A stretch of DNA of 64,000 nucleotides from Jatrophihabitans sp. GAS493. GTDB lineage: Bacteria > Actinomycetota > Actinomycetes > Mycobacteriales > Jatrophihabitantaceae. Both the position numbers and the translations under genes were made by a program. The notes under the pieces were generated by a model. It saw only the letters and a list, made by a program, of their open reading frames with translations. It was not told where the DNA came from and made no database searches. Below, in pieces: positions 1-64,000 of this stretch (position 1 is its first letter; every line of letters starts with the position of its first letter). The stretch is taken from NCBI RefSeq assembly GCF_900230215.1, contig NZ_LT907982.1:2852001-2916000 (forward strand), written 5' to 3'.

Positions 1-257
1 TCACCGTTGAACTCGCCGAGAAGATCGTGCAGCGTCTCTTCGACGATATCGAAGCCGATCCGACGACCCAGGTCACCGTTGATCTGGTCGAGCGGCAGGT
101 CCGCTGGGCCGGTGAAGTTCATGATTTCGACCTCGACGACTACACCCGCTGGCGGTTGCTGGAGGGTCTGGACGACATCGGTCTCACGCTGCGGCAGGTT
201 GATTCCATCGCAACCTATGAATCAGCCCGTAAACCATGGCTTCCGACCGTCGTGTAA
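1..257 (+). CDS. leuD: 3-isopropylmalate dehydratase small subunit, C-terminal end (partial)
   Basis: This is the tail of the swivel-domain subunit that works with LeuC to isomerise isopropylmalate in leucine synthesis. The frame is open from base 3 to a TAA at 255-257, about 84 residues. The visible end (…DDYTRWRLLEGLDDIGLTL…) matches the typical LeuD C-terminus: a helix rich in W/R/L followed by GLDDIG. The 5' part lies outside the window. The downstream neighbour hupB is the same as in mycobacteria, which supports the call. The active-site half is not visible, so identity rests on the C-terminal pattern and synteny. Confidence 0.85.
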   Translation, partial: TVELAEKIVQRLFDDIEADPTTQVTVDLVERQVRWAGEVHDFDLDDYTRWRLLEGLDDIGLTLRQVDSIATYESARKPWLPTVV

Positions 258-376
258 CGACATTTGCCTTATTTAATATAGGGATTAGACGCCAATATTC
301 GGAATTCAAAGCCTCCTGAGCGCCAAACCCATTCTCAAGAATTTGCAGAAATGTGCCGACGACACGCCGGATTTCG

Positions 377-405
377 TTGGTGATTGCCGATTCTCGTCAT
401 ACGGT
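377..405 (+). promoter_or_regulatory. Candidate hupB promoter
   Basis: TTGGTG (377-382) and TACGGT (400-405) are separated by 17 bases. The second box fits the actinobacterial TANNNT -10 pattern. It lies about 50 bases before the hupB start, in a 198-base gap (258-455) whose first part is unusually AT-rich for this genome. This is pattern evidence only. Confidence 0.4.
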
Positions 406-455
406 TTGCGGTAAGTCGGCCACGGTGGCCGAGCGAACCGGTCCCAGGAGGACAC

Positions 456-1046
456 GTGCCAAACAAGGCTCAATTCATCGAGGTCCTCGCCGACCGCTTC
501 GACGGAGACAAGAAGCGCGCGGCGACGGCACTCGATGCAGTCATCGACACTGTTTATTTCCACGTCGCAAAGGGCGAGAAGGTCGCCCTCACGGGCTTCG
601 GCATCTTCGAGAAGCGTGACCGCGCTGCTCGAATCGCCCGTAACCCCGCCACTGGCGCAGCGGTGAAGGTGAAGAAGACCTCGGTGCCCGGCTTCCGTCC
701 GGGCGCGGAGTTCCGTGCCATCACCAGTGGCGCTCGTAAGCTGCCGAAGCCTCCGGCGAAGGCCCCGGCCAAGAAGGTCGCCGCCGCCCCGGCCAAGAAG
801 GCCGCGGCTCCGGTGAAGAAGGCGGCTCCGGCTAAGAAGGTCGCCGCTCCCGCCAAGAAGGCGGCTCCGGCCAAGAAGGTCGCCGCTCCGGCCAAGAAGG
901 CGGCTCCGGCCAAGAAGGCTGTGGCCGCCAAGAAGGTCGCCGCCCCGATCAAGAAGGTCGCGCCCGCGAAGAAGGCGGCTCCGGCCAAGAAGGCTCCGGC
1001 TAAGAAGGCCCCCGCCAAGAAGGCTCCGGCCAAGCGCGCTCGCTAG
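456..1046 (+). CDS. hupB: HU-family DNA-binding protein with lysine-rich tail
   Basis: Nucleoid protein of 196 residues. Residues 1-90 form a normal HU fold; the [18 protein letters not shown] stretch is the conserved DNA-clamping arm. Residues 97-196 are a disordered, very basic tail made of PAKK/KKA/KKV repeats, as in mycobacterial HupB and streptomycete HupS. The tail probably adds nonspecific DNA binding and compaction. GTG 456 was chosen because AGGAGGA (446-452) sits four bases before it and the HU fold begins there; the frame is open further upstream but that stretch has no HU similarity. The gene is followed by a strong hairpin, so it is likely monocistronic. Confidence 0.95.
770..1040 (+). 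repeat. Degenerate tandem repeats encoding the HU tail
   Basis: Imperfect repeats of about 15-30 bases built on gccAAGAAGg and ggCTCCGGcc encode AAPAKKV / PAKKA units. The repetition makes the stretch prone to length change by slippage or recombination, and the tail length of such proteins is known to vary between relatives. Confidence 0.8.
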
Positions 1047-1057
1047 TCAGTAGCACT

Positions 1058-1103
1058 CACCAAAGCGGGGCCACATCCTCTCGGATGTGGCTCCGCTTTG
1101 GTG
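1058..1103. terminator. Strong hairpin between convergent hupB and mutT1
   Basis: The left arm (1058-1078) and right arm (1083-1103) pair over 21 positions with a single G-U wobble and a TCTC loop. It sits 11 bases after the hupB stop and 23 bases after the mutT1 stop on the other strand. It can therefore act as a bidirectional terminator. There is no long U-tract, which is usual for actinobacterial terminators. Confidence 0.85.
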
Positions 1104-1126
1104 TGTCGCGCAACTAACTCACTCCG

Positions 1127-2044
1127 CTAGCTGGCCGCCTTGGGGTAATACTCGACCGAGGCGATCTGCCCGTCGGTGAAGCAGAGCACCCAGGCCGCGC
1201 CCTTGCGGGTGGCCAGCGAATCCGGTTCGTTGACCAGTTCCAGGTCAGCGAGCAGACCCGGGATCGCTCCGCCCTGACTGCAGATGACGGTCGCGCCACC
1301 ACTGCTTCCCAATTCCAGCAGGGCCTTGAGGCTCTGCCTGGGCGTATCGAAGTAGCCCTCGTCGGTGAACTCCTCACCCAGTTCCACGGGGAGACCGGTT
1401 GCCTTGGCCAATGGGGCGACGGTCTGTTCGCAGCGGGTCCGATCGGCGCTGAGGATGCGCTCCGGTGCAAAGTACGAGCCGAAAGCGGCCAGCCGAAGCG
1501 CCTGGGCGCGCCCGGCCTGCTCGAGTGGGCGGAGTTCGTCGCGGCCGGTCCAGGCCGAGCGTTTGCCCGCCTTGGCATGCCGAATCAGGACGACCACGGA
1601 GTCAGTCAGCGGATGACGGGTAAATGTCTCCAGGACTTGCCGGTCGAGCTCGTAGGTCAGCCTGGCCTTGGCCTCCTCCGGAGAGAGCCAGACGAGACGG
1701 TCCACCTCCGCGGACGGGCTGAAATCGCCCTCCAGGTAGCGCATCCCCCAGTAGTCGACCTCCTTCGGCCCGCGCGGTAGGGCGTAGTGAACCTGCTGAA
1801 GGTGCCGGTCTACCGCCACTTGGGCGCCGATCTCCTCGCGGACCTCGCGAACTGCGGCGTCCAGCGGCGACTCGCCCGCTTCGATCTTTCCCTTGGGCAA
1901 CGACCAGTCGTCATAACGCTGACGATGGATGACGGCGATCTCCAACTCGCTCGCGGCGTGCCGGGCCGACCGCCCGCCGCCGTCGCGGCGCCAGACCACA
2001 CCACCGGCGGCCCGGACGAGACCAGTGTTGGACAGCGAACTCAC
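1127..2044 (-). CDS. mutT1: Two-domain Nudix hydrolase / histidine phosphatase (MutT1)
   Basis: This 305-residue protein joins an N-terminal Nudix domain to a C-terminal phosphoglycerate-mutase-like domain. The Nudix box runs from about residue 52 (GKIEAGES…REVREEIGA). The second domain starts near residue 150 with the RHA motif (VLIRHAKAGKRSAW). Mycobacterial MutT1 has this layout and cleans the pool of 8-oxo-GTP/dGTP; it also acts on diadenosine polyphosphates. The GTG start at 2044 lies two bases after the ppk stop, so the pair is probably translationally coupled. mutT1 is the last gene of the long minus-strand unit. Confidence 0.92.
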   Translation of the reverse strand: MSSLSNTGLVRAAGGVVWRRDGGGRSARHAASELEIAVIHRQRYDDWSLPKGKIEAGESPLDAAVREVREEIGAQVAVDRHLQQVHYALPRGPKEVDYWGMRYLEGDFSPSAEVDRLVWLSPEEAKARLTYELDRQVLETFTRHPLTDSVVVLIRHAKAGKRSAWTGRDELRPLEQAGRAQALRLAAFGSYFAPERILSADRTRCEQTVAPLAKATGLPVELGEEFTDEGYFDTPRQSLKALLELGSSGGATVICSQGGAIPGLLADLELVNEPDSLATRKGAAWVLCFTDGQIASVEYYPKAAS

Positions 2045-2046
2045 GG

Positions 2047-4212
2047 CTACTCGCCTCGGCTACCCAGCTCGCGCATCAACCCCTGTTGATAGTCCAGTTG
2101 CCTCGACCCGCCGGCCCGCACCCAACGGCCGTCGGGCTGCAGTTCCCAGGACGCGGTGTCGGGCGCGAAGGCGGCGTCCAGGCAGCGGCGCAGATGGGTC
2201 GTGGCCGTCTTGTCGGTGACCCGGCAGAGAACCTCCACCCGTCGATCGAGATTGCGATGCATGAGGTCAGCCGAACCGATCCAATACTGCGGCTCGCCAC
2301 CTCCGCCGCAGTAGAAGATGCGCGAGTGCTCCAGGAAGCGCCCCAGGATCGACCGCGCGGTGATGTTCTCGCTCAGCCCGGGCACCCCCGCCTTGATCGT
2401 GCAGAAGGTGCGAACCAGCAGCTCGACCTTCACCCCGGCCTGCGAGGCGCGGTAGAGGGCATCGATGGTCTGCTCATCGACGAGATGGTTGGTCTTGATC
2501 TGGATGTGGCCGCCACGACCGGCGCGCTGGTGCTCGATCTCGGCCTCGATGCGTTCGATGATGCCCGACCGCAGACCCTGCGGGGCGACCAGCAACGAGC
2601 GGTACTCCGTCTGACGGGAGTAACCGGTGAGCACGTTGAAGAGGTCGGTGATGTCGGCGCAGATCGTCTCGTCGGCGGTGAAGAAGCCCAGATCCTCATA
2701 CATCCGGGCCGTCTTCGGGTTGTAGTTGCCGGTGCCGATGTGCGCGTAACGGCGCAACGCCCTCCCCTCTTGGCGGACCACCAGCGCGGTCTTGCAATGA
2801 GTTTTGAGGCCGACCAGACCGTAGACGACGTGGCAGCCCGCGCGCTCCAGTGCTCGGGCCCACTTGATGTTGGCCTGCTCGTCGAAGCGAGCCTTGATCT
2901 CGACCAGTGCCACCACCTGCTTGCCGGCCTCGGCTGCGTCGATGAGCGCGTCGACGATCGGTGAGTCACCGGAGGTGCGGTACAGGGTCTGCTTGATGGC
3001 AAGCACGTGCGGATCGGCGGCGGCCTGCTCGATGAAGCGCTGCACGCTGGTGGCGAAGGATTCGTAGGGCATGTGCACCAGCACGTCACCCTCGCGCAGC
3101 GTCGCGAAGACCGACTTCGGACTCTCACCTTCGGCGAAGCGGGGGTGGGTCGCCGGAACGAACGGCTTGTCCTTCAACGCCGGCCGGTCCACGTCGTAGA
3201 TCTGCCAGAGCGAGCTGAGGTCGAGCAGGCCGGGCACCTTGTGGACCTCGCTCAGCTCCACGTCGATCTCACTGATGAGCAGTGAGAGCACGTCCTCATC
3301 GATGTCCTCGGCCACCTCCAGCCGTACCGCCGGCCCGAAGCGCCGGCGCATCAGCTCGCGCTCCAGCGCCTGCAGCAGGTCTTCGTCGCGGTCCTCCTCG
3401 ACCTCGACCTCGGCGTTGCGGGTGACCCGGAAGAGGTGGTGCTCGACCACCTCCATGCCCGGGAAGAGCATCGGCAGGTGGGTGGCGATGAGGTCTTCGA
3501 GCGGCAGGAACTCCGCCTCGGTCGCCGAGTGCGAGACGACCACGTAACGCGGCACGTTGTTCGGCACCTTTACCCGGGCGAACCGGTCGATGCTGCCGTC
3601 GGGATCACGCACCAGCACCGCGAGATTGAGCGACAGGCTGGAGATATAGGGGAACGGGTGCGCCGGGTCGACGGCCAGCGGCGTGAGGACCGGGAAGACG
3701 GTCGAGCGGAAGTAGTCGCTCATCCGTGCGCGCTGGGCCGCGTCCAGCGACTCCCAGCTGACGACCCGGATGCCCTCTTCGGCCAGGGCCGGCTGGATGT
3801 CGTCGCGGAAGCAACTGGCATGCCGGTGGGCCAGATCGCGGGTGCTCTCCGCCAGCCGCTCCAGCGTCTCGCGGGGGGAGAGGCCGTCGGCCGAGGTGAC
3901 CTGCAGCCCCATCGCCGCGCGACGTTTGAGACCGGCGATACGCACCATGTAGAACTCGTCCAGGTTGCTGGCGAAGATGGCCAGGAACTTCATCCGCTCC
4001 AGCAGTCGCTGGCGGTGATCCTCGGCCAGGGCGAGCACTCGGGCGTTGAACGCCAGCCAGGAGAGCTCCCGATTGCTGAAGCGGTCGGCCGGCAGGTCGA
4101 GATCGCCCGCGGTGTCCTCGAACGGCTCGAAATCGCTGTCCGGAACGAGGTCTTGGGGGTCGATGGTGCTCAGGTCGGTCGAGAGTTTGCTCTGTGCCTC
4201 AGGGGAGCTCAT
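2047..4212 (-). CDS. ppk: Polyphosphate kinase 1
   Basis: Makes and breaks inorganic polyphosphate using the ATP gamma-phosphate. At 721 residues it has the usual PPK1 length and order: N domain, H domain, then two phospholipase-D-like catalytic domains. Residue His472 in KTHCKT corresponds to the autophosphorylated histidine of E. coli PPK. Other conserved blocks are [19 protein letters not shown] (from 491) and [11 protein letters not shown] (His652). The ATG at 4212 lies three bases after the stop of fbiD, so it is very likely co-transcribed with fbiD and mutT1. Polyphosphate is a stress and phosphate store. Confidence 0.97.
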
Positions 4213-4215
4213 CGG

Positions 4216-4839
4216 TCAATCATGCCGCGTGGAGGTTAACGAGGGTATTCCCCGCGCCGCCAGAAGTGTGCGGGTTCGCTCCCCCAGCCCCAGCTCGGCC
4301 GCCAACCGCAGGTCGTCGGGGGTGTCGACGTCGCAGCGCAGCCGATCATCAGCGCTGAGTCTGGTCATCGTCTCGGCGTGCCGCGACGCCGAACCGGGAC
4401 CGAACGACGGGCTGAACACTTCGCCCGCCAGCACACTGACCAATGTCGTCCCGCGGCCGTCGAGGTCGGCGACGAAGCCGCGGGGAGTGGTGGCGGCCAA
4501 GCGCAGGGCATCGTGCAGATCGGTCGGACGCAGTGCGGCGAGGTCGGCCACCATCACGGCGACGGGCTCCGCGGGCGCCCGCTGCCGCACCGCCGCGACG
4601 GCCTCGCTGAAGGCGGCGTTGAGGCCGGGCTCCTGCTGGACGAGGTCGACGCCATCGCCTGGCGCATCACTGACCACGAAGATCCCGCTGACGCCGGTCG
4701 CACCGCGGATCGCCTGCAGCGTGTCACTGCGGATGGCCGATACCAATTGCAGATGGGCCTGCGAGGTGGCGCTCGCCGGACGCAGTCTCGACTTGGCCTC
4801 CTGAATGGACCTGAGCGCGACGACAACGGTCCAGTTCAC
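4216..4839 (-). CDS. fbiD: Phosphoenolpyruvate guanylyltransferase (F420 synthesis)
   Basis: A 207-residue nucleotidyltransferase of the CofC/FbiD family, which activates phosphoenolpyruvate (or 2-phospholactate) with GTP for coenzyme F420. Visible family marks are the start NWTVVVALRSIQEAKSRL (K of the nucleotide loop), AVMVADLAALRPTDL, and the end RCDVDTPDDL, where the aspartates bind metal. GTG 4839 was chosen because it matches the family N-terminus and overlaps the upstream stop as GTGA. The open frame continues upstream to 5166 but that part is a shadow of the metallopeptidase gene. The same neighbour pair (fbiD-ppk) occurs in Mycobacterium. Confidence 0.9.
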   Translation of the reverse strand: MNWTVVVALRSIQEAKSRLRPASATSQAHLQLVSAIRSDTLQAIRGATGVSGIFVVSDAPGDGVDLVQQEPGLNAAFSEAVAAVRQRAPAEPVAVMVADLAALRPTDLHDALRLAATTPRGFVADLDGRGTTLVSVLAGEVFSPSFGPGSASRHAETMTRLSADDRLRCDVDTPDDLRLAAELGLGERTRTLLAARGIPSLTSTRHD

Positions 4840-5906
4840 GATTGCGGAGTCCCGGCTAGCGCGGTGATCCGATCGTGCACGAAGCGCAGCTTGGTGAGGA
4901 CCTGAGGGGCGAGCACGAACGGGTAGAGATCGGACTCGCCCATGCTGCGGTTGATGGCGTTCAGAGCGAAGGTCATGGGCAACCAACTGCTGATGAGGTT
5001 GTCGAAGGAGACGCCGCGCCGCTCCGGATCGGCGGCCACCGGTGTGTTGTAAGAGGTGGCTAGATCCAGCGGTGGCCCGTCGACGCGGACCCGATAGCTG
5101 GCCATCGTCTCGATGGTGTCGCGGATGTGCAGGTAATGGGCGAACGTCTCGGCCCAGTCCTCCCAAGGATGCGACGAGGCGTACTTGCTGACGTATCGGT
5201 TGGCCCAGCCGGTGTCGTTCGGGCGCCCGTCGTAGTGCTGCCCGAGAGCGGCGGAGTAGTCCAGCCGCTCGTCGCCGAAGAACTCGCGGAAACCGTTCAG
5301 CCAGTTGCTGCCGTCGATGAGGACGTCCCAGTACCAGTGCCCGACCTCGTGGCGCAGATGCCCCAGCAGGGTGCGATACGGCTCGGCGAGGCTAAGGCGC
5401 ATCGCCGCCCGGTGCGAATCGTTCCCCTCGGCCAGGTCGATCGTTATCAGGCCGCTGTCGTGGCCGGTGATCACTGATCCCTGGGCGCTGGAGAGCAGAT
5501 CGAAGGCCAACCCATGCGCCGGGTCCACCGAGCGTGGTGTGGTGGGCAGGCCGAGGACGTCGAGTTGATAGACCAACCTCCTCTTGGCCGTCTCGGCCGC
5601 GGCGAAGGTGAGCAGCCCGGCTGGATCGTCATTGGCCGGTCGGGTGCGGGTCAGCAGGCAGCCGGAGCAGAGCCCGTCGGGCGCCCCGTCGACAGCCAGC
5701 CAGTTGCAGCTGGCCAGGTCGAGGTTCGCACAGGGAAGTAGCACCGTCCCGTCGCCGCGGGTGTAACGAAGCCCCTGCGGGGTCGAGGTCTCGACCACGA
5801 GTTCGCTCTGCTCGCGATCGAAGCCCAGCGCCGACCCGCAGGTGACACAGAGGCTGTTCTCGAAGACGATCAGGGAACGGCAGTGGTCGCAGGAGAATGC
5901 GCGCAC
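4836..5906 (-). CDS. Putative zinc-binding metallopeptidase with Cys-rich N-terminus
   Basis: 356 residues. The first 85 contain paired cysteines (C6/C9, C20/C23, C59, C67, C80/C83), suggesting zinc ribbons. The middle carries HEVGH at 186-190, the zincin HExxH signature, and a plausible third ligand in the WAETFAHYLH stretch (Glu253). This matches the family described as putative zinc-binding metallo-peptidase; no substrate is known. It lies between a transglutaminase gene and fbiD on the same strand, overlapping fbiD by four bases. I infer it belongs functionally with the transglutaminase/ATP-grasp cluster. The GTG start at 5906 places the first Cys pair at the very N-terminus, as in relatives. 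Confidence 0.8.
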   Translation of the reverse strand: MRAFSCDHCRSLIVFENSLCVTCGSALGFDREQSELVVETSTPQGLRYTRGDGTVLLPCANLDLASCNWLAVDGAPDGLCSGCLLTRTRPANDDPAGLLTFAAAETAKRRLVYQLDVLGLPTTPRSVDPAHGLAFDLLSSAQGSVITGHDSGLITIDLAEGNDSHRAAMRLSLAEPYRTLLGHLRHEVGHWYWDVLIDGSNWLNGFREFFGDERLDYSAALGQHYDGRPNDTGWANRYVSKYASSHPWEDWAETFAHYLHIRDTIETMASYRVRVDGPPLDLATSYNTPVAADPERRGVSFDNLISSWLPMTFALNAINRSMGESDLYPFVLAPQVLTKLRFVHDRITALAGTPQS

Positions 5907-5951
5907 AGGGGGATCTCTCTCGTTGTCGTTCGACTGGCCGGCCGGCCGTCG

Positions 5952-5995
5952 ATCAGCGTCCGGTCAGCGTCCGGTCAGCTGCCAGTCAGCGGCCA
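5952..5995. repeat. Four tandem 11-base repeats in an intergenic gap
   Basis: Units ATCAGCGTCCG, GTCAGCGTCCG, GTCAGCTGCCA and GTCAGCGGCCA follow each other without gaps. They fill half of the 91-base space between the transglutaminase stop and the metallopeptidase start. They could arise by slippage, or hold a binding site. Confidence 0.75.
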
Positions 5996-5997
5996 TG

Positions 5998-6864
5998 TCA
6001 GCCCAGTGGGGTGACATCAACGCTAACCCGCATCGACGAGTTCTTGGCATCGGTCATGATGACCCCCTTCAGCGGTGGTACATCGCTGTAGTCGCGGCCG
6101 TGCGCGAGGATCAGGTAGCGGTGGTCCACAAACTGGTTGTTCGTCGGGTCGATGTCCACCCAGCCACTGCCCGGGAGCAGGACCGATGCCCAGGCGTGCG
6201 ATGCGTCGGCCCCCTGCAGCTTCTGCTTCCCCGGTGGTGGCACGGTCTCCAGGTAGCCACTCACGTAGCGCGCGGCCAACCCCACCGAACGCAGGCAGCC
6301 GACGGCCAGATGGGCGAAGTCCTGGCAGACACCCGAACGATTGGCCAGCACCTCGGTGAGCGTGCTGCGCACCGTGGTCGAGCCGCTCTTGTACTTGAAG
6401 TCGTGGTAGATCCGCGAGGTGAGGTCGGCGATGGCCTCGCCGAACGGCCGCCCCGGCGTGAAGATCGCCCCGGCGTATTGGCTGACGTCGCCTGCGGTCG
6501 CGATCTGACGGGAGGGGAGCAGGTACTGGCGGGCTGGATCGTTGCCGGCCAACCCGTCCCGGGCCTGCTCCCAGCTGACGCCGTTCAGCGTCGTGACGTC
6601 TACCGCCGGGCGGCTGATCTCCAGCACACACCGCGACGTCACGTTCAGGATGGTGTGGGCTTCGCGGACGACGAAATAGGACGAGCGATTGCCGAAGAAG
6701 TCGACATGTTCGCGGGTCTCGGCCGGCTCGGGCGAGACGACCAGGTCGGCCGAGAGAACGGCCTGCCCGGTGAGATCGTGGGGGAGCAGATGGGCGCGCC
6801 CGTAGCTGGCCGTCACCTCGTCGTCGTAGGTGTAGGTCGTGGTGTGCGTCAGGCTGTACCTCAC
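5998..6864 (-). CDS. Transglutaminase-like cysteine peptidase
   Basis: 288 residues: an N-terminal beta domain (from about residue 3, YSLTHTTTYTYDDEV) typical of bacterial transglutaminase-like proteins, then the papain-like core. The triad is Cys180 (SGVCQDFAHLA), His223 (ASHAWASV) and Asp239 (GWVDIDPTNN). The family makes or cleaves amide bonds. Its genes regularly sit next to circularly permuted ATP-grasp/alpha-E proteins, as here, where that gene ends only 25 bases upstream. It is likely cytoplasmic, since no signal peptide is seen. The substrate is unknown. Confidence 0.9.
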   Translation of the reverse strand: MRYSLTHTTTYTYDDEVTASYGRAHLLPHDLTGQAVLSADLVVSPEPAETREHVDFFGNRSSYFVVREAHTILNVTSRCVLEISRPAVDVTTLNGVSWEQARDGLAGNDPARQYLLPSRQIATAGDVSQYAGAIFTPGRPFGEAIADLTSRIYHDFKYKSGSTTVRSTLTEVLANRSGVCQDFAHLAVGCLRSVGLAARYVSGYLETVPPPGKQKLQGADASHAWASVLLPGSGWVDIDPTNNQFVDHRYLILAHGRDYSDVPPLKGVIMTDAKNSSMRVSVDVTPLG

Positions 6865-6889
6865 TTCGTCGCCCCCATCCGCGCGTCGC

Positions 6890-9481
6890 TCATGCTGACC
6901 CCAGCATCACGAATGGGTTGAGCGGGACCAGTGCCGCCGGTGGCACGAAGTGACTGCTCGCGATCGTCGTATTGAGTTCGCCCAGCGCCTGACGCAGCGG
7001 GTCGAGCACGCCGGCCAGGGCCTCGCGCCGCCCGTGCGAGGCCACAGCCAGCGCCGCGGGGTCGCTCTCGTGCAGCCGGGCGGCAATGTCCAGCACCTGA
7101 CGCTTCAGTGACTCGCCCGACGGGCCGAGGCGGCTGATGTCGTTGCTGATGTGGTCGAGTTGATAGGCCACCGAGCGGGGATTCTCCCGGTCGATGAGCA
7201 GCAGGCTGAGCACGGTCTCCGCTCCGGCACCGGCGGTGAAGCGGCGACGGTGGGTGATGAGGCTGTCGGCCGCGATCAGGGTCGACTCCATGATCAGCGC
7301 CTCGGCTTCGACGTCGTGGGCCTGGCTGAGGTTCGCGCTGAGCAACTCCGAGATCCCGATCGCCCGCTCCAGACGACGTCCCAGGTCCAGGTAGGCCCAA
7401 CCGTCATCGCGGACCATGTTCTCGGCGACGACACCGGAGAAGGCCAGTAGTGAGGAGAGCACTGAGGCCAGCGCCGGGGTGATGTCGTTGGCCGCCGCCC
7501 AGCCACGCGTGGCGGCCTGGAACGGGGCGAGGGTGCGGTCCAGACCGCCAAGCACCAGCCAGGTGTCACTGGAGAGCTGGTCGCGCACCGCATTGGCCAG
7601 CTCGCGCAGGCGCCGCACGTCGTGGGCGATGGTGCCGGGTCGCAACTCGTCGCCGAGCAGCGAGAGGAGCTCATCGCGCGGCTTGGTCAGCCGGGCGGCT
7701 GCGCCGTCACCGATGAATCCCGGGTAGGTGGCGGTCACCGAAGTCACCGACTCCAGCAGCACGCGTAGACATCGGGTCAGCGCCGGATCGGCCGCCGCAT
7801 GCACATCCCGCCAGCGGTCGTCGGTGACCCGCAACAGGCGGGCCACCTCCTCAGCCCGTTCCGCGTAGCGCCCGAGCCAGAAGAGATCGGCGGCAACTCG
7901 CGGTGAGACGGCGTTGCTGACTGCATCCGGGGTGAGCGGATCCGGAACGACCGCGAGGTCGGCCAGCTGAGCGCCGGGCGAGAGGACCCAGAGGTCCTTG
8001 CTGGTCGCCCCGTCGAGGTTGGAGACGATGTCGGCGTCGGCGGAGTTCGCGACGCGCACCAGGCCGCCCGGCATCACCCGGAACGTCGGCCCGTCACTGA
8101 CGGCGAAGGTGCGCAGCAGGACCGGTCGCGGCTCGAGTCCGGCCCGCGTGACGGTCGGGGCGGAACTGAGACTCAGCGCCTCCTGGGCCACCCAGCTGTG
8201 TGGTTCGGACTCGATCCGCGCGGCCAGCTCGGCCCGTTGGTCGGCCGACAACAGCCAGCCCAACTTGCTGCTGCGGCCGACCAGCCGGGCGATCGGTTTG
8301 AAGACCAGCGACTCCATCTGGCTCAGTGCGTGCGCCCGGGCCACCGGGTCACCGCACCACCAGGTGCGGGCCGACTGCAGCCGCAGTGGTTCGCCGAGCA
8401 GCGCCTCGCAGATCGCGGGCAGGAAGCTGTACAGCCCCGGGTTCTCCAGCACGCCGGCGCCGAGGGGGTTGGCCACCGACACCGCGCCGAGGCGGCTGGC
8501 CTCGACCAGCCCGGGGACGCCGAGCTGGGAGTCCGGGCGAAGCTCCAGTGGATCGCAGAACCAGCTGTCGACCCGGCGCAGGATCACATCGATCGGTTCC
8601 GACCGTCCGGTGACCGATCGCTGCCACACGCGTCCGTCGCGGAAGACGAGGTCTGATCCTTCCACGAGCGGGAAGCCGAGCAGTGACGAGAGGTAGGCCT
8701 GATCGAAACCGGTCTCGCTGCCGGCCCCCGGCGTCAGCAGCACGACCCGTGGCGCCTCGTGCTGGGTGGGCGAGAGCCGCTGCAGGGACTGACGCATCGC
8801 CTGGAAGAACGGGCCGATTCGATGGATGTTGCTGGCCCGGTGCAGCCCGGTCATCGCCCGCGAGATGGCCCGGCGGTTCTCCATCGCGTAGCCGGCGCCG
8901 GATGGTGCCTGGGTTCGATCGGCCAGCACCCGCCAGGTGCCGTCGGCGTCGCGGGCCAGGTCGGTGGCGGCCAGGAAGAGTTGATGCGTTCCCCGCAGCC
9001 GGATCTGATCCACCTCACGCAGGAACCCGCTGTGGCCGAGTACCAACTCCGGCGGTACCAGGCCACGGGAGATCAGTTGACGAGCGCCGTACAGGTCCGA
9101 GAGCACCACATCGAGGAGCTCGGCTCGCTGGACCAGGCCCGGCTCGAGCGCGGCCCACTGCGCCTCATCGACGACCATCGGGACCGGGTCCAGGGACCAC
9201 GCCTGATCGATCGGCGCTCCGTGCGCGCGGTAGGTGACGCCGTCGTCTTCCAGCAGGCGACGGACGGTGTCACTGCGTTCCCGCAGTCCCACCGGGCCGA
9301 GCACGTCCAGGAGTGCGCCGACCTCGCGCCATGGCGGGCGCACCGAGCGGTTCGGGGCGAGCATCTCGTCCCAGCGGGCGTCCGGCAGCGGGTAGTCGTC
9401 GACCACCGACCCAGTCGAACCGGGCAGCGTCAGTCCGGACAGTGCCGGAGAGGACCCCGGTTCGACTGCCGGTGCACTCAC
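6890..9481 (-). CDS. Circularly permuted ATP-grasp protein fused to an alpha-E domain
   Basis: 863 residues in one chain. Residues about 30-510 are the circularly permuted ATP-grasp type 2 region (formerly DUF404/DUF407). They carry the family stretches RREVDQIRLRG-like at 154-163, GYAMENRRAISRAM near 198, LLTPGAGSETGFDQAYLSS near 248 and NPLGAGVLENPGLYSFLP near 338. Residues about 525-840 are the helical alpha-E domain (formerly DUF403), opening with RVAADLFWLGRYAERAEEVARL. In many bacteria these are two genes. ATP-grasp enzymes ligate carboxylates to amines, so an amidoligase is likely, but no product is known. The GTG start overlaps the upstream stop as GTGA. Confidence 0.9.
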   Translation of the reverse strand: MSAPAVEPGSSPALSGLTLPGSTGSVVDDYPLPDARWDEMLAPNRSVRPPWREVGALLDVLGPVGLRERSDTVRRLLEDDGVTYRAHGAPIDQAWSLDPVPMVVDEAQWAALEPGLVQRAELLDVVLSDLYGARQLISRGLVPPELVLGHSGFLREVDQIRLRGTHQLFLAATDLARDADGTWRVLADRTQAPSGAGYAMENRRAISRAMTGLHRASNIHRIGPFFQAMRQSLQRLSPTQHEAPRVVLLTPGAGSETGFDQAYLSSLLGFPLVEGSDLVFRDGRVWQRSVTGRSEPIDVILRRVDSWFCDPLELRPDSQLGVPGLVEASRLGAVSVANPLGAGVLENPGLYSFLPAICEALLGEPLRLQSARTWWCGDPVARAHALSQMESLVFKPIARLVGRSSKLGWLLSADQRAELAARIESEPHSWVAQEALSLSSAPTVTRAGLEPRPVLLRTFAVSDGPTFRVMPGGLVRVANSADADIVSNLDGATSKDLWVLSPGAQLADLAVVPDPLTPDAVSNAVSPRVAADLFWLGRYAERAEEVARLLRVTDDRWRDVHAAADPALTRCLRVLLESVTSVTATYPGFIGDGAAARLTKPRDELLSLLGDELRPGTIAHDVRRLRELANAVRDQLSSDTWLVLGGLDRTLAPFQAATRGWAAANDITPALASVLSSLLAFSGVVAENMVRDDGWAYLDLGRRLERAIGISELLSANLSQAHDVEAEALIMESTLIAADSLITHRRRFTAGAGAETVLSLLLIDRENPRSVAYQLDHISNDISRLGPSGESLKRQVLDIAARLHESDPAALAVASHGRREALAGVLDPLRQALGELNTTIASSHFVPPAALVPLNPFVMLGSA

Positions 9482-12400
9482 CCTGCTCCAAGTACTCGGC
9501 GCAGATCCATGGTGTACAGCATCTCACCGGGGTGGACCTTTGCCGCGCTAGCGGCGATCGCGTCGCGCTCGTCGCCGATACTCCCACCGAGCACGAAACG
9601 CGACGAGCGACGGGCCTCGGCCTCGTTCGCGTTCACCGGGAAACGGTCGTAGGAGCGCCCGCCGGGGTGCACGACGTGGAAGGTGCAGCTGCCGACCACA
9701 TCGCCGGTCCACAGATCGATCACCTCGAAGATCAGCGGCGAATGGACGCCGATCGTCGGGTGCAGTCCAGACGGCGGAGCCCAGGCCTTGAACCGGACGC
9801 CCGCGACCAGCGCGCCGGTACCACCGGAGGCCGATGTCGGGGCCAGCGGGGCCAGCGGCAGCGGTGCCCCGTTGCAGGTGACCGAGTAGCGCCCGGGAGT
9901 GGCACCGGTGACCTCGACCTGGACCCGCTCGACCGAGGAGTCGACGTAACGAGCGGTGCCGCTGCCGGTGGCCTCCTCACCGAGTACGTGCCAGGGCTCG
10001 ATGGCCGAACGCAGCTCCAGGTGAACGGGGCCGAGCTGGGCGGCGCCGAGCTGCGGGAAGCGGAACTCGACGAAGGGCGTCATCCAGTTGAGGTCGAACT
10101 CGATACCGTGGCTGTTCAGGTCCGCCACGACCTCGGCGATGTCGGCTGCGACGAAGGCGGGGAGCAGAAACCGGTCGTGCAACTGGGTTCCCCAGCGGAC
10201 CAGGTCACCGCGGTACGGCTCGCGCCAGAAGCGGGCCACAAGGGCTCGCACCAGCAGCGCCTGCACCAGGGACATCTGCTCGTGTGGAGGCATCTCGAAC
10301 CCGCGAAGCTCCAGCAACCCGAGGCGCCCCCGGGAGGAGTCGGGGCTGAATAACTTGTCGATGCAGAACTCGGCCCGGTGGGTGTTGCCGGTCAGGTCGG
10401 TGAGCAGGTGGCGCAGCGACCGGTCGACTGCCCACGGACGGGCGTCCGCACCGAGGCGGTCCAGTTCGGCGAAGGCGATCTCCAGCTCGTAGAGGTAGTC
10501 ATGCCGGGCCTCATCCACGCGCGGCGCCTGGCTGGTCGGGCCGATGAACCGACCGGAGAAGAGGTAGGAAAGGGACGGATGGTGCTGCCAGAAGGTCAGC
10601 ATGCTGATCAGTAGATCCGGCCGGCGCAGGATCGGGCTGTCGGCCGGCGTGGGGCCGCCGAGCGTGATGTGACTGCCGCCGCCGGTACCCGTGTAGGTGC
10701 CGTCGAGGGCGAATTTCTCGGTGCCCAGGCCGATCTCGTGGGCGGCTGTGTGCAGCGAGTGGTTGATCTCCACCAGCTCGTCCCAGGATGCCGCCGGCTG
10801 GACGTTCACCTCGATCACCCCGGGATCCGGGGTGACCGTCAGCGTGCGGGTACGGGGGTCACCGGGAAGGCCGTAGCCCTCGATGACGATCGGCACTCCG
10901 ACGACCATCGCCGCGTCCTCGAGCACCCTCAGCAGCTCGACCGCGCTGTCGAAGTCGTCCAGCGGGGGGAGGAAGACGAAGAGGTGGCCGTCGCGGACCT
11001 CGACGGCCAGGGCGGTCGTCGGGGCGTCGGCGATCGGGGTGACGCTGGCCGGCGGCAGGTCGGCCTCCGGTGAGGGGAGGTCCCCGCTGGCCGAGAACGG
11101 GACATCCACCGGCCGCGGTGGCGGGCCCTCCCAGCTGATCGAGTTCAGCGGAAGGCGCAGGCCGACGGCCGATGTACCGGGGATGAGCACCAGATGCCCG
11201 CGTCGGGTCCGCCAGCGGGCGGTGGCCCAGGCATCACCGGTCTCGCTGCGATGCAGCGGGAGGACGTAGCCGGTCGGGTTCACAACCTCCCGGTCGAGCT
11301 CGGCGACGACGGCCCGGCGAGCATCGCGCGCGTCGCTGAGTTCCGGGTCGAGATCGAACTCGGGTGCTTCGTCGGCCGGCAGCTTGGCCTCGTCGGCCAG
11401 CATCTGCAGGCGGTCCTCGTAGGCCGGCAGCACGAAGTCGTCATCGATACCGACGCCACGGGCGCAGAGCAGCGCGAAACGGTGCGCTATCCCATTCGCC
11501 CGCTCCTCGTCGATAACGGCTTTGCCCCACGGGTCGTCCAGCAGGTCGGCGTCGCGCCACAGCGCGACGTCGTCCAGCCGCCAGGTGATCGCGATCTGCC
11601 AGCGCGGCAGCGGCTCGCCCGGATACCACTTGCCCTGGCCGTGGTGCAGCACCCCGGCGGGGGCGTAGTGCTGCTTCATCTTGGCCGCGAGTTCGGTGGC
11701 CAGCGTCCGCTTCTCCGGCCCGTCGGCGGCGATGCTCCACTGCTCGGACTCCATGTCTCGTACCGAGACGAAGGTCGGCTCGCCACCGATGGTGAGGCGT
11801 ACGTCGTCGGCGGTCAGCTGAGCGTCCACCGCATGACCGACCGCCATGATGTCGTCCCACTGCCGGTCGGTGTAGGGCTTGGTGACCCGGGGATCCTCAC
11901 GGATACGCCGTACCTCGTTGACGAACTCCATGGTGGTGATGCACGGGTCGACGGTGCCGGTTATCGGTGCCGATTGGGCCGGTGACGGGGTGGCCGAGAG
12001 CGGGATGTGCCCCTCACCGGCGAAGAGGCCGGAGGTCGCGTCCATCCCGACCCACCCCGCGCCCGGGAGGTAGACCTCGGCCCAGGCGTGCAGATCGGTG
12101 AAGTCTTCGGTGAGCGGCGCGACGCCGTCCGGGGAGTCGGGCACGTCCGGGGCGAGCTGGACGAGGTAGCCGGATACGAAGCGGGCGGCGAGGCCCACCT
12201 CACGAAGCGCCGAGACCAGCATCCAGGCGCTGTCGCGGCAGGAGCCGATCCCGAGATCCAAGGTCTGGTCCGGCGTCTGGACGCCGTGCTCCATTCGTAC
12301 CGTGTAGGCGATCGACCCGGCGACCCGGGCATTCAGCGCGGCGAGAAACTGCACAATGCCGACCCCGTCGGCGTCGATCGGCGGAGCCTCGTCGAGCCAC

Positions 12401-12810
12401 TTGCGCAGCAGCGGGCCGACCTCGTTCCCGTCGTGGCCAGGCTCGACCACCGGGCGGCGATACGCCTCGAGATCGGCGGCCAGCGAAGGTTCATAGCTGA
12501 ACGGGAACTTCTCGGCGTACTCCTCGACGAAGAAGTCGAACGGGTTGATCACCGTCATGTCGGCGATGAGTTCGACGGTGACGTCGAGTTCGGTGACCCG
12601 CTCGGGGAAGACGACCCGGGCCAGGTGGTTTCCGAACGGGTCCTGCTGCCAGTTGAGGAAGTGCGGTGTGGGGGAGACGGTGAGCGAGTAGTTCTCGATC
12701 CGGGTCCGACTGTGCGGCGCCGGGCGCAGCCTGATGACATGCGGCCCCAAATGAACAGGCCGATCAAACTGATACGTAGTCCGATGTTTCACGGCGACAT
12801 GTACGGCCAT
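9478..12810 (-). CDS. Transglutaminase-DUF2126 fusion protein
   Basis: 1110 residues. The N-terminal third is a transglutaminase-like domain with Cys191 (GSCRDSAWML), His241 (DLHAWAEVYL) and Asp257 (GWVGMDATSGL). The remaining 800 residues are DUF2126, starting near TKPYTDRQWDDIM and including LTIGGEPTFVSV and the HHGQGKWYPGEPLPRWQ stretch. As I recall, comparative genomics of peptide-ligase families has placed DUF2126 with carboxylate-amine ligases. It is the first gene of a seven-gene minus-strand unit. The ATG at 12810 faces gpsA across a 154-base divergent gap that must hold both promoters. Confidence 0.9.
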   Translation of the reverse strand: MAVHVAVKHRTTYQFDRPVHLGPHVIRLRPAPHSRTRIENYSLTVSPTPHFLNWQQDPFGNHLARVVFPERVTELDVTVELIADMTVINPFDFFVEEYAEKFPFSYEPSLAADLEAYRRPVVEPGHDGNEVGPLLRKWLDEAPPIDADGVGIVQFLAALNARVAGSIAYTVRMEHGVQTPDQTLDLGIGSCRDSAWMLVSALREVGLAARFVSGYLVQLAPDVPDSPDGVAPLTEDFTDLHAWAEVYLPGAGWVGMDATSGLFAGEGHIPLSATPSPAQSAPITGTVDPCITTMEFVNEVRRIREDPRVTKPYTDRQWDDIMAVGHAVDAQLTADDVRLTIGGEPTFVSVRDMESEQWSIAADGPEKRTLATELAAKMKQHYAPAGVLHHGQGKWYPGEPLPRWQIAITWRLDDVALWRDADLLDDPWGKAVIDEERANGIAHRFALLCARGVGIDDDFVLPAYEDRLQMLADEAKLPADEAPEFDLDPELSDARDARRAVVAELDREVVNPTGYVLPLHRSETGDAWATARWRTRRGHLVLIPGTSAVGLRLPLNSISWEGPPPRPVDVPFSASGDLPSPEADLPPASVTPIADAPTTALAVEVRDGHLFVFLPPLDDFDSAVELLRVLEDAAMVVGVPIVIEGYGLPGDPRTRTLTVTPDPGVIEVNVQPAASWDELVEINHSLHTAAHEIGLGTEKFALDGTYTGTGGGSHITLGGPTPADSPILRRPDLLISMLTFWQHHPSLSYLFSGRFIGPTSQAPRVDEARHDYLYELEIAFAELDRLGADARPWAVDRSLRHLLTDLTGNTHRAEFCIDKLFSPDSSRGRLGLLELRGFEMPPHEQMSLVQALLVRALVARFWREPYRGDLVRWGTQLHDRFLLPAFVAADIAEVVADLNSHGIEFDLNWMTPFVEFRFPQLGAAQLGPVHLELRSAIEPWHVLGEEATGSGTARYVDSSVERVQVEVTGATPGRYSVTCNGAPLPLAPLAPTSASGGTGALVAGVRFKAWAPPSGLHPTIGVHSPLIFEVIDLWTGDVVGSCTFHVVHPGGRSYDRFPVNANEAEARRSSRFVLGGSIGDERDAIAASAAKVHPGEMLYTMDLRRVLGAG

Positions 12811-12950
12811 CGCCGCAGTCTACGAACTATTTGTTACCGCCGATAACCACCTTCCATGCGTCAGGCAGACTAAATGACGTGCATCACACGACGCGGGTCA
12901 CCTGCCGACCCATTCCAGCCACCGCCCGACCCGCTTCTCGACTGCCGGGC

Positions 12951-12958
12951 GGAGGGGG
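12951..12958 (+). promoter_or_regulatory. Ribosome binding site of gpsA
   Basis: GGAGGGGG lies six bases before ATG 12965 and fixes that start, which also begins the dinucleotide-binding fold directly. The divergent gap 12811-12964 otherwise shows only a loose GTTA…TAAC dyad near 12832-12846. Confidence 0.7.
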
Positions 12959-12964
12959 TTTCTG

Positions 12965-13969
12965 ATGGTCAATGCGACCGTGCTGGGCGCCGGTTCCTGG
13001 GGGACGGCCTACGCGAAGGTGCTGGTCGACGCCGGGTGTGACGTGACCCTGTGGGCCCGAGATCCGCAGCTGGCAGAGCAGATCAACGCCAGCCACGAGA
13101 ATCCGCGTTACCTGGCCGGTGTGCCGCTTCCCGAACAGCTGCGGGCCTGCGACGACTATCGCAAGGCTCTCAGCGGCGCCGAGATCGTGGCCATTGCAAT
13201 CCCGTCGCAGAGCCTGCGGGCCAACCTCGCCTACTGGGCGGAGTGGATCGAGCCGAACGCGACGCTGGTCAGCCTGATGAAGGGCGTCGAGCTCGGCACG
13301 TCCAACCGGATGAGTGAGGTGATCGCTCAGGTGACCGACGCCGATCCGAGTCGCATCGCAGTCGTCTCCGGGCCGAATCTGGCTCCGGAGATCGCCCGCG
13401 AGCAGCCGGCGGCCACGGTGATCGCCTGCACCGATCTGGAGCGTGCGGTCGCCGTTCAGCACGCCAGCGCGAACCGCTACTTCCGCCCGTATACCAATGT
13501 CGACGTGATCGGCTGCGAACTGGGCGGCGCAGTGAAGAACGTCATCGCCCTGGCCTGCGGGATGGCGCAGGGAATGGGGTTCGGTGACAACACGCAGGGC
13601 TCGCTGATGACCCGCGGGCTGGCCGAGACCTCCCGGCTGGGGACGGCGCTCGGGGCCGATCCGCTCACCTTCTCCGGGCTGGCCGGAATGGGTGACCTGG
13701 TCGCCACCTGCTCCTCACCGCTGTCGCGCAACCGCACCTTCGGTGAGCGGCTCGGGCGCGGGGAGAGCCTGGAACAGGCCCAGCAGGCGACGCACGGCCA
13801 GGTCGCCGAAGGGGTGAAGTCCTGCCGATCGATCCTCGCCCTGGCTGATCGGCACGGAGTCGATGTGCCGATCACCCGGGCCGTCGAGGCCGTCTGTTAC
13901 GGCGGCCTGAGCCCGGCCGGATTGATGCAGGCGATGATGGCCCGCACCATGAAGAACGAGCTGACGTAA
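12965..13969 (+). CDS. gpsA: Glycerol-3-phosphate dehydrogenase (NAD(P)+)
   Basis: Reduces dihydroxyacetone phosphate to sn-glycerol-3-phosphate, the backbone for phospholipids. The 334 residues begin with the Rossmann motif [10 protein letters not shown] (8-17). The catalytic lysine is Lys191 in [17 protein letters not shown], followed by the substrate loop [13 protein letters not shown]. Length equals the bacterial norm. It begins a plus-strand pair with ddl, as in mycobacteria. Confidence 0.97.
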
Positions 13970-14009
13970 TCGACGACCGGCGGTTGGCAGCTGACCGCGT
14001 GCCGGTCGG

Positions 14010-14015
14010 TACGCT
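14010..14015 (+). promoter_or_regulatory. Candidate -10 box for leaderless ddl transcript
   Basis: TACGCT fits TANNNT and lies seven bases before ATG 14023. There is no Shine-Dalgarno sequence before that ATG. This spacing would put transcription start at the start codon. Confidence 0.4.
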
Positions 14016-14022
14016 CGCGCCC

Positions 14023-15144
14023 ATGGGAAAAATTCGGGTCGCGGTGATCTACGGCGGGCGCAGCACCGAACACGGCATCTCGGTGGTCTCGGCCGGTAGC
14101 GTGCTGGCCGCACTGGATCCGACGCGCTACGACGTGATCGGCATCGGAATCGATCCGGACGGGCGATGGGTGCTCGCCGCGGGTGATCCGGCGACCCACC
14201 AGATCAGTGGGCGCACGCTGCCCCAGGTCGGTTCGGGGGCGGCGGTCACGCTGGCCGGAGATCCGACGGTCCCCGGCCTGATGGTCACCGAGCCGGGCCA
14301 GGCGATGAGAATCCTCGACTCGGTGGACGTGGCCTTTCCCGTTCTGCACGGACGCTTCGGCGAGGACGGGACGATCCAGGGTCTCTTCGAGATGGCCGGG
14401 ATCCCCTACGTCGGCTCCGGGGTCTTCGCGAGTGCCGCCGGTATGGACAAGGAGTTCACCAAGAAACTGCTGGCCGCCGAGGGGCTCGAGGTGGGGCGAT
14501 ACGTGGTCCTGCGCGGCCGCGACCTGAAGCTGCACGCCGGCTCAGACTTGGATGGCGATGTCTCGGCCGGCAGCTCCGACCTGAACACCGAAGAGATCCG
14601 CGCCCTCGGCCTGCCGGTCTTCGTGAAGCCGGCGCGCGCCGGATCGAGTGTCGGAATCACCAAGGTGACGAACTGGGACGACCTTCTCGACGCGGTAGTA
14701 CTGGCCTTCGCCCATGACACCAAGGTGCTCATCGAGGCCGCTCACGTTGGTCGCGAGATCGAGTGCGGCGTCCTGGAGGGCCTGGACGGGCACCCGCGGG
14801 CCAGCGTTCCGGCTGAGATCCGGCTGGTGCGTGGGCACGACTGGTACGACTTCGACGCCAAATACCTCGACGATGCCTGCGAGTTCGACGTTCCGGCCGA
14901 CCTCTCCCCGGAGCTCAGCGACGCGGTGCGTGACGCCGCCTGCCGCGCATTCACCGCTCTGGACTGCGCCGGGCTGGCCCGCGTCGACTTCTTCGTCGGC
15001 CCGGACGGTCCAGTCGTGAACGAGGTGAACACGATGCCGGGCTTCACCCCGATCTCGATGTTTCCGCGGATGTGGGAGGCCACCGGCGTGCCCTACCCGC
15101 AGTTGGTGGACATGCTCATCAGCTCGGCGCTGCGTCGCGGCTGA
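14023..15144 (+). CDS. ddl: D-alanine--D-alanine ligase
   Basis: ATP-grasp ligase that makes the D-Ala-D-Ala end of peptidoglycan precursors. 373 residues starting [20 protein letters not shown]. The family motifs follow: [54 protein letters not shown] and, at the end, RVDFFVG…[17 protein letters not shown], which carries the metal ligands. The frame is open 39 bases further upstream, but ATG 14023 starts exactly at the first beta strand. The CapA-like lipoprotein gene follows after eight bases. Confidence 0.95.
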
Positions 15145-15152
15145 GCGTTCCG

Positions 15153-16361
15153 GTGAGTCGATCTCGGTACCGTCGGCCGGTTGCCCTCCTCGGGGTGGGG
15201 CTGCTCGTCGCCGGGTGCACCAGCGGTGACCGGCAGCCGGCTCCTCCGCCGCCTGAATCGTCACGGGCGGCGGCAGTTACTCCGTCCGCCGGCGTCGTTG
15301 CGACCAGCACCCCGACGGCCGCCAAGCTGCGGAGCGTGCGCGTGCTCGGCTCCGGGGATGTGCTGATCCACCCGCAGCTCTGGGAGCAGGCGGCGGCCGA
15401 CTCGACCGCCGCCGGAGAGCCACGCGGCTACGACTTCGGGCCGATGTACGCCGGGATCGCCGCGGTCACCAAGGGCGTCGATCTGGCGACCTGCGAGCTG
15501 GAGTCTCCGCTCGCCCCGGCGAGCGGACCGTTTACCGGCTGGCCGAACTTCAGCTCCCCGCCGCAGGTGCTGACCGCCTTGAAGGGCGTCGGCTACCGCA
15601 GCTGCACGACCGCCTCCAACCACAGCATCGACCAGGGCAGCGCCGGCGTCACCCGTACCCTCGACGAATTGGACGCGGCGGGCCTACGGCACACCGGCAG
15701 CGCGCGGAGTGCGGCTGAGGCGGCGAAGCCGATGATCATCACGACGGCCAACGGCGTGAAGATCGCCCAGTTGGCCTACGCCTTCGGATTCAACGGCCAA
15801 CAACTTCCGCCAAGCGAACCCTGGTTGGCCAATGAGACCGACATACCGACAATTCTCAAGGCGGCGCAGCGGGCGAAGCTGGCCGGCGCTGACATCGTGG
15901 TGCTGAGCATGCATTGGGGCGTCGAGTACAGCCACAGCGCGACCGCACAGCAGCAGGCGCAGGCCGCACAACTGCTCGCCTCACCGGACATCGACGTGAT
16001 TCTGGGTGACCACCCGCACGTCGTCGAACCTTTCCAGCAGATCAACGGCAAGTGGGTCGTTTACAGCATGGGAAACCAGATCTCACGGCACGCCGATCCG
16101 GTGGCGGCCAGCCGGGAAGGGGTGATGCCGGTATTCACCTTCACCGAGACGGCCCCGCATGTCTGGAAGACGACGCGGGTGCAGGCCGACGTGACCTGGA
16201 TGCAGTTCTCGCCGGCGTTCCGGCTGATCGACGTGGCGCAGGGGTTGGCCGACCCGGCCATGACGCCGACGCAGCGGGCCGACCTGCAGGGCGCGCTGAC
16301 CCGCGTCACCGGCTACGTGAACGCGATGGGTGCCCGGGGCGCCGGCCTGCAGGTCGACTAG
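15153..16361 (+). CDS. CapA-family lipoprotein (metallophosphatase-like)
   Basis: 402 residues. GTG 15153 gives a basic N-terminus, a hydrophobic run and the lipobox LVAGC with Cys22, so the product is a membrane-anchored lipoprotein. A Pro/Ser/Thr linker follows, then the CapA (poly-gamma-glutamate synthesis protein) fold with SGDVLIHPQLW, ATCELESPL, ASNHSIDQG, LSMHWGVEY, GDHPHVVEP and YSMGNQIS, which hold the usual His/Asp/Asn metal ligands. The family is a calcineurin-like phosphoesterase; its role outside capsule loci is unclear. Placement eight bases after ddl hints at a cell-wall role, which is inference. No capB/capC partners are present. Confidence 0.85.
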   Translation: MSRSRYRRPVALLGVGLLVAGCTSGDRQPAPPPPESSRAAAVTPSAGVVATSTPTAAKLRSVRVLGSGDVLIHPQLWEQAAADSTAAGEPRGYDFGPMYAGIAAVTKGVDLATCELESPLAPASGPFTGWPNFSSPPQVLTALKGVGYRSCTTASNHSIDQGSAGVTRTLDELDAAGLRHTGSARSAAEAAKPMIITTANGVKIAQLAYAFGFNGQQLPPSEPWLANETDIPTILKAAQRAKLAGADIVVLSMHWGVEYSHSATAQQQAQAAQLLASPDIDVILGDHPHVVEPFQQINGKWVVYSMGNQISRHADPVAASREGVMPVFTFTETAPHVWKTTRVQADVTWMQFSPAFRLIDVAQGLADPAMTPTQRADLQGALTRVTGYVNAMGARGAGLQVD

Positions 16362-16393
16362 CGAGGCCGGCGGCGGTTGGCGGCCCGACCGGA

Positions 16394-18601
16394 TCAGATA
16401 TGCAAGTCGGGGTACGTCGCTTGAAGATCCGCTCGCATGGCTCCAGCCAAGCGAGCGGCCCACGCGGCGGTGAGATGAGCCTTATCCACTCGGATCAGGA
16501 CGCCGTCGGCTTCGATCGGGCAGCGATCGCCGACACAGAACCAGTTGCGAGTATCCAGCAACTGCGCGTGCTGCCTCCGGGCCGCTTCGGCCTCGCCCTT
16601 CATCTTCGCCTTGTAGTCGGAGTCGAGGTTGGTCTCACACACCTTCGGCCCCGACAGCCTGGTTGCACACTCGGCTGGGTCCTTGCCCGAGACGGCGTTG
16701 GAGAGGACTAGTACGTTCTCCACGCCGCCGCTGCGCAGCTGTTGAATGGTCTTCACTGCTCCGGCTGTCCACTCCTGCTGCGCCGCCGGCCCAGTTGCCC
16801 CTGACGACAGGCGGGCGATCGGCCCCTGTGCACTGGAGACGATCACGAGGTCAGGATGTAGTGAGGCCGCCCAGTCGGTCATGACCTTCCGGCTGGCCCG
16901 ACACAGCGAAATGAAGTCCGCTTGCGGTACTGGGGGCGGCGCGTCCGCCTCGATCGGAGAGCAACTGGCAAACATCAGGCCGAGCACTCGCCAGCCTCGC
17001 GGAACCAGCGCCCCGGAGACCGTCGGCATCCAACTCGCCGCGATCGAATCCCCGATCACGACCGCCGTGCGCGCAGAGTCGGATGCGCCGTAGGAGCAGA
17101 TGTGGGGATGGGCGACGCCCACGTTGTTGCGGCACCCGGTGGAGAGGTCCATCGCCGGTGCGGCGTCGAGCGAGGTGTCGAGTACGTCCAAGGACGGCGT
17201 GGTCGTGGGCCAGGCAGTGAGGGCGAGACTGCGCCTCAGTGCAGCGGATACTTCAGCGTCGCTAGCCATCGTGGTTGCCGGGCTGGCCCGGTGCGTCGAG
17301 GCACTCTGTCTTATGGCGGATCCGCTGATGTCGCCCAGTGGTGCGTCCATCTGGGCGAACGCGAACAGCACGATCGCGCTACTGAACGCGAGGCAGGCGA
17401 TCAAGGGCAGAGTGCGGGCGCGCGGGCTGATTCTGCGCCGTCGCCCCACCTGCTCCCGTTCGCGCCGCCGACGGATGCCGACGGTCTCGATATGGCGGTA
17501 GGAGAGTACGGAGAGTGCGAACGTGACCAGGAGCGCGATGATCGTCACGAGCGTCGACGGCCAGGTCTGCAGTGCCGCAAGCAGCAGGATTATCGCCGGA
17601 AAGTGCCACAAGTACAGCGAATACGAGATCTTGCCGAGGTAGCGAAGCGGCGCCAGCGTGAGCAGGCGCCAGGCTGGGCCGCCGGCGAATTGAGCGCCTC
17701 CGAAAATGATCATCACACTGCTGAGCACGGGGATCAGCGCACCGGGCGCCGGAAACGGCGAGCCGTTCGTCAGCAGCAGCGACGACACTGCGAGTACGAG
17801 CAACCCGGTAGTCGCGATGCTCAGCGCGATCGGCGGCGACAGGGAACGCCCTCGCTCACGCCACCGCTGTTCGACGAGCCCCGCTATCGCTCCGGCGAGC
17901 AGTTCGAATACCCGGGAGAATGTGTCGAAGTAGGCCATCGACGGTCGCTTCAGCGTGAACAGGCAGGCCCAGGCGAGTGAGGCGACGGCGATCACGACGG
18001 CAATTCTGAGCACCGTGGCCGCGACCGGACGCTGGGGAGCGCGACCACGGTGGAGCAGCCACGCGATGAGCAGGAGAACGAGTGGCCAGCCGGCGTAGAA
18101 CTGCTCCTCGACCGAGAGCGACCAGTAGTGCTGGAGCGGGGAGACCGCACTTCCGGCGTGTAGGTAATCGGTGCCCAGCCGGGCGAAATGCCAGTTGGCC
18201 ACGAATAGCAGACACGCGACGCCGTCCGCTGCGATGGCATCGGCCCGGCCGTCGTAGAAGACGAGGTATGAAGCGGCGACGGTGACGACAACGACGACTA
18301 TCGCCGCCGGCAGAATTCGGTACACGCGGCGCAGGTAGAAAGCGCTCAGCGATAGCGTGCCGGTTTCGCGAATCTCTCTGGTCAAGATTCTGGTAATTAA
18401 ATACCCGGATATGACGTAGAAGACATCCACGCCGATATAGCCGCCGGTGGGCCAATGGAAAGCGTGGTTGGCAATGACGAGGCCGACGGCCACGGCGCGC
18501 AACCCCTCGATATCAGAACGAAAGCGAGAGGGGGCGGCCGAGTCGGGTTTGCTGCTATCAGCCGAAGGGCGCCCAGGATCTGAACCAGAAGCGAGTGACA
18601 T
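16394..18601 (-). CDS. OafA/YrhL-type membrane acyltransferase with C-terminal SGNH domain
   Basis: 735 residues from ATG 18601. The N-terminal half is an acyltransferase-3 domain of about ten membrane helices, opening FRSDIEGLRAVAVGLVIANH and GGYIGVDVFYVISGYLI. The second half is an extracytoplasmic SGNH domain: VVIGDSIAASW near residue 515 gives the nucleophile Ser and VDKAHLT near the end gives the Asp/His pair. Such proteins O-acetylate surface sugars, cell-wall polymers or lipids. The frame opens 27 bases earlier at a TTG, which I consider less likely. The gene is alone between convergent capA-like and the beta-oxidation operon, and its upstream region is AT-richer than the surroundings. 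Confidence 0.9.
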   Translation of the reverse strand: MSLASGSDPGRPSADSSKPDSAAPSRFRSDIEGLRAVAVGLVIANHAFHWPTGGYIGVDVFYVISGYLITRILTREIRETGTLSLSAFYLRRVYRILPAAIVVVVVTVAASYLVFYDGRADAIAADGVACLLFVANWHFARLGTDYLHAGSAVSPLQHYWSLSVEEQFYAGWPLVLLLIAWLLHRGRAPQRPVAATVLRIAVVIAVASLAWACLFTLKRPSMAYFDTFSRVFELLAGAIAGLVEQRWRERGRSLSPPIALSIATTGLLVLAVSSLLLTNGSPFPAPGALIPVLSSVMIIFGGAQFAGGPAWRLLTLAPLRYLGKISYSLYLWHFPAIILLLAALQTWPSTLVTIIALLVTFALSVLSYRHIETVGIRRRREREQVGRRRRISPRARTLPLIACLAFSSAIVLFAFAQMDAPLGDISGSAIRQSASTHRASPATTMASDAEVSAALRRSLALTAWPTTTPSLDVLDTSLDAAPAMDLSTGCRNNVGVAHPHICSYGASDSARTAVVIGDSIAASWMPTVSGALVPRGWRVLGLMFASCSPIEADAPPPVPQADFISLCRASRKVMTDWAASLHPDLVIVSSAQGPIARLSSGATGPAAQQEWTAGAVKTIQQLRSGGVENVLVLSNAVSGKDPAECATRLSGPKVCETNLDSDYKAKMKGEAEAARRQHAQLLDTRNWFCVGDRCPIEADGVLIRVDKAHLTAAWAARLAGAMRADLQATYPDLHI

Positions 18602-18733
18602 GCAGCCCCCCAGCGCAAGTCGTGACAAGTCGTCACAAGGATGGGGATGCTACCGGAGATTGGTTAATTCGAGAATTCCCGGGTTCAGCGCGAAATACGC
18701 GAACACATGCGACCGTCGTAGGACCGGCGCTGC

Positions 18734-19882
18734 CTAATTGATCGCGGATGCAGCGCGCAGTTCGTTGATCTCGGCCTGGCTGAACCCCAGGTCCTCCAAC
18801 ACCGTGATCGTCTCGGCGCCTAGTGCGCCGCCGAGTTCAGCGGCCGTAGCCGGGGTGACGGAGAAGCGCGGCGCGGGCGCGGCAACCGAGGCCGTCCCAA
18901 CCGTGGTGAAGGTGTTTCGAGCCGCATTGTGCGGGTAGTCCGGCGCCTCGGCCAGGGTAAGCACCGGCGCCACGCAGCCATCGATTTCGGCGAAGATCGT
19001 GTCCCACTCGTCGCGGGTCCGGGTAGCGAAAGTCTCGGCCAGCGTCTTGGTAAGCCGTTCCCAGTCGCGCCCGTCCCACGGAGAGCCCACCGTTGCCGCG
19101 TCGAGGCCAAGGGTGGCCAGCAGCGCCATCCAGAACTGCGGCTCGATCGCTCCCACCGCGACGTACTTGCCATCGGCACACTCGTAGCAGCGGTAGTTCG
19201 GCGATCCGCCGTCGAAGAGGTTGGCGCCGCGCTGGTCGCTCCACATGTCGCCGGACATGAAGACTCGGGTCATCGTGCCGAGATAGGCCGCGCCGTCGGT
19301 CATCGCCGCGTCGATCACCTGACCGGTGCCGGTGCTGCGCGCGTGCAGCACGCCGGCCAGTAGGCCGACGGCCAGCGACATCGCGCCGCCGCCGAAGTCG
19401 GCCAGGTAGTTGGCCGGCGGAACCGGTGGAGCATCCGCTGCGCCGATGCCGTGCAGCAACCCGGAGACGGCGAGATAGTTGATGTCGTGCCCGGCCCGGG
19501 GTGCTAGCGGGCCGTCCTGCCCCCAGCCGGTCATCCGGCCGTAGACGAGCTTGGGATTGCGGGCCAATGCCTGCGCCGGTCCGACGCCGAGGCGCTCCGT
19601 GACGCCCGGACGGAACCCTTCGATGAGGGCATCCGCGCTCTCGACGAGGCGCAGCAGCACTTCGCTGGCTCCCGGCTTGCGCAGGTCGAGGCCGACGGAG
19701 CGACGGCCGCGGCCCATCGGCCCATGTGGGCCGACGGGCAGCAGGCTCATCGGGTCGTCGTCGGTGCTCAGCTTGTCGATGCGAATCACCTCCGCGCCGA
19801 GATCGGCCAGCATCATGCCGAGAAAGGGGACCGGTCCGATCGCCGGAAGTTCGATAACCCGTACACCGTCGAGAGGCCCCAT
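18734..19882 (-). CDS. mcr: Alpha-methylacyl-CoA racemase (CoA-transferase family III fold)
   Basis: 382 residues of the CaiB/BaiF family. The stretch RAGHDINYLAVSGLL places His132 and Asp133 at the catalytic pair known from mycobacterial Mcr, and VGAIEPQFWMALL supplies the matching Glu. This pattern fits the racemase branch rather than a formyl- or carnitine-CoA transferase. The enzyme converts 2R- to 2S-methyl-acyl-CoA so that methyl-branched chains can enter beta-oxidation. It is the last gene of the operon with acyl-CoA dehydrogenase, fadB and fadA. Other family III activities cannot be fully excluded. Confidence 0.82.
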   Translation of the reverse strand: MGPLDGVRVIELPAIGPVPFLGMMLADLGAEVIRIDKLSTDDDPMSLLPVGPHGPMGRGRRSVGLDLRKPGASEVLLRLVESADALIEGFRPGVTERLGVGPAQALARNPKLVYGRMTGWGQDGPLAPRAGHDINYLAVSGLLHGIGAADAPPVPPANYLADFGGGAMSLAVGLLAGVLHARSTGTGQVIDAAMTDGAAYLGTMTRVFMSGDMWSDQRGANLFDGGSPNYRCYECADGKYVAVGAIEPQFWMALLATLGLDAATVGSPWDGRDWERLTKTLAETFATRTRDEWDTIFAEIDGCVAPVLTLAEAPDYPHNAARNTFTTVGTASVAAPAPRFSVTPATAAELGGALGAETITVLEDLGFSQAEINELRAASAIN

Positions 19883-19941
19883 TGCCCTACCTGTCCGTCA
19901 TGATGCGGTCGTCCCGCTCCGATCCACCGGTTGCCCAGTGA

Positions 19942-21090
19942 TCAGAAGCCGAGACTGCGGCCGATGATCTCTTTCATGATTTCCGTGGTTCCGCCGTAGA
20001 TCGTCTGCACCCGACTGTCCAGGAACGCTTGGCTGATCGGGTACTCCGACATGAAGCCGTAGCCGCCGTGCAACTGCAGGCAACGGTCGACGACCTTGTT
20101 CTGCAGTTCGGTGGTCCACCACTTGGCCATCGCCGCGGTCGGGATGTCGAGGGTCTCCTCGACGTGATCCATGATGCAGCGATCCACGAAGGTGCGGGCT
20201 ATCTGCACCTCCGTCGCCAGCTCGGCCAGCAGGAACCGGTTGTGCTGGAACGAGCCGATCGGCTTTCCGAAGGCGGTGCGCTCCTTGCAGTACTTCATCG
20301 TCAGGTCCAGCGCCGTCTCGGCCGCGGTCACGGCCACCACAGCGATGGTCATCCGCTCCCGAACCAGGTTCTGGATCAGGTAGATGAAACCCTTCCCCTC
20401 CTCACCGAGAAGATTCTCGGCCGGTACCCGGGCGTCGGTGAAGTACAGCTCAGCCGTGTCCTGAGCCTTCAACCCGATCTTGTCGAGGTTGCGGCCTCGT
20501 TCGAAGCCGGGAGTGTCCCGCTCGACGACGATCAGCGAAAGACCCTCGCCACCCTCGGCATTGCCCGTCTTCGCCGCGACGATCACGATGTCGGCCATGA
20601 TGCCGTTGCTGATAAAGGTCTTCTGGCCGTTGAGGACGTAGTGATCACCGTCGCGAACCGCGGTGGTGCGGATCGACTGCAGGTCGCTACCGGTGCCGGG
20701 CTCGGTCATCGCGATCGCGGCGATGAGCTCGCCGCTGCACATGCCGGGGAACCAGCGCTTCTTCTGCTCCGGTGTGGCCAGCCGCTCCAGGTACGGAACG
20801 ATCAGGTCGTTGTGGACGGGGAAGCCGGGGCCGGCGGCGTGAGCCGCCGCCAGCTCCTCGTCGAGGATCACGTTGAAGCGGAAGTCCTTGACTCCGCCAC
20901 CGCCGTACTCCTCGTCGATGGCGGTGCCGAGCAGCCCCTGCTGCCCGGCCTCCAACCACAACTCACGGTCGACCTGACCGGCCTCGGCCCAGCGCTTGTT
21001 GTTCGGGGTGACGTGCTTGGCCACGAAGGCCCGGCAGCTGTCCCGAAACGCCTCATGCTCCTCCGAGAAGATGGTCCTCGACAGTGGCAT
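19942..21090 (-). CDS. Acyl-CoA dehydrogenase
   Basis: 382-residue FAD enzyme that makes the trans-2 double bond in acyl-CoA. Visible family stretches are AIAMTEPGTGSDLQSIRTTA (flavin and substrate binding), KTFISNGIMADIVIV, RTFVDRCI and the C-terminal LHGGYGFMSEYPI…QTIYGGTTEIMKEIIGR. ATG 21090 was chosen because it shares its A with the fadB stop (TGATG), indicating coupling, and begins right at the fold. The open frame to 21243 is only a shadow of fadB. Chain-length preference cannot be told. Confidence 0.93.
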   Translation of the reverse strand: MPLSRTIFSEEHEAFRDSCRAFVAKHVTPNNKRWAEAGQVDRELWLEAGQQGLLGTAIDEEYGGGGVKDFRFNVILDEELAAAHAAGPGFPVHNDLIVPYLERLATPEQKKRWFPGMCSGELIAAIAMTEPGTGSDLQSIRTTAVRDGDHYVLNGQKTFISNGIMADIVIVAAKTGNAEGGEGLSLIVVERDTPGFERGRNLDKIGLKAQDTAELYFTDARVPAENLLGEEGKGFIYLIQNLVRERMTIAVVAVTAAETALDLTMKYCKERTAFGKPIGSFQHNRFLLAELATEVQIARTFVDRCIMDHVEETLDIPTAAMAKWWTTELQNKVVDRCLQLHGGYGFMSEYPISQAFLDSRVQTIYGGTTEIMKEIIGRSLGF

Positions 21091-23252
21091 CAGAAGGTCT
21101 CGCCGTTGTCCGCCTTCTTGCGCAGCAGCGGGCCCGGTGCGAAGCGGTCGCCGTAGCGCTCGGTCAACTCGTCGGCCCGCGCGACAAAGGCCGACAGACC
21201 CCCTGGGTAGCCGTTGATGTACTGCAGTACGCCACCGGTCCACGGCGGGAAGCCGATGCCCATGATCGAGCCGATGTTGGCGTCGGCGACCGAGGTGAGG
21301 ACGCCCTCCTCCAGGCAGCGGGCGGAGTCGATCGCCTCGACGAAGAGGAAACGCTCCTCCAGCTCGTGCAGGTCGACGTCGGCCGGGTCACCCTGGACCG
21401 GGAACTCGTCGGCGAGGCCCTTCCAGAGCCCGGTGCGCTTGCCGGCTTCGTCGTACTCGAAGAAGCCCGCGCCGCGTAGCCGGCCGGCCCGCGACAGGCT
21501 GATCATCTTGTCGATGATCGGCTCGCCGTGCTGGATCGGCAGGTCGACCCCGTCGGCCAGCAGGGCGGCCCGGGTTTCGTTGCGGATCTTGACCATCAGC
21601 TCCATGTTGAGCTCGTCGATGAGCTGCAGCGGTCCGACCGGGTAACCGGCCTGCGTTCCGGCCTGCTCGATGGTCTGCGGGTGGATGCCCTCGGCCACCA
21701 TGTTCAGCGCCTCGTTGCAGAAGGTGCCGATGACGCGGCTGGTGAAGAAGCCACGGCTGTCGTTGACGACGATCGGGGTCTTCTTGATCTGGGCCACGTA
21801 GTCCAGCGCGCGGGCCAGTGCCTCGTCCGAGGTCTTCTCGCCACGGATGAGCTCGACCAGCGGCATCTTGTCCACGGGGGAGAAGAAGTGCACTCCGACG
21901 AAGTCTTCCTTGCGCTGAACGCCCTCGGCCAGGCTGGTGATCGGCAGGGTCGAGGTGTTCGATCCGAGCAGCGCGTCGGCGGCGACGACCGGTTCGATCT
22001 CACCGAAGACCTTGTGCTTCAGCTCGACGTTCTCGAAGACGGCCTCGACGACGAAGTCGCAGCCGGCCAGGTCGGCCACATCGGCGGTCGGGGTGATCCG
22101 GGCCAGCACCTCGTCGCGCTTGGCCTCGGTGAGCTTGCCCCGGCTGACCGCCTTGTCGAGCAGCTTGCGGGAGTAGTCCTTGCCCCGCTCGGCCGCCTCG
22201 ATGGTGACGTCACGCAGCACGACCTCGATGCCGTTGCGGGCGCTGACGTAGGCCACGCCGGCGCCCATCATGCCGGCGCCGAGGACGGCCACCTTGGTGG
22301 CGTCGCGCTTGGGCTGGTTGGCCGGACGACTGCCACCGGCGTTGATGGAGTTCAGGTCGAACCAGAAGGCCTGGATCATGTTCTTGGCCACCTGGCCGCG
22401 AGCAAGATCGGTGAGGTAACGGCTCTCGATCCGCAGTGCGGTGTCGAAGTCGACCTGTGTGCCCTCAACGGCCGCCGCCAGGATGTGGTGCGGAGCCGGC
22501 ATCGGCGCGCCCTTGATCTGCTTGCGCAGGTTCGCCGGGAAGACCGGCAGGAAGGCGGCCAGCTTCGGGTTGCTCGGGGTGCCGCCGGGGATCTTGTAAC
22601 CCTTGACGTCCCAGCGCTGAACCGCCTCCGGGTTGGCCTTGATCCAGGCACGAGCCTTGGACAGCAGCTCCTCCGGGGTGGCTGCGGTCTCGTCGATGAG
22701 GCCGAGCTCGACCGCCTGGGCGACCTTGAGCCGCTGACCCTGGCCGAGGACCTTGATGAGCGCATCCTGGATGCCGAGCATCCGGGTGACCCGGGTGACG
22801 CCGCCGGCGCCCGGGAGCAGGCCGAGGGTGACCTCGGGCAGGCCGAACTGGGCCTTCGGGTTCTCCAGGGCGATGCGGTGGTGGGTCGCCAGCGCGATCT
22901 CCAGACCACCGCCCAGCGCCGTGCCGTTGAGCGCGGCGACCACCGGACGTCCGAGGGTCTCCAGGCGGCGCAGCTGCTGCTTCGTCTCCTGCAGGCCGTT
23001 GAAGAACTCCTCGACGTTGTCGTCGTTGACCTGGATGAGCAGGTTCAGGTCGCCGCCGGCGAAGAAGGTGTCCTTCGCCGAGGTGACGATGACACCGGTG
23101 ATGTTCTCCTTCTCGGCCTCGAGACGATCGATCGTCTCCCGCATCGAGGAGTTGTACAGGTCGTTCATGGTGTTGGCGCGCTGGTTCGGGTCGTCCAACG
23201 TCAGCGTGACGATGCCTTCGGCATCGGCGTTCCAGTGGATCATGTTCGTCAT
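21090..23252 (-). CDS. fadB: Fatty-acid oxidation protein FadB (enoyl-CoA hydratase / 3-hydroxyacyl-CoA dehydrogenase)
   Basis: 720 residues. Residues 1-190 are a crotonase domain: the oxyanion stretches are TFFAGGDLNLL and ALNGTALGGGLEIALATH, and the catalytic-Glu region is FGLPEVTLGLLPGAGG. Then a NAD-binding domain begins GAGMMGAGVAYVSARNGI, and a C-terminal dehydrogenase domain carries VGVHFFSPVDKMPLVELI. ATG 23252 was preferred to the TTG nine bases upstream because GGAGC lies nine bases before the ATG but abuts the TTG. It works with the neighbouring FadA as the two-subunit trifunctional-type complex. Confidence 0.95.
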   Translation of the reverse strand: MTNMIHWNADAEGIVTLTLDDPNQRANTMNDLYNSSMRETIDRLEAEKENITGVIVTSAKDTFFAGGDLNLLIQVNDDNVEEFFNGLQETKQQLRRLETLGRPVVAALNGTALGGGLEIALATHHRIALENPKAQFGLPEVTLGLLPGAGGVTRVTRMLGIQDALIKVLGQGQRLKVAQAVELGLIDETAATPEELLSKARAWIKANPEAVQRWDVKGYKIPGGTPSNPKLAAFLPVFPANLRKQIKGAPMPAPHHILAAAVEGTQVDFDTALRIESRYLTDLARGQVAKNMIQAFWFDLNSINAGGSRPANQPKRDATKVAVLGAGMMGAGVAYVSARNGIEVVLRDVTIEAAERGKDYSRKLLDKAVSRGKLTEAKRDEVLARITPTADVADLAGCDFVVEAVFENVELKHKVFGEIEPVVAADALLGSNTSTLPITSLAEGVQRKEDFVGVHFFSPVDKMPLVELIRGEKTSDEALARALDYVAQIKKTPIVVNDSRGFFTSRVIGTFCNEALNMVAEGIHPQTIEQAGTQAGYPVGPLQLIDELNMELMVKIRNETRAALLADGVDLPIQHGEPIIDKMISLSRAGRLRGAGFFEYDEAGKRTGLWKGLADEFPVQGDPADVDLHELEERFLFVEAIDSARCLEEGVLTSVADANIGSIMGIGFPPWTGGVLQYINGYPGGLSAFVARADELTERYGDRFAPGPLLRKKADNGETF

Positions 23253-23269
23253 TGTTTTCAAGCTCCGAT

Positions 23270-24484
23270 TCAGATGCGTTCGACGATGGTTGCGACGCCC
23301 ATGCCGCCACCGATGCAGAGGGTGGCCAGGCCATAGCGCTGGTCGCGCCGCTCGAGCTCGTCGATGACTGTGCCGAGGATCATGGCGCCGGTGGCACCCA
23401 GCGGGTGACCGAGGGCGATGGCGCCTCCGTTGACGTTGACCTTCTCGTGCGGGACGTTGAGGTCACGCAGGAACTTCAGCACGACGGCGGCGAAGGCCTC
23501 GTTCACCTCGAAGAGGTCGATGTCGTCGATGGTCAGGCCGGCCTTGGCCAGCGCCTTCTCGGCCGACGGGGCCGGTCCGGTGAGCATGATGGTCGGCTCG
23601 GTGGCGACGACGCCGGTGGAGACGATGCGGGCGCGCGGGGTGAGACCGAGCTCGTTGCCGATCTTCTCGCTGCCGATGAGCACCAGCGCAGCACCGTCGA
23701 CGATGCCCGACGAGTTGCCCGGCGTGTGGACGTGATCGATCTTCTCGACCCAGTGGTACTTCTGCTGGGCAACAGCGTCGAAGCCGCCCATCTCGCCCAT
23801 CACGGCGAAGGATGCCGGGAGCTTTCCGAGTGATTCGACGGTGGTGCCGGCGCGCGGGAACTCGTCGTGATCGAGCAGCGCGAGGCCGTTACGGTCGCGG
23901 ACCGGGATCACCGAGCGCGAGAATGCGCCGTTGGCGATCGCCTTCGCGGCGCGCTCCTGCGACTCGGCGGCGTAGGTGTCGACGTCGTCGCGGGAGAAGC
24001 CCTCGAGGGTGGCGATGAGGTCGGCGCTGATGCCCTGCGGAACGAAGCTGGTGTCGTAGGCGGTCTCCGGGTCCATCGCCCAGGCGCCACCGTCGGAGCC
24101 CATCGGCACGCGAGACATCGACTCGACACCGCCGGCGATGAGCAGATCCTCCCAGCCCGAACGGATCTTCTGGGCTGCGGTGTTGACGGCCTCCAGGCCC
24201 GAGGCGCAGAACCGGTTGAGCTGCACGCCGGGGCCCGAGGTGTGCATGCCGGCGGCAAGTGCGGCCGCTCGCGGCAGGACCATGCCCTGGTCGCCGATCG
24301 GGGAGACGACGCCGAGGACGATGTCCTCGATGCGGGCCGGGTCGAGGTTCGGGTTACGGGTCTGCAGCTCGTTGATCAGGCCGACGAGCAGGCTGATCGG
24401 CTTGGACTCGTGCAGCGAGCCGGTGGCCTTGCCACGCCCGCGCGGGGTGCGGATCGCGTCGTAGACGAATGCTTCAGTGGTCAT
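23270..24484 (-). CDS. fadA: Acetyl-CoA C-acyltransferase (thiolase) FadA
   Basis: 404-residue thiolase that performs the last cleavage step of beta-oxidation. The acylated Cys is in [12 protein letters not shown], the His in [18 protein letters not shown], and the second Cys in [11 protein letters not shown] near the end. It is the promoter-proximal gene of the fadA-fadB-acad-mcr operon and lies 17 bases before fadB. The 184-base gap to the divergent MerR gene carries a dyad operator overlapping its apparent promoter. Confidence 0.95.
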
Positions 24485-24602
24485 ATCAGAGGACCGTCCT
24501 AGATGGGTTGATCAGATGGATTTGATCGGCGGATGGAGCAACTTCAGTCAGGCGATTTGGATTTCGTGCCGGCATTCTTCACCGCAAACTGGTGCTGCGA
24601 CG

Positions 24603-24640
24603 ATATTGCCAGTATGACTGGCACAGTTGTCAAGTGCCAG
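24603..24640 (-). promoter_or_regulatory. fadA promoter overlapping a MerR-type operator
   Basis: On the minus strand TTGACA (24633-24628) is followed after 19 bases by CAATAT (24608-24603). The long spacer holds the perfect dyad TGCCAG-5-CTGGCA (24607-24623). A third half-site (TGCCAG, 24635-24640) makes a second, wider dyad overlapping the -35. Dyads in over-long spacers are the hallmark of MerR-family control. The MerR gene lies immediately alongside. Confidence 0.7.
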
Positions 24641-24668
24641 TCGGGGTGTTGTCGTATATGGTGACGGA

Positions 24669-25481
24669 ATGCGCACCGATACGTCGGCCCAGCTGGGCTC
24701 ACCGGACGTTCCATCGGGCCCGTCTGCAGTGCTTGGCCCGGGCGGTGGCGATGTGGCGGCCGCGATCGGCGGCGACGACGAATTCACCATCGACGAGCTG
24801 GCCGCGCGCACCGGTCTGACGGTACGCACGGTGCGCTACTACGCCAGCGAGGGGCTGCTGCCGCCACCCGTGCGCCGCGGCCGGGTCGCCGTGTACTCCA
24901 CTCCGCACCGGATGCGACTGGAACTGGTGCGGGAACTGCAGGACCACGGATACACGCTGGCCGCCATCGAACGGGTGCTGTCCCGGATCCCGATGGACGC
25001 CTCGGCGGCCGACTTCGCGGTGCAGAGCGCGCTGCTCACGCCGTGGACGCCGGAGCCGGCCGAGCAACTGGACCGCCTCGACCTGGAGCGGCGGGCCGGC
25101 CGGCGACTGAGCGAGGCTGACGTCGAACTACTACTCGCAGTCGGTGTCGTCGAACAACTGGCCGATGACACCTTCGACACCACCCCGACACTGCTCGGTA
25201 TCGGCATCGAGCTACTCGACCTGCCCATTCCGGCGGCCGTGCTGCGCAATGCCTCGCAGGTCATCGACACCCACGCCATCGCCCTGGCCGACGAGCTCTC
25301 CGAGCTGTTCCGGGAAGGCGTCTGGGAGCCGTTTCGCCGGGGCGAGATGCCCCGGTCCGATCACGAGCAGTTGGCGGTCATGCTGTCGCGACTGCGGCCG
25401 TTGGTCGTGCAGGGTCTGGTCAACTCCTTCGGTCGCGCCTCGGACCGGGCCGCCCGCCGCAGCCTGCACGAGACGCCCTAA
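24669..25481 (+). CDS. MerR-family transcriptional regulator
   Basis: 270 residues from ATG 24669. After an unstructured N-terminus of about 35 residues comes a MerR winged helix: FTIDELAARTGLTVRTVRYYASEGLLPPP, then the wing RGRVAVYSTPHRMRLELVRELQDHGYTLAAIERVL. The remaining 170 residues are a helical effector domain with no cysteines for metal binding, so the effector is more likely an acyl-CoA or other organic ligand. It is transcribed divergently from the fatty-acid operon and probably controls it through the dyads in between. The frame is open 42 bases further upstream, but that reaches into the operator. Confidence 0.88.
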   Translation: MRTDTSAQLGSPDVPSGPSAVLGPGGGDVAAAIGGDDEFTIDELAARTGLTVRTVRYYASEGLLPPPVRRGRVAVYSTPHRMRLELVRELQDHGYTLAAIERVLSRIPMDASAADFAVQSALLTPWTPEPAEQLDRLDLERRAGRRLSEADVELLLAVGVVEQLADDTFDTTPTLLGIGIELLDLPIPAAVLRNASQVIDTHAIALADELSELFREGVWEPFRRGEMPRSDHEQLAVMLSRLRPLVVQGLVNSFGRASDRAARRSLHETP

Positions 25482-25491
25482 GGCTGGTCGA

Positions 25492-26190
25492 TCAAGGGCG
25501 GTGAGTGCAGAGCTCACTGTCCGGGACGGTCTGATTGCCGTCGGGCACGGAGCAGACGGCGGGCAATTTGCTGGCGATCGCCGCTCCGAGCAGGGGCAAC
25601 GGCTGCACGGTGAGTGATTTCGGAACCCGAACCTCGACGTAGACGGAGCGATCAACCGATGTGAACACGTCGTCGCCGCCGTCGGCGCTCTGCAGCCAGT
25701 AAACGCCGCTGAGGAAGGCCACATCGCTGCTGCCGGGAACCAGATCGGCCGGTTTGCCGACCCCGCAGCGCAGCACCACAGCCGGGTTACCCCAGGCCAG
25801 TACATACGGCGAGGCCGGGTCGGACTTCACCTGTCGGGGGGCCAGTCCGGCCAGTTCGGTCGGCAGCGCCGTCAACACCTGGGTGCAGGCGGCGTCGTTG
25901 GCCGGGTTGGCCGCCGGCGCGGTGACGGTGACCGCGGCCAGCGGTCCATTGGAGGCGGTCTTCGTGCCCGACGGAGCCAGCGCGAAGGCGAGGATCAGCG
26001 TGACCGGTAGCGCGATGGCCGTGGCTATCAGCGCGTTCCGGCGGTTGGTGCCCCGGGATCGGCCGGTGCTGGCGGCGGCCGACTCATCGGCGGCGGCTGC
26101 CGGCCTGGATCCTGCTTTCGTCACGTCTGCTTCGACCCTTAGCTTCGGTTCTGTGCGCGTGGTGTGATCGCCTATCGCGTTTTGCGCCAC
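25492..26190 (-). CDS. DUF3515 family membrane-anchored protein
   Basis: 232 residues. One membrane helix (about residues 52-70, ALIATAIALPVTLILAFAL) follows a basic cytoplasmic stretch, and the rest is outside. The exported part contains CTQVLTALPTELAGL and the typical YVLAWGNPAVVLRCGV with paired cysteines, seen in the actinobacterial DUF3515 family. Function is unknown. A homologue lies in the same ddl-thiL interval of mycobacteria. The start is uncertain: GTG 26190 is given, and GTG 26124 is possible. Confidence 0.75.
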   Translation of the reverse strand: MAQNAIGDHTTRTEPKLRVEADVTKAGSRPAAAADESAAASTGRSRGTNRRNALIATAIALPVTLILAFALAPSGTKTASNGPLAAVTVTAPAANPANDAACTQVLTALPTELAGLAPRQVKSDPASPYVLAWGNPAVVLRCGVGKPADLVPGSSDVAFLSGVYWLQSADGGDDVFTSVDRSVYVEVRVPKSLTVQPLPLLGAAIASKLPAVCSVPDGNQTVPDSELCTHRP

Positions 26191-26236
26191 GTACAGTGCG
26201 TGGTCGAGGGTCCCACATCTGCGCGCTCTATCACCA

Positions 26237-27229
26237 ATGACGAACAGCGGGTGTGGCCTTCACAACGACGTGTACTGCGAGAGGACCGAAGCGATCACCA
26301 TCTCCGACATCGGTGAGTTCGGCCTGATCGCCCGGGTCACGGCCGATCTCACCCCCACCGACACCACTCTGCTCGGACCGGGCGACGATGCCGCCGTAGT
26401 GGCCACCGCCGACGGACGGGTCGTGGTCAGCACCGACATGCTGGTCGAGAACCGGCACTTCCGCCGCGATTGGTCGACCGCCAACGACATCGGGCATAAG
26501 GCGGCGGCCAAGAATTTCGCCGATATCGCCGCCATGGGCGCCGTCCCGACGGCATTGGTCGTGGCCTTCGCCGCACCGGCTGACCTGCCTTTGACCTGGG
26601 TTGACGACTTCATGGCCGGCCTGCGCGAGGAGTGCGGTGGCGCCGGAGCGGCGATAGTCGGTGGCGACGTGGTGGCCAGCGACGTCATCACCCTGGGCAT
26701 CACGGCGCTGGGCGACCTGCAGGGACGGTCACCGGTGCTCCTCTCCGGCGCCCAGGTGGGTGATGTGGTCGCCTACTGCGGCCAGCTCGGCTGGGCCGCG
26801 GCCGGATACTCGGTGCTGAGCAGGGGTTTCCGGTCGCCGGTTCAGGTCGTGAACGCCCATCGTCGCCCCGACCCTCCTTACGCGCAGGGGCCATTGGCGG
26901 CCGACCTCGGCGCGACCGCCATGACCGATGTGAGTGACGGCCTGATCGCCGACCTCGGCAACATCGCCAAGGCGAGCGGGGTGCGGATCAATCTGGTCGG
27001 CGCCAGCATTCCGGTGCCGCGAAAACTGGCCGATGTCGGTTCGGCGCTCAACATCGATCCGCTGGTCTGGGTGCTCACCGGTGGCGACGACTATGCCCTG
27101 GTGGCGACCTTCGGCCGCGAGATCGAGCTCGGAGCGGAGTGGACGGTCATCGGTGCCGTCGTCGAAGGCGAGGGTGTGCGGGTCGACTCGCGGCGCTGGG
27201 AGGAGACCGGACATGAGCACTTCCGGTGA
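26237..27229 (+). CDS. thiL: Thiamine-monophosphate kinase
   Basis: Phosphorylates thiamine monophosphate to the active cofactor thiamine diphosphate. 330 residues with the ThiL order: ISDIGEFGLIARV, GPGDDAAVV (metal-binding Asp pair), STDMLVENRHFR, DIGHKAAAKNFADIAAMGA, GGDVVASDVITLGITALG, MTDVSDGLIADL and LTGGDDYALVATF near the end. The N-terminal 15 residues before the family start are unusual; GTG 26270 is an alternative start. The last 17 bases overlap the following acetyltransferase gene. Confidence 0.95.
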   Translation: MTNSGCGLHNDVYCERTEAITISDIGEFGLIARVTADLTPTDTTLLGPGDDAAVVATADGRVVVSTDMLVENRHFRRDWSTANDIGHKAAAKNFADIAAMGAVPTALVVAFAAPADLPLTWVDDFMAGLREECGGAGAAIVGGDVVASDVITLGITALGDLQGRSPVLLSGAQVGDVVAYCGQLGWAAAGYSVLSRGFRSPVQVVNAHRRPDPPYAQGPLAADLGATAMTDVSDGLIADLGNIAKASGVRINLVGASIPVPRKLADVGSALNIDPLVWVLTGGDDYALVATFGREIELGAEWTVIGAVVEGEGVRVDSRRWEETGHEHFR

Positions 27230-27752
27230 GGCAGCCCGTCTGAGCGTTGAGCGGCCGGAGCTTCGCATCGAGGTACGCCGCTATGACGATCCCGTGGTGA
27301 CCGAGCTGGTGCGGCAGCTGCAGCAGATCTTCGTCCAGCGTTACGGCGGGCCGGATGAGGCCGTTGTTGATCCGGTCGAATTCTCCCCGCCGCTCGGGCT
27401 CTTCCTGGTCGGTTTCGTCGGGGACGAGGCGGTGGCTTCCGGCGGCTGGCGGCTGCAGGACGAACCGGCCGCCGACCAATCGACCGCCACCCAAGATCCG
27501 GGCCGGAGAACGGCCGAGATCAAGCGGATGTACGTCATCGAGCGGATGCAGCGTCGGGGTCTGTCCCGGCTGATGTTGTCGGCGCTGGAGGAGTCAGCTC
27601 GTCAGGCCGGCGTGAGCGATCTGGTACTGAACACCGGCGCCGGACAGCCGGAGGCGATCGCGCTCTATCTCTCCTCGGGTTACGTCGCAGTCCCCGGCTT
27701 CGGCGTCTATGCCGCCCATCCCGGCGCGCACTTCTACGGCAAGTCGCTTTAG
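27213..27752 (+). CDS. GNAT family N-acetyltransferase
   Basis: 179 residues. The acetyl-CoA binding motif is in AEIKRMYVIERMQRRGLSRLM (the R-x-x-G-x-S turn), followed by the typical NTGAGQPEAIALYLSSGYVAV beta-bulge and helix. ATG 27213 is inside the thiL end and preceded by GGGAGGAGA (27199-27207), which decides the start and implies coupling to thiL. Substrate unknown. It converges on rpmB. Confidence 0.85.
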   Translation: MSTSGEAARLSVERPELRIEVRRYDDPVVTELVRQLQQIFVQRYGGPDEAVVDPVEFSPPLGLFLVGFVGDEAVASGGWRLQDEPAADQSTATQDPGRRTAEIKRMYVIERMQRRGLSRLMLSALEESARQAGVSDLVLNTGAGQPEAIALYLSSGYVAVPGFGVYAAHPGAHFYGKSL

Positions 27753-27788
27753 GGCAGAGCCTGTGGTGCGGAGACTGAGCGCGGAGAC

Positions 27789-27823
27789 AAAAAAATAGGC
27801 CCATCCCGACCGGGATGAACCTA
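27789..27823 (-). terminator. Rho-independent terminator of rpmB
   Basis: On the minus strand a hairpin (GGGATG/CATCCC arms at 27817-27812 and 27807-27802, tetraloop between, outer TAGG/CCTA pairing) is followed by a run of seven T residues. This is a textbook intrinsic terminator and is rare in this GC-rich genome. Confidence 0.88.
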
Positions 27824-27863
27824 CTTTCCTGCTCGGCTGGAGTGCTCCAGCCGGGGCGGGGTA

Positions 27864-28055
27864 CTAGCCGCGGGTGACTTTGCCGGCCTTCAGGCAGGAC
27901 GTGCACACGGTGAGCCGCTTACGGGTACCGGGGGCAACCACGGCGCGCACGGTCTGCACGTTCGGGTTCCACCGACGGTGGGTACGGCGGTGGGAGTGCG
28001 AAACGGACATGCCGAAGCCGGGCCCCTTGCCGCAGACATCGCAGACGCTGGCCAC
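27864..28055 (-). CDS. rpmB: 50S ribosomal protein L28
   Basis: 63-residue ribosomal protein with the zinc-binding four-cysteine form: CDVCGKGPGFG at the N-terminus and CTSCLKAGKV at the C-terminus. The middle SHSHRRTHRRWNPNVQ is the rRNA-binding core. The GTG start is fixed by GAAGGAGG five bases upstream (28061-28068). It is transcribed away from the DAK2 gene, as in many actinobacteria. Confidence 0.96.
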   Translation of the reverse strand: MASVCDVCGKGPGFGMSVSHSHRRTHRRWNPNVQTVRAVVAPGTRKRLTVCTSCLKAGKVTRG

Positions 28056-28387
28056 AATGGCCTCCTTCTAGAACTTGGATTGACGCTCGAACTCACGCTA
28101 GATCGACGCGCGGAATCGGCCTTCTGATGTGGCCGATGTCGATCCGATTTCGATCACAGCGGAAAACAGTAGAAGTCCGAGGGTCGAGTCTAGCTGGTCA
28201 GCCGGGGACCGCCAAACCGCATCGGGTAGCGCCCCCCGCATGCGGCCGCTCGCTGTCGCTCCCGGGCGGACACCGGCGGGGTGAGTTGTGGCGTTCGCCG
28301 CACATCCTCGGAGGTGTCGTTACCGTCGGTCGCTCCAAGTATCGTTTGCTGACCGGACTCGGATACTGGCTCATAGACGGGGGATCC
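28056..28387. other. 332-base divergent intergenic region rpmB / DAK2 gene
   Basis: It holds the rpmB ribosome-binding site (28061-28068) and must hold promoters for both genes. Candidate -10 boxes are TAGCGT (minus strand, 28100-28095) and TATCGT (plus strand, 28340-28345), neither with a convincing -35. No gene or RNA is visible. Confidence 0.4.
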
Positions 28388-30133
28388 ATGCTCGACAGAC
28401 TGGACGCCCCCGCGATTCGTCAATGGAGTATCGCCGCGGCGGCCGTGCTGGAGGAGCACCGTCAGGAGATCGACGAGCTCAACGTCTTCCCGGTGCCCGA
28501 TGGTGACACCGGAACCAACCTCGCCCTGACCGTCCGGGCCGCCGCCGACGCCCTGGCCCTCGACGCCTCCGCCAGCGCCTCCGCGGCGCTGCAGGCGATG
28601 GCCCGCGGTGCGGTATTGGGTGCGCGCGGAAATTCCGGCGTCATCCTCTCCCAGATCCTCCGGGGCCTGGCCGACGAGCAGGGCTGGAGGCCCTCACCGC
28701 CGTCAGAGCCGTCCGACGATCGGGGCGGAGTTGACCGTGGCGAAGATGACCGCGGCGAAGAAGGTACTGGTGAGCAGTTCGGCGAGTTCGGCGCTGCCTC
28801 TCTCCAGCATGGGCTGCGCAACGCCGCCGAACGCGCCTATGAGGCGGTCAACCAGCCGATCGAGGGGACGATTCTCTCGGTGGTCCGGGCGGCGGCCGAC
28901 GCGGCGCAGACGGTCAGGCTGCACTCGGGTGCGTTGGCCGACGTGGTCCGCGCTGCTGCCGGGGCGGCCGCGGATGCGCTGGCCCGCACCCCCGAGCAGC
29001 TCCCAGTGCTGGCCCGGGCCGGTGTGGTGGACGCCGGCGGACGCGGACTGGTGCTGCTCATCGAGGCCCTCGCCGGTGTCATCACCGGAACCACCCCGGC
29101 GGCGACGACCTCACCCCCACGCCTGGCGCGCTCGCTGGATGCGTTGAGCGCCGAGCGGGAGATCGGCAGCGACGAGTTCGCGTATGAGGTCCAATACCTG
29201 CTGGAGGCCGGGGACGCTCAAGTGACCCTGCTGAGGGGAGATCTGGCCCCGCTCGGGGACTCCCTGGTGGTGGTAGGCACCGGAGACGGCGTCTGGAACG
29301 TGCACGTGCACGTGAACGACGTGGGGGCGGCGATCGAAGCCGGGATCCAGGCCGGGCGCCCGTACCGGATCACGGTCACCCGGTTCGCCGACGCCCTGCC
29401 GACCGATTCCCCGACGGCCGATGGCACCGCACCGTCGACCGGGCGCTCGGCGACCGGGCCGGCGCTGCGCAGTGGGACCGCAATCGTCGCGGTGGCCCCG
29501 GGCGAGGGGCTGGCCCACCTCTTCACGGCCGAAGGGGTGGTCGTTGTCGAGGGAGGCCCGTCGGCCAACCCGTCCACCGCCGAGGTGCTGGCCGCGGTCC
29601 GGTCCAGCGGTGCGGCACACGTGGTGCTGCTTCCGAACGCCTCACAGATCGCCGGCGTCGCCGAGGCGGCGGCTCATGAGGCGCGCGTCGACGGGATCGA
29701 AGTGAGCGTGGTGCCGACGAAGTCACCGGTGCAGGGCTTGGCCGCGGTGGCCGTCCACGATGGGCAGCGACGTTTCGACGACAACGTGGTGGCGATGGCC
29801 GAGGCCGCGGCGGCTACCCGCTGGGCTGAGGTGACGGTCGCGCAGCGCGAGTCGCTGACCTCGGTCGGCCAGTGCCAGCCGGGTGACATCCTCGGTCTCA
29901 TCGACGGTGAGGTGGTGGTCATCGGCGCCGCGGTCGGCGAGGTCGCCGGGATCGTGGTCGACCGTCTCGTCGGTATCGGCGCCGAATTGATCACCGTCCT
30001 CATCGGCCGGGATGCGGTGAGTTCCGACGTGGAAACGCTGCTGGCCCGGCTCGCCGCATCGGCTCCGCTGGTCGAGGTCAGCGTCTTCGATGGCGGTCAG
30101 CCGCACTATCCGCTGCTGATCGGGGCGGAGTAA
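28388..30133 (+). CDS. fakA: DAK2/YloV-type kinase (FakA-like fatty acid kinase)
   Basis: 581 residues from ATG 28388, preceded by GGGGGA. The N-terminal DhaL (DAK2) domain has LNVFPVPDGDTGTNL (metal and ATP site, residues 32-45) and ARGNSGVILSQIL. The C-terminal half is a DegV-like/FakA C domain with GRDAVSSDVETLLARLAA and SVFDGGQPHYPLLIGAE. In Firmicutes FakA phosphorylates fatty acids bound to FakB; no FakB (DegV) gene is in this window. The actinobacterial role is less clear. The gene is followed after three bases by recG, a widely conserved order. The frame is open back to 28127, but that part lacks family similarity. Confidence 0.85.
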   Translation: MLDRLDAPAIRQWSIAAAAVLEEHRQEIDELNVFPVPDGDTGTNLALTVRAAADALALDASASASAALQAMARGAVLGARGNSGVILSQILRGLADEQGWRPSPPSEPSDDRGGVDRGEDDRGEEGTGEQFGEFGAASLQHGLRNAAERAYEAVNQPIEGTILSVVRAAADAAQTVRLHSGALADVVRAAAGAAADALARTPEQLPVLARAGVVDAGGRGLVLLIEALAGVITGTTPAATTSPPRLARSLDALSAEREIGSDEFAYEVQYLLEAGDAQVTLLRGDLAPLGDSLVVVGTGDGVWNVHVHVNDVGAAIEAGIQAGRPYRITVTRFADALPTDSPTADGTAPSTGRSATGPALRSGTAIVAVAPGEGLAHLFTAEGVVVVEGGPSANPSTAEVLAAVRSSGAAHVVLLPNASQIAGVAEAAAHEARVDGIEVSVVPTKSPVQGLAAVAVHDGQRRFDDNVVAMAEAAAATRWAEVTVAQRESLTSVGQCQPGDILGLIDGEVVVIGAAVGEVAGIVVDRLVGIGAELITVLIGRDAVSSDVETLLARLAASAPLVEVSVFDGGQPHYPLLIGAE

Positions 30134-30136
30134 GCG

Positions 30137-32344
30137 ATGGCGAAGATGACGACACCGCTGGTCGAGGTCGTCGGGGACCGCACCGCCAAGCTCTTCAGTT
30201 CGAGTCTGCAGATCGAGACGGTCGCCGACCTGCTGCGGCACTATCCGCGCCGGCTGGCCGAGCGAGGCGAGCTCACCGACCTCGCATCGCTACGGCTGGA
30301 TGAGGACGTCACCGTGCTGGCCGAGGTCCGCAGCATCCAGAACTTCTCCAACTTCAGTCGGAAGTCCAGCGGAAACAGGAGGCTGGAACGCGCCGAGGTC
30401 ATCGTCGGTGACGGGCGCGGAACCCTCGCCCTGACCTTCTTCAACGCGGGCTGGAAGGTGCGCGACCTCACCGTCGGAACCCGGGCGCTCTTCGCCGGAA
30501 AGGTCGGCGAGTTCCGTAACAAGCGGCAGTTGGTCAATCCTGAATTCCAACTGCTGGTCGGTGGCGGCTTCGACGATTTTCAGGCCGACGACTTCGCCAA
30601 TACCGTGCTTCCGATCTACCCCGCGACAGCGAAACTGCGCAGTTGGACGATCGCGAAGACCGTCGACACCGTCCTCGCCGCCCTCGATCGGGTCCCCGAC
30701 CCACTCTCCGACGAACTCCTCCTCGGCCATCGCCTGCTCAGCCTCGATGCGGCGCTGCGGCAGATGCATCGACCGAAGGACTGGGCGGAGTGGGCCGCGG
30801 CGAAGAAGCGGCTGAAGTGGGACGAGGCGCTCGGAGTGCAGCTCGCGCTGGCTCAGCGCCGGATGATCTCCCGGGCCAACCCGGCAACGCCCCGACCGCC
30901 GCGGGCGGATGGGTTGCTGACCACCTTCGATCAGCGGCTGCCCTTCGAGCTCACCGCCGGGCAGCGCGAGGTGGGTCGGCTACTCACCGAAGAACTGGCG
31001 AGCACGCAGGGCATGCAGCGACTGCTGCAGGGCGAGGTCGGGTCGGGGAAGACGATCGTCGCGCTGCGAGCCATGCTGCAGGTGGTCGACGCCGGCGGCC
31101 AGGCGGCGCTGCTGGCCCCGACCGAGGTGCTCGCCACCCAACACGCCCGCTCGATCGAACTGATGCTGGGTGAGCTGGCCCAGGCCGGTCGGCTCGGCGG
31201 GAGCGAGAACGCCACCCGCGTCGCGCTGCTCACCGGCTCGCTGCCGACCAAGGCGCGGCGGGCGGCGCTCCTGGACGTGGCCGGGGGAGCGGCCGGCATC
31301 GTCGTGGGCACTCATGCCCTCATTCAGGAGCATGTCTCGTTCGCTGAGCTGGGGTTCGTCGTCGTCGACGAGCAGCACCGCTTCGGCGTCGAGCAGCGCG
31401 ACGCGCTGCGCGGCAAGGCCGAGCGTCCACCACACCTGCTGGTGATGACGGCGACGCCGATCCCGCGCACGGTGGCGATGACGGTGTTCGGGGACCTGGA
31501 GACCTCAGTGCTCTCCGAACTGCCGAAGGGTCGATCACCGATCTCGACGTCGGTCGTGGGGGTCCGCGAGCACCCGGCCTGGCTGGCCCGGGTCTGGCAG
31601 CGGATCATCGAGGAGGTCGGGTCCGGACATCAGGCCTTCATCGTCTGCCCCCGTATCGGTGACGGACAGCCCGAATCGGACAGCGATCCCGACGATGCGC
31701 CGCCCGAAGAGGCTCAGGCCAGCACCCGGCGGTCGCCGCTGGCCGCCACCGAGGTGATCACCATGCTCGCCGATGGGGCGCTGGCGGGACTGCGTCTCGG
31801 ACTGCTGCACGGGCGCCTGGCGCCCGACGAGAAGGATCGGGTCATGTCCGCCTTCTCCGCCGGTGACCTGGACGTACTCGTCTCCACCACTGTCGTCGAG
31901 GTGGGAGTCGATGTGCCGAACGCGACGGTGATGGTTGTGCTCGACGCTGAACGCTTCGGCGTCTCGCAGCTGCATCAGCTGCGCGGACGTATCGGGCGGG
32001 GTAGCGCGGCCGGGGTCTGTCTGTTGGTCACCGAGACACCCGAGGGTTCCCCGTCGCGAGAGCGCCTGGACGCAGTAGCCGCCACCTCGGACGGCTTCGA
32101 GCTGGCGCAACTGGACCTGGAACAGCGGCGTGAGGGTGACGTGCTCGGGGCGAGTCAATCCGGGCGACGATCGCAACTCAAGCTGCTATCCCTGCTGCGC
32201 GACGCCGAGATCATCGCCGAAGCCCGGGATGTCGCCAACGATCTGGTGGTCGGCGATCATCTGCTGCGAAAGCATCCCGAGTTGGCGGCTTGGCTCGCCT
32301 CGTTGGTCGATCAGAGCCAGGTCGACTTTCTGGAGAAGGCATGA
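30137..32344 (+). CDS. recG: ATP-dependent DNA helicase RecG
   Basis: Branch-migrating helicase that rescues stalled forks. 735 residues: an N-terminal wedge (OB-fold) domain including VIVGDGRGTLALTFFN, then helicase motifs I (GEVGSGKTIVAL), Ia (LAPTEVLATQH), II (DEQHRFGVEQR), III (VMTATPIPRTVAM), and in the second RecA domain LLHGRLAPDEKDRVM and FSAGDLDVLVSTTVVEVGVDVPNATVMV. The motif II form DEQH and the C-terminal RecG part (GDVLGASQSGRRSQLKLL) separate it from other helicases. It overlaps rsmD by four bases. Confidence 0.97.
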   Translation: MAKMTTPLVEVVGDRTAKLFSSSLQIETVADLLRHYPRRLAERGELTDLASLRLDEDVTVLAEVRSIQNFSNFSRKSSGNRRLERAEVIVGDGRGTLALTFFNAGWKVRDLTVGTRALFAGKVGEFRNKRQLVNPEFQLLVGGGFDDFQADDFANTVLPIYPATAKLRSWTIAKTVDTVLAALDRVPDPLSDELLLGHRLLSLDAALRQMHRPKDWAEWAAAKKRLKWDEALGVQLALAQRRMISRANPATPRPPRADGLLTTFDQRLPFELTAGQREVGRLLTEELASTQGMQRLLQGEVGSGKTIVALRAMLQVVDAGGQAALLAPTEVLATQHARSIELMLGELAQAGRLGGSENATRVALLTGSLPTKARRAALLDVAGGAAGIVVGTHALIQEHVSFAELGFVVVDEQHRFGVEQRDALRGKAERPPHLLVMTATPIPRTVAMTVFGDLETSVLSELPKGRSPISTSVVGVREHPAWLARVWQRIIEEVGSGHQAFIVCPRIGDGQPESDSDPDDAPPEEAQASTRRSPLAATEVITMLADGALAGLRLGLLHGRLAPDEKDRVMSAFSAGDLDVLVSTTVVEVGVDVPNATVMVVLDAERFGVSQLHQLRGRIGRGSAAGVCLLVTETPEGSPSRERLDAVAATSDGFELAQLDLEQRREGDVLGASQSGRRSQLKLLSLLRDAEIIAEARDVANDLVVGDHLLRKHPELAAWLASLVDQSQVDFLEKA

Positions 32345-32919
32345 CCAGGATCATCGCCGGCCTGGCCCGGGGGCGGCGGCTGAGCGTCGCGGCCAGCGGC
32401 ACCCGCCCGACCTCGGATCGGGCCCGCGAGGGCCTGTTCAACTCGCTGCAGACAATGATGGACCTGGACGGGGTCAGGATTCTCGACCTCTACGCGGGGA
32501 GCGGGGCCATCGGGCTGGAGGCGCTGTCGCGGGGAGCTGCTCAGGCGACGATGGTAGAGCGCACCCGCGCGGCCGCACAGGTTCTGCGGGCCAACGTGGC
32601 GGCCGTCGGACTGCCCGGCGCCGAGGTAGTGGAGCAGCCGGTCGAGCTCTATCTCAGCAGCTCGATCTCGCCTGGCCCGGAGCAGCAGCCGCGCTCCGGG
32701 TTCGATCTGGTGGTGGCCGATCCGCCCTACGCGATGCCCCGGGGCGACCTGGATCCGGTGCTGGCCGCCCTCTGTCGTCCCGGTTGGCTAAGCCCCGATG
32801 CCATCGTCGTGGTCGAGCGTTCCGCCCGTGGCCCGGCACTGGTGTGGCCACCGGCACTGGAGCAGATCAAAGCGAAGCGCTATGGCGAGGCGGCGCTTTG
32901 GTACGGTCAGCAGCGATGA
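32341..32919 (+). CDS. rsmD: 16S rRNA (guanine966-N2)-methyltransferase
   Basis: 192-residue SAM-dependent methyltransferase that modifies G966 of 16S rRNA. Visible are RIIAGLARGRRL and RPTSDRAREGLFNSL at the N-terminus, the SAM loop LDLYAGSGAIGLEALSRGA, and the catalytic DPPY in VVADPPYAMP. ATG 32341 overlaps the recG stop as ATGA and is preceded by GGAGAAGG; the open frame upstream is a shadow of recG. It overlaps coaD in the same ATGA fashion. Confidence 0.95.
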   Translation: MTRIIAGLARGRRLSVAASGTRPTSDRAREGLFNSLQTMMDLDGVRILDLYAGSGAIGLEALSRGAAQATMVERTRAAAQVLRANVAAVGLPGAEVVEQPVELYLSSSISPGPEQQPRSGFDLVVADPPYAMPRGDLDPVLAALCRPGWLSPDAIVVVERSARGPALVWPPALEQIKAKRYGEAALWYGQQR

Positions 32920-33431
32920 CTGAATCAGCCTTGGTTCGACGCGCAATCTGTCCGGGGTCCTTCGACCCCGTGACCAACGGTCACCTGGACATCATCGGCC
33001 GATCAGCCGCTCTCTACGATGAGCTGGTCGTCGCCGTCTTCGTCAACCAGTCGAAGTCGTCGATGTTCTCGGTGGACGAACGCATCGACATGCTCACCGA
33101 GGCAACTGTCGCCTACCCGAACGTCCGGATCGAAGCCTTTCAAGGCCTGGTCGTCGACTACTGCCGAGCGCACGACATCCCGGTGATCGTCAAGGGTCTG
33201 CGGGCGGTCAGCGACTTCGACTACGAGCTGCAGATGGCCCAGATGAATCGGAACATGGCCGGCGTCGACACACTCTTCATGCCGACCAATCCCGAGTACA
33301 GCTTCCTGGCCTCCAGCCTGGTCAAGGAGATCGCGAACTGGAGCGGCGACGTCAGCGCGCTGGTCCCGCCCCATGTGCTGCAGCGCTTGGCCGAACGAGC
33401 GAAGCACCACCAGCGAGCGACCGATGAGTGA
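32916..33431 (+). CDS. coaD: Phosphopantetheine adenylyltransferase
   Basis: Adds AMP to 4'-phosphopantetheine in coenzyme A synthesis. 171 residues with PGSFDPVTNGHLDII (the T-x-G-H nucleotidyltransferase site), VKGLRAVSDFDYELQMAQMNR and the C-terminal EYSFLASSLVKEIA, the form of the ISST signature in this family. ATG 32916 overlaps the rsmD stop. The rsmD-coaD pair is widely conserved. Confidence 0.97.
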   Translation: MTESALVRRAICPGSFDPVTNGHLDIIGRSAALYDELVVAVFVNQSKSSMFSVDERIDMLTEATVAYPNVRIEAFQGLVVDYCRAHDIPVIVKGLRAVSDFDYELQMAQMNRNMAGVDTLFMPTNPEYSFLASSLVKEIANWSGDVSALVPPHVLQRLAERAKHHQRATDE

Positions 33432-34278
33432 TCAGGCGCTGCGCCGGGCGGACGAGCTGCTCACCGAGCTGGTCGAGATCGTGGAGACCGCACGGGCGGT
33501 CCCGATGTCCTCCTCCTGCGTCATCGGGCGCGAGCACGTCCTGGACATTCTCGACGATCTGCGCGACGTAATGCCGCCAGAGATGGCCGAGGCCAGGCGG
33601 GTAGTGGCTCAGCGCGATGATCTGCTCCGTTCGGCGACCGAGACGGAAGCACTCGCGCGGAGTCAGAGCGAGCAACTCGTGCGTGACAGCCGGGAGGCGG
33701 CCGAACGCGCCGCCGATCAGATAGTGGCCGACGCCCGGACCCAGGCTGAGCAACTGCTGACCATCGCCCAGCAGCAGGCCTACGAACTCGTGGAGAGTGG
33801 CCGGGCTGAGCACGGCCGGCTGGTGTCGGCCACCTCGGTTCATCACGCCGCCGCCGAGCAGGCCGAGCAGTTGCGAGCCGAGACCACGGCCGAGGCCAAG
33901 GCCGTGCGTCGGCAGGCCCAGGTCGAGGCCTCTGACATTCGCAGTGACGCCGAACGGGCCTCCCGCACCATGCGCCTGGAGAGCGACGGCTACGCGGATC
34001 GAACGCTGGTAGACCTGATCGAGGTGCTGCGCAAGGCCGCAGTCACCGCCGAACAGGGGCGCCGCGCCCTGGCCGCCCGTCGTGATACCCCTCCTCCGGT
34101 CGGTTCTGAGCCGGCCTCGGTGGCGGATCCAGCCGCCCCGACCGTGGCCCCGACCGTGGCCCCGAGCACAGCCGATGCACCAGCGGAGTCGGACGCCCCG
34201 GTCACCCAGCCGGCGGCAGATGCGACAGCATCGGCGGATGACCTCCCCGGCCGGGCGGAGCCGGCGACCGAGAAGTAG
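33424..34278 (+). CDS. DivIVA-domain coiled-coil protein (SepIVA-like)
   Basis: 284 residues. Residues 1-55 include the short DivIVA-like motif region (SCVIGREHVLDILDDLRDVMP). A long charged coiled coil from about 58 to 215 follows, rich in Ala/Glu/Gln/Arg heptads, then a Pro/Ala/Thr-rich disordered tail with two identical PTVA units. The layout and the position before DUF177-rnc-mutM-smc fit mycobacterial SepIVA, which organises septum and polar membrane synthesis. It overlaps coaD by eight bases. Confidence 0.78.
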   Translation: MSDQALRRADELLTELVEIVETARAVPMSSSCVIGREHVLDILDDLRDVMPPEMAEARRVVAQRDDLLRSATETEALARSQSEQLVRDSREAAERAADQIVADARTQAEQLLTIAQQQAYELVESGRAEHGRLVSATSVHHAAAEQAEQLRAETTAEAKAVRRQAQVEASDIRSDAERASRTMRLESDGYADRTLVDLIEVLRKAAVTAEQGRRALAARRDTPPPVGSEPASVADPAAPTVAPTVAPSTADAPAESDAPVTQPAADATASADDLPGRAEPATEK

Positions 34279-34360
34279 CCGCTCAGTGGCCGATTAGCAG
34301 CCAGCGTCTGTGGTGGGTTAAGCTGACTCTCGGCCTCAATTCGACCGGGCCAGTAAACGC

Positions 34361-34978
34361 ATGCCTGAGAAAACGACACCGAAGCACCTCGACCCCCGCG
34401 CACCGCTGGTTCTCGATACCCGAGATCTTGGCCGCCGCCCCGGGGCCATGCTCCCGCTTCAGCGTCGTGTTCCCGCGCCTGCGGGGCTGGCTCTGGACCT
34501 CGTCGGGGTCGCTGAAGGTGCAACACTCACGCTCGATCTGCAGATGCAGTCGGTCACCGAAGGTGTGCTGATTACCGGCACGGTGTCCGCTCCGTTGCAG
34601 GGCGAGTGTGGCCGTTGCCTGGAGGCGATCGACGATGAGCTCGCCGCTGAGATCTGTGAGATGTTCGCCTATCCGGAGAGCACCACGGATGACACCAGCG
34701 AGGAAGACGAGGTCTACCGGATCGTCGACGATCTACTCGACCTCGAACCGGTAGTGCGTGACGTGGTGGTACTGGGCCTGCCCATGACCCCGCTCTGTCG
34801 GCCGGACTGTGCCGGGCTCTGCCCCACCTGTGGGGTTGCCCTGGACGATCTGCCGGCTGATCACACGCACGACACGGTCGATCCTCGGTGGGCGGCACTT
34901 GCCGCGTTCGCTACCGAGGAGCGCTCGTCGCAAGACCGTTCAGCTCCAGCCGTGTCGGAGTCGGACACCCAGCAGTAG
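34361..34978 (+). CDS. yceD: DUF177 (YceD) family protein
   Basis: 205 residues. The family core is GECGRCLEAIDDELAAEI followed by an acidic loop (TTDDTSEEDEVYRIVDDLLDLEPVVRD, given here as residues 107-133) and PLCRPDCAGLCPTCGV near 145-160, giving two cysteine pairs likely to bind zinc. DUF177 genes almost always precede rpmF, as here, and in plants and bacteria the family is linked to 23S rRNA or ribosome maturation. A TAAGCT box at 34319-34324 may be the -10 element for the gene. Confidence 0.9.
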   Translation: MPEKTTPKHLDPRAPLVLDTRDLGRRPGAMLPLQRRVPAPAGLALDLVGVAEGATLTLDLQMQSVTEGVLITGTVSAPLQGECGRCLEAIDDELAAEICEMFAYPESTTDDTSEEDEVYRIVDDLLDLEPVVRDVVVLGLPMTPLCRPDCAGLCPTCGVALDDLPADHTHDTVDPRWAALAAFATEERSSQDRSAPAVSESDTQQ

Positions 34979-35046
34979 GCACGTCGCTCAACCAGATCGC
35001 AGATCGAGCGACGCGCCACCCGTGCAAACGAATCAGGAGTATCGAC

Positions 35047-35226
35047 GTGGCCGTACCCAAGCGCAAAATGTCGCGCAGCAACACCCGTGCCCGGCGTTCG
35101 CAGTGGAAGACCACTGCCGTGACGCTGGTGACCTGCCCGAACCGTGCGTGTGGTGAGCAGAAGCTCCCGCACACCGCCTGTGCCAACTGCGGCCAGTACG
35201 ACGGGCGCCAGGTCCTCGCGGTTTAA
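35047..35226 (+). CDS. rpmF: 50S ribosomal protein L32
   Basis: 59 residues beginning [19 protein letters not shown], the conserved basic arm of L32. The zinc ribbon is CPNRAC and CANC ([20 protein letters not shown]). GTG 35047 is fixed by AGGAG at 35035-35039; the open frame upstream is not L32-like. It forms the classic yceD-rpmF pair, 68 bases apart. Confidence 0.96.
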
Positions 35227-35240
35227 GGCTCGTTCGGTAT

Positions 35241-35984
35241 ATGGGCGTCACGGGTTCTGAACCGGTCGACCAGTCCGAACTGGCGGCAGAGCTCGGGGTT
35301 ACTTTGGACCCCGAGCTGCTTCGGCGCGCCCTGACGCACCGCTCGTACTCGTACGAGAACGGCGCGCTGCCACATAACGAACGACTCGAATTTCTCGGCG
35401 ACTCCGTCCTCGGCGTCGTGATCACCGAGACGCTGTACCGCACCCATCCCGATCTGCCGGAGGGGAAGCTGGCCAAGCTGCGCTCCTCCGTCGTGAACAT
35501 GCGTGCGCTGGCCGGCGTGGCCCGCGGCATCGGCGACGAAGGCCTCGGCTCCTTCGTGCGGCTGGGACGCGGGGAAGAGGCGACGGGTGGCCGGGACAAG
35601 ACGAGCATCCTGGCTGACACCCTGGAGGCGATCCTGGGTGCGATCTACCTCGAGCACGGGCTCACCGAGGCCGAACGGGTTATTCACATGCTCTTCGACC
35701 AGATCGTCAGCGAGGCGGCCAATCACGGCGCCGGTCTGGACTGGAAGACCAGCCTGCAGGAGTTGACCGCGCAGCTGTCGATCGGTGTTCCCGAATACGT
35801 GATCTCCTCCGCTGGTCCCGATCACCTCAAGACCTTCACCGCGCAGGCCAGCGTCCAGGGAGAGCTCTTCGACGCCTGCCAGGGGCGTAACAAGAAGGAG
35901 GCCGAGCAGGCCGCGGCTGAGGCCGCCTGGCGCGTGCTGGCCGAGCGGAACGTCACCGCCGCCGACACGGTTGCGCAGCCTTAG
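35241..35984 (+). CDS. rnc: Ribonuclease III
   Basis: Cuts double-stranded RNA in rRNA and mRNA processing. 247 residues: endonuclease domain with the signature [12 protein letters not shown] (about 47-58), HRSYSYENG before it and [15 protein letters not shown] (second metal-binding cluster) after it. The C-terminal double-stranded RNA-binding domain runs from about 165 ([12 protein letters not shown] … [20 protein letters not shown]). It sits 14 bases after rpmF and before mutM and smc. Confidence 0.97.
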
Positions 35985-35993
35985 TTCTACGCC

Positions 35994-36031
35994 GCTGATC
36001 CGATGTCGCTGATCCGATGTCACTGATCTGA
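35994..36031. repeat. Tandem 14-base repeat between rnc and mutM
   Basis: Two exact copies of GCTGATCCGATGTC (35994-36007, 36008-36021) and a decayed third (ACTGATCTGA, 36022-36031) fill most of the 68-base gap. This looks like a recent slippage duplication. Confidence 0.85.
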
Positions 36032-36052
36032 ACGCGCTGACCCACGTCGCCG

Positions 36053-36943
36053 ATGCCTGAACTCCCCGAAGTTGAGACCGTTAGAGCCGGACTTGAACGC
36101 TGGATCGTCGGTCGCACGATCGAGAGTGTCGAGGTCTCCCACCCTCGCGCAGTGCGCCGTCATCTTCCCGGCGCAGTCGATTTCTCCTCTCGTCTGGCCG
36201 GCCGGACGGTGGCGCGAGTGCGCCGGCGCGGCAAGTACCTCTGGCTGGAGCTGGCCGACTCCGATCTCTGCGTGGTCGGCCATCTCGGTATGAGTGGTCA
36301 ACTGCTCATCCAGCCACCCGAAGCCCCGGACGAGCGGCACCTGCATGTTCGAGTGCGCTTCACCGACTCCGGATCGCAGCTGCGCTTCGTCGATCAGCGG
36401 ACCTTCGGCGGCCTCATGTTGGACGAGCTGCGGCCGGCGGTCGATCTGGCCGGCGACACGGTGCCGGGCCAGATCTCCCACATCGCTCGGGATCCGCTTG
36501 ACCCGGCCCTGGATGAGGCGGCGCTGCGCCGGCGGATGCGTGCCCGCAGCAGCGCCATCAAGCGCACCCTGCTCGACCAGAGCATCCTCTCCGGCGTCGG
36601 GAACATCTACGCCGACGAGTCGCTCTGGCGTTCTCGTCTGCACCCGGAGCAGCTCACCTCCCGGTTGAACGCCCCGCAGTTTCAACGGCTGCTGAGCGAC
36701 GTACGGGACGTGCTCAACGAGTCGCTCGTGGCCGGCGGAACTTCGTTCGACTCCCTCTACGTGAACGTCAACGGAGAGAGTGGCTACTTCGATCGCACGC
36801 TGAACGCCTACGGTCGCGAGGATGAGCCGTGCCGGCGCTGTGGGACCGCGATCCGGCGGGTGTCGTTCATGAACCGCTCCAGTTTCTTCTGCCCGGCCTG
36901 TCAGCGGACGCCCAGACGCGTGCCGGGACCGGCCCGCGGCTGA
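36053..36943 (+). CDS. mutM: Formamidopyrimidine-DNA glycosylase
   Basis: Removes 8-oxoguanine and ring-opened purines. 296 residues. [14 protein letters not shown] supplies the catalytic Pro1 and Glu2 after Met removal. The lysine in [11 protein letters not shown], the [16 protein letters not shown] helix-two-turns-helix, and a C-terminal zinc finger ([10 protein letters not shown]…FFCPACQR) complete the family set. Together with mutT1 elsewhere in this window, the two main arms of the 8-oxo-guanine defence are present. Confidence 0.97.
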
Positions 36944-37229
36944 GGGCCTGTGGACGGCTGATAATCGCTGGAGGCACAACACCTAGTGCCGGCGGCGGTT
37001 GTTGACCAGATGATGTGCGAGTGGGACCATTGACAGACGTACGGGACAGCTGCGCGCGAGAAATCTGCGTCGCGCCCCTTCTCGTTGCGTCACACGAACT
37101 CACTTCCTCGTCGTGGGTGCCCGTTCCTCTGGGCCGTGATGGGGTCCTGTGTCGTGAACAAGATCGGTAGTCAGAGACAGATGTGGCCGGTGTTCACCCG
37201 AGCCACCCGTGAAGTTGGAAGGCAGTCAC
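36944..37229. other. 286-base gap between mutM and the coiled-coil gene
   Basis: No gene-like frame. TTGACC (37002) and TTGACA (37030) resemble -35 boxes, but neither has a matching -10 at normal spacing. The promoter of the following unit (small protein, smc) should lie here. Confidence 0.35.
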
Positions 37230-37430
37230 ATGGCGCGCGCATTGTTGGGATACGTCGGCAGCGGATCAGAGCAGTTGCTCGTTCTGGAGGCCGCGCAACT
37301 GCGACGTCGGGTTCAGGCCCTTGAAGCTGAGGTCGCCGAGCTACGGGCCCAGCTGGCCGAAGGAATCGACTCGTCGATGGATCTTGAGCTGCACCGTTTC
37401 ACCGAAGCGGCCGAGCCTGTTCTTGCCTGA
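37230..37430 (+). CDS. Small coiled-coil protein upstream of smc
   Basis: 66 residues starting MARALLGYVGSGSEQ, followed by a leucine/alanine heptad helix (residues 18-43, QLRRRVQALEAEVAELRAQL) and an acidic tail. GGAAGG (37217-37222) lies seven bases before ATG 37230 and decides the start. I do not recognise a named family. It sits 71 bases before smc on the same strand, so a role in chromosome organisation or simple co-expression is possible, but this is only proximity. Confidence 0.7.
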   Translation: MARALLGYVGSGSEQLLVLEAAQLRRRVQALEAEVAELRAQLAEGIDSSMDLELHRFTEAAEPVLA

Positions 37431-37501
37431 ACGTTGACGCGATAGATTGACCCGGTCCCCGGGTGGGGCTGTTATTCGCGTCACGCTGATTCAGGAGATT
37501 C

Positions 37502-40500
37502 GTGCACCTCAAGTCGCTGACACTGCGGGGCTTCAAGTCCTTCGCATCGGCCACCACGCTGCGTTTCGAGCCGGGCATCACCGCCGTCGTCGGACCCAAC
37601 GGCTCAGGTAAGAGCAACGTCGTCGACGCGATCGCGTGGGTACTCGGCGAGCAGGGCGCCAAGGCGCTACGCGGCGGCAAGATGGAGGACGTCATCTTCG
37701 CCGGCACCGCCGGTCGTGCGCCGCTCGGGCGCGCTGAGGTCACGCTCACCATCGACAACGCCGACGGCAAGCTGCCGATCGACTACACCGAAGTCTCGAT
37801 TACCCGGCGGATGTTCCGCGACGGTGCCAGCGAGTACGAGATCAACGGGGAATCGGCCCGCCTGCTCGACATCCAGGAACTGCTCTCCGACTCCGGCATC
37901 GGGCGTGAGATGCACGTCATCGTCGGCCAGGGGCAGCTCGACGCGGTGCTGCAGGCCCGGCCCGAAGACCGCCGCGGCTTCATCGAAGAGGCCGCCGGGG
38001 TACTCAAGCACCGCAAGCGCAAAGAGAAGGCCATCCGCAAGCTGGACGCGATGCAGGCCAACCTCACCCGACTGGGAGATCTCACCAGCGAGTTGCGCCG
38101 GCAGTTGAAGCCGCTGGGAAAGCAGGCCGAGATCGCCCGCCGCGCCGCCGGGGTCCAGGCCGAGCTGCGGGATTCGCGGCTGCGCCTGCTGGCCGACGAT
38201 CTGGCCACCCTGCGCGTCGAACTGGACCGGGAGGTGGCCGACGAGGAATCGATCCGGGCCCACCGGGGTCAGGTCGAGACCGACCTGGCCCAACTCCGGG
38301 GCCGCGAAACCGAGCTGGAGTCGGCGCTGGCCGCCGACGCGCCCCTGGTCACCCGTACGCAGGAGACCTGGTACCGGCTCTCGGCGCTGGAGGAGCGCTT
38401 CCGGGGCACCGCGTCGCTCGCGGCCGAACGAGCCCGGCACCTCGGAGCGGAGCCCGATCAGGATCGTCGGGGCCGCGACCCGGAGGCGATGGAGGCTGAC
38501 GCCGCTCGTGTCCGCGACGAGGAGTCGGGCCTGCAGTCCGAGCTGGACGCCGCCCGGGCCGCCCTCGCCGCCGAGGTGACAGATCGTCAGGAGCAGGAGC
38601 GGCAGCTCTCCGCCGCGGAGCAGGCGCTCGTCGTCGCCGCTCGCGCCGTCGCCGATCGACGCGAAGGACTGGCCCGCCTCACCGGTCAGGTCAATGCATT
38701 GCGGGCCCGTTCCACGGCCGCGGCCCAGGAGATCGAACGCCTCAACCTCGCCGCCGGTCAGGCCCGCGAGCGAGCGGAGCAGGCCCAGACCCAGCTGCAT
38801 CAGGTGCACGGCGAGGTCGGTGCGCTCGATGAGGGTGAGGTCGACCTGGACGAGCAGCACGAGAGCGCGGTCGCTGCGTTCGAGAAGATCGACGCCCGCG
38901 TCACCGAGCTGACCGAGGCATTCCGAACCGCTGAACGGGAGTCCTCAACCTGGACCACCCGCCGGGACGCGCTGGCTCTTGGCCTCAATCGCAAGGATGG
39001 CGCCGGGGCACTACTGGCCGCTGGATCCGAGCTGCCCGGAGTACTCGGATCGGTCGCCGCCCTGCTGAGCGTCGAGCACGGCCACGAAGCGGCGCTGGCG
39101 GCCGCGCTCGGAGTCGTCGCGGACGCCGTGGCCGTGAGCTCCGGGCACGACGCCACCTCCGCACTGGAGCTGCTGAAGAGCACCGACGCCGGTCGAGCCG
39201 GTCTGCTGATCGGTGGCCCCCTACCCAGCTCAGTGCCGAGCTCGACCACCGCGATCGACCGGTCGGGCTGGCCGGCCCTGCCCGACGGTGCCGTCTGGGC
39301 CAGTGATGTGGTCCGGGCGCCCGAGGCACTGCGTGCGGCGGTGGCCGAGGCGCTGCAGCTAGTGGCCGTCGTGCCGGATCTGCAGATGGCTCAGCGATTG
39401 GTCGCGGCGGCACCGGCCGTCCGTGCCGTGACGACGGCTGGAGATGTGCTCGGGACGACCTTCGCGATCGGCGGCTCGGCCTCGGCGCCGAGCGCCATCG
39501 AGATTCAGGCCGCCGTTGACGAGGCGGCCCAGAAAGCAGAAGAGGCGACCGCGGCCCACCTGCGCTTCGGCGCCGAACTGAACGACGCCCGGGCCGAACT
39601 CGACCGGGCGCGGAGCGCGGTGCAGACGGCGCTGGCCGCCCTGAACGAATCGGATGCCCGGCTGTCTGCGGTGGCCGAGACGCTGGCGGAACTCGGACAG
39701 CGCGAACGGTCGGCCATCGCCGAGGCTGAGCGGCTGGACCACGCGCGTTACGAGGCCGAGCAGGCCCGCGACCGCGACCTCGCCGGTCTCTCCGAACTCG
39801 AGGAGCGGCTGGAGGCAGCTGAGCACGTCCCTGACGACTCCGACGACCTCGGTACCGACACCCGCGACCAGTTGCGCGGCGCCGTCGCCGCCGCCCGTCA
39901 GCGCGAGATGGAGGCCCGGCTGAGCGTGCGCACCGGCGAGGAGCGGGTACGCGCGCTGAGCGGCCGCGCCGACCAGTTGATGCGGGCGGCCGAAGTGGAG
40001 CGCGCTGCGCGGATCCGGCAGCAGGAAGCAAGAGTGGCCCGGGCTCGCGGCGCGGTCATCGCGCGGGCCGTCCACGAGGGCGCGGAGCAGGCCCTGGCTA
40101 AAGTTGTTAGCTCGGTCGCTCAGGCCCAGCGCGAGCGCGACGAGGTACAGCAGGCCCGAGTCGTACGCGAGGGCGAGTTGCTCGCCCTGCGCGGTCGCAG
40201 CCGCCAGCTCGACGAGCAGCTGAATCAGCTCACCAACGCGGTGCACCGGGACGAGATCGCCCGCGCTGAGCAGCGTCTGCGCATCGAGCAACTGGAGACC
40301 CGTGCCGTCGAGGAGTACGGCGTCGAGGTGCACGACCTGATCGCTGAGTACGGGCCGGATCAGCCGACGCCGCCGAGCTCGCTGGAGATGGCTGAGTACG
40401 AGTTGGCCGCCGAGCGGGGCGAGGAGGTCGCCGCACCCCAGCCGTCGCCGTTCCACCGGCCAACCCAGGAGAAGCGGGCGGCTCGGGCCGATCGGGAGCT

Positions 40501-41131
40501 GGCCCTACTCGGCAAGGTGAACCCGCTGGCGCTGGAGGAGTTCGCCGCGCTCGAGGAGCGCCACCAGTTCCTGGCGACCCAGCTCGAGGACCTGAAGGCG
40601 ACCCGTCGGGATCTGCTAACCGTGGTGAAGGAGGTGGACGACCGCATTCTGGAGGTCTTCACCAGCGCCTACCACGACGTCGCCCGCGAGTTCGAGGTCG
40701 TCTTCGCAACGCTCTTCCCCGGTGGGGAGGGGCGACTGATCCTCACCGAGCCCGACGACATGCTGCTCACCGGCATCGACATCGAAGCGCGCCCGCCCGG
40801 CAAGAAGGTGAAGCGCCTGTCGCTGCTCTCCGGTGGTGAGCGGTCGCTGACCGCGGTGGCGCTGCTGGTAGCGATCTTCCGGGCCCGTCCTAGTCCGTTC
40901 TATGTCATGGACGAGATCGAGGCGGCCCTGGACGACGTGAACCTCGGTCGCCTGATCGCCCTCATCGGCGAGCTGCGGGCCAGCAGCCAGATCATCATCA
41001 TCACGCATCAGAAGCGCACGATGGAGGTGGCGGATGCTCTCTACGGAGTCACCATGCGCGGCGACGGAATCACCCAGGTGATCAGCCAACGTCTGCATGA
41101 CTCGGACCGGGTGAGCGTCGGCGCCTCCTAA
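37502..41131 (+). CDS. smc: Chromosome segregation protein SMC
   Basis: 1209-residue ATPase that forms the condensin ring with ScpA and ScpB. The head starts HLKSLTLRGFKSFA with Walker A GPNGSGKSN (31-39) and the Q-loop region IVGQGQLDAVLQARPEDRRGFIEEAAG. Two long coiled-coil arms flank a hinge at about residues 503-660. The C-terminal head carries the ABC signature LLSGGERSLTAVALL (about 1107) and Walker B FYVMDEIEAALDDVN. The start is GTG 37502 with AGGAG at 37493-37497. scpA and scpB are not in the window. Confidence 0.98.
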   Translation: MHLKSLTLRGFKSFASATTLRFEPGITAVVGPNGSGKSNVVDAIAWVLGEQGAKALRGGKMEDVIFAGTAGRAPLGRAEVTLTIDNADGKLPIDYTEVSITRRMFRDGASEYEINGESARLLDIQELLSDSGIGREMHVIVGQGQLDAVLQARPEDRRGFIEEAAGVLKHRKRKEKAIRKLDAMQANLTRLGDLTSELRRQLKPLGKQAEIARRAAGVQAELRDSRLRLLADDLATLRVELDREVADEESIRAHRGQVETDLAQLRGRETELESALAADAPLVTRTQETWYRLSALEERFRGTASLAAERARHLGAEPDQDRRGRDPEAMEADAARVRDEESGLQSELDAARAALAAEVTDRQEQERQLSAAEQALVVAARAVADRREGLARLTGQVNALRARSTAAAQEIERLNLAAGQARERAEQAQTQLHQVHGEVGALDEGEVDLDEQHESAVAAFEKIDARVTELTEAFRTAERESSTWTTRRDALALGLNRKDGAGALLAAGSELPGVLGSVAALLSVEHGHEAALAAALGVVADAVAVSSGHDATSALELLKSTDAGRAGLLIGGPLPSSVPSSTTAIDRSGWPALPDGAVWASDVVRAPEALRAAVAEALQLVAVVPDLQMAQRLVAAAPAVRAVTTAGDVLGTTFAIGGSASAPSAIEIQAAVDEAAQKAEEATAAHLRFGAELNDARAELDRARSAVQTALAALNESDARLSAVAETLAELGQRERSAIAEAERLDHARYEAEQARDRDLAGLSELEERLEAAEHVPDDSDDLGTDTRDQLRGAVAAARQREMEARLSVRTGEERVRALSGRADQLMRAAEVERAARIRQQEARVARARGAVIARAVHEGAEQALAKVVSSVAQAQRERDEVQQARVVREGELLALRGRSRQLDEQLNQLTNAVHRDEIARAEQRLRIEQLETRAVEEYGVEVHDLIAEYGPDQPTPPSSLEMAEYELAAERGEEVAAPQPSPFHRPTQEKRAARADRELALLGKVNPLALEEFAALEERHQFLATQLEDLKATRRDLLTVVKEVDDRILEVFTSAYHDVAREFEVVFATLFPGGEGRLILTEPDDMLLTGIDIEARPPGKKVKRLSLLSGGERSLTAVALLVAIFRARPSPFYVMDEIEAALDDVNLGRLIALIGELRASSQIIIITHQKRTMEVADALYGVTMRGDGITQVISQRLHDSDRVSVGAS

Positions 41132-41196
41132 CGCCGATCTGACCGGATCTGCGTCACAGCCGGTAGCGATTTCAGCAAGCTCATAGGTCTTTCGCT

Positions 41197-41202
41197 TAGG
41201 GT
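41197..41202 (+). promoter_or_regulatory. Candidate -10 box for leaderless L,D-transpeptidase transcript
   Basis: TAGGGT fits TANNNT and lies six bases before GTG 41209, with no ribosome-binding site in between. No clear -35. Confidence 0.35.
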
Positions 41203-41208
41203 GGTGCT

Positions 41209-42204
41209 GTGACTTCTCTTCGACTGCGCCACCGGCGCCGCCTGCTCATCTCGGTTTCGATCGCCGCCGCTGTGGCTCTCCTGGCCACCGGCTGCACTTC
41301 ATCGAAGTCGGACAACAACGCCGCGGCGCAGACGACCGGTACCACCGACTCGGCCTCCACCTCTGCGGCGAGCGCCACCCCGACTCCGGCCCCGACGGCA
41401 ACGCCGACCCCGGCCGGCAAGCCGGTGCACATCTCCTCGGTCGAGTCCGATGGATCGGTCTGGGGTGTCGGCATGCCGATCATCCTCAAGTTCAACGTCG
41501 CCCCCAAGACGTCGACCGACTTCCTGAAAGCCACCACGGTCACCGTGAACGGGCAGCCGGCCAACGGCGCCTGGTACTTCGAGGACTCCTCGTCCTTCCC
41601 CGGCACCGTGATGGAGGCGCACTACCGTCCGAAGACCTACTGGCCGGCCAACGCCAGGATCGTCATGACGGCGAATACCAAGGACGTGAGCGCCGGTGCC
41701 GGGCTCTACTTCGACGACAACTTCAGCCTCTCGATGGCAACCAGCGATGCGCGCATCGGCGTCGTGGACGCCGTCAGCCTGCAGATGACGGTCACTCTCA
41801 ACGGGGCGCGATGGGGCACCTTCCCGGTCTCGCTCGGCTCGGAGAAGACACCCACGCAGAACGGCACGAAGGTGATCATGGAGAAGGGCGCCGTGGTCCG
41901 CATGACCGGCCCCGGCTACGACGAGTGCTGCGTCAAATGGACTCAGCGACTCACCTACGGCGGCGAGTATCTGCATGCGGCTCCGTGGAACACCAAGAAC
42001 CTCGGCAAGCGCAGCACCTCCAACGGATGCACCAACCTCTCGACCGACAACGCCAAGAAGCTCTATAGCTTCCTGCAGCAGGGCGACCCGATTCAGTACC
42101 CGAACGCCAACGGCCCGGCGATGAAGATCGGTGACGGCTACGGCGACTGGAACGTGCCGTGGCCGGTCTACTCGGCCGGTGGCGCCCTCCTCACGCACAC
42201 CTGA
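41209..42204 (+). CDS. L,D-transpeptidase lipoprotein
   Basis: 331 residues. The N-terminus is a lipoprotein signal with lipobox LATGC (Cys29), then a Ser/Thr/Pro linker, an Ig-like domain (about 72-175) and the YkuD catalytic domain. His256 is in GGEYLHAAPWN, and the catalytic Cys274 in STSNGCTNLS. The usual SHGC of this family reads SNGC here. A CC pair (240-241) is also present in the domain. Such enzymes form 3-3 peptidoglycan cross-links in actinobacteria, resembling the mycobacterial Ldt proteins. It stands between smc and ftsY on the same strand. Confidence 0.88.
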   Translation: MTSLRLRHRRRLLISVSIAAAVALLATGCTSSKSDNNAAAQTTGTTDSASTSAASATPTPAPTATPTPAGKPVHISSVESDGSVWGVGMPIILKFNVAPKTSTDFLKATTVTVNGQPANGAWYFEDSSSFPGTVMEAHYRPKTYWPANARIVMTANTKDVSAGAGLYFDDNFSLSMATSDARIGVVDAVSLQMTVTLNGARWGTFPVSLGSEKTPTQNGTKVIMEKGAVVRMTGPGYDECCVKWTQRLTYGGEYLHAAPWNTKNLGKRSTSNGCTNLSTDNAKKLYSFLQQGDPIQYPNANGPAMKIGDGYGDWNVPWPVYSAGGALLTHT

Positions 42205-42289
42205 GCGAGCGGCGCGGCTCGTACCGCAGGGTCGAGTCGAGCGCGCCGAAATGTACTAGCGGCAAGGGACGGTCACGGCGACTGGAAGA

Positions 42290-43513
42290 ATGGTCGCCGT
42301 GACCTACCTGTGGATCTCTCTGGCCATCGTCCTGCTCGCCGTGGTGGCGGTGGCGACGTTTCTCGCAGTCCGCGGACGACGCGGGTCGGCGGTACCGCCG
42401 CCGGCGCCGGGGGTCGACTACCGACCAGGGGTCGGTGACGACGCCGAGGAGCCGAGGGATGCTCCGAAACGGTCGATCACCACGATCGCCAATCTGCCGG
42501 ACCTCGATGTTCCTACCGCACCGCCGGCCACTCCCGTCCCCGCCGTACCGCCGGTTACCGCCGCGCCCGAGCTCGATGTCCCGGAGGAGACCGGTGGGCG
42601 CCTGCTTCGGCTCCGTTCTCGTCTGGCCCGGTCGCAGAGCTCGCTCGGGCGGGGTCTGCTCTCGGTACTCTCTCGGGAGAATCTCGACGACGACGCGTGG
42701 GATGAGATAGAAGAGTCGCTGCTGATGGCCGACGTGGGCGTGGCGGCGACCACGGAGATCGTCGATCATCTCAAGACCCGCACCAAGGTGCTCGGCACGC
42801 GTAGCCAGGGTGAGCTCAGGGCGCTGCTGGCCGAGGAACTGGTGACTGCGCTGCAGCCGGAGCTTGATCGGTCTTTGAAGACGACTCCACACGCCGATCG
42901 TCCGGCGGTGCTGATGGTAGTGGGGGTCAACGGCACCGGGAAGACGACGACCTGCGGAAAGTTGGCACGCGTGCTGGTGGCCGATGGCCGTTCGGTCCTG
43001 CTGGGCGCCGCCGACACTTTCCGCGCCGCGGCCAGCGAGCAGTTGGCGACCTGGGGGGACCGCGTCGGCGCCCGCACAGTACGTGGCCCCGAGGCGGCCG
43101 ACCCGGCCAGTGTCGCCTTCGACGCGCTGAAGCAGGGCACCGAGGCGAGGGTCGACACCGTGCTGATCGACACCGCTGGCCGGCTGCATACCAAGGTCGG
43201 GCTGATGGACGAGCTCGGCAAGCTCAAGCGGGTCCTGGAGCGGCAGGCGCCGGTGGACGAGACCCTGCTCGTCCTTGACGCCACCACCGGGCAGAACGGG
43301 CTCACTCAGGCGAAGGTCTTCACCGAGGTCGTCGATGTCACCGGGATCGTGCTGACCAAGCTGGACGGCACGGCCAAGGGCGGAATTGTGATCAGCGTGC
43401 AGCGGGCCCTGGGGGTGCCGGTCAAGTTGATCGGGCTAGGGGAGGGGCCGGACGACCTGGCCCCATTCGACCCCGAACAGTTCGTCGACGCTCTACTTGG
43501 CGAAACCCTTTAG
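42290..43513 (+). CDS. ftsY: Signal recognition particle receptor FtsY
   Basis: Docks SRP-ribosome complexes at the membrane for co-translational insertion. 407 residues: an N-terminal membrane helix (YLWISLAIVLLAVVAVATFL), an acidic/proline linker to about 100, the N domain, then the NG GTPase with G1 GVNGTGKTTTCGKLA, DTFRAAASEQL, G3 DTAGRLHTK and G4 TKLDGTAKGG. Unlike E. coli FtsY it has a true membrane anchor, as in other actinobacteria. The neighbours smc and amtB match the mycobacterial order. Confidence 0.97.
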   Translation: MVAVTYLWISLAIVLLAVVAVATFLAVRGRRGSAVPPPAPGVDYRPGVGDDAEEPRDAPKRSITTIANLPDLDVPTAPPATPVPAVPPVTAAPELDVPEETGGRLLRLRSRLARSQSSLGRGLLSVLSRENLDDDAWDEIEESLLMADVGVAATTEIVDHLKTRTKVLGTRSQGELRALLAEELVTALQPELDRSLKTTPHADRPAVLMVVGVNGTGKTTTCGKLARVLVADGRSVLLGAADTFRAAASEQLATWGDRVGARTVRGPEAADPASVAFDALKQGTEARVDTVLIDTAGRLHTKVGLMDELGKLKRVLERQAPVDETLLVLDATTGQNGLTQAKVFTEVVDVTGIVLTKLDGTAKGGIVISVQRALGVPVKLIGLGEGPDDLAPFDPEQFVDALLGETL

Positions 43514-43671
43514 CTTCGAATTCAAATCCCGACTCGCCGGTATGGTCACGCACCCGCCGAGCGCCGGAACTACGGGCTTGACGACACAGATGAACCTCTC
43601 GGCTACACACTGAAGCCAAAGCGGCGATATGCGTTATTTGTGAACAGTGTCGTACGCCACCCGGGCACTCG

Positions 43672-43687
43672 GTTACACGGACGAAAC
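43672..43687. promoter_or_regulatory. GlnR-type nitrogen-control box upstream of amtB
   Basis: GTTAC (43672-43676), six bases, GAAAC (43683-43687) exactly fits the actinobacterial GlnR half-site pair. It lies 100 bases before the amtB start, in a 273-base gap (43514-43786) with no other gene. A weaker second pair (TGAAC … GTAC, 43641-43655) lies just upstream with spacing one base short. Confidence 0.72.
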
Positions 43688-43786
43688 GTAGCGGTGCGCG
43701 TTCCTTAACAGGCGAGCAAGACCCTTTGGCAAGCGCGCACTTCTGCGCGTCAATCCATTCTTCAACGGACCCAAGGGAGAGCCCCT

Positions 43787-45507
<1,721 letters not shown>

Positions 45508-45512
45508 TAACG

Positions 45513-47831
45513 GTGACATCGTCTCACTCCGATAATGGTCTGAGTGGAGTCCGGGCTGGCGTTCTACGCCAGCCCGGACTTGTCGGTGAGCCCCTCCGGG
45601 ACGCACTGACCTCGGGCTACGACCACTGGCTGGCCGAGCTCTGCGCTCCGCTGGCGAGCAAGTCGAACGTCGCGCTGGTCGCGGTGGGCGGGCTGGGCCG
45701 GCGCGACCTGGCTCCGTACTCCGACCTCGACCTGGTGCTCCTCTACGAGGGGAAGCTCGCCGACGTGGCCGCCTTGGCCGACGGCATCTGGTACCCGATC
45801 TGGGACAGCGGCGTCAGCCTCGACCACTCAGTGCGCACCGTCGACCAGGCAGTCGGCGTGGCCCGTGACGACCTCAAAGCGCTGCTCGGCCTGCTCGACA
45901 TGCGACACATCGCCGGCGACCCCGGTCTGGCCGGCACGCTGCGCGAGCGGGTACTTGAGTTCTGGCGCGCCAACGTGCACAAACGGGCCGACGAACTGCA
46001 TGAGCTCTCCAAGCAGCGCTGGCAGATCAGTGGTGACGCCGCGTTCCTGCTGGAGCCGAACCTGAAGGACTCGCGGGGCGGCCTGCGTGACGCCCAGTCG
46101 CTGCGCGCCCTGGCCCTGGCTCAAGTGGTCGACTACCCGGCCGACGTGCGAGCCGCGCAGTCCACGCTGCTGGACGTCCGCGGCGAGCTGCAGAGATTGA
46201 CCCAGCAGGACAACGACATTCTCCGCCAGCAGGAGCAACCGACCATCGCCAAGGCGCTCGGCGGCGACGACTCCGACATGGTGCTACGCATGGTCAACGA
46301 ATCCGCCCGAACCATCGACCGGGCGCTCGACCGGGCCTGGCGCCGAGTGGTGGCGCAGCGACCGCCCAGTCTGGTGACCTCGGCTCGCCGGCTGCTGCGC
46401 GGACCCTTCAGCGTCGCCCCGGAGCGGGAGCCGCTGGCCAAGGACCTGGTCTCGCAGGGGGGAGAGGTCGTGCTGGCCCGGGACGCAGACCCCTGGGCTG
46501 ACCCGCTGCTCATCCTGAGAGCGGCCCGCGCCTCGGCCGAGAACGACCTCCCGCTGGCGCCATTTGCATTGGAACGGCTGGCGTCGGAATCCGCTCCGCT
46601 CCCGCGCCCCTGGCCGAAGGCCGCGCTGGATGACTTCGTCTCGGTCCTCAGCGCCGGCCGTCGAGGAGTCGCCGTGCTGGAGGCGCTCGACCAGGCGGGA
46701 CTGCTGACCGGCCTCATCCCTGAGTGGGATGCCGTCCGTTTCCGGGCGCAGCACAACCCGGTGCACCGGTACACGGTCGATCGCCACCTCACCGAGACCG
46801 CGTCCCAGGCCTCGATGCTGACTCAGCGCGTTTCGCGGCCCGACCTGCTGCTTCTCGGCGCACTACTGCACGACATCGGCAAGGGCTTCCCGGGCGGTGA
46901 TCACTCCGAGGTGGGCGCGGTGATCGCCGAGCGGATCGCCAATCGGATGGGGCTGAGCTACGGAGACTCGGCGACGGTGACGGCGCTGGTGCGGCATCAC
47001 CTGCTGCTACCGAATACGGCAACCCGCCGCGACCTGGAGGACCCGGTGACCGTCGCAACGGTGGCCGAGGCCGTCTCCGGCTCGGGGGAGCTGCTCGATC
47101 TGCTGCATGCGCTCACCATCTCCGACGCGCTGGCCACCGGACCAGCCGTCTGGGGCGACTGGAAGTCGGGGCTGGTCAACGACCTGGTGGCCCGTACCCA
47201 CGCCATGCTCGGTGGCGCGACCCAGCGACTGGAGCATGTTCTCGACGACCGCGGGACGAAGCTGGCGACGGCCGGTGTGCTGGCCGTTCAGGTGCTGGAT
47301 GAGGAGGTGCTGGTCGCCGCTCCGGACTCACTCGGCGTGCTGTCGAAGGCGGCCGGTGTGCTGGCCCTGCACTCGCTGGACGTTCGTTCGGCCTCGATTC
47401 ATACCCAGGACGGCATGGCGGTGAACACCTTCGTCGTCGTGCCTCGCTTCGGTTCGGTTCCGGAGGCCGCCATCGTGCGGGGAGATCTGGCCCGGGCGTT
47501 GGAGGGCACGCTGGGGCTCGCCGACCGGCTCAGCGCCAAGGAGCGGGCCTACCGGCGCCGGGACGACTCCGCCGATGAGCCACCGCGCATCTATTGGTTC
47601 GACGATGCCGCCACCGACGCAACCGTTCTCGAGATCAGGACCCGGGACGCGATCGGACTGCTGTATCGGGTCACGTCCACCCTGGAACGGTTCGGCGTCG
47701 ACATCCGGTCGGCCCGTCTCTCCTCCCTCGGCGGAGCGGTGGTGGACGCGTTCTACGTCACCGATCCGGACGGCAATCGGATCGCCGAGGCGAATCGGCG
47801 CCCGATCGAAGAGGCCCTGCTTTCGGTCTAG
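45513..47831 (+). CDS. glnD: PII uridylyl/adenylyltransferase GlnD
   Basis: Modifies and demodifies PII in response to glutamine. 772 residues: nucleotidyltransferase motif GGLGRRDLAPYSDLDLVLL (59-77, metal Asp71/Asp73), GlnD helical stretch LKDSRGGLRDAQSL, HD hydrolase motif LLHDIGKGFPGGDHSE (about 450), and two ACT domains at the C-terminus, the last being EIRTRDAIGLLYRVTSTLERFGVDI. The start GTG 45513 lies just after the glnK stop. In actinobacteria the homologue acts as an adenylyltransferase. Confidence 0.95.
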   Translation: MTSSHSDNGLSGVRAGVLRQPGLVGEPLRDALTSGYDHWLAELCAPLASKSNVALVAVGGLGRRDLAPYSDLDLVLLYEGKLADVAALADGIWYPIWDSGVSLDHSVRTVDQAVGVARDDLKALLGLLDMRHIAGDPGLAGTLRERVLEFWRANVHKRADELHELSKQRWQISGDAAFLLEPNLKDSRGGLRDAQSLRALALAQVVDYPADVRAAQSTLLDVRGELQRLTQQDNDILRQQEQPTIAKALGGDDSDMVLRMVNESARTIDRALDRAWRRVVAQRPPSLVTSARRLLRGPFSVAPEREPLAKDLVSQGGEVVLARDADPWADPLLILRAARASAENDLPLAPFALERLASESAPLPRPWPKAALDDFVSVLSAGRRGVAVLEALDQAGLLTGLIPEWDAVRFRAQHNPVHRYTVDRHLTETASQASMLTQRVSRPDLLLLGALLHDIGKGFPGGDHSEVGAVIAERIANRMGLSYGDSATVTALVRHHLLLPNTATRRDLEDPVTVATVAEAVSGSGELLDLLHALTISDALATGPAVWGDWKSGLVNDLVARTHAMLGGATQRLEHVLDDRGTKLATAGVLAVQVLDEEVLVAAPDSLGVLSKAAGVLALHSLDVRSASIHTQDGMAVNTFVVVPRFGSVPEAAIVRGDLARALEGTLGLADRLSAKERAYRRRDDSADEPPRIYWFDDAATDATVLEIRTRDAIGLLYRVTSTLERFGVDIRSARLSSLGGAVVDAFYVTDPDGNRIAEANRRPIEEALLSV

Positions 47832-47894
47832 TTCGTACGGGGATCTTTGATATTCCGCACAGGCGCACCCGCGCACGTGTGCACTGGCAAACGG

Positions 47895-47900
47895 TAATCT
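47895..47900 (+). promoter_or_regulatory. Candidate -10 box upstream of gltB
   Basis: TAATCT fits TANNNT about 75 bases before the gltB start in the 144-base gap after glnD. No convincing -35 or GlnR box was seen in this gap. Confidence 0.3.
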
Positions 47901-47975
47901 GTATGCAGCTCACCGCTCTTCCGGGCCGACGTCGTCCCGCTGCCTGTCCCGCACGACTCCCGGAGGCCAGTGGAT

Positions 47976-52532
<4,557 letters not shown>

Positions 52533-52604
52533 GCCAACGGCCGTGCGCGGGTGCGAAATGCAAAAAACGCTTCCGGTCGGTCGGGAGATCGGCGCAAAAC
52601 CCCG

Positions 52605-52610
52605 TAGTCT
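52605..52610 (+). promoter_or_regulatory. Candidate -10 box for leaderless pyk transcript
   Basis: TAGTCT lies seven bases before GTG 52618, in the 85-base gap after gltB. No ribosome-binding site precedes the start, so transcription may begin at the start codon. Confidence 0.45.
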
Positions 52611-52617
52611 GTTTGAT

Positions 52618-54039
52618 GTGACACGTCGCGCAAAGATAGTTTGCACACTCGGGCCCTCGACCGATACGCGTATCCGTTCGCTCATAGATGCCGGCATGAA
52701 TGTTGCCCGCCTCAACTTCAGCCACGGCGAGCATTCAGAGCACGGAATGCGCTTCCGCGAAGTGCGGGAAGAGGCTGAGGCATCCGGCCGCAATGTCGCC
52801 ATTCTGGCCGACCTGCAGGGGCCGAAGATCCGGCTCGGGCGCTTCGCCGACGGCCCGGTGATGTGGGCAACCGGTGAGCGGGTGCGGATCACCGTCGACG
52901 ACATTCTCGGTGACCACGACCGGGTCTCCACCACCTACAAGCAGCTCGCCGAGGACGTCCGGGCCGGAGACCGCCTCCTGGTTGATGACGGGAACGTCGG
53001 GCTGGTCGCCGTCTACATCGAGGGCAACGACGTCGTCTGCGACGTGACCGAAGGTGGGAAGGTCAGTAACAACAAGGGTCTCTCCCTGCCTGGCGTCGCG
53101 GTCAGCGTGCCGGCCATGTCGGAGAAGGACGCCGACGACCTGGAGTTCGCGCTGCGGCTCGGCGTCGATTTCATCGCATTGTCGTTCGTCCGCAGTGCCG
53201 AGGACGTGAAACTGGTGCACGAGGTGATGGACCGCGTGGGCATTCGCCGCCCGGTCATCGCCAAGATCGAGAAGCCGGAGGCGGTGGACGCCCTCGAGCA
53301 GATTGTGCTGGCCTTCGACGGCATCATGGTGGCGCGCGGCGACCTCGGCGTGGAGATGCCGCTGGAGCAGGTTCCGATGGTGCAGAAGCGGGCGATCCAG
53401 ATCGGGCGCGACAATGCCAAGCCGGTGATCGTCGCGACGCAGATGCTGGAGTCGATGATCACCCACTCGCGCCCGACCCGGGCCGAGGCCTCGGACGTCG
53501 CCAACGCGGTCCTCGACGGCGCCGACGCGGTGATGCTGTCGGGTGAGACGAGCGTCGGCACCTACCCGATTCAGACGGTGGCCACGATGGCCCGGATCAT
53601 CGACTCGATGGAGACGTCCGGGCTGTTTGTGCCGGGTTTGATGCACAATCCGCGTACATCCGGTGGTGCGATCGCCAAGGCGGCCAAGGACATCGGAGAC
53701 GCGATGGGGGCGGTGGCCCTGGTCGCCTTCACCCAGACCGGCGACACGGCCCGGCGGCTGGCCCGCCTGCACCCGTCGCAGCGCTTCATCGTCTTCACCC
53801 CGGACGAGAATGTGCGCCGCCAGATGGCGTTGCTCTGGGGCACCGAGGCCTATCTGGTCTGGACCGTACAGACCACCGATGAGATGGTTCGCCAGGTCGA
53901 CGCGGCGCTGGTGCAGCGAGCGGTCTGTCGACCCAACGATCTCGTTATCGTTGTTGCTGGAACTCCGCCAACCACGCCCGGCGCCACGAACACCATTCGT
54001 GTCCATCACATCGGGGATGTGCTCCAACGTGACCGCTGA
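52618..54039 (+). CDS. pyk: Pyruvate kinase
   Basis: Last step of glycolysis, making pyruvate and ATP. 473 residues beginning TRRAKIVCTLGPSTDT, directly at the conserved first strand. Family stretches are MNVARLNFSHGEH, LADLQGPKIRLG, KIEKPEAV, the signature IMVARGDLGVEMPLEQVPMVQK (positions 238-259), MLESMI and MLSGETSVGTYP. The frame is open 75 bases further upstream, but that stretch is not part of the enzyme. The tesB gene overlaps its end. Confidence 0.97.
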   Translation: MTRRAKIVCTLGPSTDTRIRSLIDAGMNVARLNFSHGEHSEHGMRFREVREEAEASGRNVAILADLQGPKIRLGRFADGPVMWATGERVRITVDDILGDHDRVSTTYKQLAEDVRAGDRLLVDDGNVGLVAVYIEGNDVVCDVTEGGKVSNNKGLSLPGVAVSVPAMSEKDADDLEFALRLGVDFIALSFVRSAEDVKLVHEVMDRVGIRRPVIAKIEKPEAVDALEQIVLAFDGIMVARGDLGVEMPLEQVPMVQKRAIQIGRDNAKPVIVATQMLESMITHSRPTRAEASDVANAVLDGADAVMLSGETSVGTYPIQTVATMARIIDSMETSGLFVPGLMHNPRTSGGAIAKAAKDIGDAMGAVALVAFTQTGDTARRLARLHPSQRFIVFTPDENVRRQMALLWGTEAYLVWTVQTTDEMVRQVDAALVQRAVCRPNDLVIVVAGTPPTTPGATNTIRVHHIGDVLQRDR

Positions 54040-54982
54040 ATCTCTCTCCCGCCACGGTGCCGACTCCATCTCCGACCTCGGTACCGACTTCGTGCCGGAC
54101 GTCGACGCCGAAACCAAGGTTCCCGGCACCGGCCTGGACGGACTGCTGCACCTGCTCGACCTCGAGAAGATCGAGGAGAACATCTTCCGCGGGCTCAGCC
54201 CCAAGATCGATCAGCAGCGCATCTTCGGTGGCCAGGTCGCCGGCCAGGCTCTGATCGCGGCCGGCCGGACCGTGGACGCAGACCGGCCCGTGCATTCGCT
54301 GCACTCTTATTTCATCCGCCCCGGAGATCCGACGACGCCGGTCATCTACACCGTCGATCGGGTTCGGGACGGTCGATCCTTCGCCACGCGCCGGGTGCTG
54401 GCCGTCCAGCACGGCGAACCCATCTTCTCGCTCTCGGCCTCATTCCAGTTGGAGCAGGGCGGAATCGATCACCAGAGCGTGATGCCCGACGTGCCGAGTC
54501 CGGCCTCGCTGCCCAGCGTCGAACACTGGCAGGATGAGTTTCCCGGGTTGAAGGAAGCGATGAGTCGCTTCACAATCCCGATCGACATCCGCTACGTGGA
54601 CGACCCACCGTGGGTTCAGCGGGGCAAAGGCCCGCGGGGAGCGAATCCGCATCGGGTCTGGATGCGGGCCAACGGGTACCTGCCCAACGATCCGCTGGTG
54701 CACGTCTGCGCCATGACCTTCGCCTCCGACATCACGCTGCTGGACTCGGTGCTGGTGCACCACGGGCTGGCCTGGCGGCTGGACCCGATCGCGCTCGCTT
54801 CGCTGGACCACGCGATGTGGTTTCACCGACCGTTCCGCGCCGACGAGTGGTTCCTCTACACAACCGAGTCGCCGACGGCCTCAGGCGGGCGTGGCCTGGC
54901 CACCGGTCAGATGTACTCCCAGGACGGTCGACTGCTCGCCAGCGTCGTGCAGGAGGGCGTCGTGCGGGTGCACAGCGCCTGA
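54017..54982 (+). CDS. tesB: Acyl-CoA thioesterase II (TesB)
   Basis: Hydrolyses acyl-CoA to free fatty acid and CoA. About 321 residues in a double hot-dog fold: LLDLEKIEENIFRG, RIFGGQVAGQALIAAGRTV, HSLHSYFIRPGD and DGRSFATRRVLA in the first half, then ASDITLLDSVL (Asp), DHAMWFHRPFRADEW and LATGQMYSQDGRLLASVVQEG (Gln) in the second. The gene starts inside the end of pyk. ATG 54017 is given; GTG 54029, with GGGGA eleven bases before it, is equally possible. The pyk-tesB pair occurs in mycobacteria too. Confidence 0.9.
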   Translation: MCSNVTAESLSRHGADSISDLGTDFVPDVDAETKVPGTGLDGLLHLLDLEKIEENIFRGLSPKIDQQRIFGGQVAGQALIAAGRTVDADRPVHSLHSYFIRPGDPTTPVIYTVDRVRDGRSFATRRVLAVQHGEPIFSLSASFQLEQGGIDHQSVMPDVPSPASLPSVEHWQDEFPGLKEAMSRFTIPIDIRYVDDPPWVQRGKGPRGANPHRVWMRANGYLPNDPLVHVCAMTFASDITLLDSVLVHHGLAWRLDPIALASLDHAMWFHRPFRADEWFLYTTESPTASGGRGLATGQMYSQDGRLLASVVQEGVVRVHSA

Positions 54983-55021
54983 GCGACGCCAGGCCTTGCC
55001 CCGTTTGATGCTTCGGTTCCG

Positions 55022-55098
55022 TGGTGCCCCCGGTGGGATTCGAACCCACACTAGATGGTGTTTGAGACCATTTCCTCTACCGGTTGGGATACAGGGGC
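55022..55098 (-). tRNA. tRNA-Leu (anticodon CAA), short variable region
   Basis: A 77-base cloverleaf with the CCA end encoded. The acceptor arms are GCCCCTG and CGGGGGC (one T-G pair), discriminator A. The D arm has three pairs (TCC/GGA) and the loop CAACCGGTAGA, which is the leucine-type D arm. The anticodon stem is ATGGT/ACCAT with loop CTCAAAC, so the anticodon is CAA, reading UUG. The T arm is GTGGG-TTCGAAT-CCCAC. The variable region is only CTAGT, five bases, whereas leucine tRNAs normally carry a long extra arm. It lies between tesB and the ANTAR regulator on the opposite strand. Confidence 0.92.
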
Positions 55099-55112
55099 GC
55101 AGCGCGCCGACT

Positions 55113-55118
55113 ATCCTA
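55113..55118 (-). promoter_or_regulatory. Candidate -10 box of the tRNA-Leu gene
   Basis: TAGGAT on the minus strand fits TANNNT and would place transcription start about seven bases before the mature tRNA. No clear -35 box. Confidence 0.4.
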
Positions 55119-55174
55119 ACCGCAACGAACTTCTCGCCTGAGATCCTGCCTCGCGCAGAGCGAAAGGATGCCCA

Positions 55175-55765
55175 GTGGTAGAGACATCAACGCTTCGTAT
55201 CCTCATCGCCGAAGACGAAGCGATCATTCGCCTCGATCTTCGGGAGATGCTCCAGGAGGAGGGGTTCAGCGTCGTCGGCGAGGCGGCCGACGGCGAGCAG
55301 GCTGTGTCGCTGGCCCGGGAGCTCACGCCAGACCTGGTGATCTGCGACGTCAAGATGCCGAAGATGGACGGCATCACCGCCGCCGCCGTGATCACCGAGG
55401 AACGCATCGCACCCGTGGTCATGCTCACCGCGTTCAGTCAGCGTGATCTGGTCGAGCGGGCCGGCGAGGCCGGTGCGATGGCCTACCTGGTGAAGCCGTT
55501 CCAGAAGCGGGATCTGCTGCCGGCGATCGAGATGGCGACGGCGCGTTTCGCCGAGGTGCGGGCCCTGGAGCACGAGGTCACCGATCTGAAGGACCGTCTG
55601 GAGACCCGCAAGCTGATCGAGCGGGCCAAGGGAACCTTGATGACCCAGCACAAACTCTCCGAGCCGGAGGCCTTCCGGTGGATCCAGCGAGCGGCGATGG
55701 ATAACCGCACGTCAATGCGCGCGGTAGCCGAGCTGGTACTGACGGGCAACATTACCGGTAGGTAG
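55175..55765 (+). CDS. pdtaR: ANTAR-domain response regulator (PdtaR-like)
   Basis: 196 residues. A receiver domain (8-122) contains the acidic pocket AEDE (13-14), phospho-acceptor Asp58 in LVICDVKMPKMDG and Lys107 in YLVKPF. A short coiled coil leads to an ANTAR RNA-binding domain (about 135-190) with KLIERAKGTLMTQHKLSEPEAFRWIQRAAMD. ANTAR regulators bind paired hairpins in nascent RNA and prevent termination. The cognate kinase PdtaS is not adjacent. The GTG start is supported by AAAGG eight bases upstream. Confidence 0.93.
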   Translation: MVETSTLRILIAEDEAIIRLDLREMLQEEGFSVVGEAADGEQAVSLARELTPDLVICDVKMPKMDGITAAAVITEERIAPVVMLTAFSQRDLVERAGEAGAMAYLVKPFQKRDLLPAIEMATARFAEVRALEHEVTDLKDRLETRKLIERAKGTLMTQHKLSEPEAFRWIQRAAMDNRTSMRAVAELVLTGNITGR

Positions 55766-55878
55766 CGGGCCGGCATGTTGGATTCAAGTGTGGAGATTTG
55801 GTTACGACCGGCCGTCGGTTTCCAACGAATCAGTGTGAACGCACGACCCCTCCATTAGGCTCCACGAATCACAGCGGA

Positions 55879-55888
55879 CATCTAGATG
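55879..55888. repeat. Perfect 10-base palindrome in the livK leader
   Basis: CATCTAGATG, flanked by GGA on the left and AG-TCC on the right, lies 33 bases before livK and just after a TANNNT box (TAGGCT, 55855-55860). It could be an operator or a small leader hairpin. Confidence 0.4.
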
Positions 55889-55920
55889 AGTCCGCCCGAT
55901 TCTCCCTAAGGGGTCTGTCA

Positions 55921-57087
55921 GTGCGTATTACTCCGATAACGAAGGTTGCGGTCGTAGGACTCGCCGCGGCGCTCGCCCTCACGGCGTGCTCCAACAGCAA
56001 GAAGGACAGCACCACGACCACCGCGTCAAAGACGTACAAGATCGGCTTCGAAGGGCCGCTCTCGGGTGACAACGCTCAGCTCGGCATCAACGAGGTCAAC
56101 GCGGTTGACCTCGCCGTCGAGCAGGCGAACGCCAAGAGCGACCTCGGCTTCAAGCTCGAGCTCGTCAAGTCAGACGACGTCGGTGACCCGGCCAAGGCGC
56201 CGGCCGCCGCGGCCGTGCTGCAGCAGGACGCAGCGATCCTCGGCGTGATCGGCCCCAGCTTCTCGGGCGCGACCAAGGCCGTCGGTGCCTCCTATGATGC
56301 GGCGGGCTTGGTGCTCATCAGCCCCTCGGCGACGAACCCGGCGCTCACCACGCTCGGCTTCAAGTCCTTCCACCGCGTCGTTCCGCCGGACTCCCTCGAG
56401 GGCCAGGAAGCCGGCGACTACCTGGTGAAGAAGTCCAAGAAGGTCTTCGTCGTCGATGACCTCAGTGACTACGGCAAGGGTGCGGCCGATGCGGTCGAGA
56501 CGGCGGTCAAGGCCGGCGGCGGAACCGTTACCCGCCAGGGTGTGGACGCCAAGACCACCGACTACAGCGTCATCGCGACCGCGGTTGCGGCATCCGGTGC
56601 CGGTGCCCTCTTCTACGGTGGTTACGACACGCAGGCCGGGCAGTTCGCCAAGGCGCTGAAGACGGCCGGTTACACGGGCCTGACCATGACCGGCAACGGT
56701 GGCAAGTCCTCGAAGTTCACCACGGCCGCCGGCGCTGCCGGTGACGGCTGGTACTTCTCCTGTGGCTGCCTGGATGCCACCGTCGCTCCGCAGGCGAAGG
56801 ACTTCAACACCGCGTACAAGGCGAAGTTCAACACCGACCCGTCGACCTACTCGCCGGAGGCCTACGACGCCACCAACGCCCTGATCAGCGCGATCTCGAC
56901 GTCGGCCAAGAGTGGCACGGCAACCCGCGCGGCGGTCTTCAGCGCGGTTAACGAGCTCGACTACAAGGGCATCACGACGCAGATCAAGTTCCTGCCCAGT
57001 GGTGAGGTTTCGGCTCAGGTCATCAACCTGTACCAGCAGAAGGCTGGGGCCATCGGCCTCCTCGGGGACATCAAAACCGCCAGCTAA
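55921..57087 (+). CDS. livK: Branched-chain amino acid ABC transporter, substrate-binding lipoprotein
   Basis: 388 residues from GTG 55921 (AAGGGG seven bases before). The signal ends in lipobox LTAC with Cys23, so the protein is tethered outside the membrane. The periplasmic-binding-protein type 1 fold of the Leu/Ile/Val family begins YKIGFEGPLSGDNAQLG and includes VIGPSFSGATKAV, PSATNPALTTLGFKSFHRVVP and SPEAYDATNALISA. It is the first gene of a complete liv importer. Ligand choice (leucine-type versus other amides) cannot be read from sequence. Confidence 0.93.
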   Translation: MRITPITKVAVVGLAAALALTACSNSKKDSTTTTASKTYKIGFEGPLSGDNAQLGINEVNAVDLAVEQANAKSDLGFKLELVKSDDVGDPAKAPAAAAVLQQDAAILGVIGPSFSGATKAVGASYDAAGLVLISPSATNPALTTLGFKSFHRVVPPDSLEGQEAGDYLVKKSKKVFVVDDLSDYGKGAADAVETAVKAGGGTVTRQGVDAKTTDYSVIATAVAASGAGALFYGGYDTQAGQFAKALKTAGYTGLTMTGNGGKSSKFTTAAGAAGDGWYFSCGCLDATVAPQAKDFNTAYKAKFNTDPSTYSPEAYDATNALISAISTSAKSGTATRAAVFSAVNELDYKGITTQIKFLPSGEVSAQVINLYQQKAGAIGLLGDIKTAS

Positions 57088-57111
57088 GCCGGCAATGTCA
57101 ACAAGCTGAAG

Positions 57112-57160
57112 GGAAAGGGCACTGTCACCCACCGAACGGTGGTGTGGCGGTGCCCTTTCC
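57112..57160. terminator. Stem-loop between livK and livH (likely attenuating or stabilising)
   Basis: Perfect 11-base arms (57112-57122 and 57150-57160) enclose a second stem, CCACCG/CGGTGG (57129-57134 and 57137-57142). No T-run follows. Such an element after the binding-protein gene would keep more livK than permease transcripts by partial termination or by protecting the upstream RNA end. Confidence 0.65.
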
Positions 57161-57266
57161 TGCAGGCGAAGCAGTATGTTCAATCGCAAGTTCGTCAACT
57201 CTTCCCGGCCATCTTCGGCGTAGCCCCGCGGCGTCGGCGATGTTGTTTGAAAGGTTGCATTCCCCT

Positions 57267-58208
57267 GTGAACTACTTCCATGAGCTGCCGCAGTACCTCG
57301 TCGGTGGTGTTGCCCGTGGCTCGATGTATGCGTTGATCGCGCTCGGCTATACGTTGGTCTACGGCGTTCTGCAGCTGATCAACTTCGCGCACAGCGAGGT
57401 GTTCATGTCGGGTGCGTTTGGAAGCTACATCGTGGTGCATGCCTTGGTCGGCGACGGCAAGGACGTTTCGTCGTGGGAGGCGCCGGTGGTGTTCCTGGTC
57501 GGCGTATTGAGCGGGGCGTTGACCGGTATCTGTGTCGCATGGACGTTGGAGCGGGTGGCGTACCGGACGCTGCGTAAACGAGGGGCGCCGAAGTTGGCGT
57601 TTCTGATCAGCGCGATCGGGGCGTCCTTCTTCTTGTCGCAGTTGGCCGGGAAGCTGTTCAACCGGTTCCGGGGTAACTCGTTCCCGACGTACTTCGACCA
57701 GAACAAGACGGTCTTTTCGATAGCGGGGGCGGACGTGCACCTGATTCAGGTGCTGATAGTCGTGATCGCGGTGATCTGCATGATCTTCCTGGACCGCTTG
57801 GTCTCCAAGACCAAGCTGGGTCGGGGCATTCGTGGTGTGGCTGAGGACGCGCCGACCGCGGCGTTGATGGGTATCGACATCGACAAGACGATCTCGCGGA
57901 CCTTCATGATCGGTGGGGCGTTGGCCGGGGTTGCCGGGTTCCTCTTCGGGACGGCGTTCTCGTTCTTCAACACGATGGGCTTTGATGTCGGAACCAAGGC
58001 GTTCGCCGCCGCGGTGCTCGGCGGTATCGGGAATATCCGGGGTGCGATGCTCGGTGGTCTGCTGCTGGGTATCGTCGAGTCTGTGGTGCCTCCGATCAGT
58101 TTCATCGGTATCGAGTGGACCGACGTGGTCGCGTTCGTGGTGCTGGTGTTGGTGCTGATCGTTCGACCTACCGGCATCCTCGGTGAGCGATTGGGGCGTG
58201 CGGCATGA
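57267..58208 (+). CDS. livH: Branched-chain amino acid ABC transporter, permease LivH
   Basis: 313 residues, about eight membrane helices, beginning NYFHELPQYLVGGVARGSMYALIALGYTLVYG. The cytoplasmic coupling loop is GRGIRGVAEDAPTAALMGIDIDK, followed by GGALAGVAGFLFG and AAVLGGIGNIRGAMLGG. GTG 57267 (AAAGG upstream) begins just before the first helix; ATG 57240 is possible. The open frame further upstream runs through the stem-loop and is not part of the protein. It overlaps livM by four bases. Confidence 0.92.
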   Translation: MNYFHELPQYLVGGVARGSMYALIALGYTLVYGVLQLINFAHSEVFMSGAFGSYIVVHALVGDGKDVSSWEAPVVFLVGVLSGALTGICVAWTLERVAYRTLRKRGAPKLAFLISAIGASFFLSQLAGKLFNRFRGNSFPTYFDQNKTVFSIAGADVHLIQVLIVVIAVICMIFLDRLVSKTKLGRGIRGVAEDAPTAALMGIDIDKTISRTFMIGGALAGVAGFLFGTAFSFFNTMGFDVGTKAFAAAVLGGIGNIRGAMLGGLLLGIVESVVPPISFIGIEWTDVVAFVVLVLVLIVRPTGILGERLGRAA

Positions 58209-60439
58209 TCCGGCGTTACAACAACTCACCTTTCGCGCAGCGTCTGGTCGCATGTGTGGCGGGCTCCCTCGTCCTGGCCCTGATGTGGGGGCCGCAGGAG
58301 GGTGTGCAGGAGGACTACGGCTACGCCTTCCGTCAGGCGGTCCTCAAGCCGCGGGTCTTCGTCTTCATCGCCCTCGGAGTCGGTGCGTGTGTGCTGATCA
58401 CCTACTGGCCGCGGATCCGCCCGTATCTGGGACGGCCGGGTGTGTCGCCCACGTTCGTCGGTGGACTGACGGTGGTCGCGTCGTACACCCTGCTGCAGTG
58501 GGACTCTCAGATCGGCAACGGCAAGCTCGGCACGGTCAACACCGCGATCAGTTCGGCCGACGGGATCTCGCCGTTGGCGGCGGCGTTCTACGGTTGGCTG
58601 CATTGGGTGCTGTTCTTGGTGACGTTCGTCGTGGCGGCGGCCGCGACGATGCGGCGGATCGCGATCCTAGCCTGGGTGGGTGCCGGGTTGGCCTTGGTGT
58701 CGGGGGTGATCGCGTTCTACGCTCATTCGCTGGCAGTTGAGTTCACCGGCAGTGATGATCATTCCTTCGGTGCGGTCGGCGCGTTGATCGGCTTTCTCAC
58801 GATCGCGGTGGCCTGCGCGACGTCGGCGCTGTCACCGAATCAGGTGGCGCGGGGACGCGCAGTCTTCTCCCAGTTGCTGGATTGGCGTCCGGGTCTGCTG
58901 GTCGCCGCGGCCGGAACGCTGGCCGGTCTGCTGTCGTTCAGCTCGAACACCTGGATCGCGCCACAAGGGGTGAACGCCACCTTCTCCGACACCTACGCCT
59001 TGTTCGAGGGCAGTGACCTGTCGGCGGTTGCGCTGGCGTATCTGCAGTGGCTGGGCTGGGCGCTGTTCTTCGTGACCGCGGTGGTGTCGCTGGTGGCCTG
59101 CTATCTGCGGTTGCGCTGGCTGGGCTGGATCGGGGCTGTGCTGGGGATCGTGTCGGTGGTGCTGACGTTGCTGACGCTGAACCGGATCTCGACGTTGGCC
59201 CCGAGCCTGAACATTGTCGGTTCGACCGGTCCGTGGCAGAACCTCGGTGCTGGCGGCTGGTTCGCTTGTTTCGCGTTCTCGCTACTGGCCGCCGGCGCTG
59301 CGGTGGCGGCGACGACGCCCGGGCTGGAGAAGACGCGGCTGCCTTCCGGGGCGCCGGCGTCAAAGGCGGGTCAGACCGCGGCGGCGATGGGGCAGCGGAT
59401 CGGCTCGACGAACAAGAGCCTGATCCTGATCGGCATCGCGATCGCGTTGTTCTACCCGCCGACGATGACAGATTTCTGGCAGAAGGTGCTGGTCACCGAG
59501 ATCGGTGTGTACGTCCTGCTGGCCGTCGGGTTGAACGTGGTGGTCGGCTGGGCCGGTCTGCTTGACCTTGGTTTCATTGCCTTCTACGCCATCGGCTCGT
59601 ACACCACCGCCTATTTGGTCGGGTCGTTGCCGCATAAGCCGCCGTCGTGGCTGCATATGACGCCGCTGCTGGCGATCCCGTTCGCGGTCGGGGTCTGTCT
59701 GCTCGCCGGGCTGGCGTTGGGTGCGCCCACACTGCGATTGCGCGGTGACTATCTGGCGATCGTGACCCTCGGCTTCGGTGAGATCATCCGCATCGCCGCG
59801 ATCAACAACCCGTTCAACCTGACCAACTCCACCCGTGGCCCGTCGCCGACGGTGCCGCACCCGGTGATTCACATGGGCCCGTTGTCGATCAAGTGGGGAT
59901 TGAACAACCTGCAGTACTGGTATCTGCTGCTGGTGATCATCATCATCGTGGTGGTGCTCTTCTACCGGTTGGAGGGTTCACGTATCGGTCGGGCGTGGGC
60001 CGCTATCCGTGAGGATGAGATCGCAGCCCAGGCCAGCGGCATCAACACCACCCGGGTGAAATTGCTGGCCTTCGCGATCGGTGCGTCGACCTCGGGTATC
60101 ACCGGTGTCTTCTTCGCCTCCCAGGTCGGGTACTTCAACCCGGACAACTTCGTGCTGAACAACTCGATCCTGGTCGTCGCCTACGTCGTCTTCGGTGGGA
60201 TGGGATCACTGGCCGGTGCGATGGCCGGTGCGGCGGTGCTGACCTGGCTGCCGGAGTTCTTGAAGGATCAGGTTCCGGCCGATGACCGTCAAATGTGGAT
60301 CGGCGCGATCCTGCTGCTGATGATGATCTTCCGTCCGGCTGGTCTGCTCCCGGCGAAACGGCGCAAGGCGGAGCTGTCCGGGTTCGGGGTGGCCGCCTCG
60401 TCGGAGACTCGGGCCGTCCCCGTGAGCGAAGGGTTGTAA
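58205..60439 (+). CDS. livM: Branched-chain amino acid ABC transporter, permease LivM with duplicated N-terminal membrane domain
   Basis: 744 residues, about twice the usual LivM. The true permease domain is residues 405-715: VYVLLAVGLNVVVGWAGLLDLG, GDYLAIVTLGFGEIIRI, the coupling loop GRAWAAIREDEIAAQASGI, and VVFGGMGSLAGAMAGA. Residues 1-375 are additional membrane segments in two similar units (about 83-213 and 227-375). Both show a D/S-rich loop followed by W-L-x-W-x-LF-x-VT-x-VV, then a W-x-G-A-x-L helix and a G-A/G-rich last helix. I recognise no family for this part. It overlaps livH by four bases (ATGA), so it is expressed with the importer. Confidence 0.9.
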   Translation: MIRRYNNSPFAQRLVACVAGSLVLALMWGPQEGVQEDYGYAFRQAVLKPRVFVFIALGVGACVLITYWPRIRPYLGRPGVSPTFVGGLTVVASYTLLQWDSQIGNGKLGTVNTAISSADGISPLAAAFYGWLHWVLFLVTFVVAAAATMRRIAILAWVGAGLALVSGVIAFYAHSLAVEFTGSDDHSFGAVGALIGFLTIAVACATSALSPNQVARGRAVFSQLLDWRPGLLVAAAGTLAGLLSFSSNTWIAPQGVNATFSDTYALFEGSDLSAVALAYLQWLGWALFFVTAVVSLVACYLRLRWLGWIGAVLGIVSVVLTLLTLNRISTLAPSLNIVGSTGPWQNLGAGGWFACFAFSLLAAGAAVAATTPGLEKTRLPSGAPASKAGQTAAAMGQRIGSTNKSLILIGIAIALFYPPTMTDFWQKVLVTEIGVYVLLAVGLNVVVGWAGLLDLGFIAFYAIGSYTTAYLVGSLPHKPPSWLHMTPLLAIPFAVGVCLLAGLALGAPTLRLRGDYLAIVTLGFGEIIRIAAINNPFNLTNSTRGPSPTVPHPVIHMGPLSIKWGLNNLQYWYLLLVIIIIVVVLFYRLEGSRIGRAWAAIREDEIAAQASGINTTRVKLLAFAIGASTSGITGVFFASQVGYFNPDNFVLNNSILVVAYVVFGGMGSLAGAMAGAAVLTWLPEFLKDQVPADDRQMWIGAILLLMMIFRPAGLLPAKRRKAELSGFGVAASSETRAVPVSEGL

Positions 60440-60443
60440 GACG

Positions 60444-61421
60444 ATGACATCAACACTCACACCGTCCGCCGCGCCGGCGTCGTCGGGCGGCAACCACGGG
60501 GCCGCTGATGTGGTCTTCGACGTGTCACACGCGACGCTGCGTTTCGGTGGGGTGACCAGCCTCAATGACGTCTCCCTGCAGATGTTCCGCAATGAGATCC
60601 TGGCGATCATCGGCCCGAACGGTGCGGGTAAGACTTCGCTGTTCAACTCGTTGACCGGTGTCTACACACCGCAGGAGGGCACGATCGAGCTGTCGGGCCG
60701 AGCCGGTGACCCCCCGACCTCGGTGCTGGGTAAGAAGACGCATCTGATCAACCGCATGGGAGTGGCCCGTACTTTTCAGAACATTCGTCTCTTCCCGGCG
60801 TTGACCGCGCTGGAGAACGTGCAGGTCGGGATCGAGACGCGGCAGAAGTCGGGCCCGATCGCCTCCATGCTCGGGCTGCCGAGGCAGCGGCGGGAGCAGC
60901 GCGAGAGCCTGGTCAAGGCCTACGACCTGCTCGCCGACGTCGGGCTGTCGGAGCGGGCCAACGAGCTAGCCGGATCATTGGCCTACGGCGAGCAGCGACG
61001 GTTGGAGATCGCCCGCGCGCTGGGCACCGAACCGGGCGTGCTGCTGCTCGACGAGCCGGCCGCCGGCACCAATCCGGTGGAGAAGCGGGACCTGGCCCAA
61101 TTGATCCAGCGGATCAACACCGAACGCGGCATCGGGGTGCTACTCATCGAACACGACATGAAACTCGTCATGTCGATCGCGCATCGCATCATCGTGCTCA
61201 ACTTCGGCGAGAAGATCGCCGAAGGGACACCAGCCCAGATCCAGCGCAACCCGGCCGTCGTCGCCGCCTACCTGGGCACGTCGGCGGAGGAGGCGGAGAC
61301 TGAGGTGGCGAACCAGCCGCAGATGAACCTGATCGACACCATCCCCGGCACCGATACCGAAGCCGAACCCGGCGACACCGAAGAAACCCGGTCGCCTAAC
61401 GCAGAGGGGAGTGCGGAATGA
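60444..61421 (+). CDS. livG: Branched-chain amino acid ABC transporter, ATP-binding protein LivG
   Basis: 325 residues. Walker A GPNGAGKTSLFN, Q-loop VARTFQNIRLFP, signature GSLAYGEQRRLEIARAL, Walker B VLLLDEPAAGTNP and switch His in LLIEHDMKLVM are all present. After residue 275 there is an acidic, disordered tail (about 50 residues) not found in typical LivG. The short form of the signature (AYGEQ rather than SGGQQ) is normal for LivG. It overlaps livF by four bases. Confidence 0.95.
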   Translation: MTSTLTPSAAPASSGGNHGAADVVFDVSHATLRFGGVTSLNDVSLQMFRNEILAIIGPNGAGKTSLFNSLTGVYTPQEGTIELSGRAGDPPTSVLGKKTHLINRMGVARTFQNIRLFPALTALENVQVGIETRQKSGPIASMLGLPRQRREQRESLVKAYDLLADVGLSERANELAGSLAYGEQRRLEIARALGTEPGVLLLDEPAAGTNPVEKRDLAQLIQRINTERGIGVLLIEHDMKLVMSIAHRIIVLNFGEKIAEGTPAQIQRNPAVVAAYLGTSAEEAETEVANQPQMNLIDTIPGTDTEAEPGDTEETRSPNAEGSAE

Positions 61422-62134
61422 GCCTGCTCGAAGTCGCCGACATCGAAGTCCGCTACGGCGCGATCGCTGCGTTGAAGGGCATCTCCTTCGACGTCGGCGA
61501 GGGTGAGATCGTCGCCCTCCTCGGTGCCAACGGCGCCGGCAAGACCACCACTCAGAAGACGATCTCCGGCATGCTGCGACCGGTCCTCGGCACCGTCACC
61601 TTCGACGGTGACCGCATCGACGGGGTCCCCGCCCACGAACTCATCGGCAAGGGAATCTGCCACGTCCCCGAGGGGCGCCACGTCTTCCCCCGCATGACCG
61701 TCGCCGAAAACCTCGACATGGGCGCCTACCGGTTCAAGAAGACCGACGCCGACCTAATGGAGCAGGTCCTGGTCATGTTCCCCCGACTGCGGGAACGGTT
61801 CAAACAACCCGCCGGCACCCTCTCCGGCGGTGAACAGCAGATGCTGGCCATCGGCCGCGCCCTGATGGGCAAACCACGCCTACTGCTGCTCGACGAACCC
61901 TCCATGGGCTTGGCCCCGCTCATCGTCGCCCAGATCTTCGACATCATCCGCGAGATCAACAGCACCGGTGTCACCGTCCTACTCGTCGAACAGAACGCCG
62001 CCCAAGCCCTCGGCCTGGCCAACCGCGGCTACGTCATGGAGACCGGCGAGATCGTCCTGCAGGGCACCGGCACCGAGCTACTCGCCGACGACCGCGTCCG
62101 CGCCGCCTACCTCGGCGAAGAGATCGCCTCCTAG
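61418..62134 (+). CDS. livF: Branched-chain amino acid ABC transporter, ATP-binding protein LivF
   Basis: 238 residues of standard LivF length. Walker A GANGAGKTTTQKT, Q-loop CHVPEGRHVFP (the LivF form), signature LSGGEQQMLAIGRALM, Walker B LLLLDEPSMGLAP and LVEQNAAQAL in place of the switch His region, as usual for LivF. It is the last gene of the liv operon and pairs with LivG to drive transport. Confidence 0.96.
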   Translation: MSLLEVADIEVRYGAIAALKGISFDVGEGEIVALLGANGAGKTTTQKTISGMLRPVLGTVTFDGDRIDGVPAHELIGKGICHVPEGRHVFPRMTVAENLDMGAYRFKKTDADLMEQVLVMFPRLRERFKQPAGTLSGGEQQMLAIGRALMGKPRLLLLDEPSMGLAPLIVAQIFDIIREINSTGVTVLLVEQNAAQALGLANRGYVMETGEIVLQGTGTELLADDRVRAAYLGEEIAS

Positions 62135-62444
62135 TCGGTCGCAACGCTGTTCTAGCGCGTCAGAGCCCGGGGTACCGGGGAGGCGTTAGGTGTCCACCAC
62201 TCTGCGTGAGGAGGCGTGTCTAGGAGGGGGTCTCGCGCTACGTCCGTGGGCGGGTTAGTCTGCAGTCACGGAGTTGGTTGCCGGATCAATCAGTAGTAGC
62301 TGCGTGTGTTCGAGTCGCGACTTTTCGCCTCAAGCACATGGGTTTTCTGCTGGCCGGGATCATCTGGACCGGGTCAACCCGGACCGTCTAGATCAGCTCC
62401 GTGACCGTGCAAACAGTGGCTCCAACTCAGCAGAGAGGTCGTCG
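62135..62444. other. 310-base gap between livF and the GNAT gene
   Basis: The notable element is a hairpin at 62366-62385: eight-base arms with one A-A mismatch around a TCAA loop, centred on the palindrome CCGGGT-CA-ACCCGG. It lies 59 bases before the next start. A TAGTCT box (62256-62261) could be a -10 for the GNAT gene. No coding frame is convincing. Confidence 0.5.
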
Positions 62445-63047
62445 TTGTCTCGCATCCCGCTTCGAATCCGGCACGCGGAGATCGATGACACCGCTCAGAT
62501 CTCGCAGCTCGTGAAGTCCACTGGCCTCAGCGTCGGCGCGGCTGGCGGGCGTCAGTTCGAGTCCGATCTGCTCTCCCAGCTGCCCAAGCGAATTCATGCC
62601 CTGTTGGGTGATCCAGACGTGTCGGTACTGGTCGCCGTCGACGACGAGGCCGGCCTGCTCTACGGGCTAGTCGTGCTCAACATCGATCAGGTGGCCGCAG
62701 TGAACCCGGTGCCGGTGCTGAACGTCAGCCACCTGCTCGTCGACGACAGCAAGCGGCGCCGAGGCGTCGGCCGGTCGCTGCTGGTGGCCGCCGTGCACGA
62801 AGCGGATCAGCGTGGCATCGAGCATCTCGTGGCCACCGCCGTCACCGGATCACGGGAGGCCAACCGATACCTGGCCCGCCTGGGCTTCGCCCCGCTGGTG
62901 ACGCGCCGGATCGCCTCCACCCAGGTGCTGCGGCGCTCCCTCGGTCTCGCCGAGGCGCCCGAACGGGTAGCGCGCCTGCGCCGGCTGCGTAGCGGCCGGG
63001 TGGCCGCGGTGAAGGCGCCGGCACAGATTTTCGGCCGCGGCGCCTGA
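62445..63047 (+). CDS. GNAT family N-acetyltransferase
   Basis: 200 residues from TTG 62445, chosen because GAGAGG lies six bases before it and the domain begins IPLRIRHAEIDDTAQIS. The acetyl-CoA loop is NVSHLLVDDSKRRRGVGRSLL and the helix after it EADQRGIEHLVATAV, then SREANRYLARLGF. A basic C-terminal extension of about 40 residues (RVARLRRLRSGRVAAV) follows. Substrate unknown. It stands alone between liv and polA. Confidence 0.82.
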   Translation: MSRIPLRIRHAEIDDTAQISQLVKSTGLSVGAAGGRQFESDLLSQLPKRIHALLGDPDVSVLVAVDDEAGLLYGLVVLNIDQVAAVNPVPVLNVSHLLVDDSKRRRGVGRSLLVAAVHEADQRGIEHLVATAVTGSREANRYLARLGFAPLVTRRIASTQVLRRSLGLAEAPERVARLRRLRSGRVAAVKAPAQIFGRGA

Positions 63048-63141
63048 CCGCAGCGCGCCCCGACCCGCGCGACAACGTCGTACTCACCCGGTCCGGCCGG
63101 TGACCGGCACCGGGGCTGGCCGCGTTGTCAGCCCGGCCACC

Positions 63142-63147
63142 TAGACT
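63142..63147 (+). promoter_or_regulatory. Candidate -10 box for leaderless polA transcript
   Basis: TAGACT fits TANNNT and lies eight bases before GTG 63156. No ribosome-binding site precedes that GTG. Confidence 0.45.
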
Positions 63148-63155
63148 GCGGTGTT

Positions 63156-64000
63156 GTGAGCGCAACAGATCGTCTGCTTCTGCTGGATGGCCATTCGCTG
63201 GCCTATCGTGCCTTCTTCGCGCTGCCGGTCGAGAATTTCTCGACTACCACCGGCCAGCCGACGAACGCCGTCTACGGGTTCACCTCGATGCTGATCAATC
63301 TGCTCCGCGACGAGGAGCCGACGCATCTGGCGGTCGCCTTCGACGTCTCCCGTAAGACCTTCCGCAGTGAGGCCTACGCCGAGTACAAAGCCGGTCGTAG
63401 CCAGACTCCCTCCGACTTCAAGGGACAGGTCTCGCTGATCCGTGAGGTGCTGGACGCGCTGCGGATCGTGTCGGTGTCGGTCGAGGGGTACGAGGCGGAC
63501 GACGTGATCGCCACTCTCACCACCGAGGCGACCAGCGACGGCACGAAAGTGCTCATCTGTACCGGTGACCGGGATGCCCTGCAGCTGGTGAGCGACGAGG
63601 TAACCGTGCTCTACCCGCGAAAGGGGGTCAGCGATCTGACTCGCTTCACCCCCGACGAGGTGCGCACCAAGTACGACCTCACCCCGGCCCAGTACCCGGA
63701 TTTCGCCGCGCTGCGCGGTGACCCGAGCGACAACCTTCCCGGCATCCCCGGAGTCGGGGAGAAGACCGCGTCGAAGTGGGTGCGGGAGTACGGCTCGCTG
63801 GACGAACTGGTGGCCAAGGTGGACACCGTGAAGGGGAAGGTCGGCGACGCGCTGCGGGAGAACCTGGGCAGCGTGCTGCGTAACCGCCGACTCACCGAGT
63901 TGGTGCGCGATGTCCCGCTCGAGGTCACCGTTCCCGCGCTGCAGCGCCAGACCTGGGATCGGGCTGAGGTCCACCAAGTCTTCGACAACCTGCAGTTCCG
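63156..64000 (+). CDS. polA: DNA polymerase I, N-terminal part (runs off the window)
   Basis: 281 codons are visible. They form the 5'-nuclease (FEN) domain: LLLLDGHSLAYRAFFAL with the first metal Asp, AVFDVS-like FDVSRKTFRSEAYAEYK, VEGYEADDVIATL (metal Asp/Glu), CTGDRDALQLVS and GDPSDNLPGIPGVGEKTASKWV, the helix-hairpin-helix that grips DNA. The 3'-5' and polymerase domains lie beyond the window end. It functions in Okazaki fragment processing and repair. Confidence 0.95.
   Translation, partial: MSATDRLLLLDGHSLAYRAFFALPVENFSTTTGQPTNAVYGFTSMLINLLRDEEPTHLAVAFDVSRKTFRSEAYAEYKAGRSQTPSDFKGQVSLIREVLDALRIVSVSVEGYEADDVIATLTTEATSDGTKVLICTGDRDALQLVSDEVTVLYPRKGVSDLTRFTPDEVRTKYDLTPAQYPDFAALRGDPSDNLPGIPGVGEKTASKWVREYGSLDELVAKVDTVKGKVGDALRENLGSVLRNRRLTELVRDVPLEVTVPALQRQTWDRAEVHQVFDNLQF

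Follow-up and report, generated by a model that had tools for sequence, protein, structure and literature searches.

The livKHMGF locus and the parts of LivM

The window analysed here, the whole 64,000-nucleotide stretch from Jatrophihabitans sp. GAS493, holds a complete livKHMGF cassette on the forward strand, with LivK, LivH, LivG and LivF all encoded beside livM. The substrate-binding protein LivK is encoded at 55798..57087 (a lipobox, LTAC, was recognized by eye, and the true start is probably later than that of the open reading frame), the partner permease LivH at 57144..58208 (open-reading-frame limits) and the ATPases LivG and LivF at 60444..61421 and 61418..62134, respectively. Upstream, on the same strand, lie a gene for a pdtaR-like ANTAR response regulator (55175..55765), which is a frequent neighbour of cassettes with and without the insert described below, and another frequent neighbour at 52543..54039 (pyk), which from its sequence is probably pyruvate kinase-like. 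In loci where livM carries the insert, livH lies directly 5' of it in 23 of 23 cases and livG lies 3' of it in 22 of 23; in the remaining locus the contig ends first.

The livM gene (58205..60439) is an intact open reading frame of 744 residues, the start of which overlaps the livH stop (58205–58208), and it encodes a LivM core together with about 400 extra residues. The Pfam family BPD_transp_2 (PF02653) matches residues 430–708 above its gathering score (149.7 bits against a cut-off of 26.8). The match to NCBIfam PRK11301, a narrower LivM subfamily, falls below the cut-off (244.3 bits against 366, profile positions 72–415) and the wording 'LivM-type' is used for this reason; judged by its sequence, the product is a LivM-type permease and not a member of the PRK11301 subfamily. 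The extra part stops at about residue 404, at the start of the last helix before the core, in agreement with a sequence-only reading of this DNA that had placed about 400 residues ahead of the normal LivM domain.

Residues 1–77 (58205..58435) comprise helices 1 and 2 and an outer loop and, from the hhalign comparisons given below, represent the older N-terminal region of this LivM lineage. Block A (residues 78–218; 58436..58858) and block B (residues 226–376; 58880..59332), each with four predicted helices, were delimited from profile comparison, models and conservation. The loop charge pattern suggests a cytoplasmic position for the short junction between them (residues 219–225; 58859..58879), and block B is followed by a variable, positively charged linker that is probably also cytoplasmic (residues 377–404; 59333..59416). 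The pre-core helix and the LivM core occupy residues 405–744 (59417..60436). Compared with other LivM and BPD_transp_2 permeases, the core, the LivH partner, the LivG and LivF ATPases and LivK are ordinary; the difference is the addition of about 300 residues, with eight predicted helices, between N-terminal helices 2 and 3.

Duplication, insertion and stand-alone relatives

The sequence-only reading had aligned two blocks by eye (about residues 83–213 and 227–375) and had proposed a profile–profile comparison as a check. The motifs that it named are literally present in both blocks: GWLHWVLFLVTFVV, AWVGAGLAL and SALSP in block A and QWLGWALFFVTAVV, GWIGAVLGI and ATTPG in block B, read directly in the sequence. 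For the window sequence alone, the Smith–Waterman score of A against B is 136, compared with a mean of 39 (s.d. 7.1, maximum 76) for 2000 shuffles of block B. The comparison of profiles built from 30 homologues is significant for the blocks as now delimited (99.1%, E = 8.2e-19, 135 columns); either profile against two parts of the LivM core and the N-terminus gives at most 0.9%, and the reversed-sequence controls give 1.4% (A against reversed B) and 1.3% (B against reversed A). Residues 1–77 lie outside the duplication. The 30-row set, which also underlies the loop conservation and motif counts below, is free of near-copies and of repeat occurrences of a contig; one protein cut by the end of its contig (L012) is part of it.

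Residues 8–77 match five insert-free orthologues (hhalign, 99.1%, E = 1e-18; five other segments give at most 1.6%), and residues 400–442 match insert-free LivM with similar strength (99.2%, E = 2.3e-19). Insert-free LivM proteins encoded at the same pdtaR–livKHMGF locus have both the region of residues 1–77 and a helix around residues 405–442. Because these N-terminal helices and the pre-core helix are common to the insert-free syntenic proteins, the orthologue comparison and the tree show, at the level of sequence, that two four-helix modules, A and B, were inserted after helix 2 and before helix 3 of an older N-terminal region; the alternative, that an entire domain was fused to the N-terminus, is ruled out on the same grounds. 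The earlier description of an 'extra N-terminal membrane domain' holds in that there is an extra membrane module made by internal duplication, but this module is inserted inside the N-terminal region and is not set in front of LivM. The family DUF3382 (PF11862), which we take to be the N-terminal domain of LivM, gave no match up to E = 10 for residues 1–77 or 1–215 of the window protein or for four insert-free N-termini. In a tree of the core, from which the contig-cut L012 was left out, the 29 insert-bearing LivM proteins form one clade (support 100/98) nested among 20 insert-free rows, and a single gain of the insert is the simplest reading.

Stand-alone four-helix proteins, aligned as 13 modules of loci L019–L030 (L002 left out), match both blocks (hhalign, 99.0%, E = 2.4e-18 for A and 5.8e-18 for B; controls at most 3.5%) and occur in 12 of the 19 sampled genomes of the window's own family. 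At three loci their genes are close to NAPRTase, isochorismatase, HAD/ACT or COX1 genes. Pfam scans gave no family for them, and none of the five scanned against NCBIfam scored above a cut-off. Like the blocks, they have GWLxW in helix 2, a Trp ending helix 1 and four hydrophobic stretches; unlike the blocks, they are separate genes, single or in tandem, and by eye they are without the motifs of outer loop 2. Block A, block B and the stand-alone proteins each form one group in the module tree (18 of the 30 rows used). The idea of a fused accessory membrane protein, raised in the sequence-only reading, gains support because the module has stand-alone homologues, and A and B were probably recruited from these stand-alone proteins of the window's own bacterial family.

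Topology, predicted fold and maintenance of the insert

With a loop assignment set beforehand, the inner loops are richer in Lys and Arg and the outer loops relatively richer in Asp and Glu. This charge pattern and the models suggest that each module exposes two loops on the outside and has both ends and a short middle loop on the inside. Since eight helices are added, the downstream permease would keep its topology.

The conserved residues of block A are RPG before helix 1, Trp99, Lys107 and Asp185-His186; those of block B are WRPG before helix 1, Trp250, Pro253, Asn257 and the pattern W344-x-N-x-G-x-G-x-W352. The motif DHSFG in outer loop 2 of block A (residues 185–189; 58757..58771) has His186 in 30 of the 30 rows and Asp185 in 29, and WQNLGAGGW in outer loop 2 of block B (residues 344–352; 59234..59260) has Trp344, Gly348 and Gly350 in all 30. 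Over the same rows the mean JS conservation, a score that favours Trp and His, is 0.537 for the outer loops of the blocks against 0.472 for their helices (p = 0.004), and the outer loops make up only 89 of the 299 residues between 78 and 376, yet account for 18 of the 40 most conserved. The inner loops (0.545) do not differ from the outer loops (two-sided p = 0.43), so that an inner or lateral contact would fit equally well.

In the PDB, the best matches to the predicted model of either block are entries for animal claudins and TARPs (Z up to 11.1 for B and 11.2 for A); these make up 47 of the 50 matches listed for each block, and the PDB has many copies of such entries. The unrelated helical bundle 1x90 reaches a Z of 10.2 with block B, which is within 1 of the best and thus tied with it, and 9.9 with block A. 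A Foldseek search of the PDB gave a best E of 0.24, with YetJ at rank 1, and in the full-length LivM prediction the core is poorly modelled (mean pLDDT 66.5). A bacterial membrane protein, chain 9n8w_A of the E. coli LetAB complex (presumably LetA, which resembles TARPs and claudins), matches the block B model in structure with a Z of 9.7 (3.7 Å over 139 residues); LetAB differs from the LivM insert in belonging to a lipid transport complex and not to an ABC permease.

In one report, the claudin/TARP/PMP22 arrangement is defined by four helices, with both ends and a short middle loop inside, and two outer loops (PMC13307082). In the predictions the blocks share the four-helix arrangement and topology, together with a Trp after helix 1 and a short outer helix before helix 2, but they are without the disulfide cysteine pair of outer loop 1 and, in the model, without the five-stranded outer sheet. 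In none of the 30 rows does one of the four outer loops contain two cysteines (one row has a single Cys), and of the sheet the model has only isolated bridge residues (251, 258 and 347), a result that is weak for block A, where loop 101–108 has a pLDDT below 50. In single-sequence scans, which are insensitive, no claudin-type family was among the 20 families matched by the LivM extension, and of the families listed for the 13 stand-alone proteins (25 of 34), the only one of this type was PF07062 (Clc-like, akin to claudins), at E = 0.89 in one row. Sequence searches of solved structures gave no match for the single-protein query (E = 0.01) or the profile of insert-bearing LivM (E = 5) and three unconvincing matches (E of 0.16 or more) for the stand-alone profile, and a viral fold library gave none at E = 0.001. 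The family PAP2_3 (E = 0.0061 for the whole protein and 0.0011 for block A alone), which was below its cut-off and appeared for the window only among 23 rows, was treated as chance; the Rv1678 membrane family (E = 0.016, or 0.0021 for block B alone) and HGxxPAAW (E = 0.0067 for block A) were also below cut-off and were set aside.

The sequence-only reading had proposed a survey of how widely the extension occurs and, in line with its interpretation, the extension is uncommon among actinobacterial LivM proteins. One search covered 396 genomes of the phylum, with four candidates scored in each, and another covered 296, with up to six; in both, the window's own genome alone gave a match to the whole insert. 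Such matches are present in 16 of 24 genomes of the window's own family, and in three other families the counts are 3 of 17, 4 of 100 and 2 of 57 genomes. Named, cultured carriers include Klenkia soli DSM 45843 and Blastococcus sp. TF02-8. In these searches 17 candidates were scored per genome in the 100-genome family and in a survey of 121 genomes of the order, 31 in the 57-genome family and 12 in another wide search, and absences at these depths are not proof. All 15 core matches of at least 69% identity among the 121 genomes carry the insert, with no loss in the sample, and the 29 complete insert-bearing proteins (contig-cut L012 left out) are 736–796 residues long. The alignments comprise the window with 22 of the 23 named insert-bearing loci (L035 left out) and 15 of the 17 strong matches from the window's own family (L009 and L011 left out). 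The dN/dS ratio is below 1 for both blocks in seven of seven pairs, reaching 0.61 in Geodermatophilaceae pairs, and these coding sequences indicate that the insert is under purifying selection. The constraint on the blocks is moderate, because their sequences change far more rapidly than that of the core (over 28 rows, 41–43% mean identity to the window against 78%); this is not special to the blocks, since the older N-terminal region changes at a similar pace (51% identity, dN/dS 0.11–0.73).

Possible role of the insert

The reading that we tentatively prefer is that the insert may be an accessory domain, built into the permease, which touches LivK or a partner in the membrane or envelope. 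A tandem pair of four-helix modules, most simply inserted once, splits the N-terminal region of LivM in a LivKHMGF importer, and the modules would act beside the pore as a built-in accessory subunit. Their conserved outer loops would form a surface touching LivK, which is probably lipid-anchored, or another envelope partner, and this contact would steady the docking of LivK or tune gating.

Some ABC exporters are known to have accessory domains embedded in the membrane, such as TMD0 of TAP with about four helices; we know of none inside a LivM-type importer permease. Two reports describe TMD0, an extra N-terminal membrane domain of TAP and TAPL, as an interaction hub (PMC3437018, PMC6199259), one that is autonomous in TAP (PMC3437018), and a study cited in a third describes P2 of MalF, an extra domain of an ABC importer permease, as contacting the binding protein (PMC3150292). 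The likeness of the insert to both is one of design: TAP and TAPL are exporters with TMD0 placed ahead of the core, whereas MalF P2 is a periplasmic domain and does not consist of membrane helices.

By analogy with TMD0, it is possible, although less probable, that the insert is a lateral membrane scaffold for oligomerization, lipid binding or localization, with no direct role towards LivK. The hub function of TMD0, the RPG conserved before each block and the conservation of the inner loops, which is as strong as that of the outer ones, are consistent with such a scaffold, but the outer loops, too, contain strong motifs (DHS and WQNLGxGGW). Claudins and TARPs, which give the best matches to the predicted fold, are lateral interactors and so favour a scaffold as well. 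A separate and rather unlikely reading is that two modules of claudin fold would stand on either side of the pore and either hold the Venus-flytrap binding protein or tune it, as a covalent bacterial auxiliary subunit of the claudin/TARP type. The parallel would be the TARPs that act on AMPA receptors, the ligand-binding parts of which are related to bacterial binding proteins.

It is doubtful that the insert is a tolerated passenger with no specific task, kept because its removal breaks folding: the blocks evolve faster than the core, with the highest ratios in Geodermatophilaceae, and related cassettes exist without the insert, but its motifs are near-invariant and none of the 15 close core matches has lost it. 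Least likely is a sensor or receptor that binds a small ligand through the outer loops and signals via the importer or the ANTAR neighbour. Polar outer residues are conserved (Lys107, Asp185, His186, Asn257 and Asn346) and a pdtaR homologue is present at 19 of 23 insert-bearing loci, but this homologue also accompanies six of six insert-free cassettes, is therefore not linked to the insert and was dropped as evidence for regulation. Pfam and NCBIfam scans of the insert gave no recognized output domain.

Open-access literature searches found no LivM-type permease with such an insert, and the two-module insert in LivM is a stable design that has apparently been undescribed so far. The insertion is clean: in related families the gene occupies one and the same locus whether or not it carries the insert, which provides a natural with/without comparison. 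Further, the analysis brings to light a four-helix module for which Pfam scans gave no family, which has free-standing relatives and which, as the models suggest, may represent a claudin-like arrangement in bacteria.

Two related blocks in the N-terminal part of LivM

In the window, livM (58205-60439, + strand) is a single uninterrupted ORF of 744 codons, the ATG of which overlaps the stop of livH. The surrounding genes encode a substrate-binding protein, LivH, LivG and LivF; an ANTAR response regulator gene lies upstream of the livKHMGF genes, as does a further gene which, from its sequence, we take to be pyruvate kinase (pyk). Residues 430-708 of LivM match BPD_transp_2 (149.7 bits; Pfam), and the first 408 residues have no above-cut-off match in Pfam or NCBIfam.

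The sequence-only reading had proposed an internal duplication in this extra part of LivM, and the duplication is real. From the window sequence alone, block A (residues 78-218) aligns with block B (residues 226-376) with a score of 136, compared with a maximum of 76 for 2000 shuffles of B. The profile comparison of the two blocks, set beforehand as the check, is significant (99.1%, E = 8.2e-19 over 135 columns; 30 homologues), whereas either block scores at most 0.9% against two core parts or the N-terminus, and A and B score 1.4% and 1.3% against reversed profiles. An RPG motif precedes helix 1 in both blocks (R77-P78-G79 and R228-P229-G230), with each position kept in 29 or 30 of the 30 rows.

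Insertion, origin and distribution

When 121 genomes of the order were searched with the LivM core, 62 had a match at E 1e-60. The blocks are present in all 15 matches with at least 69% identity; the next match, locus L079 (64%), and loci L080-L083 (55-60%) have no more than a short N-terminus. These five loci and a more distant block-free copy, L104, lie in the same gene neighbourhood as insert-bearing livM, with pdtaR at all six and pyk at five. In profile comparisons with the five insert-free LivM, residues 8-77 of the insert-bearing proteins score 99.1% and the pre-core helix 99.2%; against five other segments each scores at most 1.6%. Because insert-free LivM share both segments, A and B together (~300 residues) are an insertion between helices 2 and 3 of an older N-terminal region. 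The earlier observation of extra residues is confirmed, but the blocks are not a domain placed ahead of LivM. E. coli LivM has a comparable short N-terminal part, DUF3382; no DUF3382-type match is listed by Pfam for the N-terminus of the window's LivM or for four insert-free N-termini.

The midpoint-rooted core tree has 20 rows without the insert and 29 with it. The latter make up a single clade (support 100/98), L079 adjoins this clade (99/93) and L080-L083 branch at the following fork (100/100). A single change accounts for the insert label, and the tree points to one origin of the insert in one clade. In a module tree, A (18 rows, 100/99), B (18 rows, 99/97) and separate stand-alone homologues (13 rows, 94/97) each form one group, so the duplication is older than the clade's expansion.

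With E 1e-73 as the limit for a strong match, full-length hits occur in 16/24 genomes of the window's own family, f1; the relatives sample had 17 further genomes, one of which also has such a hit. Elsewhere, full-length matches were found in 3/17 genomes of f73, 2/57 of f84 and 4/100 of the family of a Marmoricola genome. This scattered occurrence outside f1 suggests cassette transfer. The extension is not common among actinobacterial LivM: two phylum samples, of 296 genomes (up to 6 candidates scored in each) and 396 genomes (4 in each), gave no match running the length of the insert outside the window's own genome. The 296-genome sample also gave a weak partial block B match in G213 (E 5e-4); weak single-module matches at L002 and L107 in G213 and L106 in G197 (E 5.7e-5 to 5.3e-4), two genomes related to the window's no more closely than by phylum, may be far relatives or chance. 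In the 396-genome sample, L055 (G387:C41:21179-21376) matches the N-terminal helices only (profile 4-70); its open reading frame is 683 residues long and could be an insert-free LivM.

A scan of titled records gave 23 insert-bearing loci, several on the same contigs as genomes in other samples, under the titles Jatrophihabitans, Blastococcus, Klenkia, Marmoricola, Pseudonocardiales, Frankiales, Actinomycetota, Intrasporangiaceae and one Variovorax MAG. LivH precedes livM in all 23, LivG follows it in 22 and a pdtaR homologue is nearby in 19; three of the four loci lacking the last are contigs of <9 kb. The cassette-bearing Variovorax contig (L042, 4034 bases) clusters with Blastococcus and Klenkia in the core tree and is probably misbinned actinobacterial sequence.

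Stand-alone relatives and predicted fold

With the extension as query, ORFs made up of one or two modules also came to light within the same bacterial family. Their profile (13 rows) matches A (99.0%, 2.4e-18) and B (99.0%, 5.8e-18), and scores at most 3.5% against core parts, the N-terminus and reversed profiles. Among 31 relatives, 12 of 19 f1 genomes and none of 12 others have stand-alone modules, called where a match was stronger than every LivM block (E of at most 7.5e-22). Module matches in the window's own genome are its two LivM blocks only, and the 296 phylum genomes gave two weak ones beyond it. Stand-alone modules fit no Pfam family. At L128 and L129 their neighbours are NAPRTase, isochorismatase and HAD/ACT (serB-like) genes, and L129 has a COX1 gene as well; at L131, HAD/ACT and COX1 genes are within ~5 kb of the module. 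L128 (G309:C70:10000-22505) carries four modules within ~4.2 kb (~6411-7870 and 10172-10648), two of which share a 336-residue frame; these tandem modules resemble A and B, unfused. At L023, in the frame read from MACGQCGAEL, the stand-alone module follows a zinc ribbon (PF13240 at 25.9 bits, against a cut-off of 25) and a proline-rich stretch.

The extension model (mean pLDDT 80.5, pTM 0.60) gives each block helices 1-4 and a short outer helix ahead of helix 2. A Foldseek comparison with the PDB returned nothing better than E 0.24. In VIA-align, which re-examines the candidates that Foldseek itself supplies, TARP, GSG1L, claudin or MP20 entries make up 47 of 50 listed rows with the extension model, where they match mostly block B, and again 47 of 50 with the full model, where they match block A with Z of at most 11.2; 7ldd, 6o9g and 7jpv_E are counted among such entries. 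The many copies of this superfamily in the PDB weigh against these counts. The best extension row has Z 11.1 (2.8 Å over 146 residues), and the unrelated pectin methylesterase inhibitor 1x90, at 10.2 (9.9 for the full model), in effect ties with it; helical bundles below ~13 may have only general arrangement in common. The claudin fold, as defined in PMC13307082, also includes a disulfide and, on the outside, a sheet of five strands; the sheet is absent from the predicted extension and the disulfide is without counterpart in the blocks (30 homologue rows). The blocks would be claudin-like in arrangement, and not claudins.

Constraint and possible role

The blocks are under purifying selection and hold conserved motifs. 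Simple Nei-Gojobori estimates of dN/dS for seven pairs, with dS near saturation in some, are 0.11-0.51 for A, 0.12-0.61 for B, 0.04-0.23 for the core and 0.11-0.73 for residues 1-77. Mean identity to the window over 28 rows is 41% for A, 43% for B, 51% for residues 8-77 and 78% for the core. W99, K107, D185, H186, W250, N257, W282, W344, N346, G348 and G350 are each missing from at most one of the 30 rows.

We infer a topology, a lateral position and an accessory role for the blocks. LivK has a lipobox, seen by eye, and should therefore be found at the outer face, on the same side as the outer loops of the blocks; these loops are more conserved than the helices (0.537 versus 0.472, p 0.004). 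Precedents for an accessory role are the P2 region of MalF, which makes contact with the binding protein (a reference cited in PMC3150292), and TMD0 of TAP, which acts as an interaction hub (PMC3437018). A scaffold role is almost as good a fit, since the inner loops (0.545) are conserved as much as the outer. The first interpretation is partly supported: a fused accessory membrane protein gains support from the stand-alone homologues, and a sensor or a binding-protein partner would be candidate roles. The observation beneath it has been sharpened. LivM with and without the insert both occur in nature, which makes the comparison between them testable.
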